Source: Halalkaliarchaeum desulfuricum
Lineage (GTDB): Archaea > Halobacteriota > Halobacteria > Halobacteriales > Haloferacaceae
Direction: 5' to 3'
Assembly: GCF_002952775.1 (NCBI RefSeq)
Contig: NZ_CP025066.1
Location: 2,294,001-2,358,000, forward strand
DNA: 64,000 nucleotides
In this document: one piece after another, positions 1 to 64,000 of the stretch
How positions within the stretch are numbered: position 1 is the first letter of the stretch
How the letters are laid out: every line of letters begins with the position of its first letter
The notes under the pieces: generated by a model
Database searches by the model: none
Seen by the model: only the letters and a program-made list of their open reading frames with translations
Told to the model about the DNA's origin: nothing
Translations under genes and position numbers: made by a program

Positions 1-466
1 GGAGCGCCTCCAGCGCCTCGTCGACCTGACTTTCGACCGTCTCCATTGGATCGACCCGGAAGCCCGCCTCCTCGAGTGCCCGCTCGATCCGTTCGGGCGG
101 GTGGGGTGCATCGTCCATCTGTGGGTTGACGGCGTTGCGGGCGATCGTGTTTATCAGCTGTTTGCGCTTCTGTTCTTGCATCTCGCGGCGCTGTTCGGCG
201 GTGATCTGAATCTCGCCGTCTTTGACGACCTGCGGGATGATTTCCATCGGATCGGTCGTCTCGAAGACGGTTTCGAGATCGTCCTCCGCGGGACGGTCCC
301 CTCGGGAGGCGTCCTCGAAGACGTCATCGGCGGCGATCACGTCCTCGAGATCGCCCTCGAACTCGCCGCGTTTCATCGCAAGCGCCGCGTCCGGATCGAT
401 CAGCACCTCGAAGCGAGCGCCGTGTGATTCCAGTCTGGCAGTCACGGCCTCGTCCAGCGATATCAT
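1..466 (-). CDS. sbds: SBDS-family ribosome assembly factor (3' end outside window)
   Basis: Reading from the ATG at 466 leftward gives [19 protein letters not shown], then the run [16 protein letters not shown] and a glutamine/arginine-rich helix ending in [20 protein letters not shown]. This is the N-terminal FYSH domain and the start of the second domain of the SBDS (Shwachman-Bodian-Diamond) family, which releases the anti-association factor from the large ribosomal subunit in archaea and eukaryotes. About 155 residues are present; family members have about 240, so the C-terminal part lies beyond the left edge. No neighbour on its upstream side shares its strand closely. The family assignment is confident; the rest of the gene cannot be judged. 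Confidence 0.9.
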
Positions 467-556
467 ATACCGGTGGTTTCGTCCGAGATTATAAAAAGCC
501 CCTTCCCGCGGGACCCGGGTTCGATGGCGAGCCGGAATCAACACCGCATGGGACGG

Positions 557-1678
557 TCACCGCACCGCGTCAGCTGCTTTTTCCATGATGTCGATCGCCT
601 CCCGGAGCGTTTCCTCGTCGGTCGCGTAGGAGATCCTGGCGTATCCGGCGCCGTGGGCTCCGAACGCCTCTCCGGGAACGACGATCACTCCGCGGTCGAG
701 ACACTCCTCGATGAACCCGTCCGGTACGTTCGGCATCGCATAAAAGGCACCCCTGGGAGTCGGACAGTCGATACCCGCCTCGGAAAGCCCCTCGAGCAGA
801 ACGTCCCGTCGACGCTCGAAGGACTCGGACATCTCGTCGACAACGTCCTGTGGCCCCGTCAGTGCAGCCTCTGCGGCGAACTGCGCAGGTGCGGACGCAC
901 ACGCCTGAATGTACTGGTGGACCCGGAGCATCCGCTCGATCCGTCGCTTCGAGGCGGTGACCCAGCCGAGTCGCCAGCCGGTCATCGAGTAGAGCTTCGA
1001 GGCCGCGTTTACCAGCACGACGTTGTCCGACTCGGCATACTGGGCGGGCGAGTAGTGTTCGCCGTCGAATATCGTGTACTCGTACACCTCGTCGGAGAGA
1101 CAGAGGACGTCGTGTTCGTCCGCGATCCTGGCGAACTCTTTTACGTCCGTCTCGCTTGCGACAGCGCCGGTCGGGTTGGCCGGCGAGTTCACGACGAACG
1201 CCGCGGTGTCGTCGGTAATCGCCGCTTCGATTGCTGCCGGATCGATGGTGAGATCCTCCCGGAGCGGGACCGGAACAGGCGTCCCGCCGGCGAGTCGGGT
1301 CAACGCGTCGTAGGAGACGAATCCCGGATCCGGAATCAGGACCTCCTCTCCCGGCTCCACGTGCGCCTCGAGTGCCAAATGCAGCGCCTCGCTGCCGCCT
1401 GCGGTCGCGATCACTCGTTCGGGATCGAGGTCGAGCCCCTGATCGCGCTCGTGTTTCGCGACGATCGCCTCCCGCAGCGGTTCGATCCCCTTGTTCGAGG
1501 TGTACGCGTCGGCTCTCCCCGCTCGAATCGCCTCCACGGCCGCCTCCCTGGCGTGGGGCGGCGTCGGGAAGTCGGGCTGTCCCAGCCCCAGGTTGATCGC
1601 GCCTTCGCCGGCCGCCTCGAACACTTCGCGGATCCCGCTTATCGAGATCTCCTCGACTCGCGTCGAAAACTCGGTCAT
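557..1678 (-). CDS. PLP-dependent class I/II aminotransferase
   Basis: A 373-residue fold-type I aminotransferase. Visible motifs are the N-terminal INLGLGQPDFPTP, the NSPANPTGAV turn, and SKLYSMTGWRLGW, in which the lysine near residue 229 should bind pyridoxal phosphate, followed by an arginine-containing C-terminal domain. The start at 1678 (MTEFSTRVEEIS) fits the usual N-terminus of the family; an in-frame ATG at 1705 is possible and longer forms read through sequence that looks non-coding. The substrate cannot be fixed from sequence: aspartate, aromatic or alanine-type transamination are all compatible. It is divergent from a 59-residue protein at 1813, with an AT-rich promoter-like stretch around 1783-1800 between them. 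Confidence 0.9.
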   Translation of the reverse strand: MTEFSTRVEEISISGIREVFEAAGEGAINLGLGQPDFPTPPHAREAAVEAIRAGRADAYTSNKGIEPLREAIVAKHERDQGLDLDPERVIATAGGSEALHLALEAHVEPGEEVLIPDPGFVSYDALTRLAGGTPVPVPLREDLTIDPAAIEAAITDDTAAFVVNSPANPTGAVASETDVKEFARIADEHDVLCLSDEVYEYTIFDGEHYSPAQYAESDNVVLVNAASKLYSMTGWRLGWVTASKRRIERMLRVHQYIQACASAPAQFAAEAALTGPQDVVDEMSESFERRRDVLLEGLSEAGIDCPTPRGAFYAMPNVPDGFIEECLDRGVIVVPGEAFGAHGAGYARISYATDEETLREAIDIMEKAADAVR

Positions 1679-1812
1679 ACCAGCAAGCGCAACCTCCCCG
1701 GCCATAGTTCTGTCGCGTCGATCGACGGATCGGTGAATTCGGGACGACAAGCTGTACTGGGTCGCGGGAATCGCCGAAACCCCTATTAGTTTAGTCCCAC
1801 CTAATCCTTCGT

Positions 1813-1992
1813 ATGAGGACACGCGACGTCCCCGAAGGGGACGCCACCGACGGATCTGAGGGACGGGAACCGACGGAGACGGCGCCAGAAATCTGTACTG
1901 TCAGAACTGCTCCCGGCCGACTCCTCTTTTCGGAAACGGACAACCCCGACGGGTGGATCGCGACGGATTACACGGTCGATCTCGAGCGTTAG
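1813..1992 (+). CDS. small conserved-type haloarchaeal protein, 59 aa
   Basis: An open frame of 59 codons begins MRTRDVPEGDATDGSEGREP and ends in TDNPDGWIATDYTVDLER. The charged N-terminus followed by a core with CTVRTAPGRLLFSETDNPDG and a GWIATD motif resembles a class of tiny haloarchaeal proteins of unknown function, which I recognise by style rather than by a family name. It starts just beyond a TTAGTTTAG-like AT-rich stretch, shared divergently with the aminotransferase. No membrane segment or metal-binding cluster is visible (one cysteine only). No function is proposed. Confidence 0.65.
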   Translation: MRTRDVPEGDATDGSEGREPTETAPEICTVRTAPGRLLFSETDNPDGWIATDYTVDLER

Positions 1993-2009
1993 CCCCGAGC
2001 GATAGCCGT

Positions 2010-2714
2010 CTAGGCCTCGCCGTACACCGGCACCGCAGCGCCGCTCGTAACCCGGGCGGCGTCCGAACAGAGGAACAAGATCACCTGTGCGACGTCTGAG
2101 GGATCCACCCAGTCGTCGCTGTGGGTCATCATCTCCCGGTTCATCGGCGTGTCCAGAACGCTGGGCATGACTGCGTTCGCGCGAACGACCCCGGTGTTCT
2201 CCTCGGCGATCGTTTCCGTGAGCAGCCGAACGCCAGCCTTCGACGCCCTGTAGATTCCGTCCCCGCTCCCGCCTTCGAGCGACGAGCGTGCCGACACCGA
2301 CACGATCGCTCCCTCCGATTCCTGGAGGTGGGGCAATGCGTGTTTCGAAGCGAGGAACATGGTTTTCAGGTTGACGTCGAACAGGAAGTCGAAAAGCTCG
2401 GTGTCGGTGTCTTCCACCGGGTTACCGCCACGCCAGGTGCCCGCCACGTTACACAGCGCGTCGATCCCGCCGAACTCGGAGGCGATCCCCTGAACAGTCT
2501 CGATGACGATGGTTTCCTCGGTCAGGTCGACCTGGTAGAAGTGGATTCCGTCCGCAAGCTCCAGAAGCGAATCGTCGCTTTCGACGTCCACGACATCGAT
2601 CGCCGCCACGGTCGCCCCTGCCCGTTGAAACGCTTCACAGACTGCGCTGCCCAGCGCACCGCAGGCGCCGGTCACGATCACCACGTCATCCGAAAAATCG
2701 AATTCGGCGTTCAT
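2010..2714 (-). CDS. short-chain dehydrogenase/reductase (SDR)
   Basis: A 234-residue classical SDR. The cofactor-binding glycine motif VIVTGACGALGSAV is at residues 12-25, the NVAG turn (LCNVAGTW) lies near residue 88, the catalytic serine is in IVSVSARSS, and the YxxxK pair is in IYRASKAG. Such enzymes carry out NAD(P)-linked oxidoreduction of alcohols, ketones or sugars; the substrate is not determinable here. The sequence TTTATACG lies about 25 bases before the ATG at 2714, which suggests a leaderless monocistronic transcript. Length is typical of the compact members of the family. Confidence 0.9.
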   Translation of the reverse strand: MNAEFDFSDDVVIVTGACGALGSAVCEAFQRAGATVAAIDVVDVESDDSLLELADGIHFYQVDLTEETIVIETVQGIASEFGGIDALCNVAGTWRGGNPVEDTDTELFDFLFDVNLKTMFLASKHALPHLQESEGAIVSVSARSSLEGGSGDGIYRASKAGVRLLTETIAEENTGVVRANAVMPSVLDTPMNREMMTHSDDWVDPSDVAQVILFLCSDAARVTSGAAVPVYGEA

Positions 2715-2821
2715 AGCGTGTGGTTTGTTCCCAAACGTATAAATCGACCGTCAGTCGATCGCGTCAAATCGACCGTCGACCGGTCGCACACCCCCGACAG
2801 ATCCCTCAGGAGAATCGTCTG

Positions 2822-3802
2822 TTACGTCCACCGATCGAGTCCGGTCTGCGTGAGTCCCTCCTCGAGACGTTCGAACCCGCGGGCTACCTCGTCGGTCGGG
2901 ATTTCCCACTCGTCGGTTACGTACTGTTTCGCGGCAGGGAAGTCGGGGTCGATCGGGTCGTCGAACTCGTATTCGGTCGTGACTGGTGGATCGAAGTACA
3001 GCTGTCGAACCTGCTCTGCGTCGGGGATTTCTGTGCCTCGTGCGTCGAGAACTCCCCACAGATCGCCGTGTTCTTTGATCTCCCGTACGGCGGTTTTCGG
3101 GCCGACGCCGGAGATCCCTTCGTTGAAATCGGTGCCACACAGGATGGCGACGTCGACGAGCTGTTCGAGGGTGAGATCCAGCTCAGCAAGCGTCGTCTCG
3201 AGGTCCATCAGTTCCGGATTGCCGGAGCTCGTCAGTTGTCTGAGCGTGAGGGGTGCCCCGAAAAGCAGCGTGTCGTAGTCCTCGCTCCCGGCGTAATCTA
3301 CGTCGCCGATCCGCGCCATGTACGCACACTGGGCTTCTCCTTCCGCCGGTGCTTCGACGTACGGGACGTCGAGCCGATCGAACAGCCCCCGCGTCGTCTC
3401 CTGGATCACGTCGGTGAGTCGCTGTGTTCGTGCTTCGAGCCGTGCAGCCGCGATCGTGTCGCCCCGATCCCGTGCGTCTTCGAGTTGCTCTTCGGCCGAC
3501 TCCCGTTTTTCTCGGCGGCGCTGTACCTCGTCGCTTTTGAGCTCAGTGACGCCCCCGTCGAAGACGAACACCGGCGTCAGATCGTGCTCGAAGAACTTCG
3601 GAAGCCCCTGCACGATTCCGATCAGGTTGGCAACCTCCTTGCCGTCTCCAGTCGTGTAGACGCGTTCGTCTGTGAACTTCACCGTCGTCGTGAGATACCG
3701 GTACAGCCAGTTGTGGGCGTCGACAGCTACCAGGGTTCCTTCGAGCTCGTCGAACGTCACCTCCCGGATCGACGCGAGCGCTCTGAGATCGGCGTTTCCC
3801 AT
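2822..3802 (-). CDS. fen1: flap endonuclease 1
   Basis: 326 residues starting [20 protein letters not shown]. It has the N-domain catalytic acid ([12 protein letters not shown]), the FVFDGG motif, the I-domain acids ([15 protein letters not shown] and [12 protein letters not shown]) and the helix-hairpin-helix [18 protein letters not shown] typical of archaeal FEN-1. The enzyme removes 5' flaps during Okazaki fragment maturation and base excision repair. The C-terminus QTGLDRWT resembles a PCNA-interacting peptide, with threonine in place of the last aromatic residue. The frame is open for another 144 codons upstream, but that extension is arginine-rich, non-acidic and unlike the family; the start at 3802 matches the canonical N-terminus. 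Confidence 0.96.
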
Positions 3803-4503
3803 CGCCTGTTCTTCGGCCGCTGTCTTTTTCAAGCCACCGAGTCGTGACGACCGGACCGGCAGAAATCTTGGTCCGGGAGAGCTCCGGAATCGGGGGAATC
3901 CTGTTTCGAGAGAATGTCTTCCGGATGGATCGAGATCCTGAACGATACGAAACAGTGGCAGGAATCGGTACCGCGGGTCGGGCTGACGGGTCGGGCTCGC
4001 GGTACCGTGGGTGGCTAGTAGTCGGGGTTCGTAACGGTCGGCTGGCTGTACCGCGGCGTCACACGCCTGTCCCGGCTGATGTCGCCGAGACGATCGTTTC
4101 ATCCTCCCGAACGGAACACGACCGCTCGATCGAGCCCATCGTTCGCGCAACGGCTCGTAAAACGCCGAACTCGTCTGACGCCGCGATCGAAACGGGAATC
4201 GGACGTTACATAAAAGCGTCCGTCGAATTATCAACGCAGATATTTCCCGACAAACGAGTTATCGCAACGATCGAGTGATCAGTACGGGTTTCGGTTTTCG
4301 ATCGGGAACCGGGGGCTCATCCCGGAATCGTCCCGGAACTGAGTACGCTGGTTTCGCTGGCGCTACCGTGCCAGACGATCCGTATGGTCGATCCGTCCGC
4401 CCAGGTTTTCCCACTTCCTACAGTCTCATGTTGCCTACAGTCTCATGTTGCCTACAGTCTCATGTTACAGTCTCGTGTTGGATAGTCGCGCTTGCGCCCG
4501 CGC
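3803..4503. other. long non-coding gap with a hairpin
   Basis: No convincing gene is seen in these 700 bases: the open frames have basic, non-halophilic composition. A perfect 9-bp inverted repeat, GGTACCGCG at 3967-3975 and CGCGGTACC at 3998-4006, could form a hairpin with a 22-base loop containing a repeated GGGTCGGGCT. An AT-rich element, TTACATAAAAG, at about 4205-4215 looks promoter-like but has no gene behind it. Together with the pilin-like remnant to the right this looks like decayed sequence. Confidence 0.5.
4417..4480. repeat. 17-bp tandem repeat, about 3.8 copies
   Basis: The unit CCTACAGTCTCATGTTG occurs at 4417-4433 and 4434-4450. It recurs as 4451-4466 without the final G, and a shortened variant ending CTCGTGTTG runs to 4480. 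Copies two and three are nearly identical, so the expansion looks recent. It lies immediately beyond the stop codon of the pilin-like remnant on the opposite strand. Confidence 0.85.
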
Positions 4504-4650
4504 TCACGATGTCGGCGCGAACACCTCTTCCCCGTGGATGGTCTCGGCGCCCTGTATCTCGATCTCGATCCTGTCGGCCCTGATCTCGTCGCCAGCGGCG
4601 TGGGTGATCGTTATGCTGTCACCGTCATCCCAGTCCCCTTCGTAACGTCC
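4504..4650 (-). pseudogene. remnant of an archaeal type IV pilin-like protein
   Basis: Reading leftward, the frame contains RGRYEGDWDDGDSITITH, AAGDEIRADRIEIEIQG and HGEEVFAPTS before a TGA at 4504-4506. The run SITITHAAGDEIRADRIEI resembles the conserved 'VTHxGGDxI' segment of haloarchaeal DUF1628 pilin-like proteins. There is no upstream KxxxSPVVG-type processing site or hydrophobic N-terminus in any frame, and the glycerate kinase promoter and 5' end now occupy that place. The natural C-terminal half is also missing. I read it as an isolated fragment; the family call rests on one short segment. Confidence 0.4.
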
Positions 4651-4723
4651 CCGATCCGGATTTCGCGTTCGTTCGAGTTGATCCGACCATGTAGGTGTGG
4701 CTGTTGGGCCACCGAGTGGGGCG

Positions 4724-4732
4724 CTTTTATCA
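4724..4732 (+). promoter_or_regulatory. TATA box of the glycerate kinase gene
   Basis: CTTTTATCA lies 24-32 bases before the ATG at 4756, the spacing expected for a leaderless haloarchaeal transcript. It supports the start chosen for the kinase over the much longer open frame. Confidence 0.6.
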
Positions 4733-4755
4733 AAGACGAGCACGTCCGCTTCGCC

Positions 4756-6186
4756 ATGTTCGATAATCGGGAGGAACAGGGACGCTCCCCGGCACACGGG
4801 ATCGCTCTCGACTGTCTCGAGGCGGGGATCCGCGCTGCCCATCCCGGGTCGGTCACGGGTTCGGCGGTCTCTCGATCCGGGTCGCAACTGCAGGTCGGTC
4901 CGTCGGCAGTCGACGACACAATCGAGACGATCGATCTCTCGGGCTACGACCGGATTCTCGTTGTCGGCGGAGGGAAGGCCGCGGTCGCGGTCGCAGCGCA
5001 GCTCGAGGAGATTCTCGGCCACCGTCTCTCCGGTGGCGTAATCGTGACCGACCGGGATCACAGGGGGAAAACCGAGGGTTCCGAGGGGACGTTCGATAGT
5101 CCTGGGGGGACATCCGAGGACACGGAACTCGACGGCCACGATCTCCAACGTGTCGAGGTTCGGTACGGCTCTCACCCGGTACCCGACGAGGCAGGCGTCG
5201 CCGGCGCCCGGGAACTTCTCGATCTCGTGACGGCGGCCGACGAGAACACGCTCGTACTCGGGGTAATAACCGGCGGCGGGAGCGCGCTGTTGCCGGCCCC
5301 AGCCGAGGGGGTTACCCTGTCGGATCTCCGGGAGACGACGAACGCGTTGCTCGCAGCGGGGGCGACGATACACGAGATCAACGCCGTTCGAAAACACCTC
5401 TCGGCCGTGAAGGGCGGCCGGCTTGCGGAGGCTGCAACGCCGGCGAGAGTCGTCGGGCTGGTGGTCTCGGACGTCGTCGGCAACGATCTCGACGTCATTG
5501 CCTCCGGGCCGTTCGTCCCCGATCCGACAACATACGCCGACGCCAGCGACGTGCTGGATCGGTACGATCTTGCCGTCCCCGAATCAGTTCGCGGGCGACT
5601 CGAGCGCGGCGCAGCCGGCGAGATTTCCGAAACACCGAAACCCGGAGAGTCGGCGTTCGATCGCGTGACGACCCATGTGCTGGCCGACGGGTACACGGCC
5701 GCAGACGCTGCCAGGAACCGCGCTGAAGTGGAGGGGTACGAAACGATACTGCTCTCCTCGCGGATCCGCGGTGAATCTCGGGAGGCGGCAAAGACGTTCG
5801 TCGCGATCGGCGAGGAGATCGCCGCAACAGGGGACCCGGTTTCTCCGCCGGCAGTCGTCGTCTCCGGTGGCGAAACTACGGTGACGATCACGGGTGACGG
5901 CCGAGGCGGACCGAACCAGGAGTTCGCGCTCGCCGCTGCCGGGGAACTGGCAGACGGTGGCCCAAAATCGATCGTCGTCGCCGCCGCAGACACCGATGGA
6001 TTCGACGGGCCGACCGACGCCGCAGGCGGGATCGTCGATCCGAACGCGATTTCGAGAGCGGCAGTGATGAAAGCCCTCGCAGACAACGATGCTTACGACG
6101 CCCTGAACGAACGGGATCTGCTGTTGAAGACCGGGAAAACCGGAACCAACGTGAACGATCTCCGCGTCCTGGTCGTCGACGAGTGA
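4756..6186 (+). CDS. glycerate 2-kinase (MOFRL family)
   Basis: 476 residues. The N-terminal domain has ILVVGGGKAAVAVAAQLE and VIVTDRDHRG, then GVITGGGSALLPAP and LTDLRETTNALL-like segments typical of the glycerate-kinase (MOFRL) family. The C-terminal MOFRL part has VVSGGETTVTITGDGRGGPNQEFALAAA and ends in KTGTNVNDLRVLVV. These enzymes phosphorylate D-glycerate to 2-phosphoglycerate, used in haloarchaea for glycerate entry from sugar or serine catabolism. The ATG at 4756 (MFDNREEQGRSPAHG) is preferred because a TATA box precedes it at the right distance. It is probably monocistronic; the next gene has its own promoter. Confidence 0.92.
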   Translation: MFDNREEQGRSPAHGIALDCLEAGIRAAHPGSVTGSAVSRSGSQLQVGPSAVDDTIETIDLSGYDRILVVGGGKAAVAVAAQLEEILGHRLSGGVIVTDRDHRGKTEGSEGTFDSPGGTSEDTELDGHDLQRVEVRYGSHPVPDEAGVAGARELLDLVTAADENTLVLGVITGGGSALLPAPAEGVTLSDLRETTNALLAAGATIHEINAVRKHLSAVKGGRLAEAATPARVVGLVVSDVVGNDLDVIASGPFVPDPTTYADASDVLDRYDLAVPESVRGRLERGAAGEISETPKPGESAFDRVTTHVLADGYTAADAARNRAEVEGYETILLSSRIRGESREAAKTFVAIGEEIAATGDPVSPPAVVVSGGETTVTITGDGRGGPNQEFALAAAGELADGGPKSIVVAAADTDGFDGPTDAAGGIVDPNAISRAAVMKALADNDAYDALNERDLLLKTGKTGTNVNDLRVLVVDE

Positions 6187-6260
6187 TCCTCCTGGCGCAC
6201 GCATTCCCCGCCCGGCATCGCATCCCCTTCCCTGTATCCCCTCCGCCTCATCCCGCGGAC

Positions 6261-6270
6261 GGTTTTTAAG
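6261..6270 (+). promoter_or_regulatory. TATA box of the AstE/AspA-family gene
   Basis: GGTTTTTAAG ends 21 bases before the ATG at 6292, which fits a leaderless start. Confidence 0.55.
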
Positions 6271-6291
6271 CAGGGAGGTCGGAGACGTCGT

Positions 6292-7371
6292 ATGGAGATC
6301 GGGACCATCGACATCTCTCCCGGCGAGTTCGACACCGGCTGGCTCGAGGTCACCGGACTGCCGACCGGCGGGACGGAACAGCTCCCAATTGTGGTCGCTC
6401 GAGGGGAGGTCGACGGCCCCACGCTGTGGCTCACCGGGGGGGTCCACGGCGACGAGGCAACCGGCGTCGCCGTCGCACAGGACGCCGTAAACGAGCAACT
6501 CACCGAACCCCTGTGTGGAACGGTGATATGCGTCCCGGTGGTGAATCCGGCCGGATTGCGTCGGAACACCCGAACCTCATACTACGGAGATCACGACCCA
6601 AACCGTTGCTTTCCGGATCCGGAGTCGGAGTCGGAGCGGCCCCCGAACACGCAAGAGCGGATCGACAGATTGCTGTTCGAGGAGATCACCGATTCGGCGG
6701 ACTGGCTGATCGACCTCCACACTGCCCGGATCGACTCGCTGCCGTTTGTCATCAGGGATCGGGTGCTGTATGGTGACCTCCGGAACAGCGACGAGGCTGA
6801 GGAACTGTCCGACCGTGTCGGAACGATCGCGTCTGCGTTTCGCTTTCCGACAGTCAGGGAGTATCCGGCCGCGGAGTACCTCGAGGAGAACCTCCAGCGG
6901 TCTACGGCCGGTGCCGCGCTCAACGGTGCCGGGATCCCGGCAGTAACGGTCGAACTCGGGGGGCACAGCGTCGTCGACGAAGGGATTCGGGTGGCCGGCA
7001 TCGAGGGGATTCACGCTGCGATGGATGCATTCGACATGTTCGACGGTGCGCCACCGACGTCCGTCAACCGATCCTCTGCCGGAGTTAGAGCAGTCTCTCC
7101 ACCGGTCGAGTACGACGTCCGGCGCGCCCTGCATCCGCGGACGGAAACTGCCGGGATCGTTCGCCACCGGGTGGAGTCGGGTGACGTTCTGTCAGCTGGT
7201 GACCCCGTCGCGGATCTCGTCACGCCGACGGGGGAACGGATCGACGTCGTCGAGACGGAGCACGACGGCTACGTGATTTCGCGAAACGAGGGACTGGCGG
7301 TTTTCGAAGGGGATCCCGTCGCGAGCATGGCCGTTCGCGACGATGGGGATCTCGTTGTAGAACGATCGTAA
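6292..7371 (+). CDS. succinylglutamate desuccinylase/aspartoacylase-family zinc hydrolase
   Basis: A 359-residue M14-like zinc amidohydrolase. GGVHGDEATGVAVA supplies the first zinc His and Glu (about residues 50-54), DLHTAR supplies the second zinc His, and VTVELGG carries the likely catalytic glutamate. NPAGLRRNTR and DPNRCFPDP match the substrate-binding arginine loops of the family. The last 90 residues form a lipoyl-like beta domain (GIVRHRVESGDVLSAGDPVAD), also common in this family. It should deacylate an N-acyl amino acid; the exact substrate is unknown. It follows the kinase by about 105 bases and has its own TATA box. Confidence 0.88.
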   Translation: MEIGTIDISPGEFDTGWLEVTGLPTGGTEQLPIVVARGEVDGPTLWLTGGVHGDEATGVAVAQDAVNEQLTEPLCGTVICVPVVNPAGLRRNTRTSYYGDHDPNRCFPDPESESERPPNTQERIDRLLFEEITDSADWLIDLHTARIDSLPFVIRDRVLYGDLRNSDEAEELSDRVGTIASAFRFPTVREYPAAEYLEENLQRSTAGAALNGAGIPAVTVELGGHSVVDEGIRVAGIEGIHAAMDAFDMFDGAPPTSVNRSSAGVRAVSPPVEYDVRRALHPRTETAGIVRHRVESGDVLSAGDPVADLVTPTGERIDVVETEHDGYVISRNEGLAVFEGDPVASMAVRDDGDLVVERS

Positions 7372-7448
7372 AAAGGAGAAGCTGTCCGCCGGAGGGAGCC
7401 CCCACGAAACGAAGCCCTTAATTGATGTACTCTCGTTTGTCGACGTGC

Positions 7449-7519
7449 GGGACCGTGGGGTAGCGGTATCCTCGGCGCATGGGGTGCGTCGGACCTGAGT
7501 TCGAATCTCGGCGGTCCCA
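7449..7519 (+). tRNA. tRNA-Pro (anticodon GGG)
   Basis: A complete cloverleaf: acceptor GGGACCG pairs with CGGTCCC at 7512-7518, with discriminator A at 7519. The anticodon stem GGCGC/GCGTC encloses loop ATGGGGT with anticodon GGG at 7481-7483, and the T stem CTGAG/CTCGG encloses TTCGAAT. The CCA end is not encoded and no intron is seen. Its 3' 23 bases recur 135 bases downstream. Confidence 0.95.
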
Positions 7520-7618
7520 TTATTTTGCTGCGAGCTACTTCGCGAGCAGCAAATGCTGGCAGAGCCGAGATTCGAGCAGACAAGCCGCAGCCCGCACAGC
7601 GACCGACGGGAGCGAGCA

Positions 7619-7654
7619 GGACCGTCTTGGCGAGTTCGAATCTCGGCGGTCCCA
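7619..7654 (+). pseudogene. collapsed tRNA-Pro copy (acceptor and T-arm only)
   Basis: The last 23 bases of tRNA-Pro (7497-7519) are repeated exactly at 7632-7654. The second copy is preceded at 7619-7624 by GGACCG, which pairs with CGGTCC at its 3' side, leaving a mini-structure with acceptor and T arms but no D or anticodon arm. Between the copies are a hairpin (TTGCTGC...GCAGCAA, about 7526-7553) and an inverted fragment of the T arm (GCCGAGATTCGAG at 7564-7576). This pattern fits a scar of integration at the tRNA 3' end followed by deletion of the inserted DNA. A T-run follows at 7660-7664. Confidence 0.7.
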
Positions 7655-7777
7655 CTCGGTTTTTCAGGTTAATCACGCCAGGGAAGTCGTCTATCCGATA
7701 TCGACCACCCGACCGAGGTATTCTCACGAGAGTATATCTGAGACAAGTTTCTTATCTGGCACGGTGGAAATTCCGAC

Positions 7778-8746
7778 ATGGACAGGCGATCCTTTCTGTC
7801 GGCCACAGTCACCGCTGGCTTGGCTTCGACCGCCGGCTGTCTGGGCTACACAGTAGTCCGGGAGGAGCAGTTGGATACCCTCCAGGAGCGTGCAGGGGAA
7901 GCCGAAGAGCTAGAGGTCGTCGTCGCCGACAAGGAGGATCGAATCGAGGAGCTCGAAACCGAACTCGATGCGGTGGAATCACAACTGGAAGAGAAACAAC
8001 GGGAACTCGAAGAGGTCCGGTCGACCCATGCAGAAACAGTGGAGGGCCTGGAGGAACTCGAGAGCGAGATCGACGAGCTACAGCGGACGAAATCGGACCT
8101 CGAAGACCGTCTCGCCACCCTCGAACCGGAAGCGGATATCCCGGACCACGAGATCGAGACGGCGATCGAGGCTGCCCTCGAGCTGCGGAACTCGGTCGTC
8201 CTCATCGTTGCCAATGGCTCGGTCGGAACTGGATTTTACGTTGACGGTCGGGATTACCTGACTGCCGAACACGTAATCGGGGGCGCAACGGAGACCACCT
8301 TCCTGGAGTCCAAATCCGGTGAGACGACAGAATACACCGCACGGCGGGCGGACGACAGAATCGACACACAGGTACTTTCCGCAGAAATGGATCTCGAGGA
8401 CGCTCTCGAGTTCGGGACCATCGACGACGTCTCCCCGGGAGACACGCTGTTCAGCGTCGGCCATCCATACAATGTCGGAGACTGGGTCTGTTCGGTGGGA
8501 ACGTTCGAGGGGGAAGAAGAGGAGACTGATCTGGACGAACTGTACAGGGCCACAGTTCCGGGCCGCCGCGGCACGAGCGGGAGCCCGGTGTTCGATCTCG
8601 ACGGCCGGGTGATCGGGATGGAGGTGGTCGGGTTGACGAGGGACGACCTCTACCATGCGCCCGAGCAACTGTTCACGAACTTCGCTGCCTACGAGCCGGA
8701 TGGCGGGTTTGTCAGTATCGATACGATCGAAGAACGACTCCTGTGA
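7778..8746 (+). CDS. Tat-exported trypsin-like lipoprotein with coiled coil
   Basis: 322 residues. The N-terminus MDRRSFLSATVTAGLAS followed by TAGC is a twin-arginine signal with a lipobox, so the mature protein should be anchored at the outer membrane face through Cys21. Residues 27-125 are a heptad-rich coiled coil (EELEVVVADKEDRIEELETE and similar). The C-terminal part is a chymotrypsin-fold serine protease domain of the HtrA/Do kind without a PDZ domain: GSVGTGFYVDG, the His in LTAEHVIGG, a likely Asp in DRIDTQVLSAE, and the nucleophile in GTSGSPVFDLDGRVIGMEVV. It may process envelope proteins or hold them in a complex through the coiled coil. It stands alone between a tRNA scar and a convergent gene. 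Confidence 0.88.
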   Translation: MDRRSFLSATVTAGLASTAGCLGYTVVREEQLDTLQERAGEAEELEVVVADKEDRIEELETELDAVESQLEEKQRELEEVRSTHAETVEGLEELESEIDELQRTKSDLEDRLATLEPEADIPDHEIETAIEAALELRNSVVLIVANGSVGTGFYVDGRDYLTAEHVIGGATETTFLESKSGETTEYTARRADDRIDTQVLSAEMDLEDALEFGTIDDVSPGDTLFSVGHPYNVGDWVCSVGTFEGEEEETDLDELYRATVPGRRGTSGSPVFDLDGRVIGMEVVGLTRDDLYHAPEQLFTNFAAYEPDGGFVSIDTIEERLL

Positions 8747-9087
8747 CGGAGAATGAACCGGGTTGTTCGATGCAGTGTCAGTTCGGCCCGACGGATCTGT
8801 GGGGGTTTGCTCGGGCTCGGGGTATCTTTGGGGTTGAAAAGGATGACAGACCTACCGGATACGTTCGGGAGCGGTTCCGAGTGGATTGTGGGATTGGGGT
8901 TGTCGATAGAGTGTATCACCACCTCCGTACAGAATCTTGGTATGTCATAACATAACATAAATTTTGTGGAGGCGGCCAAATCGACTTGCCTTGCCGGAAA
9001 CACCGAACAGCGTTTTACTCGCCCCGCTTTATCTGTGTGCAACCGTTACCGTGACGAACCCCGCAGGGATCGGCAGCGACCCCGCCT
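8747..9087. other. intergenic region without a supported gene
   Basis: About 340 bases separate the convergent protease and nucleotidase genes. A 65-codon frame at 8753-8950 has a weakly hydrophobic middle but no recognisable family, is not acidic and has no promoter. A short AT-rich run, CATAACATAACATAAAT, lies at 8945-8961. I see no terminator stem with a T-run. Confidence 0.4.
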
Positions 9088-11487
9088 TCACTCCTCGACG
9101 TCGTCTTTCTCGTCACCGACTCGGAGGTAGGCGTACGTTCCGGCGCCGCCGACTCCGGCGAGAGCGGCCAGCGGACCGAACCCGGGGACTTCGAGGCTCG
9201 CATCCTCGTCCGGATCATCTCCCGGACCCTCGCCGTTGTCATCGTCGGAATCGTCGCCTGTATCGTCTTCTCCGTCGTCTCCCTCACCTGTGTTCTCGTC
9301 CTCGTCCTCGTCCTCGTCCTCGTCACCGGCGTCACCATCCTCCTCGCCATCGTCGTCTTCGTCCTCACCGACGTCAGCGCGTTCGTCGTCCAGGCCAAGC
9401 AGTCCGTCCGAGTCCTCAAGTGAACCCTTCATGACGAAGTACTCGTATCCGGCGGAAACCGGGAGTTCGCGGAGGTTTCCTTCCTCGTCCTCGTACCCGT
9501 ACGCTTCGCTGTCGGGGTCGAAGCCACCGAACACGCGTAGCGAAACGTCTCCAGGTCCGGTCGCCAACGAAAGTAGCTGGTTGTGGCTGAACGTGACGAG
9601 AACTTCCTCGCCGTCTACGGTTACGTCCCTGGCACGGACCGGCGAACCCCCGAGATGTTCGGTGATAGCTGTGAACGTGTCGGGATAGATCCCGAGAGCG
9701 TGTTCCGGCGTCTCGAACCGAATCGTGACCGTTCCCGCCTCCCCGTCGACCTCGAGTCCCGACTCTGCACCGACCTCTTCGTCCACCCTGAGAATCCGAC
9801 CCTCGATCGCCGGCTCCACGACTCCCTGTTCGGTGAGATACTCGACGACTGCCGGCCCGTAGCGGGTGCCCGATTCGGCGATGACGTCCTCTTCGGGGAT
9901 TTCGTGGAACGCTTCGTATCCGCTCGCGATGTCCTTGATGTAGTCGGTGGTGGCGACGGTGTACGTCTCGTCGTCCTGCAGCGGTTCGCCGTCCACGTAC
10001 ACTTCGTGGACTTCCGGTTCTTCGTGACCACTCCACTCGTACTGGATCCCCGCCACCTGCTGCCCCTGCTGGGCGCCGAAGGTGGCGCCCGGTAGCGCGT
10101 CGATCCTGGAGCTTTCCTCCTCGACGTCGACGAGGCCGAGTTCCCCGAGCGCCGACCGAATCCGCCACCCTTCCGCCTCGAACAGCACGATTTCGTTGTC
10201 GAACGGGTTGATCGAGAGGATGTCCTCGACCGTGAGCTCTCCGGGACCGTACGTGTCGTTCGTCCTGATCCCGCCGGCGTTCTGGAAGGCCACGTCGGCT
10301 TCGTCGTAATAGTCCAGCATCGCATCGGTGATGAGGTTCCCCATGTGGCTCTCGCGGGAGTAGTTCGTTCCACCCCAGGCGTCGAGTTCGTACGCCGTTC
10401 GTCCGGCGGGCTGGCTCACCTGTTCGTCGATCTCCTCGTGGAGGTCCACGAGTCGCTGTTTGAACACCGGATCCGGATCGATCTCCTCGTCGAGGTCGAT
10501 CCGCTGCCAATCGACGAGGTCCCCGTCGGAATCGAGAGTCATCACGCCCAGGTGAGCGTACGCGTAGCCGATCTCGCTTATTGCGGTTCCCTCGTGGACG
10601 TCCGCTTCGTCGAACGTGATGTGGGAGTGAGAGCCGAAAATCGCGTCGAGATCGTCGACGGCCTCCGCGATCTCGTAGTGCGTCTCGTGGTTGACGTGCG
10701 AGGAAAGCACGACCGAGTCGCAGTCCTCCTCCTCGTAGAGGTACTCGGTCATCTCCTCGGCCCGTTCGACCGGATCCTCCTGGACGTATTCGTCGGGATA
10801 GTTGGTGATGTTGTGGAATCCCCTGAGCACCACGTTGAAAATGCCCACGCGGATCCCGTCGGCGTCGACGATGTGGTACGGCTCCGTGTCGGGAAGCTGG
10901 TCGCCGTCGGGCGTCTTCAGGTTCGACGTGATCCAGGGGAATTCGCTGTTTTCGAACTTCTCGAACGTGGCGTCGATCCCGTAGTCGAAGTCGTGGTTGC
11001 CGACGCCGGCGGCGGTGATCCCCATGTCGTTCATGAAGTCGACCTTGTGTTGTCCCTCGGTGAAAAACGAGATGAGCGACGAGCCGAGTTCGTCGCCGGT
11101 CGTCACGAACAGCGCGTCGTCCCGATCCGCGATGTGCTCCTGGATCAGGGTCTGGTATCGGGCGATGTTTGACTCGCCGACGTCCCCGACGTCGCTGTGA
11201 GAGTGCAGGTCGTGGACAATGGTGTAGGTGTCGTCCTCGTCGGCCGCCGCGCCGAGGCTGAACGTGGAAGCAGTGATGCCGGCCGCAGCTGCACCGAGCA
11301 CCTGCCGCCGAGTCGGACGGAGGCTCCGATCGCGCCCACAGCCACAGCCACAGCTGGTCGTATTGTGCCCCTGTGATATCTTGTCTCCTCCGTGTGAATT
11401 GTCGTCGTCCCCCGAACGATACGCAGTTGGTCGTTTTTCTTTGCCGGACAGGTACTGTCGGTCGCGTCTCTCGTCTGGATCCGACAT
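9088..11487 (-). CDS. 5'-nucleotidase/UshA-family surface protein with PGF-CTERM anchor
   Basis: About 799 residues. A hydrophilic N-terminus with a cysteine cluster (SCGCGCGR) precedes the twin-arginine signal RRQVLGAAAAGITASTFSLG. The metallophosphatase domain shows VHDLHSHSD, GNHDFDYG, SSHVNHETH and GSHSH; the 5'-nucleotidase C domain shows QNAGGIRTND and SINPFDNEIV. An extra beta domain follows, then an Asp/Glu/Gly-rich linker of about 60 residues, and the C-terminus PGFGPLAALAGVGGAGTYAY plus basic/acidic tail, a PGF-CTERM signal processed by archaeosortase A. It should hydrolyse nucleotides or UDP-sugars at the cell surface. ATG at 11487 is favoured by TTATTTA at 11511-11517 (leaderless distance); an ATG at 11496 is also in frame. 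Confidence 0.92.
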   Translation of the reverse strand: MSDPDERRDRQYLSGKEKRPTAYRSGDDDNSHGGDKISQGHNTTSCGCGCGRDRSLRPTRRQVLGAAAAGITASTFSLGAAADEDDTYTIVHDLHSHSDVGDVGESNIARYQTLIQEHIADRDDALFVTTGDELGSSLISFFTEGQHKVDFMNDMGITAAGVGNHDFDYGIDATFEKFENSEFPWITSNLKTPDGDQLPDTEPYHIVDADGIRVGIFNVVLRGFHNITNYPDEYVQEDPVERAEEMTEYLYEEEDCDSVVLSSHVNHETHYEIAEAVDDLDAIFGSHSHITFDEADVHEGTAISEIGYAYAHLGVMTLDSDGDLVDWQRIDLDEEIDPDPVFKQRLVDLHEEIDEQVSQPAGRTAYELDAWGGTNYSRESHMGNLITDAMLDYYDEADVAFQNAGGIRTNDTYGPGELTVEDILSINPFDNEIVLFEAEGWRIRSALGELGLVDVEEESSRIDALPGATFGAQQGQQVAGIQYEWSGHEEPEVHEVYVDGEPLQDDETYTVATTDYIKDIASGYEAFHEIPEEDVIAESGTRYGPAVVEYLTEQGVVEPAIEGRILRVDEEVGAESGLEVDGEAGTVTIRFETPEHALGIYPDTFTAITEHLGGSPVRARDVTVDGEEVLVTFSHNQLLSLATGPGDVSLRVFGGFDPDSEAYGYEDEEGNLRELPVSAGYEYFVMKGSLEDSDGLLGLDDERADVGEDEDDDGEEDGDAGDEDEDEDEDENTGEGDDGEDDTGDDSDDDNGEGPGDDPDEDASLEVPGFGPLAALAGVGGAGTYAYLRVGDEKDDVEE

Positions 11488-11510
11488 ACCCTTCATAATG
11501 AAAGCTGGTC

Positions 11511-11520
11511 TAAATAATTA
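11511..11520 (-). promoter_or_regulatory. TATA box of the 5'-nucleotidase gene
   Basis: On the minus strand TAATTATTTA spans 11520-11511, about 24-30 bases before the ATG at 11487. The surrounding 200 bases up to the next gene hold no other feature I can support. Confidence 0.55.
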
Positions 11521-11694
11521 TCCCCGGAAAAACCGATATCTCAATTTACACCCGGTTGAAAGTAACGCCGTCCGAAAGTTCGTCGGCCAGTCGCCGATTG
11601 GGTCGATGTCTGCTGCAGTTGCGAACCGTTCCTTCGAAATATTTCGTCGAACTGATCGGCGTCCAGAAAGGCGAATTTTGTCACCCTGAAACGG

Positions 11695-12678
11695 TCACTC
11701 GGGCTTGCGTCCGATCACAAGTTGACAGTCGGTACCCGGAACGTCTCGCACGTCGACATCGACGAATCCGGCGCGTCCGAGCCAGGTATGATACTGCTCC
11801 TCGGTGTACGTACCTCCAGTCTCCGACATGGCCAGCATGTGGACGGCAAACATCGGGGCAATGCTGGATCTCCCGCTGACGTACTCGAGGCATGCCACGG
11901 TGCCGCCCGCATCGAGTGCCTCGTAGACGTTCTCGAACAGCCGTTCGTTTTCAGCGGGAGAAAACCCCACCGTCAACCGGCCACAGAATGCGAGGTCGAA
12001 CCCATCCGGCAGCGATTCGAGTGCGTCGCCCGGGACCGGTTCGACGTCGGATCCCTCGAGGTGCTGGCGTGCGAGTTCGATCACGCCGGGGCGGTCGACG
12101 AGCGTGACGGCGGCGCCCCGCCGGGCGAACTCGGTGCCGAACCGGCCGATGCCGCCCCCGACGTCGAGGACGCAATCGGGGCGGGGATGAGCGTGTTCGG
12201 TGGCCGTCACCGCTGCTCGCAGGAGGCTCCCGTCGACGGAAGCCATTCCGGCGGCGTAGTTTTCGAGCCCCGTCTCGGAAAACCCCGGCCGATCGCCGCC
12301 CTTCATCGCCGTCGGGAGGGCGAGGTATTTCTCCAGGGAATCTAGCCGGTGTGGAAGGATTCCTCGCTCTTCGATGGGCGTTTCCGGGTCGAACGCACTG
12401 AGCCGATCAGTGGGTCGGTACTCGCCGTTCCGTTCTTCGGCGAAGCCGAGGGCAACGAGGGCATCGAGCGCAACTGCAGCCGCGCGTTCGGTGACGCCAG
12501 TCGTTTCGGCGACCTCCGTCGGCTCCCGCGGCGCCTCGAGTAGTGTATCGACGATGCCCGTCTCCCGGCAGGCCCAGAGGACGAACACCGGTGCGTGTCT
12601 GGCGTATATCGTGTCACTGGCGTACGTCGTCTCGCTTCCGTCTGTTGGCTTGCTATCGTCAGTGGGATATTCGGTCAT
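11695..12678 (-). CDS. SAM-dependent O-methyltransferase-like protein
   Basis: 327 residues. The first 100 residues form a winged-helix dimerisation-like domain (FVLWACRETGIVDTLLEAP, EVAETTGVTERAAAVAL), as in small-molecule O-methyltransferases. The catalytic Rossmann domain follows with motif I CVLDVGGGIGRFGTEFARRG, the acidic residue VTLVDRPGVI and the post-motif GTVACLEYV. The substrate is unknown. The start at 12678 (MTEYPTDDSKPTDG) is supported by TTTTTATTC about 25 bases upstream. Just beyond its promoter begins the array of tRNA-Leu scars that borders the integrated element. Confidence 0.85.
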   Translation of the reverse strand: MTEYPTDDSKPTDGSETTYASDTIYARHAPVFVLWACRETGIVDTLLEAPREPTEVAETTGVTERAAAVALDALVALGFAEERNGEYRPTDRLSAFDPETPIEERGILPHRLDSLEKYLALPTAMKGGDRPGFSETGLENYAAGMASVDGSLLRAAVTATEHAHPRPDCVLDVGGGIGRFGTEFARRGAAVTLVDRPGVIELARQHLEGSDVEPVPGDALESLPDGFDLAFCGRLTVGFSPAENERLFENVYEALDAGGTVACLEYVSGRSSIAPMFAVHMLAMSETGGTYTEEQYHTWLGRAGFVDVDVRDVPGTDCQLVIGRKPE

Positions 12679-12712
12679 ACTCGCACCGATGACGGGGCGA
12701 ATAAAAAGGCGT

Positions 12713-12830
12713 GTGCCTGCTCGTTCGTCGCTTCGCCCGAAATCCGGGCTCACGGCTCCCCGCGGTCGCCGTTCGCTTCACGAGGTCTCACTTCGTTCGA
12801 CCTCGCATGCGCGGGACAGGATTCGAACCA
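12713..12830. repeat. 118-bp direct repeat, copy 1, ending in a tRNA-Leu 3' end scar
   Basis: Bases 12713-12830 recur exactly at 12903-13020. Each copy ends with the first 22 bases (in + orientation) of the tRNA-Leu 3' end, here 12808-12829, corresponding to acceptor strand and T arm. Inside is the hairpin GAGGTC (12782-12787) with GACCTC (12799-12804). The 72 bases between the copies contain a GC-rich hairpin and another T-arm-like motif, GGGTTCGAATCC. Confidence 0.9.
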
Positions 12831-12902
12831 GAGGAAGACAGTCCGGGCTGCGGCCTCGCTTCGCTCGGCCGTTCCGGGCTGTGACTTCCAGGGTTCGAAT
12901 CC

Positions 12903-13020
12903 GTGCCTGCTCGTTCGTCGCTTCGCCCGAAATCCGGGCTCACGGCTCCCCGCGGTCGCCGTTCGCTTCACGAGGTCTCACTTCGTTCGACCTCGCATGC
13001 GCGGGACAGGATTCGAACCA
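12903..13020. repeat. 118-bp direct repeat, copy 2, ending in a tRNA-Leu 3' end scar
   Basis: This is identical to 12713-12830. The tRNA-Leu-derived end lies at 12998-13019. It is followed by a different spacer carrying an imperfect palindrome (GAAGACGTGC...GCGCGTCTTC, about 13024-13055) and a T-arm-like CTTCGAATCC, then by the longer tRNA copy at 13112. Confidence 0.9.
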
Positions 13021-13111
13021 CGCGAAGACGTGCTCGCATCGCTGCGCGCGTCTTCTCTACTTCGAATCCTCCAGGGCGCACTTCCGGCTCTCCCATTCGG
13101 TCGAGCCGAGA

Positions 13112-13165
13112 AGTGCGCGGGACAGGATTCGAACCTGCGGACCCCTATGGGACAGCGTCCTAAGC
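13112..13165 (-). other. attL: displaced 3' half of tRNA-Leu
   Basis: These 54 bases match 42186-42239 exactly. They span the tRNA-Leu(UAG) sequence from just past the discriminator through T arm, variable arm and 3' side of the anticodon stem into the anticodon loop, then diverge at 13166. Without the 5' half this copy cannot be a functional tRNA. It is the left attachment site of the integrated element. Confidence 0.92.
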
Positions 13166-13425
13166 CCCACCTGCTCAAACGGCCCTCAGACACCCAAATA
13201 CGCCTGTTTCTTCCCTCGACGAGATGCAAAATGGGGGCAAGAGTTATAAAAATATCTACGTCACAGCGACAGCCGAGACTCCGCCCCTACAGCGTCGGAT
13301 TAACGCAGGAGCTAATGTCGTAGGGCCGGAATCGAAAATCCAGTACAGGGCGGTATAATCCCGGCACTGCAAGCCGATAGTCAAACAGTCCACTCGATCT
13401 CCCCCTACGTCCATATACGTCACCG

Positions 13426-13938
13426 CTATCGACGTAGAGTCACCTTGTCTGGCTCCGGCAACGGCTCCAGATAGTCGATACCCAGAGTGTAGTTGACATG
13501 GCCAAATGGAGACTCCTTTCGGACTCCATTCGTAATGCTGTCTTTCCACGCCCCACCGAAGAACGTTACCTCGTACCCGTCGAGATGACCAAGGACATAG
13601 TAGTCTGCATCGACCGCGTATTCTTTGACCATCAGTGCTTTCGGCTCTTTATTTGACGTTTTCACGTCTATGTCAGCGGGTTTCCCGTTGATTTCCGCAG
13701 CGAAGTCCTTTCCTCCGTCGCCCCACCTGCTGGTTGAGGTGTCTACAACCAGATCGGCGTACTCTGCAAACGCGAACTCACCCATGAGGCCTCGGTAGTT
13801 TCGCTCTTCTGGATCTACACCCCAGGTGTCCGACTCGTTGTTCCAGGCCTCGTTTTCTTCGAACGACTGGTTTCGTTCCTTCGCCATCTTACGGGCAAGC
13901 CGAGCATATCGCGGCGGTACTTTGATCGTGACAGTCAT
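13426..13938 (-). CDS. PD-(D/E)xK-type nuclease-like protein
   Basis: 170 residues starting MTVTIKVPPRYARLARKMAK. The pattern GEFAFAEYADL, then DFAAEINGKPADIDVKTSNK, matches the order of acidic residue and D-x-VK of the PD-(D/E)xK nuclease core. The following VKEYAVDADYYVLGHLDG and VTFFGGAW fit its later strands. Small proteins of this style occur in prophages and plasmids. The gene begins inside the last codons of the gene at 13935 (ATGA overlap), so the two are translated together. The nuclease fold is inferred from pattern, not from a named family. The 260 bases between attL and this gene hold nothing I can support. Confidence 0.6.
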   Translation of the reverse strand: MTVTIKVPPRYARLARKMAKERNQSFEENEAWNNESDTWGVDPEERNYRGLMGEFAFAEYADLVVDTSTSRWGDGGKDFAAEINGKPADIDVKTSNKEPKALMVKEYAVDADYYVLGHLDGYEVTFFGGAWKDSITNGVRKESPFGHVNYTLGIDYLEPLPEPDKVTLRR

Positions 13939-14903
13939 TCGTGAACCTCCGCCCCCGTTCGGAAGCTGGTGAGTTCGTCGATACGGCCCTCCAGGTCCTC
14001 GATCTCCTGGCGTAGCTCCTCAGCTTCTTCACCTTCTGTCGCCGCGAGTTGCTCCTTGAGGCCTTGGAGACGCGTTTCCTTGACCTCCTCGTCGACGTCG
14101 GCCTTGCGGACGTACTCACTCTCCTCGATGTCGTAGACGTCGCTCTCGGCCAGCTCAGTGACCTCCAAGGCGTCGTCGACCTTGCTCCGGTCGATACCCG
14201 TCACCCGCTCACGGTCGATTCCTTCGGCCTCCAGCTTCGCCAGTACCTCATCCTCGTCTTTCAGCGAGCGATTCCGACGCGTCGTACGCTGGACAGACCC
14301 GAAGGGGCCGCTCACGGGCCGGTCGTGATGCAGCCGGTTCAGCAGTACGTCAGCTACGTCCTGACGGAGGTCGTTGGCGTTGCGCTGGACGTCCGAGAGT
14401 AGGGTGTATAGGTTCACGAGCGCGTCCGTCTCCATCTCTGACAGTGTGGCCACGTCGTGGCGCTCAAGAGCGTCTACGAGCAACAGCGCGTCCGCATACA
14501 CGTCCAAGTCCGGCTCTGACCGTTCGTCGGTTTCATTGGCGGGTTCGGCATCGAGAAGCTGGCTGGTGGTCGGCCCATCCTTCTCGATGATCACGCCCGC
14601 GTCCTCGTCGATCTCGAACCGTGGGTGGAGACTCAAAACCGCCGGGTACGGATCCGCGTCAGGTGGGAGTCGGTCAAGCTCGAAGCCGTCCGGCTCGCCG
14701 GTGATGCGCCGATACAGGGTCTCGAATTGGTCACGCTGGAGTGGTCGTTTCTCGTCCCTATCCTCGAAGTCGATGATGACACGTTGCTCCTGCACGTTGG
14801 TGACCCGAAATCGCTTGTGCGAGAGTGGGGTGATCAGCGTCGCTCCCTCGGGGAGATCGTCGAGTTCGTCGAGGAGCGTGTGCCACGAGACGCTGAACGT
14901 CAT
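13935..14903 (-). CDS. uncharacterised element protein with C-terminal coiled coil
   Basis: 322 residues from the ATG at 14903 (MTFSVSWHTLLDELDDLPEG). The first 85 residues look like a compact beta-rich domain (ATLITPLSHKRFRVTNV, RVIIDFED, LQRDQFETLYRRI). The middle is helical with an acidic linker, and residues 270-315 are a strong coiled coil ending VKETRLQGLKEQLAATEGEE. No catalytic motif is visible. It is the first gene of a two-gene unit with the nuclease-like protein at 13426, overlapping by 4 bases, which suggests a partner or regulatory role. Family not recognised. Confidence 0.75.
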   Translation of the reverse strand: MTFSVSWHTLLDELDDLPEGATLITPLSHKRFRVTNVQEQRVIIDFEDRDEKRPLQRDQFETLYRRITGEPDGFELDRLPPDADPYPAVLSLHPRFEIDEDAGVIIEKDGPTTSQLLDAEPANETDERSEPDLDVYADALLLVDALERHDVATLSEMETDALVNLYTLLSDVQRNANDLRQDVADVLLNRLHHDRPVSGPFGSVQRTTRRNRSLKDEDEVLAKLEAEGIDRERVTGIDRSKVDDALEVTELAESDVYDIEESEYVRKADVDEEVKETRLQGLKEQLAATEGEEAEELRQEIEDLEGRIDELTSFRTGAEVHE

Positions 14904-15076
14904 ATCCGCGAAGAAGTGGCCGGAGGCTAAAATCGTGGGGGACGCTTCTCGGGCCGATCGGAGCCGTGGCCCTGGTGGCTGTTGGCACGAGCCCCCTCCA
15001 AATCTGCAAAACTCAGACGAGTATTTAAAACTCTCCGAGAGATTTATTACTCCGCACACTCATACACTCAGATGAG

Positions 15077-15649
15077 ATGTCGAGAAGCGTCCGACTCTCG
15101 GATGAAACGGCGACAGCAATCAACGAACTTGGCGGTACGTTTGATAGCCCTGACGATGTAATTCAGCAGCTCATCAAGGAGGCTGGACATGAAGAACTGC
15201 TGGAGCAAGGTGCAGAAGAGGGGTCAACTACAGCCCAATCTAAAACAACGAACTCCGCAAAGGAACGGAAAGACCAATTTTTGTCTCAGCTTGGGGGTCG
15301 GGAGGAAGTCAGCAGGATAGAAAAGCTCCGTCGAAGCTCGTGGAAGGTGGATACGGATACCGACACCAAGATCATCTGGATCCACTACCACGTGGATTTC
15401 CAGTTCTGGGGTGGAAGCTGGAACGTTAACGATCAACTTTCAGATCGCGGAGAATTGATTCATGTATTCCTTGGACCGGGTGTCGATCAACTCTATATTG
15501 TCCCCGATGACGAGTTGCACTCTGGTCAGTTTACGATCTATAACACCGAAGACGAGTCACAGTGGAAAATTAGCACCGACCGTGGCACCCCACCCAACGG
15601 GGAAATCCTTGAAGACTCCTACACAGACCTCGCTCCGATCCTTGGCTGA
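15077..15649 (+). CDS. RHH-like N-terminal domain protein, element-encoded
   Basis: 190 residues. The N-terminal 35, MSRSVRLSDETATAINELGG followed by SPDDVIQQLIKEA, resemble the ribbon-helix-helix or antitoxin-type DNA-binding segment common in haloarchaea. Residues 36-70 are a polar linker. The C-terminal domain (IIWIHYHVDFQFWGGSWNV, LIHVFLGPGVDQLYIVPDDE, GQFTIYNTED) is an aromatic-rich beta domain I do not recognise. Upstream are TATTTAAAA (15022-15030) and TTTATTAC (15043-15050), with CTCTCCGAGAG between them as a near-palindromic operator candidate. It is convergent with the helicase gene, with about 8 bases between stop codons. Confidence 0.75.
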   Translation: MSRSVRLSDETATAINELGGTFDSPDDVIQQLIKEAGHEELLEQGAEEGSTTAQSKTTNSAKERKDQFLSQLGGREEVSRIEKLRRSSWKVDTDTDTKIIWIHYHVDFQFWGGSWNVNDQLSDRGELIHVFLGPGVDQLYIVPDDELHSGQFTIYNTEDESQWKISTDRGTPPNGEILEDSYTDLAPILG

Positions 15650-15657
15650 TGTTAGAA

Positions 15658-18600
15658 CTACGTACCGAATGTCACCTGTGACATCAATTGTGGCCGATCA
15701 TCTTCCTCCTCGTCCTCTTCGGGCGCGACGACCATCCAGCAGATCAGCTTCACCTCGTCTTCCTGAATCGGCGGGAGTGGATCGGGGGCCTCGAACGGCT
15801 GAAGACCCAGATCTTCGACCTTCTCGACGAGCTGACGCGACTTCTCAACCGGGGCAAGGGATTCATCCTCGTAGATCTCACGGAGTTCACGCTCGTACCG
15901 ACGACCCCACGGAGCCTCGACGGCCTCGACCGTCTCTTGAAGCTCGTCCTGGGTCATGTCGTCCGGCCAGTTCTCCCGAAGGTGCTGGGCGACCTCGCGG
16001 AACAGCCGCCGGATGTCGGGCTGCACGTTCAACGGGTCGGTCTGCTCTTGCCACTGCGTGTAGATGTCCGAACGGGCCGTCTCCCACGCGTCGTATACGC
16101 GGTCACGCATCGAGTCCGGAAGCATACGATCGGTTTCCTCGGTACACTCGATCCGCTTGAGACAGGTGAGCGTGTCTTGGACAATCTCGTCATCTTCCTC
16201 ATCCGTCTCCTCGGGGAGGAACCGCATGAACACCTCCTCGCCAATCCGAGCGCAGAAGAAGTATCCAGGCGTGTCGCCCTCAAACCCAGAGCCAGCCGCC
16301 CACGGAAGTGACGTGACCTGGTCTTCCCGTGTCTCCAGTCCCTTGCGGAGTTCCTGTCGGTACTCCTCACCGGAGTAGGCGGCCGCAGTCCCGCCGCCCT
16401 CCTCGTAGAAATCCCTGTCCTCCTCTTGGATCGAGCCGATGTCCTCGACGCGCTCCGCGAAGTTCTGATTCAACGTCTCCATGTCGGGGATGACGCCACC
16501 GCTCACGCCAATCGATCGGGCGGCCTGTGTGAGTTTCTGGCGTACCCGGTGTTCGAGTTCCAGGAGGTCGTCGAGACGATTTTCAGGGAAGAACGTGATC
16601 GGGTAGATCTCCGAGTGCGGTGAGTTCACGCGGTCGATGCGCCCATTCCGCTGGACCACCCGCATCGGGTTCCACGGGAGGTCGTAGTTGATGACCGTCC
16701 GTGCTTCCTGGAGATTGACACCTTGGCCAAGTACATCCGTGGCGATCAGGATGTCGTACTCGTCGGTGGCGTCCGGCGGCGCGTCCCCGGAGTTCGGTGC
16801 GAAGCCGTGAACCGCATCTTCGCGGCTTACTCCGTACTTCGCACCATCACCAACCACCGCCGCGATACGTCCCTCGTAGCACGACAGTTCATCGTCCTCC
16901 GCTACGACCTCCTCAAGATATTCGTAGATCCAGTCCACCGTATCTTCGTAGTAGGAGAACAACAGCACCTTGCGGTTCCGTTGGAACGCCGCCTCGACAT
17001 CCTTGTCTTCGAGTTCGCGTGCCTCAGCATCATCTCGCGCTCGCTCAACGACCTCGGAGAGGGTCTCACGGAGGGCATGGAGCTTCTGGTCGTCCTCGCG
17101 GCTCACACTCCGTGCGCCGTCCCGCCAGCGTTCGAGTATCTCGATGTCGTTCTCCAAATCGTCCTGGAGGCGTATTGGATCGAGATCGGCGGCTGACAGT
17201 GGAACCCGACCATCGGCGGCTTCTCCGAGTGCTTCATCCATCGCCTCGTCGCTATCCATCTCGACCCATTCGTCGATGGCGTCGGGGTCGGGGAAGTACC
17301 CCTCATCCATCAGCCGGAGCGCGGCACGGTTTTGCTGGATCATCCGGTCGAGTGTGTTGGCAAAGGCATGACTGGAGGACTCGAACCGCTTGAGCAGACC
17401 TGTTCGGAGGAGGCCCACAAGCGAGAGTTCCGACGCGTCCTCTTCACCTTCGAGGTAGTATGATGGGCGATAGCGGGCGAGTGTCAGCTCTGACTCCTCG
17501 TGTTCTCCGGCGGCCAAGCCCCGTGCAACATCGCGGAAGTAGTCGTCACTAAGCGTGTCCGAGAACGTGTAATCGACGCGCTGGGGGTTCGGATCGGGGA
17601 AGTTGATACGGACAGATCCGCCTTCGCCGTCGGGCATCATCGCGTCCTCGTAGTGATTCTTGATGAATCGGCGTGTCCGGCGGACAGTCGTCTCATCCAA
17701 CACGTCGAACAGCATATCGGGGCTGAGATCCGACGGGTCTTCGGACTGGGCCGTTTTGAACCGCTCACGGAGCGACCGGATGCCTTCGTTGGCGAAGGCG
17801 GCGTCGTTGCGGATGAAATAGTTCAGCAGGTAGTACAGGTCCCACAGCGAGTTGTTGACCGGCGTAGCCGTTAGCATGACCACGTCCTTCGGTGGATCAC
17901 CACGGAGGAGCGTGCGAAGGGCGTGAGACTGTTGCGTACCAGGGTTGCGGAACGCGTGGGCTTCGTCGATGACGACAAGCTGGTACTCGTCCACGTCCAG
18001 ATCCAGTACGTTCCTGTCACCACCGAGTTGGCTCTCGTTACGAAGTTCGGCGTAAGAGACCGTCTCGAACTGGATTCCCCACTCAGGTCCCTTCTGTTCC
18101 CACATACCGTCTCGGAGATAGGCGGGCGAAATCACGAGCGCACGCTGGCGGTTCTCCTGGACGTACTGGTGGAGCAACTCACCCGCGATGTAGGTCTTCC
18201 CGAGGCCGACCTCGTCTGCGATGATGACGCCACCGTGTCGCTTGAGGAAGCGGTTGGCCCGCCTGACAGCATCTTCCTGGAAGTTCACGAGATTGATCCC
18301 ACCGTCTTCGTCCTCTTCTTCGGCCAGTTCGTCACCGTAGCGTTCCCAGAGCACCCGAAGGTAGATCAGGTACGGGCGATAGGGTTCGAATCGTTCTTCA
18401 TAGAGGGCGGCCAGATCGTACGGTTCGCTGGCGGCCCACAGTTCCTCAAACCAGTCGTGGACGCGGTCAGTGACGTGCGGGTCGTAGGTGCCAAGGTTCA
18501 GTTCGAGGTTCGAGTTCAGTCCCGCACCGGTGAAGTTCGACGAGCCAGCGATCACACCCTCTGCGTCCGAGAACAGGTAGGCCTTCCCGTGGACGAACTT

Positions 18601-19023
18601 GTCCTCGTGGCGGCGAACCTCGACCTGGTCGCTTCGGAGGAAGTCAACGAGTTCCTGAAGTCCCTGATCAACGTCGCGGGAGAAACCCAGCAGGTTGCGG
18701 TCGCGTTCGAGATTCTCATCGAGTGATTGGAGAGCCTCGTCGATGCGCTGGCGTTCGTAGGCCTCACCACGTGGCTCCTCGGGTTGTCGCCAGCGTTCGA
18801 TGCCTTCCTGATCGGGCTGAGCACCGATGAGGAGACGAACCTGTCCGACGTGTTCGAGGCCATCTGAAATCGAGAAGTATCCGCGTGGGTTGAAGTATCC
18901 TGTTACTACGTCGAGGTCGGGCTCGTCAGCAAGATGGCCATCGAGGTAGTCGAGGTACTCGTCGATAGCGCGGGCGAGCGTGTTTCCGTTGCGGTTATCG
19001 ACGAACTGTGGGCGCTCAGTCAT
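15658..19023 (-). CDS. PLD-nuclease/SNF2-type helicase fusion
   Basis: 1121 residues from the ATG at 19023. The N-terminal domain has one phospholipase-D HKD motif, FVHGKAYLFSD (about 144-153), followed by GSSNFTGAGLNSNLEL. A superfamily 2 helicase core follows: IADEVGLGKTY (about 268-278), VVIDEAHAFRN, MLTATPVNNSLWD, LLFSYYEDTVDWIY, ATDVLGQGVNLQEA and QRNGRIDRVNS (motif VI). The last 250 residues are acidic and uncharacterised. This pairs a nuclease with a translocase. The start overlaps the methylase stop (ATGACTGA), so the two proteins are made together. The set resembles the drmD/drmMI core of class 1 DISARM or a type I-like restriction system, but drmA, drmB and a separate specificity subunit are absent. 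An upstream in-frame start would read inside the methylase gene and is unlikely. Confidence 0.88.
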   Translation of the reverse strand: MTERPQFVDNRNGNTLARAIDEYLDYLDGHLADEPDLDVVTGYFNPRGYFSISDGLEHVGQVRLLIGAQPDQEGIERWRQPEEPRGEAYERQRIDEALQSLDENLERDRNLLGFSRDVDQGLQELVDFLRSDQVEVRRHEDKFVHGKAYLFSDAEGVIAGSSNFTGAGLNSNLELNLGTYDPHVTDRVHDWFEELWAASEPYDLAALYEERFEPYRPYLIYLRVLWERYGDELAEEEDEDGGINLVNFQEDAVRRANRFLKRHGGVIIADEVGLGKTYIAGELLHQYVQENRQRALVISPAYLRDGMWEQKGPEWGIQFETVSYAELRNESQLGGDRNVLDLDVDEYQLVVIDEAHAFRNPGTQQSHALRTLLRGDPPKDVVMLTATPVNNSLWDLYYLLNYFIRNDAAFANEGIRSLRERFKTAQSEDPSDLSPDMLFDVLDETTVRRTRRFIKNHYEDAMMPDGEGGSVRINFPDPNPQRVDYTFSDTLSDDYFRDVARGLAAGEHEESELTLARYRPSYYLEGEEDASELSLVGLLRTGLLKRFESSSHAFANTLDRMIQQNRAALRLMDEGYFPDPDAIDEWVEMDSDEAMDEALGEAADGRVPLSAADLDPIRLQDDLENDIEILERWRDGARSVSREDDQKLHALRETLSEVVERARDDAEARELEDKDVEAAFQRNRKVLLFSYYEDTVDWIYEYLEEVVAEDDELSCYEGRIAAVVGDGAKYGVSREDAVHGFAPNSGDAPPDATDEYDILIATDVLGQGVNLQEARTVINYDLPWNPMRVVQRNGRIDRVNSPHSEIYPITFFPENRLDDLLELEHRVRQKLTQAARSIGVSGGVIPDMETLNQNFAERVEDIGSIQEEDRDFYEEGGGTAAAYSGEEYRQELRKGLETREDQVTSLPWAAGSGFEGDTPGYFFCARIGEEVFMRFLPEETDEEDDEIVQDTLTCLKRIECTEETDRMLPDSMRDRVYDAWETARSDIYTQWQEQTDPLNVQPDIRRLFREVAQHLRENWPDDMTQDELQETVEAVEAPWGRRYERELREIYEDESLAPVEKSRQLVEKVEDLGLQPFEAPDPLPPIQEDEVKLICWMVVAPEEDEEEDDRPQLMSQVTFGT

Positions 19024-22000
19024 CGTTTCGCGTTCCCGCCGCGCGTTCTTCTTCGCGGTCGGCATGGTCAAGATCGAGTCGGTCAGCCCAGCTGGCATAG
19101 TAGTCGAGGACGCGGTTCAGACGCTCTTCGTAGTCCCAGCCGTCGTGGAACGTCTCGAAGATCACCTCGACGTGCTCGCGGGAGAGGCCATAGAGATGTG
19201 CCACGACGGCGTCCAGTTCGTAAATCTTCTCCTGTTTCGTGTCTTCGTCGAGTGGACCGTACTCCACTCCAACTGCGTCGGCCCAGTCCGCGTACCGATC
19301 GTCAACGGCGGCAAGACGACCAGATAACTGGATGACACGTTTACGAAGGGTGCTATCTTTTCCTGGTCGAGGTATAGGAAATGAATTAACCAGATAGTAT
19401 TTTAGCCCCGTTTCTACGAAACGTCGGGCGTACCAATCCAACGGAATAGAACTTAATACACCGAGTAAATATGCTTCATCCTGCTCAGTTCCCCTCGGCC
19501 AAAGGAAGAATGGGGACTTCTCAACTAAGAATGTATTAGGTGGAACCAGACAAGGGATGACTGTTCTGCTATCAGTTGCCCGTGCAACGTCTCTAAAGCT
19601 AACCCTCGGTGTTAAACATGTCAGTGTGTCCTCATCAAACACCCAATCTTCGTCCATTTCATAATATGCTGATCTCTTACCCGCATATTGATACGAGTTC
19701 TCGCGTGACTCCTGAATGTAATCAAGGACAACATCAGGATCGGCCCATGCATATCGTTCTCCAGTATCAGGATTCCAGATGTTGAAAGATTTTCCAGTAT
19801 ATACTGGCCAGAAATCCTCGTCTGGATCGTCTGTGAAATGCATCAGTCGGGTTCCATCATCCTTCGTCTTATCTTGGGATGTATGTAGCTCAGACGTTGG
19901 CCTTGCTCTCCAGCAACCTTCTTTGTTCAAACCCAGAGGGGGTGTATCGGACATTTGTTTAAATACTCCCACTGATGCTGAATTGGCTGGAAGTGCCGGA
20001 AATGATGCTTTATCTGTCCAACCTTTCGCCTCATTCACGCTGAAATAATAGGGAGGTTCATTAACACCTTTATTGAAACTTTCAGCGTCAGGATACGGCC
20101 CTCTAATAGGGACAGTCTTCTCACCCTCCGTCTCACCCTTCGTGAAACTAAATAATCCTATAGTAAATCGAGGTTCCATTCCCTCAAAAGCCCAATTCGA
20201 ATGATTTTTCAGGAATGTGAGATCTTGTATCGAGCCTTCTTCCATCACCTTTCGACGGAAAGGCTCCGAACCCGCGTTGGAAAACGCGCCTCGTGGTAAG
20301 ACCACACCGACAGCCCCTTGATCTCGAACTAAGTTCCAAAATCTCCAGCTAAACGCGAGATACATATCTGGATCTCCACTTCCAATTCCAGGATAAGGGC
20401 CTTCTGTGAGGATTTTTGCTCTCTTTTCTTCTTCAATTTGCTCTTTTTGCAACTTTTGAACAAGATCTGGTCGCTCCGTTTCCAGCTCATCAATCCGAGC
20501 CTCTCGTTTTGTTGATGAGAGGCCACGGAGACCGGGATAGTGCCTTGCCCAGAACTCGTGTCGCTCTACCTTCGCTTTCTCCCATGGTGGATTTCCAACA
20601 ATCACGTCGAAGCCCGATCCATCACCATCAAAGACCTCTGGAAAAGACGCCGGGAAATGTAGTGGATCAGTGGACGCCAGTATATCCTGAGCTTGCTCGT
20701 AACACTCCTCTTGCGTAATGTCGATATTGGTATCCGAAACGGGGTCTGTATTGATCTCGTCATCAATTCGTGACGCCGCCAATATGTCGAACCGCGCCCG
20801 AACCTCTTCCAGTTTCTTCTCAATCTCCTCCCGCGTCTCACGTGCCTCTTTAACCTGCTCGGCACTGGCATCCGCGAAGCTCCCTAATTGATCGATGTCG
20901 TCCCGGATCTCGTTCATCACGCTCTGACCACCCGCGAACATCCCCAGCGACGACTGCTCTACGTCAAGGATGTCGGTTACCTCGTCAAGCGTCCCAATCC
21001 CAGCCAGCGAGTCGCCAGTCACGAGGTTGTAATCAAGGAATGTCAGCGGAAGCCCTGGAACAAAGGTGTGAACCCAGATCGACAGGCGCGCAAGTTCGGT
21101 TGCAAGCGGGTTCAGGTCAACACCGTAGATGCACCGTCGGGCGACCTGACGACGGAGAAGTTGTCCCCGCTCAACTGGCGGTGCGTACTCCTCATCGTCG
21201 AAAGCCTCCAGTGCGGCGTCTTCCAGATTATCGAGTTCCTCTTCAACCGGTGGTAGCGGGTTCTCGGTGAGATACTTATAGAGTCGAGATTCAATCCGGT
21301 CAACAGCACCCACCAGGAAGTGTCCAGAGCCCATAGCGATGTCGGACACGCGAATGTCGAAGAACGCATCTGCGGCGGCGTTCTCGCCTTCCTCTTCCCG
21401 GAGTCGGTCAATCCGGTCGATGTGGTCATCCAGCGCAGGCTCCAGCGAGTGGTCCAATAGGTGCTCAACGAACCGCGTTTTCGTGTAGTACGTACCGGTC
21501 GCCTTTCGCTCTCCAGACTGTCCGTGGAGGTAGACCTCTCCCTCCTCGACGACCACGTCATCGTCACCAAGCGTCTGCTGGCCGTCAGTATCGACCGGTT
21601 CGTAGTGGCCTTCGTCGTCGATAGTGAGCGGCTGGTCGGCCACCGAAAGTTCCGATTCCAGTAGTCCCTCGTAGATCACGCCGAACTCCCGGACGCCGAT
21701 GTTGCGGAAGTCTACTGGTCCCTGGAAACCGTCCTCGGTTTCGTCTACGAGCAACCGAAACAGCACGGGACCGAACTCGGCGTTGTTCAGCCGGAGATCC
21801 GCTAACATTGCTCCCGCGTCTGATATGTCGGGGTCTTCGGAGAGGAGCGTCCCGTCGTAGGCGGGAAGCCCGAGTTCGTCGTGTCCGTGGTGGACCGCCC
21901 GCGTGAGGTGCATCACGTCGTCCCAGTGGTCGTAGAACGAGTCGTCGAACTCGCCGCCGTCCTGAATGAAGTCGTGGAGATTCTTGGCCTTGCGCTTGAG

Positions 22001-23155
22001 CGAGTTCTCGTCGTACCGGGCGTTTCGACGCCGGGGGAGGAACTCCTCGTCTTCGGCGTAGGCGATGAACAGAAGTCGATAGAGAAGTATCAACGTCATC
22101 CGATAGGTCTCATCAAGCTCTTCCTTCGTCGGATCGTCGAGATCACGTGCTTTGGCGATGGCTTCCGCGAGGTCAGGGATCACGTCGTCGTAGATGCGTT
22201 CGCGGAGCCGCGCCCCGAGATCAGCGGCGTAGTCCTTTGACCGCTCCATGATGTCGTGGAGCGTCCCGTCGTCGCGGAGGGCGTTCGCAGAGAACAACAG
22301 CCAGAGGTACGCCGCTTTCTCGTCAGCGAGCAGTGTCGTGTTCACCTCGACGTAGGTGTCCGTCCGTCCGCGCGAGCCGAAGCCAGCGTCCGGATTCGTC
22401 GTGTACAGTCGGAGTGTATCGCCACTGTTCCCGATGACGTATTCGAGGTTGCGCTTGTCGGCCTCGTTGAGCGCATAGGCCACCGGCGACTGGCCCACGA
22501 ACCGTTCTTGCGCGTGATCGAAGGACTCGTCCTCCTGGAGGAACATCGCTACGGCACGTTCGTGGCCGTCGCTGGTGTCCTTTAACACGTAGCTCTGATC
22601 GGTGAGCTGGTCGATCTCGAAGTTGAGGCCTTTGATCAGCTCGCGGGGATCGTCGTCGATAGCCTGGCGGGCCTGTTCGGCTGCATCTTCCCAATCGTCG
22701 CGCTCGGGGACACCAACCTTCAGCTCGTGCGTCGAGAGAAGACCCTGATTCCGTAGCCCGGTCAGCTCCTCGTCGAGCTGCGGGAGCATCTCGGTGAGGA
22801 ACCGCTGGGCCGCGTGTCGGTCAGGCTGGTCGAGAGCGGTGTCACAGACCCGATCTGCTTGCCCGCGGTCGACATCCCGGTAGACTGGTGGTTCTTCGCC
22901 ACTCGGCCCGCACAGCCCCGCATAATCGTCGTAGAGGGCAACGACGAGGATCGGGTTAACCCGTCCACCGCGTCGCTCTTTGTACGCCTTTTGTAGGAAC
23001 TCTTTGGTCGGTCGTTCGCCGTGATCGACGACAATGACCTCCAGCGCGCTCGGTCCATTGCCTTGATAGAACTCGAAATCGCTGCCAGCCGGATCATCAG
23101 CCCATGGACGGCCGGAGCGAGATTCGAGAAAGTCCGAAGCCATACCAAAGGACAT
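19016..23155 (-). CDS. Eco57I/PglX-like adenine-specific DNA methylase
   Basis: 1379 residues. The SAM motif DIAMGSGHFLVGAVDRI lies near residue 605, GVDLNPLATELARLSIWVHT near 680, and the catalytic VGNPPWEKAKVE near 853, the N6-adenine (gamma-type) methylase pattern. The N-terminal 450 residues include a possible nuclease-like or coupling domain; the C-terminal 450 probably hold target recognition. It precedes and overlaps the PLD-helicase, so it should both protect host DNA and set specificity. A TATA-like AAATATATGA about 20 bases before the ATG at 23155 suggests a leaderless operon start. The DNA from about 19340 to 20870 is clearly more AT-rich than the rest of the gene, suggesting an exchanged specificity half. 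Confidence 0.9.
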   Translation of the reverse strand: MSFGMASDFLESRSGRPWADDPAGSDFEFYQGNGPSALEVIVVDHGERPTKEFLQKAYKERRGGRVNPILVVALYDDYAGLCGPSGEEPPVYRDVDRGQADRVCDTALDQPDRHAAQRFLTEMLPQLDEELTGLRNQGLLSTHELKVGVPERDDWEDAAEQARQAIDDDPRELIKGLNFEIDQLTDQSYVLKDTSDGHERAVAMFLQEDESFDHAQERFVGQSPVAYALNEADKRNLEYVIGNSGDTLRLYTTNPDAGFGSRGRTDTYVEVNTTLLADEKAAYLWLLFSANALRDDGTLHDIMERSKDYAADLGARLRERIYDDVIPDLAEAIAKARDLDDPTKEELDETYRMTLILLYRLLFIAYAEDEEFLPRRRNARYDENSLKRKAKNLHDFIQDGGEFDDSFYDHWDDVMHLTRAVHHGHDELGLPAYDGTLLSEDPDISDAGAMLADLRLNNAEFGPVLFRLLVDETEDGFQGPVDFRNIGVREFGVIYEGLLESELSVADQPLTIDDEGHYEPVDTDGQQTLGDDDVVVEEGEVYLHGQSGERKATGTYYTKTRFVEHLLDHSLEPALDDHIDRIDRLREEEGENAAADAFFDIRVSDIAMGSGHFLVGAVDRIESRLYKYLTENPLPPVEEELDNLEDAALEAFDDEEYAPPVERGQLLRRQVARRCIYGVDLNPLATELARLSIWVHTFVPGLPLTFLDYNLVTGDSLAGIGTLDEVTDILDVEQSSLGMFAGGQSVMNEIRDDIDQLGSFADASAEQVKEARETREEIEKKLEEVRARFDILAASRIDDEINTDPVSDTNIDITQEECYEQAQDILASTDPLHFPASFPEVFDGDGSGFDVIVGNPPWEKAKVERHEFWARHYPGLRGLSSTKREARIDELETERPDLVQKLQKEQIEEEKRAKILTEGPYPGIGSGDPDMYLAFSWRFWNLVRDQGAVGVVLPRGAFSNAGSEPFRRKVMEEGSIQDLTFLKNHSNWAFEGMEPRFTIGLFSFTKGETEGEKTVPIRGPYPDAESFNKGVNEPPYYFSVNEAKGWTDKASFPALPANSASVGVFKQMSDTPPLGLNKEGCWRARPTSELHTSQDKTKDDGTRLMHFTDDPDEDFWPVYTGKSFNIWNPDTGERYAWADPDVVLDYIQESRENSYQYAGKRSAYYEMDEDWVFDEDTLTCLTPRVSFRDVARATDSRTVIPCLVPPNTFLVEKSPFFLWPRGTEQDEAYLLGVLSSIPLDWYARRFVETGLKYYLVNSFPIPRPGKDSTLRKRVIQLSGRLAAVDDRYADWADAVGVEYGPLDEDTKQEKIYELDAVVAHLYGLSREHVEVIFETFHDGWDYEERLNRVLDYYASWADRLDLDHADREEERAAGTRNDD

Positions 23156-23542
23156 GGAAGACCGGGGTCATATATTTTGGTAGGTCACCTTCAGTCGGCG
23201 GTGGGTTTGCTACCTTGCCCCCGATGCCCGAGCAATCGATTCTGTTGGCATAGTCTCGACAGAATCAAAATCCGGTTCCGGGCCTCGGAGGTGTAGGAGC
23301 ACGCACATACATATGGGGGCACACATACATACACATCCGATATTGGAAAAGGCGGTTACGGCCAACCCCTGGCCGGCGCACGGCCTCTGATCCGACTGAC
23401 GCGGTTGCCCTAACGCCGGACAGCCCGACCATGCGCAATCCCACCTGGAGCGCACCGTGACGACATAACGCCGTCTGATGCCTTTCTACGCCGTCCATAC
23501 ACCCAACCAACCACCCCGACCGTTGGAACAGGCCGTCGTCGC
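23156..23542. other. intergenic region with CACATACATA repeats
   Basis: The right edge of the methylase gene's promoter (about 23170-23182) lies here. Bases 23303-23335 contain three close repeats of CACATACAT interrupted by GGGGGC. Open frames across the rest have no halophilic composition or known motif. I see no gene. Confidence 0.45.
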
Positions 23543-24646
23543 CTACCCGAACAGCTCGTGGTCTGCGTACTCCTCGATGGCTCTCGGATGGAGGTAATCA
23601 ATCAGATCAACCAACTCCTGGGCCATCTCGCTCACCTCGATCTCGTCCCCGTCGACTTCGACATCCTTGGTCAGAATGCCCATCGACTGTGTGTCGTCTT
23701 CAGCCAAGGTGTACCCATCGAGTGACTCGGCGTGCGAGGCAAGGAATTGTCGAAGCTCTTCATGCTGGGCTGGCTCTGCGTTCCAGAGGTTCACACGAAA
23801 TCGAACCAAACCCTGTTCCTCAATGCGCGGTTGCATCCCGTATTTCAGCGGTCCAGGATGCTCCGGATGGTCGGATCCAAATCCGATAGAACGCTTGTGC
23901 GTCGGCTTTGCGATCCGTTCAGCGTCCTCGAAGTGTAGTTCGTCTTTGACCTGCGGAAAAACATGATCTCTAACGGCGATGATGAGCTCCGAATAGTCCT
24001 CGGAGTCTGACGTGCTCGTGACGGTCCCGGTCGGTTCCTCACTCAACGGACGGCGGACACCATCGGTCGTGAGCAGTTCGATACCTTTGTTCTCATCCCG
24101 ATAGGTCGAGTACTCGACGGCCACGACATCGACGCCGTGTTCCCGCAGAAAGTCGGCCATATTGAGTGATACGTCCTGAAAGTCAGTTCCGACGACTACG
24201 AGCCGCTGTTCGTTGTTGAACTCCCGTTTGGAGAGCACATCATCGAGGTCGAAATACTCGCAGTGCGCCTCGCGAAGGCTCAGGATGTCGTTCGGCTCGG
24301 TGTGGCCCTGCTCCTCGCGGAGAAATTGGCGGTACTGATCGTCGAGATACTCGTAGTCGACGTTCCTAATTTCAGAGGCGTATTCGAGCGCCTGTGCAAC
24401 GATGTCCCGCGGGGCGCGATCACGCTTGAGTTCCACGATTACGGTATCTCCCCGCTCGTCAACGCCGAGGATGTCGAAGATGCCGCCTTCCCCGGGACTC
24501 CCCTGACGGCCAACGTAGAGAACTTCGACTTCGCCGATTTTGGCTCCATCCGTCCGTACCAGTCGTTGTTCGAGGTTCGCTTCCGTGTCAAGTTCGGATT
24601 CAGGTACTCGTTTCATGTCATCTTGCTCCACGAGATACACTTCCAT
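23543..24646 (-). CDS. NucS/DUF91-type endonuclease
   Basis: 367 residues starting MEVYLVEQDDMKRVPESELD. Residues 15-110 contain the NucS/DUF91 nuclease signature: TEANLEQRLV, GEGGIFDILGVDERGD, VIVELKRDRAPRDIVAQALE and YASEI, where the D...ELK residues form the PD-(D/E)xK active site. The C-terminal half (from about 190) is a separate uncharacterised domain. In archaea full NucS cuts branched or mismatched DNA; this longer protein shares only the nuclease domain. It is divergent from a PadR-type regulator across a 112-bp region with a palindrome. With the upstream helicase/methylase it forms a defence-like cluster, although it is transcribed from its own promoter. Confidence 0.82.
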   Translation of the reverse strand: MEVYLVEQDDMKRVPESELDTEANLEQRLVRTDGAKIGEVEVLYVGRQGSPGEGGIFDILGVDERGDTVIVELKRDRAPRDIVAQALEYASEIRNVDYEYLDDQYRQFLREEQGHTEPNDILSLREAHCEYFDLDDVLSKREFNNEQRLVVVGTDFQDVSLNMADFLREHGVDVVAVEYSTYRDENKGIELLTTDGVRRPLSEEPTGTVTSTSDSEDYSELIIAVRDHVFPQVKDELHFEDAERIAKPTHKRSIGFGSDHPEHPGPLKYGMQPRIEEQGLVRFRVNLWNAEPAQHEELRQFLASHAESLDGYTLAEDDTQSMGILTKDVEVDGDEIEVSEMAQELVDLIDYLHPRAIEEYADHELFG

Positions 24647-24698
24647 GCACCGCCCATCCAACGCGATCAATATCAAACTACTGAACAAGTCTAACTTT

Positions 24699-24710
24699 TA
24701 GACCGGTCTA
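24699..24710. promoter_or_regulatory. perfect 12-bp palindrome, candidate PadR operator
   Basis: TAGACCGGTCTA sits in the 112-bp region between the divergent NucS-like and PadR-like genes and overlaps the TAAAAG promoter-like element on the minus strand. Its position suits a repressor that controls itself and the nuclease gene. This is an inference from position and symmetry. Confidence 0.5.
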
Positions 24711-24758
24711 TCAATATGCTTACATCGGCTTTCCCGACCCCTCTGTAATCGTCAAGTG

Positions 24759-25022
24759 ATGGCACTCGTCGACGAGCGGAAGGTCCAAGTTCTTGACTAC
24801 ATCCACGATAACGAACCGATCACGGGTTACGACATTGCGAGCGACAAAGACAACGACATCGACTACACCCAGAGCTACATCTACGACGTACTCGGCGAGT
24901 TAGAAGACGAGGGGATGATCGAGGTGGCTGATCGAGAACCGGAAGGGCGGAAGCGAGTCCACTACCAACTCACGGAAAACGGACGGCTCCTCCTCGAAGC
25001 CCTTGATAGGATCGACCCCTGA
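24759..25022 (+). CDS. PadR-like winged-helix regulator
   Basis: 87 residues from the ATG at 24759 (a GTG one codon earlier is possible). MALVDERKVQVLDYIHDNEP, ITGYDIAS, SYIYDVLGELEDEGMIEVAD and RKRVHYQLTENGRLLLEAL give a complete winged helix with the PadR-style wing and end helix. Proteins of this kind usually act as autoregulated repressors. It faces the NucS-like gene divergently, with a palindrome between them. Its last 40 codons overlap a convergent gene. Confidence 0.82.
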   Translation: MALVDERKVQVLDYIHDNEPITGYDIASDKDNDIDYTQSYIYDVLGELEDEGMIEVADREPEGRKRVHYQLTENGRLLLEALDRIDP

Positions 25023-25241
25023 TCCCAGCCGCTCCTGAAGCACCTGAACGATCTTCTCCTCCAGTGGGAGATGGATGCCGAGGCTGTCCACATCGTCGTC
25101 TTCGTATGAGGCTTGTACCGCCTTGGAGACCCTGTCGTGCACCGCTACCAGCTCCTCCGTCTCGATCTCCCGGAGATTGTGGGGCATCTCGTCGCCGTAA
25201 ACGTTGGTAACAACCTCGTGCTCGCGATTGGTGAGTTCCAT
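24900..25241 (-). CDS. small acidic protein overlapping the PadR gene
   Basis: 113 residues. The first 80 (MELTNREHEVVTNVYGDEMP, ETEELVAVHDRVSKAVQASY, GIHLPLEEKIVQVLQERLG) are acidic and gene-like, and the start follows the stop of the gene at 25244 by two bases in the same operon. The last 40 codons lie antisense to the end of the PadR gene and read less naturally (FRFSISHLDHPLVF). Either both genes truly overlap convergently by 123 bases, or this one lost its original 3' end when it joined the PadR gene. No family recognised. Confidence 0.6.
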   Translation of the reverse strand: MELTNREHEVVTNVYGDEMPHNLREIETEELVAVHDRVSKAVQASYEDDDVDSLGIHLPLEEKIVQVLQERLGSGVDPIKGFEEEPSVFRELVVDSLPPFRFSISHLDHPLVF

Positions 25242-25243
25242 CG

Positions 25244-25474
25244 CTATTCCAACGGTGCCGGTCGAAGGTCTCGCCAGCGGAAGTGTTCCGTGTCCCCGTT
25301 CTCGAACTCGATGGCGAACAGATACGAGTCTCGTTCGTCGCCAGTGTGCTCGCCAGCGTCGTCCTCGATCACCTCGACAACTTCCCCGATGCGGCCGTGA
25401 TAGCGGTCGAAGTCGGGGTCATCACGGTCGGGGATGTCGACGCGGACGCGATCACCGACCTCGAACCGTCTCAT
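25244..25474 (-). CDS. small SH3-like beta protein
   Basis: 76 residues from the ATG at 25474: MRRFEVGDRVRVDIPDRDDP, then RYHGRIGEVVEVIEDD and YLFAIEFENGDTEHFRWRDL. The GDRVRVD...GRxGxVV pattern is the start of a small SH3-like/KOW barrel, seen in many short haloarchaeal proteins. No catalytic residues are apparent; nucleic acid or protein binding is the likely role. It belongs to the leftward small-gene operon. Confidence 0.7.
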   Translation of the reverse strand: MRRFEVGDRVRVDIPDRDDPDFDRYHGRIGEVVEVIEDDAGEHTGDERDSYLFAIEFENGDTEHFRWRDLRPAPLE

Positions 25475-25507
25475 TATCGAAAACATCGATGGACGGGTTC
25501 CTGATCG

Positions 25508-25732
25508 TTACGGTCCAGCCCACTGTTCGCCCATCTCGCGGGCGCGTTCGTCGACGTCGTCTCGATGCTCGACTTCAGCCAGCGATACCCGACCCGCCAT
25601 CCGTTCCCAGCCGCAGCAATCGTGACACTCGTAGTATACTTTCCAGCCAGCCGGTTCTTCCTTCGTTCCATAGACCAGCATAGTCCCGCAGTCTGGGCAC
25701 GTCGCCGTATCGTGTTTCGTGAACGTCAGCAC
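25508..25732 (-). CDS. zinc-ribbon protein, 74 aa
   Basis: MLTFTKHDTATCPDCGTMLV and YYECHDCCGWERMAG supply two CxxC pairs spaced as in a zinc ribbon. The remainder is acidic helix. It overlaps the end of the gene at 25726 by 7 bases and is followed by a 33-base gap. It probably binds nucleic acid or acts as an adaptor; the family is not named. Confidence 0.72.
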   Translation of the reverse strand: MLTFTKHDTATCPDCGTMLVYGTKEEPAGWKVYYECHDCCGWERMAGRVSLAEVEHRDDVDERAREMGEQWAGP

Positions 25733-26091
25733 CCTTCTGACATCTCCTTCGCCGCGTCCACGAAGCCCTGCTCTCGTATGTTCTCACACCACTGCGTCAC
25801 GAAGTCCTCGACATCGACCCCCGCGGGATTGTGCTGATGGATCCCCGGATGCTGGGTGTACCGCACCGGTCGCCACTCTCCGTTATCGATGTGAAACACG
25901 ATTTCGGGGTCGGACATCAGATCTCCCCTCTGAACGTAGTGGTGCGCCACGCTGACCCGACTCGGCCCGATCTTCTCGATGGTCAGATCCTCATAACCGT
26001 ATACTTCGATCGTGTAGCTCTCGTTGACGGTCATCTCCTCAATGGACTCGATACCGAGCGAGGCGAGGATTTCCTTGATCGCCTCCATCAC
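25726..26091 (-). CDS. DUF6908-like small protein
   Basis: 121 residues: MMEAIKEILASLGIESIEEM, YTIEVYGYEDLTIEKIGPSR, VSVAHHYVQRGDLMSDPEIV and WRPVRYTQHPGIHQHNP. The central pattern resembles the DUF6908 family of plasmid and phage proteins. Its function is unknown. Its start overlaps the stop of the gene at 26088 (ATGA-type overlap). Confidence 0.68.
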   Translation of the reverse strand: MMEAIKEILASLGIESIEEMTVNESYTIEVYGYEDLTIEKIGPSRVSVAHHYVQRGDLMSDPEIVFHIDNGEWRPVRYTQHPGIHQHNPAGVDVEDFVTQWCENIREQGFVDAAKEMSEGC

Positions 26092-26267
26092 ACATCACCT
26101 TCCAGTTCGATGCCGAGGGCCCCCGCCGTTCGCTCGATGTTCTCCTCGCTCGTCTCGATCGCTGTCTCGATGAACTCCTCACGCGCCGTCTTGCGGCCGA
26201 TGAATCGGAATACTGGGTCGAAACGGCGGAACCACCAGATCTGGAAGCAGATGAACCGCTCAAGCAT
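26088..26267 (-). CDS. small helical protein, 59 aa
   Basis: MLERFICFQIWWFRRFDPVF then FIGRKTAREEFIETAIETSE and ENIERTAGALGIELEGDV. The first 25 residues are aromatic and hydrophobic and may sit at a membrane; the rest is an acidic helix. ATG at 26267 makes an 8-base overlap with the preceding gene, as elsewhere in this operon; a second ATG at 26294 would add nine residues. Family not recognised. Confidence 0.6.
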   Translation of the reverse strand: MLERFICFQIWWFRRFDPVFRFIGRKTAREEFIETAIETSEENIERTAGALGIELEGDV

Positions 26268-26661
26268 CGCTGGCCATCCCCTCGCGCCAGGCATCGAGGT
26301 CGTCCTTCGTCAGCACCCAGCCACCCTCTGGAAGCTGCGCGACTACTTCTCGCTTGAACCGCTGATACCACTCGCAAGCGAACTCGTCGTCGTAGGCGTG
26401 GGCCAGTATCGCTATCGCCAACTGTGCCGGACCTGAACCACCGTAACCGAACTCGAACCCCGTTGGATTGGCGCTGAGCAGATCGTATCGCTTGTCCAGC
26501 GGTTCACCATCGACGGTGACCTCAACCTCCTCACCCACTGGGGCTGTCGGATCCCGTTGCCCTCGATAGACCGTCTCCGTCGAGAGGCCCGCCTGATTCC
26601 CCGTGATGGAAGGCCCTCGATGGGCATCTTCGGGGGTCGAACCCAGGGGTTGACGCGACAT
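26260..26661 (-). CDS. DUF6166-like protein
   Basis: 133 residues. TETVYRGQRDPTAPVGEEVE, VTVDGEPLDKRYDLLSANPT, then GFEFGYGGSGPAQLAIAILA match the YxGxR...L...S..GFxWGYxGSGPAQLALAIL pattern of DUF6166, a family frequent in phages and plasmids. Its function is unknown. The start overlaps the previous stop by one base (TAATG). Confidence 0.78.
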   Translation of the reverse strand: MSRQPLGSTPEDAHRGPSITGNQAGLSTETVYRGQRDPTAPVGEEVEVTVDGEPLDKRYDLLSANPTGFEFGYGGSGPAQLAIAILAHAYDDEFACEWYQRFKREVVAQLPEGGWVLTKDDLDAWREGMASDA

Positions 26662-27050
26662 TATGCCACCTCCTCCAGCCGCTCTATCGCGTCATGGAGT
26701 TCGACGGCGGTCTCGGCGAGTTCCTGCGCTTGCTGTTCCAGCTCGGCGGCACTGGATTCGAGGTCATCAGCCGTCGTCGCGAGCTGCTCTTCGAGCTCGT
26801 CTACGTCGAGTTCCCCCGTGTGAAGTGCTACGCGGCGCTGATGCTTGCAGCGAACATCACGATGTCGAGCGTCGGGGCACTCGCAAGCCCAATCACGGGT
26901 GTCAACGAGGTACTCTTTGCCGCTCTGGGAGACGACCAAGTACAGGTCGTCAGCTCCCTTCGCTCGTCCGATGTCGGGGAGCACCGAGAACGTCTGTGTG
27001 ATTGCTCGGAGCGTTCGGGGTTCGACATCGGGCTGTATCGACTGACTCAC
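26661..27050 (-). CDS. SWIM zinc-finger-like protein
   Basis: 129 residues from a GTG at 27050. YLVVSQSGKEYLVDTRDW followed by CECPDARHRDVRCKHQRRV is a CxCx(n)CxH SWIM-type zinc finger, and residues 80-128 are a coiled coil (LEEQLATTADDLESSAAEL). SWIM fingers bind DNA or proteins. The GTGA overlap with the upstream gene shows translational coupling. Confidence 0.8.
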   Translation of the reverse strand: MSQSIQPDVEPRTLRAITQTFSVLPDIGRAKGADDLYLVVSQSGKEYLVDTRDWACECPDARHRDVRCKHQRRVALHTGELDVDELEEQLATTADDLESSAAELEQQAQELAETAVELHDAIERLEEVA

Positions 27051-27238
27051 GCCTCTTCACCCCCAGTACAGCGGTAGACTTCTCTCACGTAGACGTGACT
27101 CCGAGCCTTCTCCGCGTGCTCAGTGCAACAAGGGTCCTCCGCATATCCGCGAACTGGCGCGTTGACGACCACAGTATGCGTCGCGGAGCGTTGACAGCCG
27201 AGTTCACGACACGTTAGCTCAGCTTCTGCTTTATGCAT
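27047..27238 (-). CDS. Cys/His-rich small protein, 63 aa
   Basis: MHKAEAELTCRELGCQRSAT followed by DPCCTEHAEKARSHVY and a late cysteine. The C-x4-C...CC-x2-H arrangement suggests a single structural zinc site. It overlaps both neighbours by 8 and 4 bases. No family recognised. Confidence 0.7.
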   Translation of the reverse strand: MHKAEAELTCRELGCQRSATHTVVVNAPVRGYAEDPCCTEHAEKARSHVYVREVYRCTGGEEA

Positions 27239-27746
27239 CGTCGGTCACCCCCGGCCCGTAGCCAACCTCGTACTCATCACCCAGCCGAATGACGAACTCG
27301 CCGGTTGACCGATCTGGATCTACGGACACGGCCTCGATGTCGTCTTCGTTGTGGTACCACTTACACTCGACAGCATCGACGATGTCAATCAGCTCGTCGT
27401 ACACGTCGTCGTATCCGGATTCTTTCAGCCAATCTATCACACTTCGCTGGAAGACAACCTCGGGCTCGCCTTCGTCCAGTAGTGCGATGTAGGCAAGCTC
27501 GAATCGGTACGAGCGCGTGGCCTCACACTCGGCCCCTTCCTCGTAGAACGTCTCGTCGTGTTTCTGCGACGTGTACGAGTCGAGGATCTCGACCCACTCG
27601 CAGTCCTCCGTCCAGATCGCGGCGAGGTCTTCGAGGAACGGGTTGTCGTCACGTTCGGACAAGTGCCATTCGTGTTCGTGACTTGGCCCCCCGAAGTGAC
27701 GGTCGATGTCTGCAGGGGTCGTGCCAGGAGGAAGATTTCCGCTCAT
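27231..27746 (-). CDS. conserved-type haloarchaeal element protein, 171 aa
   Basis: It starts MSGNLPPGTTPADIDRHFGG, a beginning I associate with proteins common on haloarchaeal plasmids and viruses. The central region (WTEDCEWVEILDSYTSQKHD, CEATRSYRFELAYIALL) and acidic C-terminus contain no enzyme motif. ATG at 27746 overlaps the TGA of the preceding gene (ATGA), fixing this start over a longer frame. Confidence 0.72.
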   Translation of the reverse strand: MSGNLPPGTTPADIDRHFGGPSHEHEWHLSERDDNPFLEDLAAIWTEDCEWVEILDSYTSQKHDETFYEEGAECEATRSYRFELAYIALLDEGEPEVVFQRSVIDWLKESGYDDVYDELIDIVDAVECKWYHNEDDIEAVSVDPDRSTGEFVIRLGDEYEVGYGPGVTDDA

Positions 27747-28015
27747 CGCTGTCCCTCCGTCTCGCACGGGATCGTCTCCCAGCGGTGGGGCGGAAGAACC
27801 GCCTCAACTCCGCAGTTCTCGCAAGCGTAGAAGGTGTACCAAGCTGACATCCCGTCTCGTCGCTCCTCGGGCGTCAGCGGCCCTTCCCAGTCCTCGCACT
27901 TCGCCAGGTCGTGGCCGTTGACCTGCGCCGCGTGCCGTTCGAGAATCGTGTCTTTGTCGCCCTGTGCTACCTTCGTTCCCGGTGTCTTTAACCGAGTGTC
28001 GCCACTATCTATCAT
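27743..28015 (-). CDS. first gene of the small-gene operon, CxxC protein
   Basis: 90 residues: MIDSGDTRLKTPGTKVAQGD, CEDWEGPLTPEERRDGMSAW and YTFYACENCGVEAVLPPHRW. A single CENC motif and an upstream cysteine could bind zinc. It is the promoter-proximal gene of the leftward chain ending at 24900. Family not recognised. Confidence 0.7.
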   Translation of the reverse strand: MIDSGDTRLKTPGTKVAQGDKDTILERHAAQVNGHDLAKCEDWEGPLTPEERRDGMSAWYTFYACENCGVEAVLPPHRWETIPCETEGQR

Positions 28016-28199
28016 TGCTTCCTTGCTCCTCAGGGAAGCCTACCGAGTCCGGTGTTCCAGCACCGGGCCTATACTTCGGACTCTGTGCCCGAAGCCGCAG
28101 CTCCTCAGTAGGATTTCCCTTAAGTAATAGTAGGGAATGTATAGGTAAAGTTACAACTTTTCCAGCAGAAACTAACGGTAAACGAGCGTTTCAGGCACT

Positions 28200-28590
28200 C
28201 TTATTGGTCTTTAGAGGGGAGGGGGAGAGCACGCCATGCCAACAAATGCGTGAGATCGAGATACGCTGGCTTGGCGATGTGGACCACAGCGGAAAACGAG
28301 TCACCGGTGCTCTGGCCACCGGTTCTGTTGGCATGGATCGGTCAAGAATCGGGAATGATGCGTTGGCATCGCGCTCTATCGATCTGTCATACATCAATAG
28401 TATGCAGTTTCATCGGTATGGGGAGGGGGGTGGGGTGGTCTAACCTCTCCCGTGGAATAGTTGTCTGTTTGAGACCTCCCCCACCCACCACTCCACACAT
28501 CAACTATCTGTCCTTCGAGTTTCTCCCCCACCCCACCACCCCCCTCCCGGTACCGATAGAACTGCACACTTTCTGAATATGACACTCTTG
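28200..28590. repeat. nested inverted repeats with G-runs, candidate replication origin
   Basis: Two imperfect inverted arms of about 49 bp lie at 28385-28433 and 28536-28584 (about 38 matching positions). Both contain TGCAGTT, ATCGGTA and GGGAGGGGGGTGG, so each can offer four closely spaced G-runs. Inside is a second pair, AATAGTTG near 28456 and CAACTAT at 28501-28507. Further left, CATGCCAACA (28235-28244) pairs with TGTTGGCATG (28326-28335), and CACCGGT/ACCGGTT repeats lie between. No gene of natural composition is present from 28016 to 28627. The position beside the helicase-like gene suggests an origin. Confidence 0.6.
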
Positions 28591-28627
28591 GTTCTTTACG
28601 TTGGGCCTCGAAAAAGGAGTAGAGCGG

Positions 28628-30232
28628 CTACTCGAACGGCCAAGTCAGCGGACCGGGGTTCTTTTCTTCGGTGTCCTTGCTGAACAGCCACATCAGCTCC
28701 TCATCGGCCAGCCGCACTACGTCGGCCTTCCCGCCACGGCCCTCGTGACCTTCCTCCTCGAAGTGGGCGAGACCGAGCTGGTCGACCTCCTGCATCCGTC
28801 GTTTCGCCGTGTTCTTCGAGCCCAGGTCGAGGGCGGTCTTCACCTGCTTGGTGGTGAACGTAGTGCCGTTCTCGGGGTTACACAGGAGTTTCACCATCCC
28901 CCGCCGCTTCTCGGGCATCGTCGCGAACGCAATCCGGGCACACACCTGAAGATCCTCTGTAGCTACCTGGGTGCGACCGTCCATCGCTGCTCTCGCCCGA
29001 GCGGTGAACCGGAGCATCTGGATCACACGCTTTCGGTCCTCGATCTGTACCTCTCCCTCCAGATCGCCGGCATCGTTCTCCTTCGCGTACGAGACACCGC
29101 GGCCACGGGCGATGATCTCGGCGAGTTTGATGATCGCTTTCGAAACCATCGTGCCCTTCTGCTCGTTCTCCATCTCGATGTGGCCGTCGTGTTCGTGGTA
29201 GAGCGTACGGAGCCAGTTGGCGATCTTCTCGCGTACGATCTCTTTCTTTTCATGGTACGGGATACCGCCGTTTCCGAAGATCTGGTCTTCGAGCTCGTCG
29301 TCGTTCTCAGTGTTCGGCATCCCGTGCATAAGCACCCGAGCCCCAGCGTTCCCCATCTCGGACCACGCGCGCGGAGTCGGCGGTGTCGTCGCTCCCATCA
29401 GACCGAACTGATACTCCCCCGGCTCTCCGTCGTAGCCGTGTGAACCCTGTGCCCCTGTGGACTTCACGTACCCACTCCCGTCAGCCACGCCAGACAGCGT
29501 CCGCATATAGCGTTCGATGTCATCACCGCTGAACCACGTACCCATCTCGGGAACCCAGAGCACCTGGTCGGTGATCTTCGGGAGCAGGTCCATCTCGCCG
29601 AGTTCGTCGTCATCTTGGTTTGTGTTGTGGCTGACGAACGCAGCGGGAGTCACCTCGTGGGTGGTGAAGATCCGGTCCCATCCTTTGAACAGCTCCAGGG
29701 CGGTTGTTTTCCCAGAGCTGGCGTTCCCGACGACGATCACCATCGGACAGTCGGTGAAGTCGTCGAACATGAGCTGGATTGGAACGGTCGCCAGGGCCTC
29801 ACAGACTTTCAGCGTGTCTTCGTCGAAGTATTTGAGGATGGCCTCCTCGACTTCAGACCAGTCGGCCTTCTGGTCAGGCTCTTCTACCTCTGGGAGTTCG
29901 TATTTGCTTTCGGGCGCGGCCTCGTCCGGCTCTTCTGCGTTATACTTGCTCCAGTCGATTTCGTGACTGGATTCGACAGTCCGTTTCCACTCTGCGCTGT
30001 CGGGGACATCAGGCTCGTCATCTCCCCGGAACGCGTCGTAGAGCTGGTAGAACTCACCTCGGGTGTCGTTGACTTGATAGAGGTACCGCGCTCCATCAAG
30101 CACACTGGGGTAGTAGGCGAACGCCGGATTGTCTATCGCGGCTTGGAGCACCCCCTTGTAACTGAGAATACCGTTTTCGTTCTGATCGTAGGTATCGAGA
30201 TCGATTCCGTCGGCACTATCTGTCGCCTCCAT
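28628..30232 (-). CDS. AAA+ replicative helicase-like protein with C-terminal winged helix
   Basis: 534 residues. The P-loop MVIVVGNASSGKTTALELF lies near residue 170, the Walker B-like VLWVPEMGTWF near 228, and a sensor-like GLMGATTPPTPRAW near 290. The arginine-rich TARARAAMDGRTQVA and a C-terminal winged helix (TTKQVKTALDLGSKNTAKRR) follow. The layout recalls MCM/D5-type or DUF3987-type mobile-element helicases. I infer that it unwinds the element's own origin, because the inverted-repeat region lies just downstream. It is the third gene of a unit with 30552 and 30235 (2-base gaps). No primase motif is visible. Confidence 0.75.
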   Translation of the reverse strand: MEATDSADGIDLDTYDQNENGILSYKGVLQAAIDNPAFAYYPSVLDGARYLYQVNDTRGEFYQLYDAFRGDDEPDVPDSAEWKRTVESSHEIDWSKYNAEEPDEAAPESKYELPEVEEPDQKADWSEVEEAILKYFDEDTLKVCEALATVPIQLMFDDFTDCPMVIVVGNASSGKTTALELFKGWDRIFTTHEVTPAAFVSHNTNQDDDELGEMDLLPKITDQVLWVPEMGTWFSGDDIERYMRTLSGVADGSGYVKSTGAQGSHGYDGEPGEYQFGLMGATTPPTPRAWSEMGNAGARVLMHGMPNTENDDELEDQIFGNGGIPYHEKKEIVREKIANWLRTLYHEHDGHIEMENEQKGTMVSKAIIKLAEIIARGRGVSYAKENDAGDLEGEVQIEDRKRVIQMLRFTARARAAMDGRTQVATEDLQVCARIAFATMPEKRRGMVKLLCNPENGTTFTTKQVKTALDLGSKNTAKRRMQEVDQLGLAHFEEEGHEGRGGKADVVRLADEELMWLFSKDTEEKNPGPLTWPFE

Positions 30233-30234
30233 CG

Positions 30235-30549
30235 TTACGTATCGTCCAGCATCTCGGGATCATACCTTGTTTCAGCGATCCCGTGTTCTGCGTTTTTTCG
30301 CGCGCGTTCTCGGTATTCATCCATCCGGATCGAGATGTGGTGATTCCAGTGTTCTTCTACGTCATCACTCCCGACATCGATCCCGAAGTTGTCTTTGAGC
30401 TCGCATCTCATTGCGTCGAAATCAGGATTTCGTCTCCCCTCGGGCCAGTAGTCCTTCTTCAGCCTTAGGTCGATGAATCCGGGGACGAACTCGTCACAGC
30501 TACAGATGGGACAGTCCTGATTATTTTTTCTGTAATGAAGACCACACAT
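30235..30549 (-). CDS. zinc-knuckle small protein, 104 aa
   Basis: MCGLHYRKNNQDCPICSCDE contains C-x2-H-x7-C-x2-C-x-C, a likely zinc site. The middle DYWPEGRRNPDFDAMRCELK and helical C-terminus (HISIRMDEYRERARKNAEHG) are otherwise featureless. It lies 2 bases from both neighbours, so it is probably an accessory factor of the replication unit. Family not recognised. Confidence 0.68.
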   Translation of the reverse strand: MCGLHYRKNNQDCPICSCDEFVPGFIDLRLKKDYWPEGRRNPDFDAMRCELKDNFGIDVGSDDVEEHWNHHISIRMDEYRERARKNAEHGIAETRYDPEMLDDT

Positions 30550-30551
30550 TG

Positions 30552-30743
30552 CTATTCAGCCCCTTTGCCGCAGCGATTTCCCAGGACATCTATCCTGCGA
30601 TTTGCTAACCTGTTGAATAGCCGGTATGTAGTCTCATTGACGAAATCTCGATCTCCCTGTGTTAATACCTGTTCGTACTCATCCGCATGGCGGTAGACTA
30701 TACTATTCGGGCCGTCGGCGTACTTCTGATTTGATTGATTCAT
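30552..30743 (-). CDS. small helical protein, 63 aa
   Basis: MNQSNQKYADGPNSIVYRHA then VLTQGDRDFVNETTYRLFNR and LANRRIDVLGNRCGKGAE. A basic helix (FVNETTYRLFNRLANRRIDV) could contact DNA. ATG at 30743 is chosen because upstream codons read through AT-rich leader; ATG at 30752 is possible. First gene of the helicase unit. Confidence 0.6.
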   Translation of the reverse strand: MNQSNQKYADGPNSIVYRHADEYEQVLTQGDRDFVNETTYRLFNRLANRRIDVLGNRCGKGAE

Positions 30744-30941
30744 CTTTATCATTTCTTGACCGTTTAGAGGGACGGTTTTACCCTTGGAAGCCCTGACAAA
30801 CCAAAAGTTAAGCCAACTGCGCCCGAATATTACGGTGCGGAGCAACCTTGGCTGTCAAGGGCTTCCAAATCGATCCACATCCGACGTGCCCCTCCCACAG
30901 AACGCGTCGGGTGTTTTTCTATCACCAGTTATCGACACAGA

Positions 30942-31103
30942 TCACCGTTGTGGTGAGCCGCTATCTTCGTCAGCTTGGTTCAGTAGATTCGAGACTGCGT
31001 CGTTGTATGTCTCGACTCGGTTAGACTGAGCGACGATATTTCGGAGTCGCGCTCTGGTCTCGGGCTTAACCGAAACCATAACCCAATCATTCCTTGTCGA
31101 CAT
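30942..31103 (-). CDS. ribbon-helix-helix-like protein, 53 aa
   Basis: The open frame reads MSTRNDWVMVSVKPETRARL, RNIVAQSNRVETYNDAVSNL, then LNQADEDSGSPQR and TGA. The V-x-V-x-VKPETRARL strand-helix followed by ETYNDAVSNLL is the ribbon-helix-helix pattern of CopG/Arc-type repressors and antitoxins. No toxin gene is adjacent; the AT-rich region upstream could be its target. It may regulate the replication unit to its left. Confidence 0.72.
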   Translation of the reverse strand: MSTRNDWVMVSVKPETRARLRNIVAQSNRVETYNDAVSNLLNQADEDSGSPQR

Positions 31104-31620
31104 CTGGTGTGTCTAATACTACCACCTCCATCATTATAACAGTAACGAATCTGGTACTTTATAAGAATATCAACGTTCGTGATTTGTTTCAAAATAATCT
31201 ATAATCTGATATAATTAACATATGATATCTGGTATACGTGTATTCTCATTGAATAGAAGAGAAGAAATCACCCGATTACGGTACAACAGATATATTTAGG
31301 ATTAGAGACATTATAATGCCATTTACGACATTCGCGTTTGGGATACAGCTCATATTTCGGCCATCGTGGTAGACAGATTGCTAAATGAAAATAAACCGAA
31401 AAATACGGCAATAGATAGCCGGTGTCAACTCCCCGATGCAGATGTCCGATATATCGATTCTTCTTCACGATGACGAGAGGACCCTGCCAACAGCGGCTTT
31501 TTGTACGACTGCGGCCGCTAAGCCTACCGTCGAGTAGTGAGAACAGCCCCCAATGAAATGTAGTCCGAGAGGGAGCTTGGGCGTCGAATACAGCTTGTAG
31601 GGGCGGCCGACGGTGGGGGC
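31104..31620. other. AT-rich intergenic region
   Basis: About 500 bases with GC far below the rest of the window, notably 31110-31240 and 31285-31420 (runs such as ATATAATTAACATATGATAT). A 66-codon minus-strand frame at 31268-31468 is rich in Tyr, Lys and Cys and is unlike a halophilic protein. The region may serve as promoter for the RHH gene, as an unwinding element, or be a recent insertion scar. I see no gene. Confidence 0.5.
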
Positions 31621-33222
31621 TTAGACATCGAGCCCGTGGACGTGGCGGTATTGTCTCACGGTCGCGTTGATACCCTCGTCCCGGATCTCCTCGACCAACT
31701 CCAAGTAGGCGGGTTCGTGACTGTCCATCCGATCGCGTAGGTTCCGACAGAACTGTTCTCCGTGGTCAGGATGGCCCTCGCTCGACTCGTTGTGTGCGGC
31801 CTCGTGGGCGATTACACGCCAGAGCTGGAATACCCAGCCCTCCCAGTAGGACTTGCTCCACGCACTGTCTGTGAGCCAGATAGCGTCCTCTCCGTCTGTC
31901 CAAGCCCGGCACTGGTCGTCCACCCCGTAGCGTATCTCTCTATTCAGCCCCATCTTGTGCGCAAGCACGCGGGCGATCGCCATCTTCTGTGTCGACACCT
32001 TCTCCTGACCCTCGTCATCATCCAGTTGCTCGTAGCCCCTGAACACGCCGAGAGCGCGGGCTGTTGCCTTCTCGTCCTTGCTGTCCGGGAGTTCGATCTC
32101 CTCGGAACGGTCGGCGGCCTGTCGTATTTCTCGGCCCGCCGGGTCGTCTTTGAGGATGACTGTCTCGCCGCGAGTAGCGAGCTTGCCCGCCCATGGGCTG
32201 TCCGTCGTCGACCAGATCATCTCGTCGCTGTCGCGGACGGTCGCGTAGCTGACGTACTCACCATCACCGTCCTTCAGCACAGGCGCGCCCTCAAACTCGC
32301 TGTAGCCCTTGCCGATTAGTCGCGCCACCCCCGCTCGGCCTGCATCAGTCAGCTGTTCGGGATCGTATTCACGGAACACCGCGGCCCGTGCGTCGTCGAG
32401 AGTGTCACGGACCGTCTCCCAGGTGTCACAACCGGAACGGATCTCGTTGCGGGCGGTGTTGAGGTCGAGGTTCTGCTTCGTGATGACGTAGCCTTTGACG
32501 CCGTGGCCTCGGTTCGAGGTGACCTTCAGTCCCGCACTATAGACCTTGATCCAGTCGCTGATCCCCTTCTCACGGAGCGCGACGTAGGCCAGATCATCCT
32601 CGTGCACGTAGTCAACGCCGTACATCTCGTCCTCGGGAACCCGGTCACTCACGCGTTCCCCGTTGACAATGACCTCAACGTCGTGAACCAGCTCCATGAA
32701 CTGGAACCGTTCCGCGAGGTCGTCGACGTAGTCGTCCCACGTCGTTGAATCGGGATCGGGGACTTCATCGTCGTAGTGGTCGATCTCGACACGGAAGCCA
32801 TCGACGGCGTCGTCGACGTCGTAGAGGCGATACTCGCGGAACCACTCGTTGGCGTCGAACTCGACGACAGTCGTCCCGCTCTGGGCCGTGACGCGTCCTT
32901 TGGCGAGGGCTTGTCCGAACCCGATGCCGAACATCCCGATCGCCTCCGGGTCGTCCCGCTTCGTCGACTTGCCGAGCTGGGTCAGGAACTTGCGGATTCG
33001 CGCTTCGGTGAGATCCATCCCCTCGCCGTCGTCCTCGACCATGGTGCGCTCCGGCGTGATTGACACAGTGACCTCCTCCGATCCGGGGGCGTCTATGCCG
33101 TTCTGGATGAGTTCACGAACGCCGTCGACGAGGGACTCGGCTTGGCTGAAGATGAGCTCTTCGAGGATACGTTCTTGGTCGACTCCAAGCTGGCCTGTCT
33201 CGATGTCGTCACTGGTGGCCAT
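31621..33222 (-). CDS. GHKL-ATPase fused to HExxH metallopeptidase-like domain
   Basis: 533 residues. The N-terminal part is an HSP90/MORC-type GHKL ATPase: VRELIQNGIDAPGSEEV (N box, about 34-50), VEDDGEGMDLTEAR (G1 box) and AIGMFGIGFGQALAKG (G2 box). A transducer-like segment with KQNLDLNTARNEIRSG follows to about residue 290. The C-terminal domain has VFQLWRVIAHEAAHNESSEG near residue 470, an HExxH zinc site with a downstream HPDHGEQF. It is followed (in translation order preceded) by the partner at 33229 with a 6-base gap. Such ATPases occur in DNA repair, chaperones and anti-phage contexts; the ATPase-peptidase combination suggests switch-controlled proteolysis, which is an inference. Confidence 0.85.
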   Translation of the reverse strand: MATSDDIETGQLGVDQERILEELIFSQAESLVDGVRELIQNGIDAPGSEEVTVSITPERTMVEDDGEGMDLTEARIRKFLTQLGKSTKRDDPEAIGMFGIGFGQALAKGRVTAQSGTTVVEFDANEWFREYRLYDVDDAVDGFRVEIDHYDDEVPDPDSTTWDDYVDDLAERFQFMELVHDVEVIVNGERVSDRVPEDEMYGVDYVHEDDLAYVALREKGISDWIKVYSAGLKVTSNRGHGVKGYVITKQNLDLNTARNEIRSGCDTWETVRDTLDDARAAVFREYDPEQLTDAGRAGVARLIGKGYSEFEGAPVLKDGDGEYVSYATVRDSDEMIWSTTDSPWAGKLATRGETVILKDDPAGREIRQAADRSEEIELPDSKDEKATARALGVFRGYEQLDDDEGQEKVSTQKMAIARVLAHKMGLNREIRYGVDDQCRAWTDGEDAIWLTDSAWSKSYWEGWVFQLWRVIAHEAAHNESSEGHPDHGEQFCRNLRDRMDSHEPAYLELVEEIRDEGINATVRQYRHVHGLDV

Positions 33223-33228
33223 CGGTAG

Positions 33229-34062
33229 TCACGCCTCCTCGTCGAAGTCTCCGAGGTCTTCATTCGGGTTGACGATGTCCTCAGCCCAGCGGTTCTCGGG
33301 ATCAACCGGTTTGAGGGCGTGCTTGATCTCCTCCTCGCTAAACTCCCGCTTGGAATCAATCTCCAGGCGTCGACGTTGCCATTTGCGGGATAGTTCTGGT
33401 TCTCCGGGTTCTGTTACCCGGCTTGCCCTGACGAAGAAGTGATGCCAGTCACGCCCCCGATTCTGGCCGGAATACGTGTGTTTGTCGAGAGCAACATCGT
33501 ATTTCCCACCCAGCTCCAACTCGTCCTCTGTCACCGGGAAGTCGGCTTCAGGTTCTCGGCCCTCCTCGAAGGCCGCTTCACGCTCCTCACTAACCTTCGA
33601 GAACCAATCGTTGGCGTGAGTGCTTTCGCGACTTGCTCGGGCTCGTGCCGCTGTCAGGGCCGCGTGAATGGCGGTGATCCGCCCCTCCCACGACTCTGGA
33701 TCCCAGCGTTCCGTCGCCAGGCGGTGGTAGTAGTCGATTAGGAGGGCCTCTTCCGAGTTAGCTCGAAGGTCCTCCACGATGAACAGTATCGTTCGTTCCC
33801 AGAACTTCATTGCGTGCCCGGAGCGGACGAGTTCCCAGGCGCAATACGCCGCAACCTCTTCGTCACTTCTTCTAACAGATTTCTGATATAACGAGACCAG
33901 TTCAAATCTATTCGCTCCCGACTTACACTCGTACCACGGCATCTCCTCGCCCTTCTCGTTGAGCACTGTCTCGTCGTCCTCGTCATCCCCGTCGTCCACC
34001 GGGTTTCCGTGGATGTCTATTTGTTGACGGTCCTGTCGCTCTTCGTCGTTCTCCTTAGCCAT
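33229..34062 (-). CDS. RarA/MgsA C-terminal-like helical protein
   Basis: 277 residues. After an acidic N-terminus, residues 45-150 (ELVSLYQKSVRRSDEEVAAY, ELVRSGHAMKFWERTILFIV, EDLRANSEEALLIDYYHRLA) strongly recall the helical tail of RarA/MgsA clamp-loader-like ATPases, in which 'KSIRRSDPDAALYW...' helices follow the AAA+ core. No ATPase motif is present, so it is the tail alone. The C-terminus has KYDVALDKHTYSGQNRGRDW and an acidic end. It sits 6 bases before the GHKL-zincin gene and should be co-expressed with it. The ATG at 34062 follows an AT-rich promoter region. Confidence 0.68.
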   Translation of the reverse strand: MAKENDEERQDRQQIDIHGNPVDDGDDEDDETVLNEKGEEMPWYECKSGANRFELVSLYQKSVRRSDEEVAAYCAWELVRSGHAMKFWERTILFIVEDLRANSEEALLIDYYHRLATERWDPESWEGRITAIHAALTAARARASRESTHANDWFSKVSEEREAAFEEGREPEADFPVTEDELELGGKYDVALDKHTYSGQNRGRDWHHFFVRASRVTEPGEPELSRKWQRRRLEIDSKREFSEEEIKHALKPVDPENRWAEDIVNPNEDLGDFDEEA

Positions 34063-34276
34063 AGGGTATTACCCATATGTATATTGTATTTGAATGATTA
34101 TAAAGACAACTTTTTGATATTTCTGGAAATTTCGTTTGCTACGATACGGGGACAGGGAATGGATTACAATCCAGCTCGCTCATATCAACAGCCATATAGG
34201 TACGAGCTTCCAAAGTAGATCCACAGCCTACCGTATCTGCGACACTTTGATTTCCTGTGTCGCACCACTACACTGT

Positions 34277-35620
34277 GTGTCAGTCGAAAAGCGATTACAG
34301 GAGTTGGTGCAGCGTTTAAACAGGCTACCTGAGACGGATGAACCCCCACCAACCACACTCCAGATACTCGGACGTAACCACCAAGAGCAGGACTGGCAAC
34401 GCCTCCTGTTTCATTTCCTCTCGCCCAAGGAAGGCCACGGCCTCAACCATGCACTCTTGGAACACCTATTGTCGTCGCTATCCGACCGAGATGATCTGGA
34501 CTATACGTTCTCTCGACTGGATCTTCAGGACATCAAGATCGAAACTGAGGTCGTTACCTCTAATGACACTCGACCCGATGCGGTTCTCTGGCTACCGGGT
34601 GACTGGTTCATTTGCTGGGAGCTGAAACTTTGGGCGTCCGAGACACATGAGCAAACCAGAGCGTATATCGATGCCTCATCGTTCCCAGCGATCGATCTCT
34701 CGAAAGACGATGTACCCGTCGACAATCGCTACTACATCTACCTCGCCCCCGAGAGTGCATCACCACCGGAGGCTAACGAGTTCGTTCAGATTTCTTGGGA
34801 GTGGATCGCTTCGGAACTCCAGGCGTTCCTTGCGAAGAGCCAGGGCGGGTATCCGGCACGAACGACAGCACAGCTTGAAGACTTCATCAGCACGATACAG
34901 CAGGAGCTGACCATGACAGAACACCAAGAGAACCAGCAAGAGAAAGCTCAACTGTACTTTGACTACTACGACGAACTGCAAGACGTACAGAGCGCGTTTG
35001 AGAACCAGTGGGATGACTTCACGGATAACTGGGGTCTACGTCTCGCCGGAGAGTTGGATGGTGTCGAGATCGTAGAGATCCCGGATCTTCCAGACAACCA
35101 CGTCGGGATCGAACTGAATCCAGACTCCGAAGACTCCGATAGATGGATTTTCCGCCAGGGAAGTTCCTGGGCGGGTATCGCCAAGGAACAATGGCGGCGA
35201 CGGAGAACTGATAACCACGTTGTCATCTACGGTGCCCCTGATGACGACAACTACGCCCACATCACCCTATATCATCGGCTTGAAAAGAATCGTAAGAAGG
35301 CGATCCAGAACGGTATATTGGAACTTACGCTTTGGCACGGCAACAGTAGCGACAATCAGTTCTATAAGCTGGTCAACGAACGAGTCAGCAACAAGATTGA
35401 CGAGCGAGGGTATGAACTCCCGCCTACAGTTGACTTAACCAGTCGTACTGGAAATATACTTACGGCAACGTACAACATCCCTATCGCCGAGCACGACGAC
35501 TTTTTTGATGCCTACACTGCGGGCCTGGGGGGTGCGTTCGTTGACTTGGTTGTTGAGAACCCCGAACTCATCACAATCATCACTGAGGCCTTTGAAGAGT
35601 CCCTTGATGAGTACTATTAA
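34277..35620 (+). CDS. PD-(D/E)xK nuclease-family protein
   Basis: 447 residues if the GTG at 34277 (MSVEKRLQELVQRLNRLPET) is used; the open frame continues upstream to 34136 without a better start. The nuclease core reads QEQDWQRLLFHFLSP (Glu), RPDAVLWLPGDWFICWELKL (D...ExK) and HEQTRAYIDASS, the PD-(D/E)xK pattern of restriction-type enzymes. A C-terminal half of about 230 residues after a coiled-coil linker (EHQENQQEKAQLYFDYYDEL) has a beta-rich domain of unknown type, perhaps a sensor. It is divergent from the GHKL/RarA-like pair. Likely role: standalone defence nuclease. Confidence 0.75.
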   Translation: MSVEKRLQELVQRLNRLPETDEPPPTTLQILGRNHQEQDWQRLLFHFLSPKEGHGLNHALLEHLLSSLSDRDDLDYTFSRLDLQDIKIETEVVTSNDTRPDAVLWLPGDWFICWELKLWASETHEQTRAYIDASSFPAIDLSKDDVPVDNRYYIYLAPESASPPEANEFVQISWEWIASELQAFLAKSQGGYPARTTAQLEDFISTIQQELTMTEHQENQQEKAQLYFDYYDELQDVQSAFENQWDDFTDNWGLRLAGELDGVEIVEIPDLPDNHVGIELNPDSEDSDRWIFRQGSSWAGIAKEQWRRRRTDNHVVIYGAPDDDNYAHITLYHRLEKNRKKAIQNGILELTLWHGNSSDNQFYKLVNERVSNKIDERGYELPPTVDLTSRTGNILTATYNIPIAEHDDFFDAYTAGLGGAFVDLVVENPELITIITEAFEESLDEYY

Positions 35621-35740
35621 CCGACTTGCGTAACCCAGTGTCGAGTCCCACCGTCACAAGAGTTCAGGCACACGAACGGTTGGACTCGTCTATATTCCCT
35701 TAACAGGCGGTTCTGAAATGTCAGAAACTCGTTACCTCAA

Positions 35741-35995
35741 TCAATACGAGTAGGATTCCAGCGAATCCCAATCGATTTCCCATCCATTGTTATATATCAC
35801 TGGAACCCAGCCAATACCTGTTCCTTCTTTTCTCTTGTTGACAGAGTACTCTCTGAGCTGATCAAGCTCACTATCTGAGACAGTAGTTGTGAAATTTCTG
35901 GGCTTATCCGGTGGTGCTTCAACTAAGAAGCTCACCGTATGGTTACCGTTCGAATAATTATATTTCTCACACAGGGCATCGTATTGAGTGGCCAT
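35741..35995 (-). CDS. uncharacterised small protein, 84 aa
   Basis: MATQYDALCEKYNYSNGNHT, VSFLVEAPPDKPRNFTTTVS and GIGWVPVIYNNGWEIDWDSL. It is less acidic and more Asn/Tyr-rich than its neighbours, and its DNA is AT-rich, both signs of recent acquisition. No motif recognised. Confidence 0.5.
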   Translation of the reverse strand: MATQYDALCEKYNYSNGNHTVSFLVEAPPDKPRNFTTTVSDSELDQLREYSVNKRKEGTGIGWVPVIYNNGWEIDWDSLESYSY

Positions 35996-36392
35996 ATCAA
36001 ATAGAAGTGTTTTGCGACTATCTATTAATCTTCTCCCAGTGGATCATTCAAAGTATCATCTAAACTGTGTACCCGACGAATCGGTATATCCCTGGCTTAG
36101 AGCCCGTCGAGGTATTTTTGCCTCGCCTCGCGTGGTTCTTCCTAAGTTCGACGATCGTAATTTTTGTCGAGTACATCTGTACTCATCACGTCTATCCGCT
36201 CGAACTCGACATAGTTTGTAACCGATCCGCGACGGATTACGTGTGAACTCACGAAGCCAGGTCTTCGAGTTATAGGTCGACACAATATGGGTTTAGAAAC
36301 GGATAACGATCCATCGCGACAATGGCAACAGCTGGAAATGAAAAGGCCGCGCTGGGGCAGTTATACCACAAGCTACCGACGTCAGAAGCCGG
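35996..36392. other. intergenic region without a supported gene
   Basis: A 75-codon minus-strand frame at 36056-36283 begins with GTG and is arginine-rich, unlike a halophilic protein. Nothing else is recognisable. It lies next to the decayed integrase fragment, so it may be leftover DNA from an older insertion. Confidence 0.4.
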
Positions 36393-36612
36393 TCAGATGT
36401 CGATCTTCGGCATCGCTGACTCGTACTCTTCGCGGATCTCATCTTCACCGTAGTGTGTGTAGAGAGACACCATATCTCCAGCAGCGTCCCCACGAAGGGC
36501 TTTAATCACGTCCCGTGAACAACCATCCCGGTTGAGCCAAGTTGTAAAGCAACGACGGGCGTCGTGAGGGGTGAACTCGACGATCTCCTCGCGAGCCCAT
36601 CGGTCGTCGACG
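36393..36612 (-). pseudogene. C-terminal fragment of a tyrosine recombinase
   Basis: The minus-strand frame reads DDRWAREEIVEFTPHDARRC, FTTWLNRDGCSRDVIKALRG, DAAGDMVSLYTHYGEDEIRE and ends EYESAMPKIDI with TGA at 36393-36395. TPHDARRCF is the HxxR box and MVSLYTHYG the nucleophile region of a phage-type integrase. An in-frame TAG lies just upstream and the other 75 percent of the protein is absent. It differs from the intact integrase at 40965, so it comes from a separate element. Confidence 0.82.
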
Positions 36613-36759
36613 ATTGATTGCTATCGCTCTTGTAGGTCACGCAGCGAGATCATCGATCCAACAATGCTACCAGCGGACATTTTATGGTATCTGGAAGCCT
36701 GCCAGTAATTTGTTGGATTCAGTTGGAGTACCAGGTAGCCCAATTAAGACAACTACTTT

Positions 36760-37050
36760 TCACTCGTCTTCGTCCGGCTTTTCCGACAACCGTTTCCCGA
36801 GCCGATCGAGTCGGTTTTGAGCGTCCTCACGGCGCTGTGTTGTCTCCTCTGGGCGATATTCGATCGCTTCGATCTGGCTGCCTTCCACCGTCACCGCAAG
36901 CACACTGCCCTCCTTCCGTCCCTCTTGTGGCACACGCTCGATCGGTATGTCGCGCTGGTCCTGCACCTCGTCGTCCGCCTCCAGCAGGATAACAGCCGTT
37001 TTACCGTCGACGATCCGGTCCAGAACGCCGATATAGGTTCCGTCGATCAT
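36760..37050 (-). CDS. DUF3006-family protein
   Basis: 96 residues: MIDGTYIGVLDRIVDGKTAV, ILLEADDEVQDQRDIPIERV and PQEGRKEGSVLAVTVEGSQI match the small beta-barrel DUF3006 domain. A coiled-coil tail follows. DUF3006 genes very often sit next to ComEC-like hydrolases, as here: its start overlaps the stop of the gene at 37047 by 4 bases. Confidence 0.85.
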   Translation of the reverse strand: MIDGTYIGVLDRIVDGKTAVILLEADDEVQDQRDIPIERVPQEGRKEGSVLAVTVEGSQIEAIEYRPEETTQRREDAQNRLDRLGKRLSEKPDEDE

Positions 37051-38120
37051 GCTGTCCTCACCTCCAGTATTGGTCCGGACACACCCAGTGGGGGTGGCGC
37101 CAACTTCCCGTCATCATCGTTGGGTTTCTCTGCGAGCAGGTCAGCCGGATCCGTCGAGAACTCCTCACTCGTTTCGACGGCGATTTCCTCACCATCGGTC
37201 GTGATCACGATATCTCCATGGACACCCGTCCAGTAAGTCTCGATCCCCCGGTCGGCAAACCGTTCGAGGACCTCATCATGTGGATGGCCATACTGGGAGT
37301 CATACGCGCTCGAAATAACCGCAATTGAGGGCTCTGCCGTATCCAGGAACGATTCACTCGAAGAGGTCGAGGAACCATGGTGACCGGCGTGGTAGACATC
37401 GGCCGCAAGTGCATCAGCGCGTTCCTCAACGAGCCGCGATTCGACCTTTGTCTCGGCGTCACCCGTGGTCAGATAGCCGACCTCGCCGAACGTGATCGAG
37501 AGGACGATACTGTTCTCGTGGAGATCGCTCCCTGAATCGCCAGCTGGCGGGTTCAACACCTGGGCGTCGACAGTGCCGTCAGCAATGGGTATTTCATCGC
37601 CATCCTCGACGAACAGTAGTTCAACATCGTGTTCCTCGACTGCATCGAGATAGTTCTCGTAGGTCTGGGAAGTGTGGGCGACGCCGTTGTCGTAGGCGGC
37701 ACCGATCCCGTCGCGTTCGGTCTCGTAGTGTTCGATGATGGCAGCGTGACCACCGATGTGATCGGCGTGGCCATGCGTGGCTACGAGATGGTCGATCCGG
37801 TCGATTTCGTGGGCTTTGAGATATTCGAGCACGCCCTGGCCGTCCTGGCGCCAGTCGCCCGTATCGATGAGAATCGTCTCCTCATCGGGGGTAATTATGA
37901 GCGTCGCATCCGCCTGCCCGACGTCGATGTGGTGGATCTGGAACTCGCCGTCGGGGAGCTCGCCGGGCTCGTCACTCGGCGTGGGCGTCTCTGTTGGCGT
38001 TGGCTCCGGTGTGGGAGTCGGGGTTACCTCAGGTTCCGGGGTCCAATCTCCGGGGGTACCGGCACAGCCAGCCAGGAGGAGAATTCCAGCGAGGGCAAGG
38101 ACAAGAAGTAGCCGTCTCAT
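37047..38120 (-). CDS. ComEC-like metallo-beta-lactamase lipoprotein
   Basis: 357 residues. MRRLLLVLALAGILLLAGC is a Sec signal with a lipobox, followed by a Pro/Thr-rich linker. The hydrolase domain has IHHIDVGQADATLI, LIDTGDWRQ, VATHGHADHIGGH (zinc motif), TTGDAETKVESRL and VYHAGHHGSSTSS, as in the C-terminal domain of ComEC and its secreted relatives. These proteins are proposed to degrade DNA or nucleotides outside the cell. It is translated with DUF3006. It could be cargo for DNA uptake or a nutrient function. Confidence 0.9.
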   Translation of the reverse strand: MRRLLLVLALAGILLLAGCAGTPGDWTPEPEVTPTPTPEPTPTETPTPSDEPGELPDGEFQIHHIDVGQADATLIITPDEETILIDTGDWRQDGQGVLEYLKAHEIDRIDHLVATHGHADHIGGHAAIIEHYETERDGIGAAYDNGVAHTSQTYENYLDAVEEHDVELLFVEDGDEIPIADGTVDAQVLNPPAGDSGSDLHENSIVLSITFGEVGYLTTGDAETKVESRLVEERADALAADVYHAGHHGSSTSSSESFLDTAEPSIAVISSAYDSQYGHPHDEVLERFADRGIETYWTGVHGDIVITTDGEEIAVETSEEFSTDPADLLAEKPNDDDGKLAPPPLGVSGPILEVRTA

Positions 38121-38324
38121 AGCCGTACGTTTGCGGGCGGTCGGTTAACAGTTCGGGACGAGAGATTGTCAGAGGCACTGGACTCGTCCCATCGGAACGG
38201 TCGATTGAGGCACGTAAAGCTGTGTTGTTTTCATCGTAGTATGTCAGAATATAACTGTGATTTCACCGATACGATGTGGTGAGAGACAATCTTCGTTTTT
38301 GGTCGTGGCTTTCAGCCAGAGCAA

Positions 38325-38597
38325 TTATCTATCGCTCATTTCGATATAAGACCCAAGTTCGCTGGTATTGTCTACCGCATCTGTGTTGGGTTCGGAGTCG
38401 GTTGACTCGGATTCGGAATCCTCAGCACCACCTTCAACCGTCACGTTTGCCTCACCACCTACCCCGACTTCTTCTTCGGTTGGCGTATCACTCTCCTCAG
38501 AGAGGCCCAACCCGCCTGCAACCGTCCCGGTCACGATCAACAGGAGAACAAGTCCACCGATGACGAGCCACAGTGTGTCAATAGGAAATTCTCGCAT
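38325..38597 (-). CDS. single-span membrane protein, 90 aa
   Basis: MREFPIDTLWLVIGGLVLLL IV... begins with one membrane helix (residues 8-30), followed by an acidic, serine-rich external or cytoplasmic tail of about 60 residues with the weak core VGVGGEANVTVEGG. Its ATG shares a base with the stop of the TbsP-like gene, so the two are coupled. Family not recognised. Confidence 0.7.
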   Translation of the reverse strand: MREFPIDTLWLVIGGLVLLLIVTGTVAGGLGLSEESDTPTEEEVGVGGEANVTVEGGAEDSESESTDSEPNTDAVDNTSELGSYIEMSDR

Positions 38598-39451
38598 CAC
38601 CGGGCCTCCGAAGCGGTTACCATCTTCTTGTCTTCAAGGACTGGACATACCCGATCGAGGGGCGGCTGTGCGACCGACTTGGCGTTGTCGGGTAATACCA
38701 GTCGATTCCGTGGCCGGCCGATGTCTGGAGGCACGCGTTCGGTGTCGAGGAGGCCCTGGTCTTCGAGTTCAGTTTTCGCTCGCGAGAAGGTGGCCTTCGA
38801 GGCCAAACTCACGTCTTCACCCCAGGTTGAGAGCTTGTACTGCTGGAGTTCGTGCTTGCAGCCGACGAGCAACAGGAGCGTTACGGCGTCCACATTCCCG
38901 GCTTCGTTGTCTGCGACTGCCGCCAGGACGCGATCGAAGTCTTCCCGAACGGCTGCGCCGAACCGGTCCTCAAGGCCACTACGAACCGTCGACAGTGGCG
39001 GTGTCCGCAGCGAGAATGACTCGCCAGTTTCGAACTGGTTGGTTGCCATTTCACGGGCAGCCTCAACGGCATCAGTATCCTGGGATTCGAGGGTGAGCAG
39101 CTCCGAATCGCCTGGCACCAGCGTGACCACAGTGTCTGATGTGACACAAACGCGGGTAGCCTTATCGTCGGAGCCCACCCGAAGATCAAGGCGATCCGTA
39201 TCAACGAGTTCGGCAAGTTTGGCGGCGATCGGGAACCGCTTTCGGATGAACTTGAGTGTCGCCTCCTCGGCTACCACGCCCATGGACGGCAGTGTTACTG
39301 GATCGCGGTCGGTGACCACGTCGGCCAATGCCGCAAGCGTCGCGACCGGCGGGTTGACGAGCACGATTGCTGGTGATGCAGTAGAGTCCTCGATGGTACA
39401 GAGCGATTCAAGCAATGAGGTGTGATCTCGTAGATGCGACGAACTCGACAT
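38597..39451 (-). CDS. TbsP-like transcriptional regulator
   Basis: 284 residues from the ATG at 39451. The N-terminal half (AIVLVNPPVATLAALADVVT, LPSMGVVAEEATLKFIRKRF) and the C-terminal half (VTLLLLVGCKHELQQYKLST, WGEDVSLASKATFSRAKTEL, EDQGLLDTERVPPDIGRPRN) match the haloarchaeal TbsP/DUF5821 regulators, with a winged helix in SLASKATFSRAKTELEDQGL. Chromosomal TbsP works with TrmB-type control of central metabolism; this element-borne copy is divergent and likely controls local genes. It is coupled to the membrane protein at 38325. Confidence 0.85.
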   Translation of the reverse strand: MSSSSHLRDHTSLLESLCTIEDSTASPAIVLVNPPVATLAALADVVTDRDPVTLPSMGVVAEEATLKFIRKRFPIAAKLAELVDTDRLDLRVGSDDKATRVCVTSDTVVTLVPGDSELLTLESQDTDAVEAAREMATNQFETGESFSLRTPPLSTVRSGLEDRFGAAVREDFDRVLAAVADNEAGNVDAVTLLLLVGCKHELQQYKLSTWGEDVSLASKATFSRAKTELEDQGLLDTERVPPDIGRPRNRLVLPDNAKSVAQPPLDRVCPVLEDKKMVTASEAR

Positions 39452-39597
39452 CACATTTGGATCGCAGAATGTACTATTTAATCTCACCGATTCATTCGAT
39501 ATAATTTGTACGTGAATATAGTAAAGACAATTGGACTGTTTGGATCGGATAGAACACGGTTTTGAGCCTAATTCAACTTCCACTTCCACACCGCCTG

Positions 39598-39607
39598 GCC
39601 AAATTTA
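39598..39607 (+). promoter_or_regulatory. TATA box of the TIR operon
   Basis: CCAAATTTAT (about 39598-39607) lies 28-37 bases before the ATG at 39635, close to leaderless spacing, in the divergent region shared with the TbsP-like gene. Confidence 0.45.
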
Positions 39608-39634
39608 TTGTTCCGACTATCGGACATTACGATA

Positions 39635-40402
39635 ATGAGCTGGCTACATCACATCGACCGGGCGAGACGGACCACGGTCCCGGTCGTCGTCGACAAGCAA
39701 CAGGCCGGGCCACTCCCACCCGGATTCGAAGCACAGGGACTCACGATCAACGGTCTCTGGGGTGTCTACGAGCGCCAACGCGGCATCGAAAAGATTCAAA
39801 TCATCGAACTCCCCACCCAGTATAGGGTCTCCGTATCCAACCCTGTCGCTGGAACCAACCAGCTCCCGCAACCTGCCGGTCAGTCGAACCATGGTGGAGA
39901 CGCCCTGAAAGGACTCGCGGCCCTCGGACTGGGAACCCTCGGTGCTGTCGCAATCGGAAAGGCGCTCAAGGGCTCGCAGAAAAGCACCGTTCCCGACCCA
40001 AAACAAGCCCACCGCGTGTTCATCAGCCACTCTTGGACCTACGAGGATCACTACAAAGAGGTGAAAGAGCTGCTCGATGACGCCTACGGATTCGAATACT
40101 TCGACCACAGCGTATCCTCTGACGACCCGATCGACGCCCAACTACCGAACCACCTCCGAAAGAAGATTCGTGACCAGATACAGTCGACATCCGTTGTCCT
40201 CGTGTTAGCTGGGATGTACGTGGCATACAGCGACTGGATCAAGGAGGAGATCGAGATAGCGAACGAGATGGAGAAGCCGATTATCGGCGTTGTCCCGGCG
40301 AAGAACGAGCGTGCACCTACTATCGTGCAGGCGAAAGCCACGGAACTGGTCGAAGCCGACGGGGCCGAAATCCTGGACGCGATCGAACGGCACGCAACAT
40401 GA
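39635..40402 (+). CDS. TIR-like (MTH538/ThsB-type) domain protein
   Basis: 255 residues from ATG 39635 (MSWLHHIDRARRTTVPVVVD). The first 75 residues are a beta-rich domain I do not recognise; residues 85-110 are a glycine/alanine-rich hydrophobic stretch (GLAALGLGTLGAVAIGKALK) that may touch the membrane. From about 122 comes a TIR-like domain: HRVFISHSWTYEDHYKEVKE, FEYFDHSVSSDDPID, IRDQIQSTSVVLVLAGMYVA and YSDWIKEEIEIANEMEKPII, with a likely catalytic glutamate in the KEEIE helix. This is the DUF1863 type used in Thoeris ThsB. The stop overlaps the start of the membrane-protein gene (ATGA), marking a two-gene unit. Confidence 0.85.
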   Translation: MSWLHHIDRARRTTVPVVVDKQQAGPLPPGFEAQGLTINGLWGVYERQRGIEKIQIIELPTQYRVSVSNPVAGTNQLPQPAGQSNHGGDALKGLAALGLGTLGAVAIGKALKGSQKSTVPDPKQAHRVFISHSWTYEDHYKEVKELLDDAYGFEYFDHSVSSDDPIDAQLPNHLRKKIRDQIQSTSVVLVLAGMYVAYSDWIKEEIEIANEMEKPIIGVVPAKNERAPTIVQAKATELVEADGAEILDAIERHAT

Positions 40403-40866
40403 CTGACGACGACGGTGCCTCCGATGGCGATCGATCAGAGCTTATCGACCAGTACACGACCTATGTGGATACGACGTTGAACGTTAGCAACCGGCGGATG
40501 CGGAACAATCGTTTCTACGTCCTCCTTCTCTCCGGCACCCTCGCCGTAGTCTCCGTGCTCGCGGACACCCAGATCATCGAGGAGGTCGGGCTCCTAATCG
40601 CCGGCCTACTCGGCTTGGCGCTCTGCATACTTTGGTATCTCAGCATCGTCTCCTACAAGCAGCTGAACAGCGGGAAGTACGAGATAATCCAGGCGATGGA
40701 GAAAGACTTGCCTGCGGAGCCGTTCGCCAACGAATGGGACGTCCTCGACGAAGGGAGAGACTGGAGGACCTATATCACCCATACCCGAGTTGAACGCAAA
40801 ATACCCGGGGTTCTCGCCGTCCCATATCTTATCATCACGATATACGCGACCATCAGGCTCGTGTAA
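40399..40866 (+). CDS. small membrane protein, RipA/8xMP-like, TIR partner
   Basis: 155 residues. LIDQYTTYVDTTLNVSNRRM RNNRFY... is a helix with an RRMRNN motif leading into the first membrane span (YVLLLSGTLAVVSVLA). A second span is VGLLIAGLLGLALCILWYLS, and a third near the C-terminus is VLAVPYLIITIYATIRLV. This arrangement matches what I recall of the RipA/8xMP family of octameric small membrane proteins. Coupled to a TIR protein, it is a candidate membrane effector. The family name is from memory and needs a profile search. Confidence 0.68.
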   Translation: MTDDDGASDGDRSELIDQYTTYVDTTLNVSNRRMRNNRFYVLLLSGTLAVVSVLADTQIIEEVGLLIAGLLGLALCILWYLSIVSYKQLNSGKYEIIQAMEKDLPAEPFANEWDVLDEGRDWRTYITHTRVERKIPGVLAVPYLIITIYATIRLV

Positions 40867-40964
40867 ACGCACTGGCTCACGACAAGATGCGTATGAGAAC
40901 GAGTGAGAACTACCTCATCGCGACAATGCTAACAGCTGCAAGGGCGAAGGCCTCGCTGGCCTGG

Positions 40965-42131
40965 TTAGCCCATCTTGTCCAGGGCGTCTCGACGGTCTTC
41001 TACAGGCACCTGGTCGTACTTCATCGTCGTCATCGGATTCCTATGCCGAAGCTGGGCTTTCGCAGCTGCAAGGCCCCGTTCCTTCGCCATGTACGTCCCA
41101 ACAGAGTGTCTGATCGTGTACCAGCTCATTTTCCGGTTCGCGGTTTCGATCCCCGCCTCGTCACATAGGCGATGGAGCAACCGGCGCAGGCTCTTCGAAC
41201 TATAACGGTTCCCCCGAGCAGTGAGCCATAGTGCGTCCGTATCGTCGTACCGATCGTACCGTTCCCGTTCTTCGAGCCATCGCTCAAGGTACGCAGTCGT
41301 CTCATCCTTCAAGCTCACCGTCCAGTTTCCGACGTTCTTCGATGACTCCTCCTTTGGGATCCGCAATACGCTGTTCTGGAGGTCAACCCAACGTACTGAC
41401 GCAGTACGGACCTCCGCAGGTCGCAGGCCAGCATCAAGGCTTGCGCTCACGAGTGATGGTTCCTTCCACCCAATGACCTTCTCCCAGTCGTTATCGTTGA
41501 TCGCGTCCCGTGGCTTGTTGAGGAGATGGCCGAGATGGGTGAGCCAGCCTTCTCGCTCTTCACCATAGACGTCGCCGGGAGAGGGGATGTCACCGATTGT
41601 GAGCACGGCCTGACGAATCTTCCGTCGCTCTTCAACGCTTAGGAAGTCTTGGGGTTGATGGTTCCCACCGGAGCTATCGAACTGGTAGTCGTACTCCCAC
41701 TCGTCGTAGTTCTTGTCGTGGTGCAGCCACTTGTTGTAGCGTCGAACGCCCTCCTGAAGCTTCCCTTTCGCCGTTTCGGACTGGTCGTAGTCAAACGCGA
41801 GCCACTCGATGAACGCTTTCGCTTCTTCTTCTGTCGGGGGCATCGAGTAGCCGCCGAACTTCTCCCAGCGCCACTTATCGAACCGGGCAGTCCGGTACGC
41901 AGTGCCGTAAACGGTGTACTCAGAGTAGCCTGAGGCACTCTCAGGATCCTTCCCAACGTTCAACAGCCATGACATGAATCGGAATCGTTGCTTCCGATAG
42001 TTGATAAGTTGCTTGTCATTCATCAAGCTTTCATGCGATTTTGGTATTACCACAATGCCACGGTCGAGGTCGATCTCGTCACCCTCCATTTCGGGACAGC
42101 GCGAGAGTGTCAGCGGTAACTCATGTTCCAT
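40965..42131 (-). CDS. int: tyrosine recombinase (element integrase)
   Basis: 388 residues. The catalytic domain shows the first arginine in LDAGLRPAEVRTASVRWVDL, SWYTIRHSVGTYMAK (box II, with Tyr in place of the usual first His), AQLRHRNPMTTMKYDQV with the second His and the nucleophilic tyrosine. The N-terminal 170 residues form a SAM-like core-binding domain (INYRKQRFRFMSWLLNVGKD). The gene ends about 55 bases from the 3' end of tRNA-Leu, the classic place for an integrase that inserts into that tRNA. The first ATG (42131, MEHELPLTLSRC) is used; starts further in are possible. Confidence 0.92.
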   Translation of the reverse strand: MEHELPLTLSRCPEMEGDEIDLDRGIVVIPKSHESLMNDKQLINYRKQRFRFMSWLLNVGKDPESASGYSEYTVYGTAYRTARFDKWRWEKFGGYSMPPTEEEAKAFIEWLAFDYDQSETAKGKLQEGVRRYNKWLHHDKNYDEWEYDYQFDSSGGNHQPQDFLSVEERRKIRQAVLTIGDIPSPGDVYGEEREGWLTHLGHLLNKPRDAINDNDWEKVIGWKEPSLVSASLDAGLRPAEVRTASVRWVDLQNSVLRIPKEESSKNVGNWTVSLKDETTAYLERWLEERERYDRYDDTDALWLTARGNRYSSKSLRRLLHRLCDEAGIETANRKMSWYTIRHSVGTYMAKERGLAAAKAQLRHRNPMTTMKYDQVPVEDRRDALDKMG

Positions 42132-42187
42132 AGCTTACCAGCCGAGGTGAAAACAGGCGGTAGGGCGTCTGGTACGCCCGATCTGAG

Positions 42188-42270
42188 TGCGCGGGACAGG
42201 ATTCGAACCTGCGGACCCCTATGGGACAGCGTCCTAAGCGCTGCGCCGTTGACCGCTTGGCTACCCGCGC
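42188..42270 (-). tRNA. tRNA-Leu (anticodon UAG), attR of the element
   Basis: On the minus strand the acceptor GCGCGGG at the 5' end pairs with CCCGCGC before discriminator A at 42188. The anticodon stem CAGCG/CGCTG holds loop CTTAGGA with anticodon TAG, a long class II variable arm (TCCCATAGGGGTCC region) follows, then the T loop TTCGAAT. 83 bases, no CCA, no intron. The half from 42188 to 42239 is duplicated at 13112-13165. Confidence 0.96.
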
Positions 42271-42375
42271 ACACCGATTACTACGCACGAATTGGCCTAA
42301 GAACCTGTCGGACTCGCCGGACGTGACGTCGATGTTTCGACCGGATTTATAAACAATGCGGCGCAACCGGGGAGC

Positions 42376-42687
42376 ATGTACCACCGGGCGAGTGACCGGG
42401 TCGAAAACGAACCTTGGCTCCATGAACTCGACCGCGCTGCCGACGACCTCGATGTCGGTCCTGACGCCCGGTCGACCGCAGTCGACCTCTTTCTGTCTCA
42501 TCTCCCCGAAGAGGAGCGCTCGAAACCAGCGGTCGCCGCGGCAGCACTGTACACGGGCGCGCTCGTGGCCGGCGAGGAGCGATCCCAGGCCGCCGTCGCC
42601 GACGCCATGGGCGTCGCCCGCCTGTCGATCCAGTCCCGCTGGAAGGAACTGCTCGCGGACGCCGGCTTCGAGCCGCCTACTTGGTGA
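42376..42687 (+). CDS. single cyclin-repeat TFB-like protein
   Basis: 103 residues. ARSTAVDLFLSHLPEEERSK, PAVAAAALYTGALVAGEERS and QAAVADAMGVARLSIQSRWK form one cyclin-like repeat as in transcription factor B, including the recognition-helix pattern VAxxxGVxxxSIQxRWKEL. The zinc ribbon and second repeat are absent. TTTATAAAC at about 42346-42354 places its start at 42376. It abuts the MFS gene (stop TGA directly followed by ATG), so they are co-transcribed. It may act as a small regulator rather than a full initiation factor. Confidence 0.78.
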   Translation: MYHRASDRVENEPWLHELDRAADDLDVGPDARSTAVDLFLSHLPEEERSKPAVAAAALYTGALVAGEERSQAAVADAMGVARLSIQSRWKELLADAGFEPPTW

Positions 42688-43893
42688 ATGAGCGATCACC
42701 CGAGCGCCGGATCCTCGGCGACGATCCCGTGGCGGTCCCGGACGCTGTACTTCGTCATTGCCAGTTCGCTGATCGGCGTGATGGGCGTGTCGCTCATCAG
42801 TCCGGTGTTGCCGGATCTCCGTCCCGTGTTTGGGGTCTCCGACTCCCAGGTGGGCCTTGTGATCACAGCCTACACGCTGCCGGGGATCTTCGTCACGCCG
42901 TTCATGGGACTCGTCGCCGATCGGGTCGGCCGCCGGAACACACTGGTTCCGCTGTTGCTCCTGTTCGGCGTCGCCGGCGCCGGAATCGCCTTCGTCGACA
43001 CCTTCCGGAGCCTGATCGCACTCCGGTTCCTGCAGGGGATCGGCGCCAGCGCACTCGTCACGCTGGCGATCACGATCGTCGGCGACGTCTACGAGGGGCC
43101 ACGCCGGAACGCAGTGATCGGATTCAACGGCAGCACGATCGGTGCCGGCGCCGCGATGTATCCCCTGATCGGCGGCGCACTCGCGACGATCCGGTGGTCC
43201 GTCCCGTTTTTGTTTTTCGGGATTGCCGTTCTCGTGGGTGTACTCGCGGCACTGTTACTCGAGGAGCCGGATATCGGGACTGCAACCGACGTGCGGACCT
43301 ACCTCTCGCGGCTCTGGGCGGTGCTTTTCCTCCCGGAGGCGCTGGCGATCTACCTCGCGATCTTCGTGGCGTTCAGCGTCTTTTATGGCGCGATCCTCAC
43401 TGCCTTGCCACTGCTTTTGAGTGACGAGTTCGGCCTCGGTGCGGGGCAGATCGGCCCCGTGTTGGCCATGGTTGCAGTCGCGAGCGCGACCGTCTCGTCC
43501 CAGTACGGCCGGATCTCGCAGTGGCGGTCCGCCTCGCAGCTCGTCGCGCTCGGGTTCATCGCCTACGGACTGAGTCTGATCGGGGTCTGGCTCGCGCCCT
43601 CGCCCGTCGCAGTCGGGGTGGCGCTGTTGGCGTTCGGCGTCGGGTTCGGGATCGTGATGCCGTCGATCGACACCACCGTCATCACGCTCGTTTCGGCGGA
43701 CCTACGGGCGGGCATGATGGGCATGCGGACCAGTCTACTGCGACTGGGACAGACGGTCGGGCCGATCGCGTTTACGTTCCTCGCGGAGGCGTTTTTCGTC
43801 ACGACCGTGGAGGGATACCGAACGCTCGTTTTCGGCTCCGGTGTCGTCGTCACGATCGGGGGAGCGGTCGCTTACCTGCTCCTCAGAGAATGA
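42688..43893 (+). CDS. MFS transporter
   Basis: 401 residues with twelve predicted membrane spans. The loop 2-3 motif GLVADRVGRRNTLVPLLLLF, RFLQGIGASALVTLAITIVG (motif C-like region) and the symmetric second half identify a major facilitator of the DHA/multidrug-efflux kind. The substrate is not determinable. It is transcribed with the TFB-like protein upstream, with no gap. Confidence 0.9.
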   Translation: MSDHPSAGSSATIPWRSRTLYFVIASSLIGVMGVSLISPVLPDLRPVFGVSDSQVGLVITAYTLPGIFVTPFMGLVADRVGRRNTLVPLLLLFGVAGAGIAFVDTFRSLIALRFLQGIGASALVTLAITIVGDVYEGPRRNAVIGFNGSTIGAGAAMYPLIGGALATIRWSVPFLFFGIAVLVGVLAALLLEEPDIGTATDVRTYLSRLWAVLFLPEALAIYLAIFVAFSVFYGAILTALPLLLSDEFGLGAGQIGPVLAMVAVASATVSSQYGRISQWRSASQLVALGFIAYGLSLIGVWLAPSPVAVGVALLAFGVGFGIVMPSIDTTVITLVSADLRAGMMGMRTSLLRLGQTVGPIAFTFLAEAFFVTTVEGYRTLVFGSGVVVTIGGAVAYLLLRE

Positions 43894-43904
43894 TCGCTAC
43901 CGGT

Positions 43905-44261
43905 TCAGTTTGTTCGGTTCTCGACGTCAGGTGAACCCATCAGATACACCGCTGTGAGCACGCAGACGGCGATGAGGAAGTCGAATCCGTGTTCGATGAA
44001 GTGGTGGGTAGTCATCGGAACGTGACCGTACAGTGTGCCGAAACCGACGAGCGATCGGACGAAGAGTGCGGAAACCGCGACCACGACCAGGAGATACGGG
44101 GTCGACCCCCGACGGAGGTATCCCGCCACGGCGAGCAGCAACACGAGACCGGTTCCGATCGTCGCGAGCGCGAGGACGAACAACAGCGACTCCGGCAGGT
44201 CGTAGGCACCACCGGCAACAACGGCGTGTTCGATCGCGAGTGGCGGCTCCGTACCTCTCAT
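43905..44261 (-). CDS. four-span haloarchaeal membrane protein
   Basis: 118 residues from ATG 44261 (MRGTEPPLAIEHAVVAGGAY). Spans are LPESLLFVLALATIGTGLVL, YLLVVVAVSALFVRSLVGFG and FDFLIAVCVLTAVYLMGS. The conserved-looking MTTHHFIEHGFDF histidine motif between spans 3 and 4 could bind a metal or heme. The family is known to me only as a haloarchaeal domain of unknown function. It converges on the MFS gene. Confidence 0.75.
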   Translation of the reverse strand: MRGTEPPLAIEHAVVAGGAYDLPESLLFVLALATIGTGLVLLLAVAGYLRRGSTPYLLVVVAVSALFVRSLVGFGTLYGHVPMTTHHFIEHGFDFLIAVCVLTAVYLMGSPDVENRTN

Positions 44262-44380
44262 CGGTTCTCGTTTCACCCACGGAACTATATGTGTCACGCT
44301 GTGTTCTGACGGCGACACACTGTGTTAGGTCGCGAACGACACACTGACGCCGCACCCGATCGTATCCCGATTTGAAACGA

Positions 44381-44968
44381 ATGTACGAGGTCGAACTGAA
44401 GGTACCGGCGGCACACGAGACCGTTCGCGACCGCCTCGAGTCGATGGAACTGTCGCGGGAAACGTACGTCGAACAGACTGACACGTACTACGACGCACCA
44501 CACCGCGAGTTCGCCGAAACCGACGAAGCGCTGCGTATCCGGCGGGTGCGGCGGCTCGATTCCGGCAATAACGACGGAATGGGGAACGCAAATGGTCGCG
44601 AGGAGGACGACTGCGTGACGCTCACCTACAAGGGACCGCTCGTCGACGACACCTCGAAAACGAGAGAGGAACGCGAGACGGACGTGATCGACGGCGAGGA
44701 ACTGGCCGGGATCCTCACCAGCCTCGGGTTCGAACCGGCGGCAACTGTAGAGAAGCGCCGTGAGGTGTTCACTGTCGACGGATACACGGTGACCCTCGAC
44801 GACGTGTCCGAGCTCGGAGAGTTCGTGGAAGTCGAAGGCGAGGCTGAACAGGCCGACCTCGAGACCGTCCGGGAGGGAGCATTCGAAGTCCTCGAATCGA
44901 TCGGACTCGATCCGGATGACGGAATACGGACGTCGTATCTGGAACTCCTTCTCGAACCGAACCCATAA
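44381..44968 (+). CDS. cyaB: CYTH-domain enzyme (class IV adenylate cyclase type)
   Basis: 195 residues. The EVELK signature (ExExK) is at residues 3-7, followed by QTDTYYDAPHREFAETDEAL RIRR, VTLTYKGPL-like, RREVFTVDGYTVTLDDVSEL GEFVEVE and a C-terminal SYLELLLE: a complete tunnel-fold CYTH domain. Archaeal members either make cAMP or hydrolyse triphosphates such as thiamine triphosphate. ATG at 44381 begins MYEVELK, as in the family. No operon partner. Confidence 0.9.
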   Translation: MYEVELKVPAAHETVRDRLESMELSRETYVEQTDTYYDAPHREFAETDEALRIRRVRRLDSGNNDGMGNANGREEDDCVTLTYKGPLVDDTSKTREERETDVIDGEELAGILTSLGFEPAATVEKRREVFTVDGYTVTLDDVSELGEFVEVEGEAEQADLETVREGAFEVLESIGLDPDDGIRTSYLELLLEPNP

Positions 44969-45021
44969 ACTGAAGGCCGCTGAAAGAAACTACGAGTAGA
45001 ACACCGGATCTGGTACGAACG

Positions 45022-46218
45022 ATGGTCGACGCAGGGACACTCGCGCTGGTTGCCATCGCCCTCGCGGCGAGCTTTTTTGCAGCGTGGACGATCGGCGCTG
45101 GTTCGACCGGTGCGACGCCGTTCGCGCCGGCAGTCGGCGCCAACGCGATCACGACGATGCGCGCCGCCCTCGTCGTCGGCCTGCTGTCGTTTGCCGGCGC
45201 CGTGTTGCAGGGGGCTGCAGTCACGGAGACGGTCGGTCGAGGGCTGGTCACCGACATAACCCTGTCACCGCTGGCGGCGACGGTGGCGCTCACGATCGCC
45301 GCCGTTTACATCGCTGCCGGCGTGTTCAAGGGGTATCCGATCGCGACGGCGTTTGCCATCACTGGAAGCGTCGTCGGGGTCGGCCTGGCGATGGGGGGCG
45401 GACCGGCGTGGGGACGATACGCCGAGATCGGCCTCTACTGGCTACTGACTCCCGTCTTCGTCGCGCCGGCCTCCTACGTGACGACGAAACTGTTGCGAAG
45501 CGAGCGAACCTCCGAACTGTACGTCCTCGCCGCGCTCGCCGGTGTCGTCGGCGTGGTGATTGCCAACATGGAGTTTCTGCTGCTCGGGCCGCCCGGGGAA
45601 CAGGCCTCGATCGCCGGCAGCGTCGCGGCCGGACTCCCGGGAGGACCCACGGTCGGCACGGCGGCAGTCACCGTCGGGATCGCGGGGATACTTGCGCTCG
45701 TCGTCGGGCGCGCCGTTGCGTACGATCCGGTGGCCGCCCAACGGTGGTTCCTGCTCGCGCTCGGGGCGCTGGTGGCGTTCACCGCCGGGGGCGGAAAGGT
45801 CGGCCTCGCGGTCGGACCGCTTTTGCCCCTCCTCGACGGGCTCGTTGCGGGCGACGCTATCACCCCGACGCTCGTCTTCGGCGGAATCGGGATGCTGCTG
45901 GGTGCGTGGATGGTGTCCGCGCGGATGATAAAGGCGCTCTCGCAGGACTACTCCTCGCTGGGGCCGCGGCGATCCGTCGGCGTGTTGATCCCCTCGTTCG
46001 TCATCGCCCAGATCGGCATCTTCTACGGGATCCCGATGTCGTTCAACGAGATTTTCATCAGCGCGATCCTGGGAACCGGCTACGCCGTGGGAAGCGAAGC
46101 TGTAAGCCACAAGAAGATGGCGTACACCGCTCTCGCGTGGATCGGATCGCTCGTGTTCTCGCTTTTCGTCGGCTACGGCGTCTACTGGGGAATCAGCTCC
46201 GTGCTGGGAGTCGCCTGA
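45022..46218 (+). CDS. PiT-family inorganic phosphate transporter
   Basis: 398 residues with about ten spans. The N-terminal repeat has AWTIGAGSTGATPFAPAVGA NAI and the later half PMSFNEIFISAILGTGYAVG; the paired 'GANAIT/NEIF' signatures mark PiT permeases, which import phosphate with a cation. The protein is single-gene, with no PhoU-like partner beside it. Confidence 0.88.
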   Translation: MVDAGTLALVAIALAASFFAAWTIGAGSTGATPFAPAVGANAITTMRAALVVGLLSFAGAVLQGAAVTETVGRGLVTDITLSPLAATVALTIAAVYIAAGVFKGYPIATAFAITGSVVGVGLAMGGGPAWGRYAEIGLYWLLTPVFVAPASYVTTKLLRSERTSELYVLAALAGVVGVVIANMEFLLLGPPGEQASIAGSVAAGLPGGPTVGTAAVTVGIAGILALVVGRAVAYDPVAAQRWFLLALGALVAFTAGGGKVGLAVGPLLPLLDGLVAGDAITPTLVFGGIGMLLGAWMVSARMIKALSQDYSSLGPRRSVGVLIPSFVIAQIGIFYGIPMSFNEIFISAILGTGYAVGSEAVSHKKMAYTALAWIGSLVFSLFVGYGVYWGISSVLGVA

Positions 46219-46273
46219 AACGGATCGACCGTCGATCGGTCTCGATTTATCCGAAGACGGTTGCGGTTGTAGT

Positions 46274-46777
46274 ATGGCGCCAGATAACTCCGAGAACGGA
46301 ATCGAGTACGAGCCGATCGGTGTCATCCACACGCCGTACGACTCGCTGGAAGGAATGCCGATTCAGCCAACCGGCGCCCGGGGAACCCGCGGTACCGTTG
46401 TCCTCGACGAAGAGTACGCCGACGGGCTGGCCGACCTCGAGGGGTTCTCCCACTGTTATTTGCTCTATCATTTCCACGGCTCCGACGGCGACGCCAGAAC
46501 GACCGTCGAGCCGTTCCTGAACGCTTCGGAACGCGGACTGTTCTCCACTCGAGCACCGCGGCGACCGAACGCGATCGGGCTGTCGGTGGTCCGGATCGAA
46601 TCCGTCGACGGATCCACGCTGAAAGTACGGGACGTAGACGTGCTCGACGGAACGCCACTGTTGGACATCAAACCGTTCGTCCCTGCATTCGACGTTCCGA
46701 GTGAAGTAGAGGCGGGGTGGATCGACGAAGCCGACGAGGATCCGGAACGCCGGCGGTCTGACGATCGGTTTCTGTAA
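46274..46777 (+). CDS. trmO: tRNA t6A37 N6-methyltransferase TrmO
   Basis: 167 residues. YEPIGVIHTPYDSLEGMPIQ, GTVVLDEEYADGLADLEGFS, HCYLLYHFH, FSTRAPRRPNAIGLSVVRIE and LDIKPFVPAFD are the full set of TrmO/TsaA (UPF0066) motifs; RAPRRPNAIGLS binds S-adenosylmethionine. It methylates N6-threonylcarbamoyladenosine at position 37 of certain tRNAs. Confidence 0.92.
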   Translation: MAPDNSENGIEYEPIGVIHTPYDSLEGMPIQPTGARGTRGTVVLDEEYADGLADLEGFSHCYLLYHFHGSDGDARTTVEPFLNASERGLFSTRAPRRPNAIGLSVVRIESVDGSTLKVRDVDVLDGTPLLDIKPFVPAFDVPSEVEAGWIDEADEDPERRRSDDRFL

Positions 46778-46867
46778 TTCGACTCGTACCAACTGAGGCA
46801 GGGTTTATGTCTTTGACCCGACGTACCGCGGTGGATTTAAATAGTGTAAGATAGTGAAGGTTCTACT

Positions 46868-48541
46868 ATGCGGCGCAATAGCACGGTACGACGGCGAAAG
46901 ATTCTTCGAATGACCGGCGCCTCCGCAGCTTCGGCTGGAATTCTGTCCATCGCCGGCTGTGTGGGCGAGGAAGAGGAGGACCCGGACGACCCTGACGACC
47001 CTGACGACCCTGACGACCCTGACGACCCGGATGATCCGGACGATCCTGTCGATGAACTCGACGAGATCACGATCACGCTCTCGCAGTTCCCCGACACGAT
47101 CGACCCGCTCGATCACATCACCGGCGACTACTTCGACATATACGATCACATTTACGAACCGCTGTTCGACTTCGAGCCCGGCGAAGGGATCTTCCCCCGC
47201 GTCGCCGAGGAGTGGGAAGCACAGGGCGACGGAACGACACACGTCTATCTCCGGGACGACGTTGTGTTCCACAACGGCGATCCTTTGACTGCCGGGGACG
47301 TAGCATGGACGATCAACCGAACCGTCGATCCGGAGAAGGGAGTTCCCAGCCCGATCGGAACCTTCGGACTCGGATCGATCGAGGGAGCCGAAGCCGTCGA
47401 CGACACCACGGTGGCGATCAATTACGGTGCCGCCCCGGGACTCGCGGAGTTCGAGTTCGGTAACTACGCGAGAGCGATCAACAGGGACTGGGCGATCGAA
47501 CAGCACGACGCCGAAAACGAGGCGATCTCGGGGGCGGATGCTGAGAACTTCAACGGAACCGGTCCCTACGAGGTCGTGGAGTTCGAATCCGGTGTCGAAG
47601 TCGTCGTCGAAGCGTTCGACGACTACTGGGGTCCCGACCCCCCGTTCGAGCGGATCACGTTCAACGCGGACGGCGAATCCAGCGGCCGCGCCGCCGCAAT
47701 CGAAACCGGCGAGGCTGACGTCACAATAAACATCCTGCCGGAGGACGTCGCCACGATCAACCAGGCTCCCGACGCCGAGGTCAGGAACGTGACGAGTTTC
47801 CGGACCGTCTTCTGTCCGATGAAGAACACGGTCCCGCCGTTCGACAGCCAGGAGTTCCGGCAGGCGATGAACTACGCGGTCGACAACGAGGAGATCGTCA
47901 GCACGATCCTCTCCGGGTTCGGCGAACCCCGGGGCCAGCCCGTCTCGCCCGGAATCAACGGATTCAACCCGGACATCGAACCGTACGAGCAGGACATCGG
48001 AATGGCCGAGAGCCTCGTCGAGGAGAGCGGGTACGGCGACGTGGAGATCGAGCTGTACGCGCCTTCAGGTCGGTATCTCAACGACGCCGAAATCGGTGAG
48101 ACTGTCGCAGACCAGATCGACCAGCTCGACAACGTGAACTGCGAGGCGAACATCGTCGAGTTCGGGGTCGTCTCGGACGCGAACCAGGCCGGCGTCGATC
48201 CCGACGAGTTCGAAGACACCTGGGAGATCCCGTTCTACATGATCGGGTGGGGCGTCATCACCGGCGACACCGACTACGGCGTCCAGGGCTTCTTTACGAT
48301 CCCGGACAACCCGAACCGGACGTTCGACGACGAGGAGCTCAGCGACGCGATCCTCGAGAGCCAGCAGATCCAGGATCCCGACGACCGGCGCGAACAGCTC
48401 GAGTACGTCAACGAACTGGCCCACGAGAAGGCGCCGTTCGTCTACCTGCACACCCAGGAGAGCATCTACGGCGTCAACGAGCAAATACAGTGGGAGCCCC
48501 GCGAGGACGAAACCATCTACACCTGGGAGATGGACACGTAA
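46868..48541 (+). CDS. dipeptide/oligopeptide ABC transporter substrate-binding lipoprotein
   Basis: 557 residues. MRRNSTVRRRKILRMTGASA ASAG..., a twin-arginine signal, ends in the lipobox SIAGC. It is followed by a DPD-repeat linker (about residues 38-60, built from a 9-bp DNA repeat at 46980-47040). The solute-binding family 5 body has YEPLFDFEPGEGIFPRVAEE WE, HVYLRDDVVFHNGDPLTAGD V and NYAVDNEEIVSTILSGFGEP. It starts a five-gene import operon and should capture peptides or a related solute such as a glycoside. TTTAAATAG lies about 30 bases before the ATG. Confidence 0.92.
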   Translation: MRRNSTVRRRKILRMTGASAASAGILSIAGCVGEEEEDPDDPDDPDDPDDPDDPDDPDDPVDELDEITITLSQFPDTIDPLDHITGDYFDIYDHIYEPLFDFEPGEGIFPRVAEEWEAQGDGTTHVYLRDDVVFHNGDPLTAGDVAWTINRTVDPEKGVPSPIGTFGLGSIEGAEAVDDTTVAINYGAAPGLAEFEFGNYARAINRDWAIEQHDAENEAISGADAENFNGTGPYEVVEFESGVEVVVEAFDDYWGPDPPFERITFNADGESSGRAAAIETGEADVTINILPEDVATINQAPDAEVRNVTSFRTVFCPMKNTVPPFDSQEFRQAMNYAVDNEEIVSTILSGFGEPRGQPVSPGINGFNPDIEPYEQDIGMAESLVEESGYGDVEIELYAPSGRYLNDAEIGETVADQIDQLDNVNCEANIVEFGVVSDANQAGVDPDEFEDTWEIPFYMIGWGVITGDTDYGVQGFFTIPDNPNRTFDDEELSDAILESQQIQDPDDRREQLEYVNELAHEKAPFVYLHTQESIYGVNEQIQWEPREDETIYTWEMDT

Positions 48542-48664
48542 GTCGCGACGGGGAGGAGCTCTCCGAAACGGACGGACCGAACGGAACGAATCGGAGGCCT
48601 CACACCGCCAACGCTCTCCCCGAAACGAAAGCATAAACAACGTCGACTATCGTCATGAACTCCT

Positions 48665-49741
48665 ATGTCGCTCGGTAAATTTCTGGTTCGTCGGATCCTC
48701 CAGGGTGTGTTCGTCATCTGGGGGGTAGTGACGATCCTGTTCGGACTTCGTGCGGTCTCGCCGGGCGATCCCGCGAACCTGATGCTTGCCGAGGGCGCCA
48801 CACAGGATCTCGTCGAACAGGTGCGACGGGAGGAAGGGCTCGACGAACCGATTTACGTCCAGTACTTCGACTACCTCCAGGGGCTCGTCGTCGGCGACTT
48901 CGGGTACTCCTGGCAGTCGAACAGGGAAGTCGAGGCGATGGTGATAGAGCGGATTCCGGCGACGGTCGAACTCGCTGTCGCAGCGACGATCGTCGCGATC
49001 GTCATCGCGATCCCGCTGGGCGTCATCTCGGCGACGCGTCGTAACCAGCCGTCGGACTACGGGGCGACGCTGTTTTCGCTGCTCGGGATCAGCACGCCCA
49101 ACTTCTGGCTCGGACTCATGCTGATCCTCGTGTTCGGCGTCTGGTTCGGGATCCCCTACCCGACGTTCGGGACGTCCGCGATCGGGATTCTCGGAGTCAC
49201 CATTCCGTATCCGTCGTCGATCTGGTACGGGATGATCGAATTCCCCACGGGCAGACGGGGACCGAGTTTCGCCGACGCCGCACTCGCCATCGTCTCGAGC
49301 GGTTCGCTCTCGGAGATGGGGACCTGGCTAAAACACATCACTCTGCCGGCACTCACGCTCGGAACGTACTTCACGGCGCTGATCACCCGTCTCACCCGGA
49401 GCGGCATGGTCGACGAACTCGGCAAACCGTACGTCACCGCGACGGAGGCGAAGGGACTTCCGCTGGTTCTCATCCGGTACAAGCACGTCCTGCGCAACAC
49501 GATGATTCCGATCATTACCGTTCTCGGCCTCCAGATGGGAACGCTACTGGGTGGCGCGGTCATCACCGAAACCGTGTTCAACTGGCCGGGACTCGGGTTG
49601 CGGCTCATCGACGCGATAGACATGCGCGACTGGCCGCTGATGCAGGGGATCGTCGTGTTCATCGCACTCGCGTTCGTGACGATCAACATCCTCGTCGACG
49701 CGGTGTACGCGTCTCTCGACCCACAGGTGAGCGAAGAATGA
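48665..49741 (+). CDS. ABC transporter permease (DppB type)
   Basis: 358 residues. MSLGKFLVRRILQGVFVIWG begins the first span, FGLRAVSPGDPANLMLAEGA the periplasmic-side loop, and GLPLVLIRYKHVLRNTMIPI the coupling helix region of oligopeptide permeases. About 120 bases separate it from the binding protein; it overlaps the next permease by 4 bases (ATGA). Confidence 0.92.
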   Translation: MSLGKFLVRRILQGVFVIWGVVTILFGLRAVSPGDPANLMLAEGATQDLVEQVRREEGLDEPIYVQYFDYLQGLVVGDFGYSWQSNREVEAMVIERIPATVELAVAATIVAIVIAIPLGVISATRRNQPSDYGATLFSLLGISTPNFWLGLMLILVFGVWFGIPYPTFGTSAIGILGVTIPYPSSIWYGMIEFPTGRRGPSFADAALAIVSSGSLSEMGTWLKHITLPALTLGTYFTALITRLTRSGMVDELGKPYVTATEAKGLPLVLIRYKHVLRNTMIPIITVLGLQMGTLLGGAVITETVFNWPGLGLRLIDAIDMRDWPLMQGIVVFIALAFVTINILVDAVYASLDPQVSEE

Positions 49742-50739
49742 TATCGCGAAGAGTCAAATCCAACCTCCGACAGACGTTCTCGGAGAGTCTGCTTCCGAAG
49801 ATCGGGCTGTTCTTGCTGGTCGCGATCGTCCTCATGGCGGTGTTCGCGCCGATTCTCGCGACCCACGACCCGACCCGCACGGGCCATTACAACGAACATG
49901 GGGCGGAGTACCCACCAGTAGGGCACACTTACGACACGCAGGTCGCACAGGAGGGAGAAATCGTCGATGTGACAGTTGAACCGACCGCAGAGCACGTGCT
50001 CGGTACCAACAACGTCGGACAGGACGTCTACTCCCGGTTCGTTTACGGTGCCCGAGTCTCGATGCTGGTGGGCATCACGGCGACGATTATGGCGCTTTTC
50101 ATCGGCGTGCCGATCGGTCTGGTCGCGGGCTACTACGGCGGACGGGTCGATGACGCGCTGATGCGGGTGGCAGACACCATGCTCGCGTTCCCCGCGCTCG
50201 TGCTCGCGCTGGCGCTCATCGGGGTGTTCGGTGAATCCCCGATACAGGTCCCCGATCCGATCGTAATGGCGGGGTTCGCCGAGGGAATGCCCGAAACCAT
50301 ACCGATTCCCGGTACCGTCACGATCGTCTCTGCGCTCGTGATATGGGTGTGGTTCGCACGCGTGGCCCGCGGGGAGGCGCTGTCGCTTCGCAACCAGGAG
50401 TACGTCAAGGCGGCGCGGAGTTTCGGGACGAGTCACCGGGAGATCCTGCGCAAACACATCCTCCCGAACAGTCTCACGCCGATCATCGTGCTCGCGACGA
50501 TCCAGGTGGCGGTGATCGTCCTGCTCGAGGCGTCGCTTGCGTATCTCGGCTTCTCGGGAACGACCCTCTCGTGGGGGTACGAGATCGAACGGGGCCAGGA
50601 CGTCCTCCGAACCAGACCGTGGGTTTCGATCTTCCCCGGAATCGGAATCATGCTCGCGATCATCAGCGTGAACCTGCTGGGCGACTGGTTCCGGGACGCG
50701 CTCGACCCCAACATCGAAGGGAGCGAACGAGGTGCCTGA
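49738..50739 (+). CDS. ABC transporter permease (DppC type)
   Basis: 333 residues. The DppC-type features are the early HDPTRTGHYNEHGAEYPPVG, HVLGTNNVGQDVYSRFVYGA, and the EAA loop RNQEYVKAARSFGTSHREIL, before GDWFRDALDPNIEGSERGA. It forms the membrane channel with the preceding permease. A longer than usual extracellular loop after the first span is rich in acidic residues. Confidence 0.92.
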   Translation: MISRRVKSNLRQTFSESLLPKIGLFLLVAIVLMAVFAPILATHDPTRTGHYNEHGAEYPPVGHTYDTQVAQEGEIVDVTVEPTAEHVLGTNNVGQDVYSRFVYGARVSMLVGITATIMALFIGVPIGLVAGYYGGRVDDALMRVADTMLAFPALVLALALIGVFGESPIQVPDPIVMAGFAEGMPETIPIPGTVTIVSALVIWVWFARVARGEALSLRNQEYVKAARSFGTSHREILRKHILPNSLTPIIVLATIQVAVIVLLEASLAYLGFSGTTLSWGYEIERGQDVLRTRPWVSIFPGIGIMLAIISVNLLGDWFRDALDPNIEGSERGA

Positions 50740-50740
50740 C

Positions 50741-51955
50741 ATGAGTGAAGAAATCCTCCGCATCGACGGCCTTTCCACTCGGTTTTTCACCGCCGAAGGA
50801 CAGGTCAACGCCGTCTCGGACGTGAGCCTGACGATAGAACGGGAGGAGGTGTTCGGCATCGTCGGCGAAAGCGGTAGCGGAAAAAGCGTCACTGCACTAT
50901 CGCTCATGGATCTCGTCGAGTCACCCGGCGAGATCACCGACGGCAGGATCGAATACCGCAGCGAGTCGCTCGCGAACAGCCTTCACGAGAGTCATCCGGA
51001 CGCCGTCGACGGCGAATTCGTCGATCTGTTGTCCGTCCCTGAGGAGGTCCGTCGGTCGCTGCGAGGATCCTCGTTCAGCATGATCTTTCAGGACCCCGAA
51101 AGCAGCTTCAACCCGAGCCTTACCGTCGGCGAGCAGATCGCCGAGGCCGTCGAGGTCCAGCGTCGCGCGAGGGCGAACCCACGATCCACACGGGCCAAAA
51201 CCAGTTCGGTCGAGTACTCGCTGTCGTCGCTTATCGCCTCGACGGTGCTTCCGTCACAGCGGTTCATCACCGAATCGAGTCGAGAGCGGGCGATCGAGTT
51301 GCTGGAACTCGTGGGCATTCCGGACCCAGTAAAGCGGGCCGACGAGTATCCACACCAGTACTCCGGGGGGATGCTCCAGCGTGCGATGATCGCTCAGGCG
51401 CTGGCCGGGGAGCCGGACGTGTTGATTGCCGACGAGCCGACGACCGCACTCGACGTGACGATCCAGGCGCAGGTACTCGACATCCTCGCGGATCTGCAGT
51501 CCGAGATCGGCATGACGATCGTTCTGATCACCCACAACCTCGGTGTCATCGCCAGGATGTGCGATCGCGTGGGGGTGATGTACGCCGGCGAGATCGTCGA
51601 ACGCGGAACGCTCGAGGACGTCTTCGAGGACCACGTCCACCCGTACACTCGGGGGCTTCTCGGCTCCGTTCCCGACCTCGAACACGTCGGCGGGCGGCTC
51701 GAGCCGATCGGCGGGAACGTTCCGAGCCTGCTGGACCACGAGTTGGGCAGCGGCTGTTACTTCGCGGACCGGTGTCCGAAGGCGATGGAGGAATGTCTCG
51801 AAAAACCACCGGAGTTCCGAGCCGAGGGAAGTGAGGAACACGTCGCGAAATGCTATCTCGCGGATCACTCCTACGATCCGGGGCGAGCGCTGGCAGACGA
51901 CCGAGCCGAAGGATCGTCCGAGGACGCTCCCGAGGAGGTTCCAACCGATGACTGA
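50741..51955 (+). CDS. ABC transporter ATP-binding protein (DppD type)
   Basis: 404 residues from ATG 50741. Walker [14 protein letters not shown]-loop [20 protein letters not shown], signature [14 protein letters not shown], Walker [15 protein letters not shown] and the H-loop ITHNLGV are intact. The oligopeptide C-terminal domain with cysteines ([21 protein letters not shown]) fits a 4Fe-4S or zinc site. An insertion of about 60 residues lies after the Q-loop ([20 protein letters not shown]). Its end overlaps the next gene by 8 bases. Confidence 0.92.
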
Positions 51956-53678
51956 CACGAGGACCGACAGGATGACTGACACAGAGGAGACGGCCGGAGA
52001 AGCTGTCCCGGAAGACGGGTCGCTACTCCAGGTGCGGAACCTCACGAAGTACTTCTACGAACAGGACACGCTGCTGGATCGGCTGTTCGGCGAGGAACCG
52101 GTCGCAGTCCGTGCCGTCGACGGACTCGACTTCGACATCGAACGCGGGGAAACGCTCGGCCTGGTCGGCGAGTCGGGGTGTGGCAAGTCGACGGCCGGGG
52201 AGACGCTGTTGCGGCTCCAGCAACCGACGGACGGAGTCGTTCGGTTCGACGGACAAAACGTCTACGAACTCGCGTCGGCCGACCTCGATCGCTTCCGACG
52301 CAACGCACAGATCGTCTTTCAGGATCCGTTCTCCAGTCTCGATCCGCGGATGACGATCGGCGAGACGGTCAAACAGCCCCTGGACGTTCACGACTGGCCG
52401 CTGAGCGACGGTGAGGTCGATACGGAGGCGTCGGTGACCACCGACGGGATCGATCCCGACGTGGTCTCCGTCTCCATCGCCGACGACGTAGACAAGATCG
52501 TCCCTCCGGAAGATGGAACTGTGACTGTCCAGGTTGAAGTGTCCGAGAACTCCGAGGAGGGCCGGGCCGACGACCGCCGGGCCGACGACCGCCGGGCCGA
52601 CGACCGCCGGGCCGACGACCGCCGAGCCGACGACCGCCGGGTCGACACCGACGGCGACGTTCGGGCATCGGTGCAGGAGGACCTCTTTATCGAGGTAGCC
52701 GCGAACGGGGACGCGGTCGACGTCACGGTGACGATCGACCGATCCGACGATGAATTGCGCCGAGAACGGGTGGAGTGGCTCCTCGATCGCGTGGGGCTCT
52801 CCGAGGACCAGTTCGACAGATACCCCCACGAGTTCTCCGGGGGCCAACGACAGCGCGTGGGCATCGCCCGGGCGCTGGCGCTCGATCCCGAGTTCGTCGT
52901 GCTCGACGAGCCGACGAGTGCGCTCGACGTATCGGTTCAGGCACAGATCCTGAACCTGTTGAACGAACTGCAGGCGGAGTTCGGCCTCACCTACCTGCTC
53001 ATCTCTCACGATCTCTCGGTGATCCGTCACATCTGTGATCGAGTTGCGGTGATGTACCTGGGCGAGATCGTCGAAATCGCACCGAGCGAGGAGATATTCA
53101 CGCAGCCGCAACACCCGTACACCGAAGCGCTCCTCGAGAGCGTTCCGCGGGTCGACACCGACGAGCGGGATCGCGACATCGAAACGCTTTCCGGCGACGT
53201 CCCGTCCCCCAGGGACCCCCCGAGCGGCTGCCGGTTCAGGACCCGGTGTCCCGTCGTGATCCCGCCGGAGAGCGTCGACGTCGACCAGGTCTCGTATCGG
53301 ACCGTTCTCTCCGTCCGGGATCGTATTCGGGATCGCGATATCGACGTCGAGGGCGCCCGTGAACTCGTCGGTCAGGAGGCGTCGGTGGGGAACGTCGACG
53401 AACGCGTAACCGAACGGATCCTCGAGCGCCTCTTCGATGTCGAACTCCCCGAGCCGCACCGCGAACGCGTCAAGGACGCCGTCGAGGCCGTCGTGGACGA
53501 CGACTGGGAGCGGGCGGAGTCGGAACTGTCCGCCTATCGGAGTATCTGCGAGGTGGTGTCCCCCGAGTTGCACCCGGAGGCGGACCATCCGGCCGCGTGC
53601 CATCGACGGAAACAGCCGTCAGAGGTCCGTACGGCCGTCGAAAACGCGGACGTCTCCCTCGACGAAACCAACACGTAG
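51948..53678 (+). CDS. ABC transporter ATP-binding protein (DppF type) with repeat insertion
   Basis: 576 residues; usual relatives have 330-400. Walker [20 protein letters not shown]-loop [20 protein letters not shown], signature [15 protein letters not shown], Walker [14 protein letters not shown] and LISHDLSV are present. Between Q-loop and signature lies an insertion of about 115 residues holding five copies of ADDRR (15-bp DNA repeats at 52566-52640). A second insertion of about 110 residues separates the cysteines of the C-terminal domain (CRFRTRCP ... YRSICEVV). The ATP site is complete, so the protein is probably active. Confidence 0.9.
52566..52640 (+). repeat. 15-bp in-frame tandem repeat, five copies
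   Basis: The unit GCCGACGACCGCCGG is repeated five times, with one base changed in copy four (GCCGA at its end). It encodes Ala-Asp-Asp-Arg-Arg blocks inside the DppF-type ATPase. In-frame length variation would not disrupt the gene. Confidence 0.95.
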
Positions 53679-53711
53679 CCGATAGGTCCGGCGCTCCGGA
53701 ACCGCCGGTTG

Positions 53712-53757
53712 TCGAGTGAAATTAACTACACGAGTTGTATTCATATAATTCACTCGA
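53712..53757. promoter_or_regulatory. inverted repeat upstream of the aldolase gene
   Basis: TCGAGTGAA (53712-53720) and TTCACTCGA (53749-53757) form perfect 9-bp arms around an AT-rich centre, itself with AACT...AGTT symmetry. It lies about 80 bases before the TATA box of the aldolase gene and after the ABC operon. It could be an operator for glycolysis/gluconeogenesis control or a terminator stem; no T-run follows. Confidence 0.5.
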
Positions 53758-53833
53758 AACCGGGTTTATAGGGCGTCTAAACGCGTTATTTACTCGTTTA
53801 CAAAATAGGACGGTTTACCCCCTCGACCAGTGG

Positions 53834-53843
53834 GTTTATGTAT
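53834..53843 (+). promoter_or_regulatory. TATA box of the aldolase gene
   Basis: TTTATGTATT lies 23-32 bases before the ATG at 53866, supporting that start rather than the upstream in-frame codon at 53830. Confidence 0.6.
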
Positions 53844-53865
53844 TAGGTTACCGGAATTCGAACTG

Positions 53866-54678
53866 ATGCTACCAGGAGCAGATTCGGGAATCGCTCGCGA
53901 CGGCAAGGTCCTCGTTTTGGCGTACGACCACGGGCTCGAACACGGACCGGTCGACTTCGATCCGGTGCCGGAGACCGCCGATCCCTCGACCGTCTTCGAG
54001 TACGCGACCCACGACGCCGTGAGCGCGATCGCGGTACAGAAGGGGATCGCCGAGGCGTATTACCCCTCCTACGAGGACGACGTGTCGTTGCTTTTGAAGG
54101 TGAACGGCACGTCGAACCTGTGGATGGGCGAATACGATTCGGCGGTGAACTGCTCCGTCGAGTACGCCGAGGAACTCGGCGCCGAGGCGGTCGGATTTAC
54201 GCTCTACGGCGGCTCGAACCACGAAGTGGAGATGGCCGAAGAGTTCCGAGAGATACAGGAGGAGGCCCGCGCCCGCGACATGGGCGTCGTGATGTGGTCG
54301 TATCCGCGCGGACAGGGCGTGAAAAACGACACGAAGCCCGGGGTGATCTCGTATGCGAGTCGGCTCGGGCTCGAACTGGGCGCCGACGTCGCCAAGATCA
54401 AGTATCCCGGGTCGCCGGAGGCGATGGCTGACGCCTGCGAGATGGCGGGCGAAATGAAGGTGATCATGTCGGGCGGCTCCAAGACCGACGACCGGGCGTT
54501 CCTCGAACAGGTGAACTCCTCCATGGAGGCGGGTGCCGACGGGCTCGCGGTCGGCCGCAACGTGTTCCAGCGCGAGAACCCGATCGAGATCCTCGACGCG
54601 CTCGAGGCGATCATCTACGAGGAGACGACCGTCGACGAGGCGCTCGAACGAGCGACGCTCGCCCCGGCGGACGACTGA
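53866..54678 (+). CDS. fba: archaeal class I fructose-1,6-bisphosphate aldolase
   Basis: 270 residues, DhnA/FbaB-type. VLVLAYDHGLEHGPVDF, LLLKVNGTSNLWMGEYDSAV, GVVMWSYPRGQGVKNDTKPG, GADVAKIKYPGSPEAM (Schiff-base lysine in KIKYPG) and VIMSGGSKTDDRAFL define the family. It joins glyceraldehyde-3-phosphate and dihydroxyacetone phosphate in gluconeogenesis or splits the product. Related 2-amino-3,7-dideoxyheptulosonate synthases share the fold, but the partner FBPase gene, overlapping by one base, favours the aldolase role. Confidence 0.92.
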   Translation: MLPGADSGIARDGKVLVLAYDHGLEHGPVDFDPVPETADPSTVFEYATHDAVSAIAVQKGIAEAYYPSYEDDVSLLLKVNGTSNLWMGEYDSAVNCSVEYAEELGAEAVGFTLYGGSNHEVEMAEEFREIQEEARARDMGVVMWSYPRGQGVKNDTKPGVISYASRLGLELGADVAKIKYPGSPEAMADACEMAGEMKVIMSGGSKTDDRAFLEQVNSSMEAGADGLAVGRNVFQRENPIEILDALEAIIYEETTVDEALERATLAPADD

Positions 54679-55631
54679 TGGCGCGGGAAGACACCGACAC
54701 CCGGGACAGCCGAGACAGCCGAGCAACCGACGGAGATCACGCAACGACTGTCGAGCGCGTGTTCGACGCGGTGGCCGAAACCGCACCCGAAATTCGGTCC
54801 GGGCTACCCGGACGTCGAAGCGCACTCGATGTGGAGAATCCATCCGGGGAGACGCAACTCGCCGCCGATGCGCACGCCGACCAGCTGCTCCGTGAACGGC
54901 TCGGGGCGATCGACGGAGTCGCAAGCTACGTGAGCGAGGAGCGCGAATCGAAGGTGGACGCATCCGACGGGGGCGCCTCCGCCGCAGACACCGGACGAGT
55001 AGCGGTTGCGGTAGACCCCCTCGACGGTTCTTCGAACCTCCGGTCGAACAACGCGATGGGGACGATCGTGGGCGTCTACGACGCGCCGCTTCCCGCATCC
55101 GGCCGGCAGCTCGTCGGTGCCGGCTACCTGCTTTACGGCCCGATCACGACGATGGTCCTCGCCCACAGCGGGGTCGTCAGGGAGGAGGTCGTCGCGTCCG
55201 ACCCCGGTGACGGCGCCGTCGACCGACAGGTCGTCACGCCGGAACTCGTGTTGCCGGACGACCCGGTCGTCTACGGATTCGGGGGTCGAGTTCCCGACTG
55301 GACCCCGGAGTTTGCGGCGTTCGCCGAGGAGATCGAACGGGAGCTCAAACTCCGGTACGGTGGCGCGATGGTCGGTGACGTGAACCAGGTTCTCACCTAC
55401 GGTGGAATCTTCTCCTATCCCGCCCTCGAGGACAGGCCCGACGGGAAGCTCCGACTTCAGTTCGAGGCGAACCCGATGGCGTTTATCGTCGAAACTGCCG
55501 GCGGACGTTCGTCGACTGGAACCGGCTCGATCCTCGATGTCGAACCGGAGACGCTCCACGAACGGACTCCCGTCCACCTCGGCAACCCGGAACTGATCGA
55601 ACGGCTCGAAGCACAGTTCACCCGGGCGTAG
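54678..55631 (+). CDS. fbp: fructose-1,6-bisphosphatase, class I type
   Basis: 317 residues. VAVAVDPLDGSSNLRSNNAM is the metal-binding DPLDGSSN motif, GTIVGVYDAPLPASGRQLVG and AGYLLYGPITTMVLAHSG follow as in class I FBPases, and LRYGGAMVGDVNQVLTYGGI FSYP matches the substrate site. An inositol-phosphatase role is possible for the superfamily, but length, motif variant and coupling to the aldolase gene support FBPase. Confidence 0.88.
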   Translation: MAREDTDTRDSRDSRATDGDHATTVERVFDAVAETAPEIRSGLPGRRSALDVENPSGETQLAADAHADQLLRERLGAIDGVASYVSEERESKVDASDGGASAADTGRVAVAVDPLDGSSNLRSNNAMGTIVGVYDAPLPASGRQLVGAGYLLYGPITTMVLAHSGVVREEVVASDPGDGAVDRQVVTPELVLPDDPVVYGFGGRVPDWTPEFAAFAEEIERELKLRYGGAMVGDVNQVLTYGGIFSYPALEDRPDGKLRLQFEANPMAFIVETAGGRSSTGTGSILDVEPETLHERTPVHLGNPELIERLEAQFTRA

Positions 55632-55778
55632 TGTAGCCGACCGATTTCGCCGTTCGGTCCGGCTTCCCGCCATTTTCAAGCTATTCGATCCCTTATCGGT
55701 GCTCATGAACGGCGGAACCACAGTGGGACCACCGGGGCGGTCGCGTCCCTCGAACGCAAGGACGGAGTGGATCGGCTG

Positions 55779-55994
55779 ATGGTCGGTCCGAGCCTCTCGA
55801 AGGAGGAACGCACCGCGGCGAACGCTCGGCTCAAAATCGGATTCGTCGCGCTGGTAGCCGTCTCGATGGGGTTGATGGCGTTGCAGCTCGATCCGTCCCC
55901 GGCGCAGTTGCTCGGCGCGCTCCTCGGCGGCGCCGTCGTGGGTACCGTTCTGCTGTGGTTCGTGTTGCGAACCCTGCGACCGATGCGTCCCTGA
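55779..55994 (+). CDS. two-span small membrane protein, 71 aa
   Basis: MVGPSLSKEERTAANARLKI followed by GFVALVAVSMGLMALQL and LLGALLGGAVVGTVLLWFVL. Two membrane helices and a basic C-terminus (RTLRPMRP). ATG at 55779 is used; a GTG at 55767 would add four residues. Unknown function. Confidence 0.65.
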   Translation: MVGPSLSKEERTAANARLKIGFVALVAVSMGLMALQLDPSPAQLLGALLGGAVVGTVLLWFVLRTLRPMRP

Positions 55995-56007
55995 ACGCCC
56001 ATCGACG

Positions 56008-56970
56008 TCAGCAGGGATCGACGCGGCGGATCCACAGCTCCGGCCGGTCCAGTTCGGCGTCGGTCGGGAGGTTCTCGGGGCGTTCCCAGACGACGCCGGC
56101 CGCGGCGAGTCCACACTCGTCGGCGACGGTTTCGAAGAATCGCGTGCCACGCTCGTACTGTCTGCGTTTCAGTCCCAGACCGAGCAGCCGTCGAACCAGC
56201 CGTCCGACTGGACCGCCACCGGTGTCCCGGCGTTCGTCGACCTTTTCCCGGAGATCGGCGTACTCTTCGTCGAACGCACGATCCATGAGCAGTTCGGCGT
56301 ACCCCTCGACTGCGGTCATCGCGGCGTCGAGATCGAGGAACGCCTCGCGGTCTAATCCACCCCGGGAGAGCGTCCGGACGCCCGATTCGAGGCGCGATTC
56401 GAGATAGCCCGGCAGCCAGGGGGCGGCGCCGAACTCCGCGGCGTGTGCCACCTCGTGAAAGACGATCCACCGGCGGAACCGCTCGTACTCGACGTCCAGT
56501 TCGTCCGCTACGCGTCGGATGTTCGGGTGAACGAAGTAGAGCCCGTGTTCCTCGGGATCGTCGGCCAGAAGCAGCGGGTCGTACTGTCCGAGGACGTGAC
56601 GGGCGAGAAAGCCGAGGGTGAACGCCATCGTCCCCGTGTTCGCCACGCGCGAGACGTTCGGGAACAACGTCTTCACTTCGGCCTCGATCGGTTCCATCAC
56701 CCGACGGAACGTGTCGACGTTCGCGTCGATCCAGTGATGTCTGTTCTGGACGGTGAGTCGATCGGGAACGTCGAACTCCGTGCCCGACACCGTCTGGAGT
56801 CGGTCGCGTGCGGCCCGAACGTCGGCTGCGTAGCCGTCGCGTTCGGCGGGACTCAGATCCAGCGAGCCCGGTCTCGTCCCGGCTTTCGCTGCCTCGCGAA
56901 CGCCGTCCCAGTCGACCGCGCCGTCGCCCGAGGCGGTGGTCACCGCCCGGACGCTGCGATACAGATCCAT
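56008..56970 (-). CDS. zinc-dependent metalloprotease, F420-associated type
   Basis: 320 residues. WIVFHEVAHAAEFGAAPWLP carries the HExxH zinc site, with AMTAVEGYAELLMDRAFDEE downstream as the likely third ligand region. The family (zincin type 2, often found near F420 genes and in actinobacteria) has unknown substrates. NANVDTFRRVMEPIEAEVKT-like and HPNIRRVADELDVEYERFRR are typical family segments. ATG at 56970; a GTG at 56976 is possible. Confidence 0.82.
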   Translation of the reverse strand: MDLYRSVRAVTTASGDGAVDWDGVREAAKAGTRPGSLDLSPAERDGYAADVRAARDRLQTVSGTEFDVPDRLTVQNRHHWIDANVDTFRRVMEPIEAEVKTLFPNVSRVANTGTMAFTLGFLARHVLGQYDPLLLADDPEEHGLYFVHPNIRRVADELDVEYERFRRWIVFHEVAHAAEFGAAPWLPGYLESRLESGVRTLSRGGLDREAFLDLDAAMTAVEGYAELLMDRAFDEEYADLREKVDERRDTGGGPVGRLVRRLLGLGLKRRQYERGTRFFETVADECGLAAAGVVWERPENLPTDAELDRPELWIRRVDPC

Positions 56971-57058
56971 ACTCACGTTCGGGGACGGTCACGCAAATCG
57001 CTTGTGACGGGACTGGCCGAGATCCGTTCCGATCAGTATCTCCCCGGGGTAGAGGGAG

Positions 57059-57331
57059 TCAGTCCGTCATGGCGTCGAGTTCTTCGGCAGCCTCCAGGTC
57101 CGACCCCAGCACTCTTCGGGCTGTGACTGCCGCAGCGACGCCGATGAGAAGCCCCAGTGTCAAGAAGAGCGCGTTCCGGCCCGCGTGGCTGTGGTCGTGG
57201 TCATCGTGATCTTCGTCATCCTGGTCGTGATCACTGTGGTCGTGATCGTCGTCGCTGATCTTCCCGCCGATGGACAACTGAACGCCGTCCTGGAGGTGTA
57301 GCTCGAGCAGTGTGAACTTCTTTTCAGTCAT
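57059..57331 (-). CDS. His/Asp-rich single-span membrane protein
   Basis: 90 residues: MTEKKFTLLELHLQDGVQLS IGGK is followed by a 24-residue block rich in DHDH, DHDQDDEDHD and HSHAG, then one membrane span (ALFLTLGLLIGVAAAVTARR) and an acidic tail. The His/Asp block probably binds Zn, Ni, Cu or Co. The first 25 residues may form a small conserved domain. It overlaps the antisense region before the decayed peptidase. Confidence 0.72.
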   Translation of the reverse strand: MTEKKFTLLELHLQDGVQLSIGGKISDDDHDHSDHDQDDEDHDDHDHSHAGRNALFLTLGLLIGVAAAVTARRVLGSDLEAAEELDAMTD

Positions 57332-57405
57332 TGTGTGTGAACTACGGTGGGTGGACTGATAAAACGAAAGGACGGACTCTTCTGCCCGTCGCCCCTGTTT
57401 CGGGT

Positions 57406-57753
57406 ATGCACGAGAGACGACGAGAGTTCCTGAAGGATCTTCTTTCGACGCCGAGTCCATCGGGGTTCGAAACGGCCGGACAGCGGGTCTGGTGTGCGTA
57501 CGTCCGGGAGTTCGCCGACGAGGTCGGGTACATCGTTCGGGACGTCACCGACGACGGCTTCCTGCGGATCGCCCCGATCGGCGGTGCAGACCGCACCGTG
57601 TCGAAAGGGCAACACGTGACGATCCACGCAGACGAGCCCGTCCAGGGTGTGATCGGACAGACGGCGATCCACCTCCGTGACGTCGGCGAGGAGGAGTCTC
57701 CCGTTTTGCTCGCGGAAACTCTGCCGCTCGGCGTCAGTCGTGACACCCGCTGA
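57406..57753 (+). pseudogene. internally deleted M42 aminopeptidase
   Basis: The frame starts MHERRREFLKDLLSTPSPSG FETAGQ..., the normal M42 N-terminus, but after EFADEV it jumps straight to GYIVRDVTDDGFLRIAPIGG. The roughly 35 residues between, which normally carry the first zinc histidine (AGHADE), are missing. It continues ADRTVSKGQHVTIHADEPVQ and GQTAIHLRDVGEEES, then ends after 116 residues in unrelated sequence, where the full protein has about 350. Active-site residues are therefore absent. Confidence 0.82.
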
Positions 57754-57806
57754 CTCGGTGCGCGCAAAAAACAACCGTTAAAAGTCGCCGACGGGTTCAC
57801 ACACGT

Positions 57807-58283
57807 ATGGCTGGAACTATCCAGGCGCTCGTCCCTGGCGGACAGGCCACTCCCGGCCCGCCGCTCGGCCCCGAACTCGGGCCGACGCCGGTGGACGTGC
57901 AGGCCGTCGTCGAGGAGATCAACGAACAGACCGCAGCGTTCGACGGGATGGAGGTCCCGGTTACCGTCGAGTACGAGGACGACGGCTCGTTTTCGATCGA
58001 CGTCGGCGTCCCACCGACCGCCGAACTGATCAAAGACGAAGCCGGTTTCGAAACCGGCTCCGGCGAGCCACAGTCCGACTTCGTCGCGGATCTCTCGGTC
58101 GAGCAGGTGAAAAAGATCGCAGAACAGAAGCAGTCGGACCTGCTGTCGTACGACCTGAAAAACGCCGCCAAGGAGATCGGCGGCACCTGCGTCACCCTCG
58201 GGGTCACCATCGAAGGGGAAGACGCCCGAACCTTCGACGACCGCGTCGACGCCGGCGAGTACGACGACGTTCTCGCCGAATAG
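57807..58283 (+). CDS. rpl11: 50S ribosomal protein L11
   Basis: 158 residues: MAGTIQALVPGGQATPGPPL GPELGPTP... with VQAVVEEINEQTAAFDGMEV and PPTAELIKDEAGFETGSGEP. The C-terminal RNA-binding domain continues through VEQVKKIAEQKQSDLLSYDL and GGTCVTLGVTIEG. It binds the GTPase-associated centre of 23S rRNA. L1, L10 and L12 do not follow here, so this gene stands apart from the usual cluster. Confidence 0.95.
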   Translation: MAGTIQALVPGGQATPGPPLGPELGPTPVDVQAVVEEINEQTAAFDGMEVPVTVEYEDDGSFSIDVGVPPTAELIKDEAGFETGSGEPQSDFVADLSVEQVKKIAEQKQSDLLSYDLKNAAKEIGGTCVTLGVTIEGEDARTFDDRVDAGEYDDVLAE

Positions 58284-58367
58284 TTGATCGTCAGGTATCG
58301 ATCTGTGGGCCGTTCGTTCCGTTTCTCGTTGCGGTAGTGTCCGGTCGTTCGGCCGGGTGTATTCCCG

Positions 58368-59321
58368 CTACTCCTCCGTCAGCGACGCGGGCTGTTCCCG
58401 CGCACCGCGCCCGGAGACGGTCCGCTGTGGGAACGGGATCGTGATGTCCTCCGCGTCGAACCGCTTTTTCACGCTCGTTGCGAACTCGGCACGAGTCCTG
58501 ATGAAGTCCGAGCGCGAGGGGTTCGCGATCCACACGCGGGCCTGGAGCCCGACCGCCGAGTCTGCGAGTTCCGTAAGCCGAACCGACGGAGCGGGCTCCT
58601 CCAGGATGTCGGGATGGTCGGCAGCCTCCTCGAGGATGAGCTCCGTCGCGTGGTCGATGTCGTCCTCGTAGTCGATCCCGAACACGAACTTGAGCCGGAG
58701 CGTATCCTTCGCCACGGGGTTTTTGATGACACCGTCGGTCAGATCGGAGTTCGGAACCGTGAGCAGTTCGTTGTCGAACGTCCGGACACGAGTCACACGG
58801 AACGAGATGTCCTCGACGACACCGTCGTTGTCGCCCCAGACGATCCAATCGCCGATCTTGAACGGTTTGTCCGTGAAGATGAATATGCCCGAAACGAAGT
58901 TCCGGATGACGTCCTGCAGTGCGAAGCCGATCGCCAGGGTCGCCGCGGCGGCGATCGTCGCCAGCGATTGCAGGAAATTACCGTATCCAGCAAAGCCGAA
59001 CGCGACGCTGAGGCCGACGAAGAGGACGACGATCGAGACGATCTTGTTCAGCGGGTTTCTGGCGTGTGCATCCAGCTGCCGCCGTTCGAACACCCGGTCG
59101 ATGAGCGGACTGAAGAACGCTTTGTCCAGCACGTAAAAGACGACCAGGACGACAAGAAACACCCCTGCACTGGTGAGCGTCCCGGCGAGATCTTCGCTGA
59201 CGTACTCAGCGAGGACGTTCTGGACCGGATCGATCTGCAACGGCACTGTCTGACCCGCCGCGATTGTCGGCTCGAACAGCGCGTCCGCTCCGACTGCAGC
59301 CATCGCGACCGGACAGGCCAT
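58368..59321 (-). CDS. MscS-type mechanosensitive channel
   Basis: 317 residues. Three N-terminal spans (FLVVLVVFYVLDKAFF, VSIVVLFVGLSVAFGFAGYG) lead to the pore-lining helix SLATIAAAATLAIGFALQDV, then IRNFVSGIFIFTDKPFKIGD WI and the beta domain with VWGDNDGVVEDISFRVTRVR TFDNELLTVPNSDL. It releases solutes on osmotic downshock. ATG at 59321 shares one base with the stop of the preceding YhbY-like gene. Confidence 0.9.
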   Translation of the reverse strand: MACPVAMAAVGADALFEPTIAAGQTVPLQIDPVQNVLAEYVSEDLAGTLTSAGVFLVVLVVFYVLDKAFFSPLIDRVFERRQLDAHARNPLNKIVSIVVLFVGLSVAFGFAGYGNFLQSLATIAAAATLAIGFALQDVIRNFVSGIFIFTDKPFKIGDWIVWGDNDGVVEDISFRVTRVRTFDNELLTVPNSDLTDGVIKNPVAKDTLRLKFVFGIDYEDDIDHATELILEEAADHPDILEEPAPSVRLTELADSAVGLQARVWIANPSRSDFIRTRAEFATSVKKRFDAEDITIPFPQRTVSGRGAREQPASLTEE

Positions 59322-59566
59322 CAGTGATACACCGCCGTGTGACCGCGGATCTCGACCAGTTCGGCGTCGACGGCGGTTGCGAGATTCTCGGCGAGCTGTT
59401 CGGTCGTCGTGTTGCCCCGTGCCGCCCTGAGAAACTTCACCTTCACGAGTTTCCTGTCCTCGAGTTGATCTGCGAGTTCGTCGACGACGGCGTCGATGCC
59501 GCTTTTCCCGACCCAGACAGTCACGTCGAGGTCGTGTGCCTCCTTCCGGAGTTCTCGATCGCTCAT
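59321..59566 (-). CDS. YhbY/CRM-domain RNA-binding protein
   Basis: 81 residues: MSDRELRKEAHDLDVTVWVG KSG, then DELADQLEDRKLVKVKFLRA and a C-terminal VEIRGHTAVYH. VWVGKSG corresponds to the GxxG RNA-contact loop of the CRM fold. YhbY proteins associate with pre-50S ribosomes. Coupled to the MscS gene by a one-base overlap. Confidence 0.85.
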   Translation of the reverse strand: MSDRELRKEAHDLDVTVWVGKSGIDAVVDELADQLEDRKLVKVKFLRAARGNTTTEQLAENLATAVDAELVEIRGHTAVYH

Positions 59567-59614
59567 GCAACTGTCGTCGGGCCGCGCAGGTTTGAAACTT
59601 GAGAATCCGATCGC

Positions 59615-60700
59615 CTACAGCGGATCCTCGAGGGGCGGATCGTCAGCTTCCGAAAGAACGTGTACGTACCGGTCGAGGGATCGGTGGACGGGCCGGCGAA
59701 ACACGGCCTCGAGTTCCCACCCGGTCGAGATCGCAGCCTCGCGCCACGATCGGTCGGCGACGAGGACGGTTCGCCCGTCCGAACGACAGATCCGGTGTGC
59801 GTCCGCGAGCGCTCCCTCGACGAGCGCGGCGAGTTCGTGGCGAGCGATCTTCGACTGTCTGCCGTACGGCGCGTCGAAGACGACCGCATCGACGGCGTCG
59901 GGGGTCCCAGAATCACACAGTGGAAGCGCCGTCGCGTCACCGCGGACGACGCCGAACTCGGCGGACTCCGGGAGATACGTTTCGAGGTTCTCCCTCGTGC
60001 CGCGGACCATTTTTTCCTGTGCATCGATCCCCAGCACCCGGGATCCCACGAGTCCGGCTTCGATCAGTACCCCTCCGGTCCCACACATCGGATCCACCAC
60101 GAGTCGTCCCCTCCCTGCGCCGGCCACGTTTGCGTACGCCCGGGCGTCGATGGGGGCCATACTCCCCGGCTGGAAGAAGGGCCTGTCGGTCGGCTTCCGT
60201 TCGGTGAAATCGCGGGCCGATTCGGCCGCCAGCCAGCCGACCAGACAGACGTCGACGGACTCCCCCACGACGTCGGGGACCGGCCCGATAGCGACTTCGT
60301 CGGCGTCGACGACGCCCGACGAAAAGAGAACGCGAAGCAGATGATCCGGATCGTCGAGGTCGACCGCGAACCCGCGATCGACGAGCACGCTTCCTAGCTC
60401 TCGTTCGGCCTGCTGGGTGGAGATCTCGGAGGTCCCCCTCACGTCGCGGGCGCGAACGGCGACGGTTCCCTGGCGCTCGATCGGCGCCGCTTGCAACAGC
60501 GCCCGGGCGCTCCCGACGTCGGCGTCCGTCCGTCCGATCAACTCGATCGCGTTTCGGGTGTACGCGAGCGTCTCGACCCGGTCGGTGACCGATCCGGCAG
60601 TCGCCAGCCCCGGGGCGACGAGTTCGACACCCGCGGCGGCGCTTTTCGCCTCGTAGGCCGCGAAGACATCCTCCTCGCCGGCGAGTTCCAGCCCGTACAC
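59615..60700 (-). CDS. tRNA (guanine10-N2)-dimethyltransferase TrmG10
   Basis: About 361 residues. A THUMP-type N-terminal half (YGLELAGEEDVFAAYEAKSA, GTVAVRARDVRGTSEISTQQ) is followed by a Rossmann methylase with RLVVDPMCGTGGVLIEAGLV G, LGIDAQEKMV and the catalytic VVFDAPYGRQSKI (DAPY in place of DPPY). The enzyme makes m2,2G10 in archaeal tRNAs. The start is uncertain: no ATG is available; GTG at 60700 (MYGLELAGEED) matches the family best, while the frame extends to a TTG at 60727. Confidence 0.88.
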   Translation of the reverse strand: MYGLELAGEEDVFAAYEAKSAAAGVELVAPGLATAGSVTDRVETLAYTRNAIELIGRTDADVGSARALLQAAPIERQGTVAVRARDVRGTSEISTQQAERELGSVLVDRGFAVDLDDPDHLLRVLFSSGVVDADEVAIGPVPDVVGESVDVCLVGWLAAESARDFTERKPTDRPFFQPGSMAPIDARAYANVAGAGRGRLVVDPMCGTGGVLIEAGLVGSRVLGIDAQEKMVRGTRENLETYLPESAEFGVVRGDATALPLCDSGTPDAVDAVVFDAPYGRQSKIARHELAALVEGALADAHRICRSDGRTVLVADRSWREAAISTGWELEAVFRRPVHRSLDRYVHVLSEADDPPLEDPL

Positions 60701-60810
60701 GCACGCCGGTCGGTCGCGGGAACGCAAGAGCGTGGCGGTTCGTTCGGGGGTCGGGCCACCGTTCGGTGGACCTCGAAGTCGGGTTTCCTCCGGCGGGACG
60801 AGTAACCAAT

Positions 60811-60830
60811 CTTTTTAAAGCTTAAATACG
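60811..60830 (+). promoter_or_regulatory. TATA region of the tbp gene
   Basis: CTTTTTAAAGCTTAAATACG spans 60811-60830. TTAAATAC lies about 20-26 bases before the tbp ATG at 60847 (leaderless spacing), while TTTTTAAAG on the other strand could serve the divergent TrmG10 gene. Confidence 0.6.
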
Positions 60831-60846
60831 ACGGTTTAAGTGACGA

Positions 60847-61407
60847 ATGACCAATCCCAAGGACACGATAAACATCGAGAACGTCGTTGCCTCCACGGGC
60901 ATCGGCCAGGAGCTCGACCTCCAGAGCGTCGCCATGGACCTCGAGGGCGCCGACTACGACCCCGAACAGTTCCCCGGGCTGGTCTACAGGACCCAGAACC
61001 CCAAATCCGCGGCGCTGATCTTCCGGTCGGGGAAGATCGTCTGTACGGGAGCGAAGTCGACGGCGGACGTCCACGAGAGCCTCAACATCGTCTTCGACAA
61101 GCTGCGGGAACTGGAGATCCCCGTCGAGGAGGATCCCGAAATCACCGTTCAAAACATCGTCACGAGTGCGGATCTGGGAACGAGCCTCAACCTCAACGCG
61201 ATCGCGATCGGGCTCGGGCTCGAGAACATCGAGTACGAGCCCGAGCAGTTCCCGGGACTGGTCTACCGGCTCGACGAGCCCGACGTCGTGGCGCTGCTTT
61301 TCGGCTCCGGCAAGCTCGTGATAACCGGCGGCAAGGAGCCCGTTGACGCCGAGGCCGCCGTCGACGTGATCACCGGGCGGCTCGAGGAACTCGGCCTGCT
61401 GGGCTGA
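60847..61407 (+). CDS. tbp: TATA-box-binding protein
   Basis: 186 residues with the two-fold TBP repeat. Repeat 1: [55 protein letters not shown]. Repeat 2: [54 protein letters not shown]. Full length and complete. It nucleates transcription with TFB. Haloarchaea often have several tbp genes; this one looks like the standard chromosomal form. Confidence 0.97.
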
Positions 61408-61422
61408 GCGTCGTCGACGTCG

Positions 61423-61800
61423 ATGGTCACCCACGTTCGGATCGCCGCGACCGGCGTTTCTCCGCTCGCCGTGGCCGGTACGTTCGGCCTGCTGGCGGCG
61501 TTTCTCTCTCTTACCGCGTTCTTGGCCGCGAGAAACGTTCTCGGCGACGTCCCAGCCGTAAAAGCGCTGGGGGTCGGGCCGTTCCCCGCGGCTGTCGCCG
61601 TCGTCGCCGGGGCGCTCGATCTCCCCTCGGCCCTGGCGATCGGCGTCGCCCTCCTGCTCGACGGCGCGGCGATCCACTACCTGTACGGGGAGTCGCCGAG
61701 GCTCTCCGCGTACATTACCCTCATCCACGTCGTGGTGACGATCCTGCTTGGAACTGTCCTGTTCGGGCTGTTGATTCTTCTCGGGACGCTCCCCGGCTGA
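61423..61800 (+). CDS. four-span haloarchaeal membrane protein, 125 aa
   Basis: LAVAGTFGLLAAFLSLTAFL, ALGVGPFPAAVAVVAGALDL, ALAIGVALLLDGAAIHYLYG and TLIHVVVTILLGTVLFGLLI are four membrane helices. It lies 15 bases after tbp on the same strand, an arrangement I associate with haloarchaeal genomes, but its role is unknown. Confidence 0.75.
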   Translation: MVTHVRIAATGVSPLAVAGTFGLLAAFLSLTAFLAARNVLGDVPAVKALGVGPFPAAVAVVAGALDLPSALAIGVALLLDGAAIHYLYGESPRLSAYITLIHVVVTILLGTVLFGLLILLGTLPG

Positions 61801-61831
61801 GCGCAACGACCGGGGGGAACGATCCGCCGGC

Positions 61832-62761
61832 TCACTCGACGAGACGCTCGATTTCTGTGACGAGGATGTCGCTCGCGCCGACCGCCTTGAGGTCGGTGAT
61901 CACCTCGAACACGCGGCGCTCGTCTACGACGGCGTGGACGGCCACCTGACCGGACTCGTCTTCCCCGTTCTCGCCGGCGATGTCCATCACCGTCGGACCA
62001 CCCATCCCGGGAATCACGTCTTTGACCGCTTCGAGCCGGCTCGTCGGCACGTTCATCATCAGATACCGTTTCCCCTCGGCGGCAACGACCGACTCGAAGG
62101 CGGTCGCGACCTGCCCGACCTTCGGATCGTCGACGACGTTCGCTCTTGCGAACAGTCGTACGGAGCTTTCGAGAACGTCGGCGATAACGGCGAGCCGGTT
62201 GACCTTCAGGGTCGTCCCCGTGGAGGTGATGTCGACGATCGCGTCGGCCATCTCGACGTGTGGCGTAAGCTCCGTCGCGCCGGTCACCTCGACGATGTCG
62301 GGAGCGATCCCCCGAGAATCGAAGAACGATCGGGTGACGTTCGGGAACTCGGTGGCGACGGTGCGCCCGTCGACGTCGTCGATCTCGGTGATGTCCCCGT
62401 CCTCAGGGGCGGCAAGCACCAGTCGACACCGTCCGTACCCCAGATCGACCAGATCGACGAGCGCAGCCCCGTCTGCGTCCTCCCCGCCCGCGGTCGACGC
62501 TTCGGAGCCGTCGCCGGTGGCTTCCACCACCGCCCCGGACTCGTGGGCCTGGTCGAGACCAGTAACCCCCAGGTCGGCGGCGCCGTCACGGACGTACTCG
62601 GGGATGTCGGCCGCCCGGGCGAAAAGCACCGTCACCTCCGGATCGACAGTGTCGGCGTACAGCTGGCGGTCGGCCGTTCGTTCGACGTGGAGCCCCGCCC
62701 GCTCCAGCAGTTCCATCGTCGGCTCGTGGAGACGGCCCTTGTTGGGCACGGCGATGCGCAT
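61832..62761 (-). CDS. hisG: ATP phosphoribosyltransferase, long form
   Basis: 309 residues. [32 protein letters not shown]-like, [37 protein letters not shown] and [27 protein letters not shown] are the HisG catalytic motifs; the last 75 residues ([40 protein letters not shown]) are the ACT-like regulatory domain. It catalyses the first step of histidine synthesis and is feedback-inhibited by histidine. An acidic insertion ([20 protein letters not shown]) is unusual. Confidence 0.95.
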
Positions 62762-62832
62762 ACCGTCACCAGTCGGGGCGGGCAGGAAACCTTTTCGCGT
62801 CGGACTCGCGGACGTTCCGGAGCCGACGATGG

Positions 62833-64000
62833 TTACGAGGATCGGTCCCCGAGCTGTGACCGGAGCGTCGCCGCGTCCTTGTTCCCGGCGCCGGTGTTCA
62901 ACAGGACGACTGTATCGTCGTCGTCGAACTCCCCCTGCTTTGCCAGCTCGAACGCCCCGCTCGCGGCGGCCGCACAGGTCGCACCCATCTCGACTCCCGC
63001 CGTCCGGGCGACCTCGATCGCGGCCTCGAGGATCTCCCCGTCGTCTGTTGCTACTGCCCCGCCGTCGCTTTCGCGGATCGCAGCGAGGATCTGTCGGCTG
63101 GCACCCGGGTCCGGGATCGCAATACCGTTACAGACCGTGTTCACTTCCGCGACCGGCTCGTGTACCTCGCGTCCGGCCTCGAAGGCGTCCACGATCGGGG
63201 CACAGCCGCTCGCCTGTGCGGCGTACAGCGGCGGGAGGTCGTCGATCCAGCCCAGCTCGCGAAGCTCCCGGGCTGCCTTGTGCATCCCGACCAGCCCGAC
63301 GCCGCCCCCGGTCGGGTAGACGACGGCGTCGGGAGGTTCCCAGTCGAGTTCCTCGAGAATTTCCAGCGCCATCGTCTTTTTCCCCTCGTGACGGTACGGC
63401 GTCACGAACGTCTTCGTCGAGTACCAGTCCTCTTCTGCCATCGCTTCCGCGTATGCGTCCCCGGCATCGCCGATCTCGGAGTCGCCGTCGATCGGGTCGG
63501 CGACGTGGAGGTTCCCGCCGTGGATCTCCACCATCGCCTTTTGAGTGAACCCGGCCCGCTGCGGGAGGAACACGTGTGCGTCCATCCCCGCACGGGCCGC
63601 GTAGGCGGCCGCCGCCTGGCCGGCGTTGCCCGCCGAGTTGAGCGCGATCGCGTCGGCGCCGTGCTCCCGTGCGGCCGTCACTGCCAGCGACTGGCCGCGG
63701 TCCTTGAAGGTGCCCGTCGGGTTCTGTCCCTCGTCCTTTATGAGCACTCTGTCGACGCCCAGCGTGTCAGCGAGCGACGGACACTCCACCAGCGGCGTCG
63801 TCCCCTCCCCCAGGCTGACAGCCGACTCGGACGGGAACGGGAGTAACTCCTCGTATCGATACATCGACTGGGTATGGCGGTCGGCTAACACGTCCGGGGT
63901 GAGTTCGACCGCATCGAGGTCGTAGCGAGGATCGAGGATCCCTTCGCAGTCGGGACAGCGGTGGCCCGTGGGTTCGGGGTCGAACTTCCCTCCGCAATCG
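62833..64000 (-). CDS. thrC: threonine synthase (5' end outside window)
   Basis: The frame is open to the right edge. Its first visible residues, [18 protein letters not shown], form a zinc ribbon, followed by [50 protein letters not shown] and [20 protein letters not shown], with the PLP lysine in TFKDRG, then [37 protein letters not shown] and the C-terminal NTGAGNKD. It converts O-phosphohomoserine to threonine. A threonine dehydratase or related fold-type II enzyme is less likely given the ribbon and length. Only a few N-terminal codons should be missing. Confidence 0.92.

Follow-up and report, generated by a model that had tools for sequence, protein, structure and literature searches.

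Two overlapping genes encode a predicted nuclease-translocase and a predicted methylase

The window analyzed here is a stretch of 64,000 nucleotides from the 3.3-Mb single-contig genome of Halalkaliarchaeum desulfuricum. It contains two overlapping genes on the reverse strand, which we call MT and HEL. MT (19016-23155) encodes a predicted N6-adenine methylase of the Eco57I type (1379 aa) with a C-terminal recognition region, and HEL (15658-19023) encodes a protein of ~1121 aa, in which a predicted HKD/PLD nuclease is fused to an SNF2-family SF2 translocase. Coordinates and Pfam assignments bear out the initial annotation in that both open reading frames are intact and that a PLD domain and an SF2/SNF2 helicase share one polypeptide next to a 1379-aa Eco57I-type methylase. 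The translational coupling it had postulated is reflected in an 8-nt overlap of the MT stop and the HEL start (19016-19023, reverse strand, ATGACTGA). The intact HEL frame can be extended to 19098 (15658-19098; the 1146-aa numbering of this longer frame is used below), but M26 at position 19023 is near-invariant among relatives and sits in ATGACTGA. Given this conservation and the overlap with the MT stop, 15658-19023 (1121 aa) is the better gene call, and M26 rather than the start at 19098 is likely to initiate translation.

In HEL, Pfam places PLDc_2 at residues 148-221 (above cut-off). The HKD active-site segment (18502-18591, reverse strand) contains H170, K172, G185-S-S-N188, and E199, and none of these residues varies among the 55 sequences compared. 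Both lobes of the SNF2 motor were likewise recognized above cut-off on the reverse strand. Lobe 1 (17668-18240; SNF2-rel_dom, residues 287-477) harbors the conserved motifs ADEVGLGKT (Walker A, with K301), DEAH, and TATPVNN, and lobe 2 (16627-16983; Helicase_C, residues 706-824) harbors motifs V-VI (TDVLGQGVNLQ...QRNGRIDR). The key residues of Walker A, of the DE motif, and of motif V/VI did not vary among the 55 HELs. The best library profile for the protein was PADLOC C3a139 'HKD+Snf2' with 188 bits.

MT shows the gamma order of methylase motifs, and motifs X (GTYYTK), I (AMGSGHF), and IV (GNPPW), located at 20531-21523 on the reverse strand, occupy invariant alignment columns. Its best profile was PADLOC REase_MTase_IIG (PDLC03620), which scored 857 bits and covered almost the entire protein. 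The N-terminal domain (residues 1-180; 22616-23155, reverse strand) is predicted with high structural confidence and includes the conserved residues E39, P49, R61, and R65. An ExK nuclease motif was absent from this domain in 47 sequences; E39 is conserved in 46 of them and is followed by V or I and a small residue, without a lysine. A fold search with the N-terminal 545 residues (predicted structure, pLDDT 89) gave no significant PDB match. The non-significant ones include the type IIG enzyme DrdV, EcoR124I HsdR, and Holliday-junction resolvases, and these weak matches leave room for a cryptic nuclease. With neither a catalytic motif nor a significant fold match, we rejected a nuclease in the MT N-terminus, which leaves HEL as the probable nuclease; its HKD is the only complete predicted nuclease site found in the pair. 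Low dN/dS values for HEL (0.05-0.11) and for the MT core (0.04-0.07) indicate that selection maintains both genes.

MT and HEL occur together across archaea and bacteria

With an alignment of MT as query, 84,980 species genomes yielded 261 MT relatives, of which we checked the best 80. A same-strand HEL lies downstream of MT in 66 of the 80, the contig ends before such a gene could be reached in 10, and HEL is absent in four, where an intact MT has no HEL nearby (L125, L151, L152, and L153). The pairing thus goes far beyond chance, although the four solitary genes suggest that MT may also act alone. In 48 of the 66 linked loci, the MT and HEL frames adjoin or overlap each other; the overlap is exactly 4 nt in 16 of these loci. 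The genes that separate MT and HEL in the 18 gapped loci, among them M78 peptidase, HNH, and Mrr_N genes, are not conserved; in the viral contig L201, a trypsin-like gene lies between the two.

No third gene recurs beside the pair in the neighborhoods of the relatives' loci. The NucS-like gene at 23543-24688 was considered as a third component and rejected, since only L082 and L086 have a close relative of it next to the pair. One locus (G294) has retained an intact HEL with all motifs next to an MT remnant that corresponds to residues 1251-1361. As a free nuclease-motor should be costly in an unprotected cell, the survival of HEL at this single locus suggests that HEL depends on MT and would be harmless alone.

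The best 80 of the 261 relatives span haloarchaea and approximately ten bacterial phyla, and include Actinomycetota, Pseudomonadota, Planctomycetota, Gemmatimonadota, Chloroflexota, Rhodothermales, Myxococcota, Armatimonadetes, Eisenbacteria, and Prochlorococcus; many of the genomes are metagenome bins, so that single taxonomic placements may be wrong. Over their full length, both proteins are 37-45% identical to copies on plasmids of Euzebya, Mycobacterium, Rhodococcus, and Paenarthrobacter. The pair resides on four actinobacterial plasmids, on pHLAC01 of Halorubrum lacusprofundi, a strain in culture for which a virus is known (PMC10544981), and on three contigs of viral collections (L200-L202). 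pHLAC01 is no longer present in the UNSW laboratory strain (PMC10544981).

In H. desulfuricum, the pair lies within a 29-kb integrative island at a tRNA-Leu gene. The island is bounded by 54-bp att repeats on the forward strand, one inside tRNA-Leu at the proximal end (42186-42239) and a perfect copy of the tRNA-Leu 3' end at the distal end (13112-13165), and a tyrosine integrase gene adjoins the tRNA gene (40965-42131, reverse strand; Phage_integrase, E 1.6e-18). The G+C content is 0.565 inside the island and 0.62-0.64 outside. Further cargo comprises a TIR/ThsB gene with an 8xMP membrane protein, a PD-(D/E)XK gene, the NucS-like gene, and a GHKL ATPase gene; judged by these gene families, the remaining cargo looks defensive.

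The recognition region of MT has been exchanged

Residues 860-1290 of MT (19286-20578, reverse strand) are hypervariable and saturated at silent sites. Over 55 pairs, HEL identity follows MT-core identity closely (r=0.92), while region 860-1290 is only loosely correlated with the two (0.58 and 0.60). The loci L121 and L128, for instance, show ~91% identity in both the core and HEL, but 38% in this region. Among close haloarchaeal relatives, silent differences amount to 0.78-0.90 in the region compared to 0.45-0.67 in the adjoining core. Saturation of silent sites in the region and not in the core argues for replacement through recombination, as is expected of a target-recognition domain, and we therefore assign MT 860-1290, by its pattern of divergence, as a swapped target-recognition domain. 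The predicted structure of this C-terminal region of MT (mean pLDDT 88) aligns with CamA, BrxX/PglX, M.BseCI, and MmeI in Foldseek. The proposed division of labor, with nuclease and translocase in HEL and methylase and recognition in MT, is supported by the domain assignments and the location of this region.

The pair is related to, but distinct from, class 1 DISARM

The pair had initially been described as a reduced relative of class 1 DISARM, and haloarchaeal class 1 DISARM-type loci served as positive controls for this comparison. MT is closest to the haloarchaeal DrmMI, with 35-39% over ~600 residues to the methylases of haloarchaeal DISARM loci, and forms its own clade apart from DISARM methylases in an unrooted tree. 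Two of the control loci (L099 and L103) encode helicases that resemble DrmA and DrmD, the latter with a DrmD score of 424-425 bits, and their methylase gene directly precedes the DrmD-like gene with an 8-nt overlap, as in the HEL/MT pair. Class 1 DISARM thus shares with the pair a homologous methylase gene followed by an SNF2 helicase gene. It also has a PLD nuclease (DrmC), while in the pair the PLD domain is fused to the helicase.

HEL itself points elsewhere. The profile comparison with DrmD and DrmMI did not favor DISARM, as HEL reached 155 bits against DrmD (cut-off 610) and MT 237 bits against DrmMI compared to 857 bits for REase_MTase_IIG. The helicases of haloarchaeal DISARM loci, by comparison, score 424-444 bits against DrmD and are devoid of the N-terminal PLD region. 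HEL aligns with DrmD at 27% over 432 aa, the N-terminal PLD region being lacking in DrmD, and with HKD-Snf2 helicases of other methylase pairs at a mean of 28% over 971 aa. These nearer helicases belong to methanogen and haloarchaeal pairs with other methylase subfamilies (L038-L048). Discordance between the HEL and MT gene trees was dropped as an argument, since it cannot be read from an unrooted tree with three clades; we therefore use only similarity values.

As initially noted, drmA and drmB are missing from the locus according to the neighborhood annotation, and neither recurs beside the pairs of relatives. A DUF1998 (MZB) match in the same genome is 1.2 Mb distant. It falls in an ~800-aa frame whose kind occurs in most of the genomes tested, the Haloferax volcanii control among them, and it was rejected as a partner because it is a distant locus only. 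Of the original proposal, the kinship of the methylase stands, but membership does not: HEL groups with HKD-Snf2 helicases rather than with DrmD, drmA and drmB are missing, and another profile fits MT far better. Judged by these comparisons, we regard the pair as a relative, not a member, of class 1 DISARM.

Comparison with other known systems

The DUF499-centred, BREX-related Type-2 (Hma-like) systems resemble the pair in that an HKD-endoDNase is N-terminally fused to a Swi2/Snf2 helicase and accompanied by an N6-methylase. They are built on a DUF499 ATPase, nearly always together with DUF3780, and have been proposed to act as restriction-modification systems (PMC12839542). In contrast, no DUF499 gene is found near the pair. 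The match in the same genome is 1.6 Mb away and was rejected as a partner because of this distance, and a DUF499 match was absent from 11 of 17 genomes with the pair or its remains. A general Pfam scan of the window neighbors and intervening genes gave no match to DUF3780. CxC-ABC (PbeABCD) also contains an HKD nuclease-SF2 helicase fusion (PbeA), and has an ABC ATPase and a DndE-like protein at its core (PMC10853773); neither an ABC ATPase gene nor a DndE-like gene recurs beside the pair.

Since the core components of both systems are missing here, the pair would rather work like a two-subunit type ISP or a type III enzyme. Type ISP enzymes (LlaGI, LlaBIII) combine nuclease, translocase, gamma-methylase, and C-terminal recognition domain, as the pair does, but in a single polypeptide with an Mrr-like (PD-QXK) nuclease (PMC3874165) instead of two polypeptides with an HKD nuclease (PLDc_2). 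Type III restriction-modification similarly has two subunits, with specificity in the methylase and the motor-nuclease in the other; it differs in its N6_N4_Mtase, compared to the Eco57I/gamma methylase of the pair, and in its PD-(D/E)XK nuclease, compared to HKD. Unlike type I, the pair has no separate HsdS, as the recognition region lies inside MT and no third gene is recurrent, and unlike type IIG, no nuclease motif was found in the methylase polypeptide (47 sequences).

A putative two-subunit restriction-modification system

We consider it likely that the pair is a self-sufficient two-subunit ATP-dependent restriction-modification system, in which MT recognizes and methylates and HEL cuts. 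The C-terminal recognition domain of MT would read a specific DNA site, at which MT would place N6-methyladenine. At an unmethylated target site, MT would form a complex with HEL, which would rely on MT for targeting; the SNF2 motor would then translocate along double-stranded DNA, and the HKD/PLD domain would cut, most likely after collision or stalling. One HKD motif per HEL chain makes it probable that the HKD works as a dimer. Such a unit would serve in defense. It travels on integrative islands and plasmids, and the observed swap of the recognition domain would change its specificity.

Several alternatives have to be weighed against this. MT could be a type IIG restriction-methylase that cuts without a partner, with HEL as an accessory or independent helicase. 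This would agree with REase_MTase_IIG as its best PADLOC profile (857 bits) and with weak N-terminal fold matches that include DrdV and PD-(D/E)XK resolvases. However, MT has no ExK motif, no lysine following the E39 conserved in 46 of 47 sequences, and is almost never found without HEL (best 80 of 261), with which it co-diverges. Moreover, free-standing type IIG enzymes work without a motor. We regard this explanation as unlikely.

Less likely still is a variant or remnant of DISARM whose drmA, drmB, or drmC would act in trans. The N-terminal part of HEL is not DrmD-like, no drmA or drmB recurs beside the pair, and the DUF1998 match in the same genome, 1.2 Mb away, is of a common frame type, which together outweigh the proximity of MT to haloarchaeal DISARM methylases (35-39%) and the gene order and 8-nt overlap shared with L099 and L103. 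The least probable alternative in our judgment is an exclusion system similar to BREX or Pgl, which would stop phages from replicating without cutting DNA and in which the HKD would have another role. The similarity of the C-terminal part of MT to both BrxX/PglX and CamA would fit, but the HKD residues do not vary in any of the 55 sequences, no further gene is recurrent, and the DUF499 match in the same genome is 1.6 Mb off.

Returning to the two-subunit restriction-modification system, a broader interpretation is conceivable, which we put forward tentatively and with some doubt. The pair may represent the minimal free-standing 'methylase + SNF2 motor' core that recurs in DISARM, BREX type 3, ARMADA, and Hma, and thereby a distinct, cross-domain type of ATP-dependent restriction-modification, i.e. 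the HKD-nuclease counterpart of type ISP split in two subunits. Such methylase-motor pairs may have been the nucleus from which larger systems were assembled.

Both the HKD-Snf2 fusion and the class of methylase have been described before. In the profile libraries and open-access papers searched, only multi-gene relatives were found and no named two-gene HKD-Snf2/methylase system, so that the layout did not turn up there under another name. Within this scope, no name was found for the free-standing pair with its breadth and its exchanged recognition domain. The PADLOC entries C3a139 and PDLC03620 are single-protein labels, neither of which describes the two-gene unit. Recognition of the pair may account for m6A motifs to which no methylase is currently assigned, and the pair offers a simple system for studying the transfer of an unmethylated site from a methylase to an SNF2 motor and an HKD nuclease. 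Such recognition would also correct many annotations, as this conserved pair of archaea and many bacterial phyla is currently invisible as a unit: MT is annotated as 'type IIG' or 'hypothetical protein' and HEL as 'helicase-related protein'.

Genomic context of the methylase-helicase pair

We found that the pair, composed of the Eco57I-type methylase and the HKD-Snf2 helicase, is carried by an integrative island at tRNA-Leu (window 13112-42239), which is delimited by a perfect att repeat of 54 bp, contains an integrase gene (window 40965-42131), and has a lower G+C content than the flanking DNA. Other island genes were also identified near the pair in relatives. Upstream of the methylase gene lies a NucS_C-like PD-(D/E)XK gene (window 23543-24688, minus strand; PADLOC PDC-S11), of which 63-67% identical relatives adjoin the pair in loci L082 and L086; outside these two loci, matches were weak or absent. 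In L082, L085, and L097, the two-gene cassette of unknown function at window 13426-15059 (minus strand; 374 and 170 aa) was found again close to the pair, and its 374-aa protein is also present in L100, where a DISARM-type methylase and helicase are nearby. Additionally, a 50% relative of the PDDEXK_4 gene (window 34136-35620, plus strand; PADLOC PDC-S26) adjoins the pair in L097. A TIR/ThsB-like gene and the 8xMP membrane-protein gene immediately downstream of it (window 39608-40866, plus strand) might form a separate two-gene defence unit.

Incomplete copies and related systems

Decay was observed in either member of the pair: in L036, the methylase is reduced to a remnant next to an intact helicase, and in L093, the helicase is broken into two frames beside an intact methylase. 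L089 (G405:C3:310000-328000) is the second methylase copy on its contig; it is cut short at residue ~1021 and lacks the helicase. As a further association of the HKD-Snf2-like helicase family, a type III methylase and restriction gene adjoin such a helicase at L052:8740-17721.

In the haloarchaeal DISARM-type loci L099 (1543-14642) and L103, the DrmD-like and DrmA-like proteins scored well below the NCBIfam cut-offs (~425 versus 610 and ~395 versus 950, respectively); archaeal DISARM is therefore probably under-annotated. Away from the pair, the source genome encodes a DUF499-like protein (G000:C1:704056-704583; 1092-aa frame), perhaps part of a separate BREX-related system.
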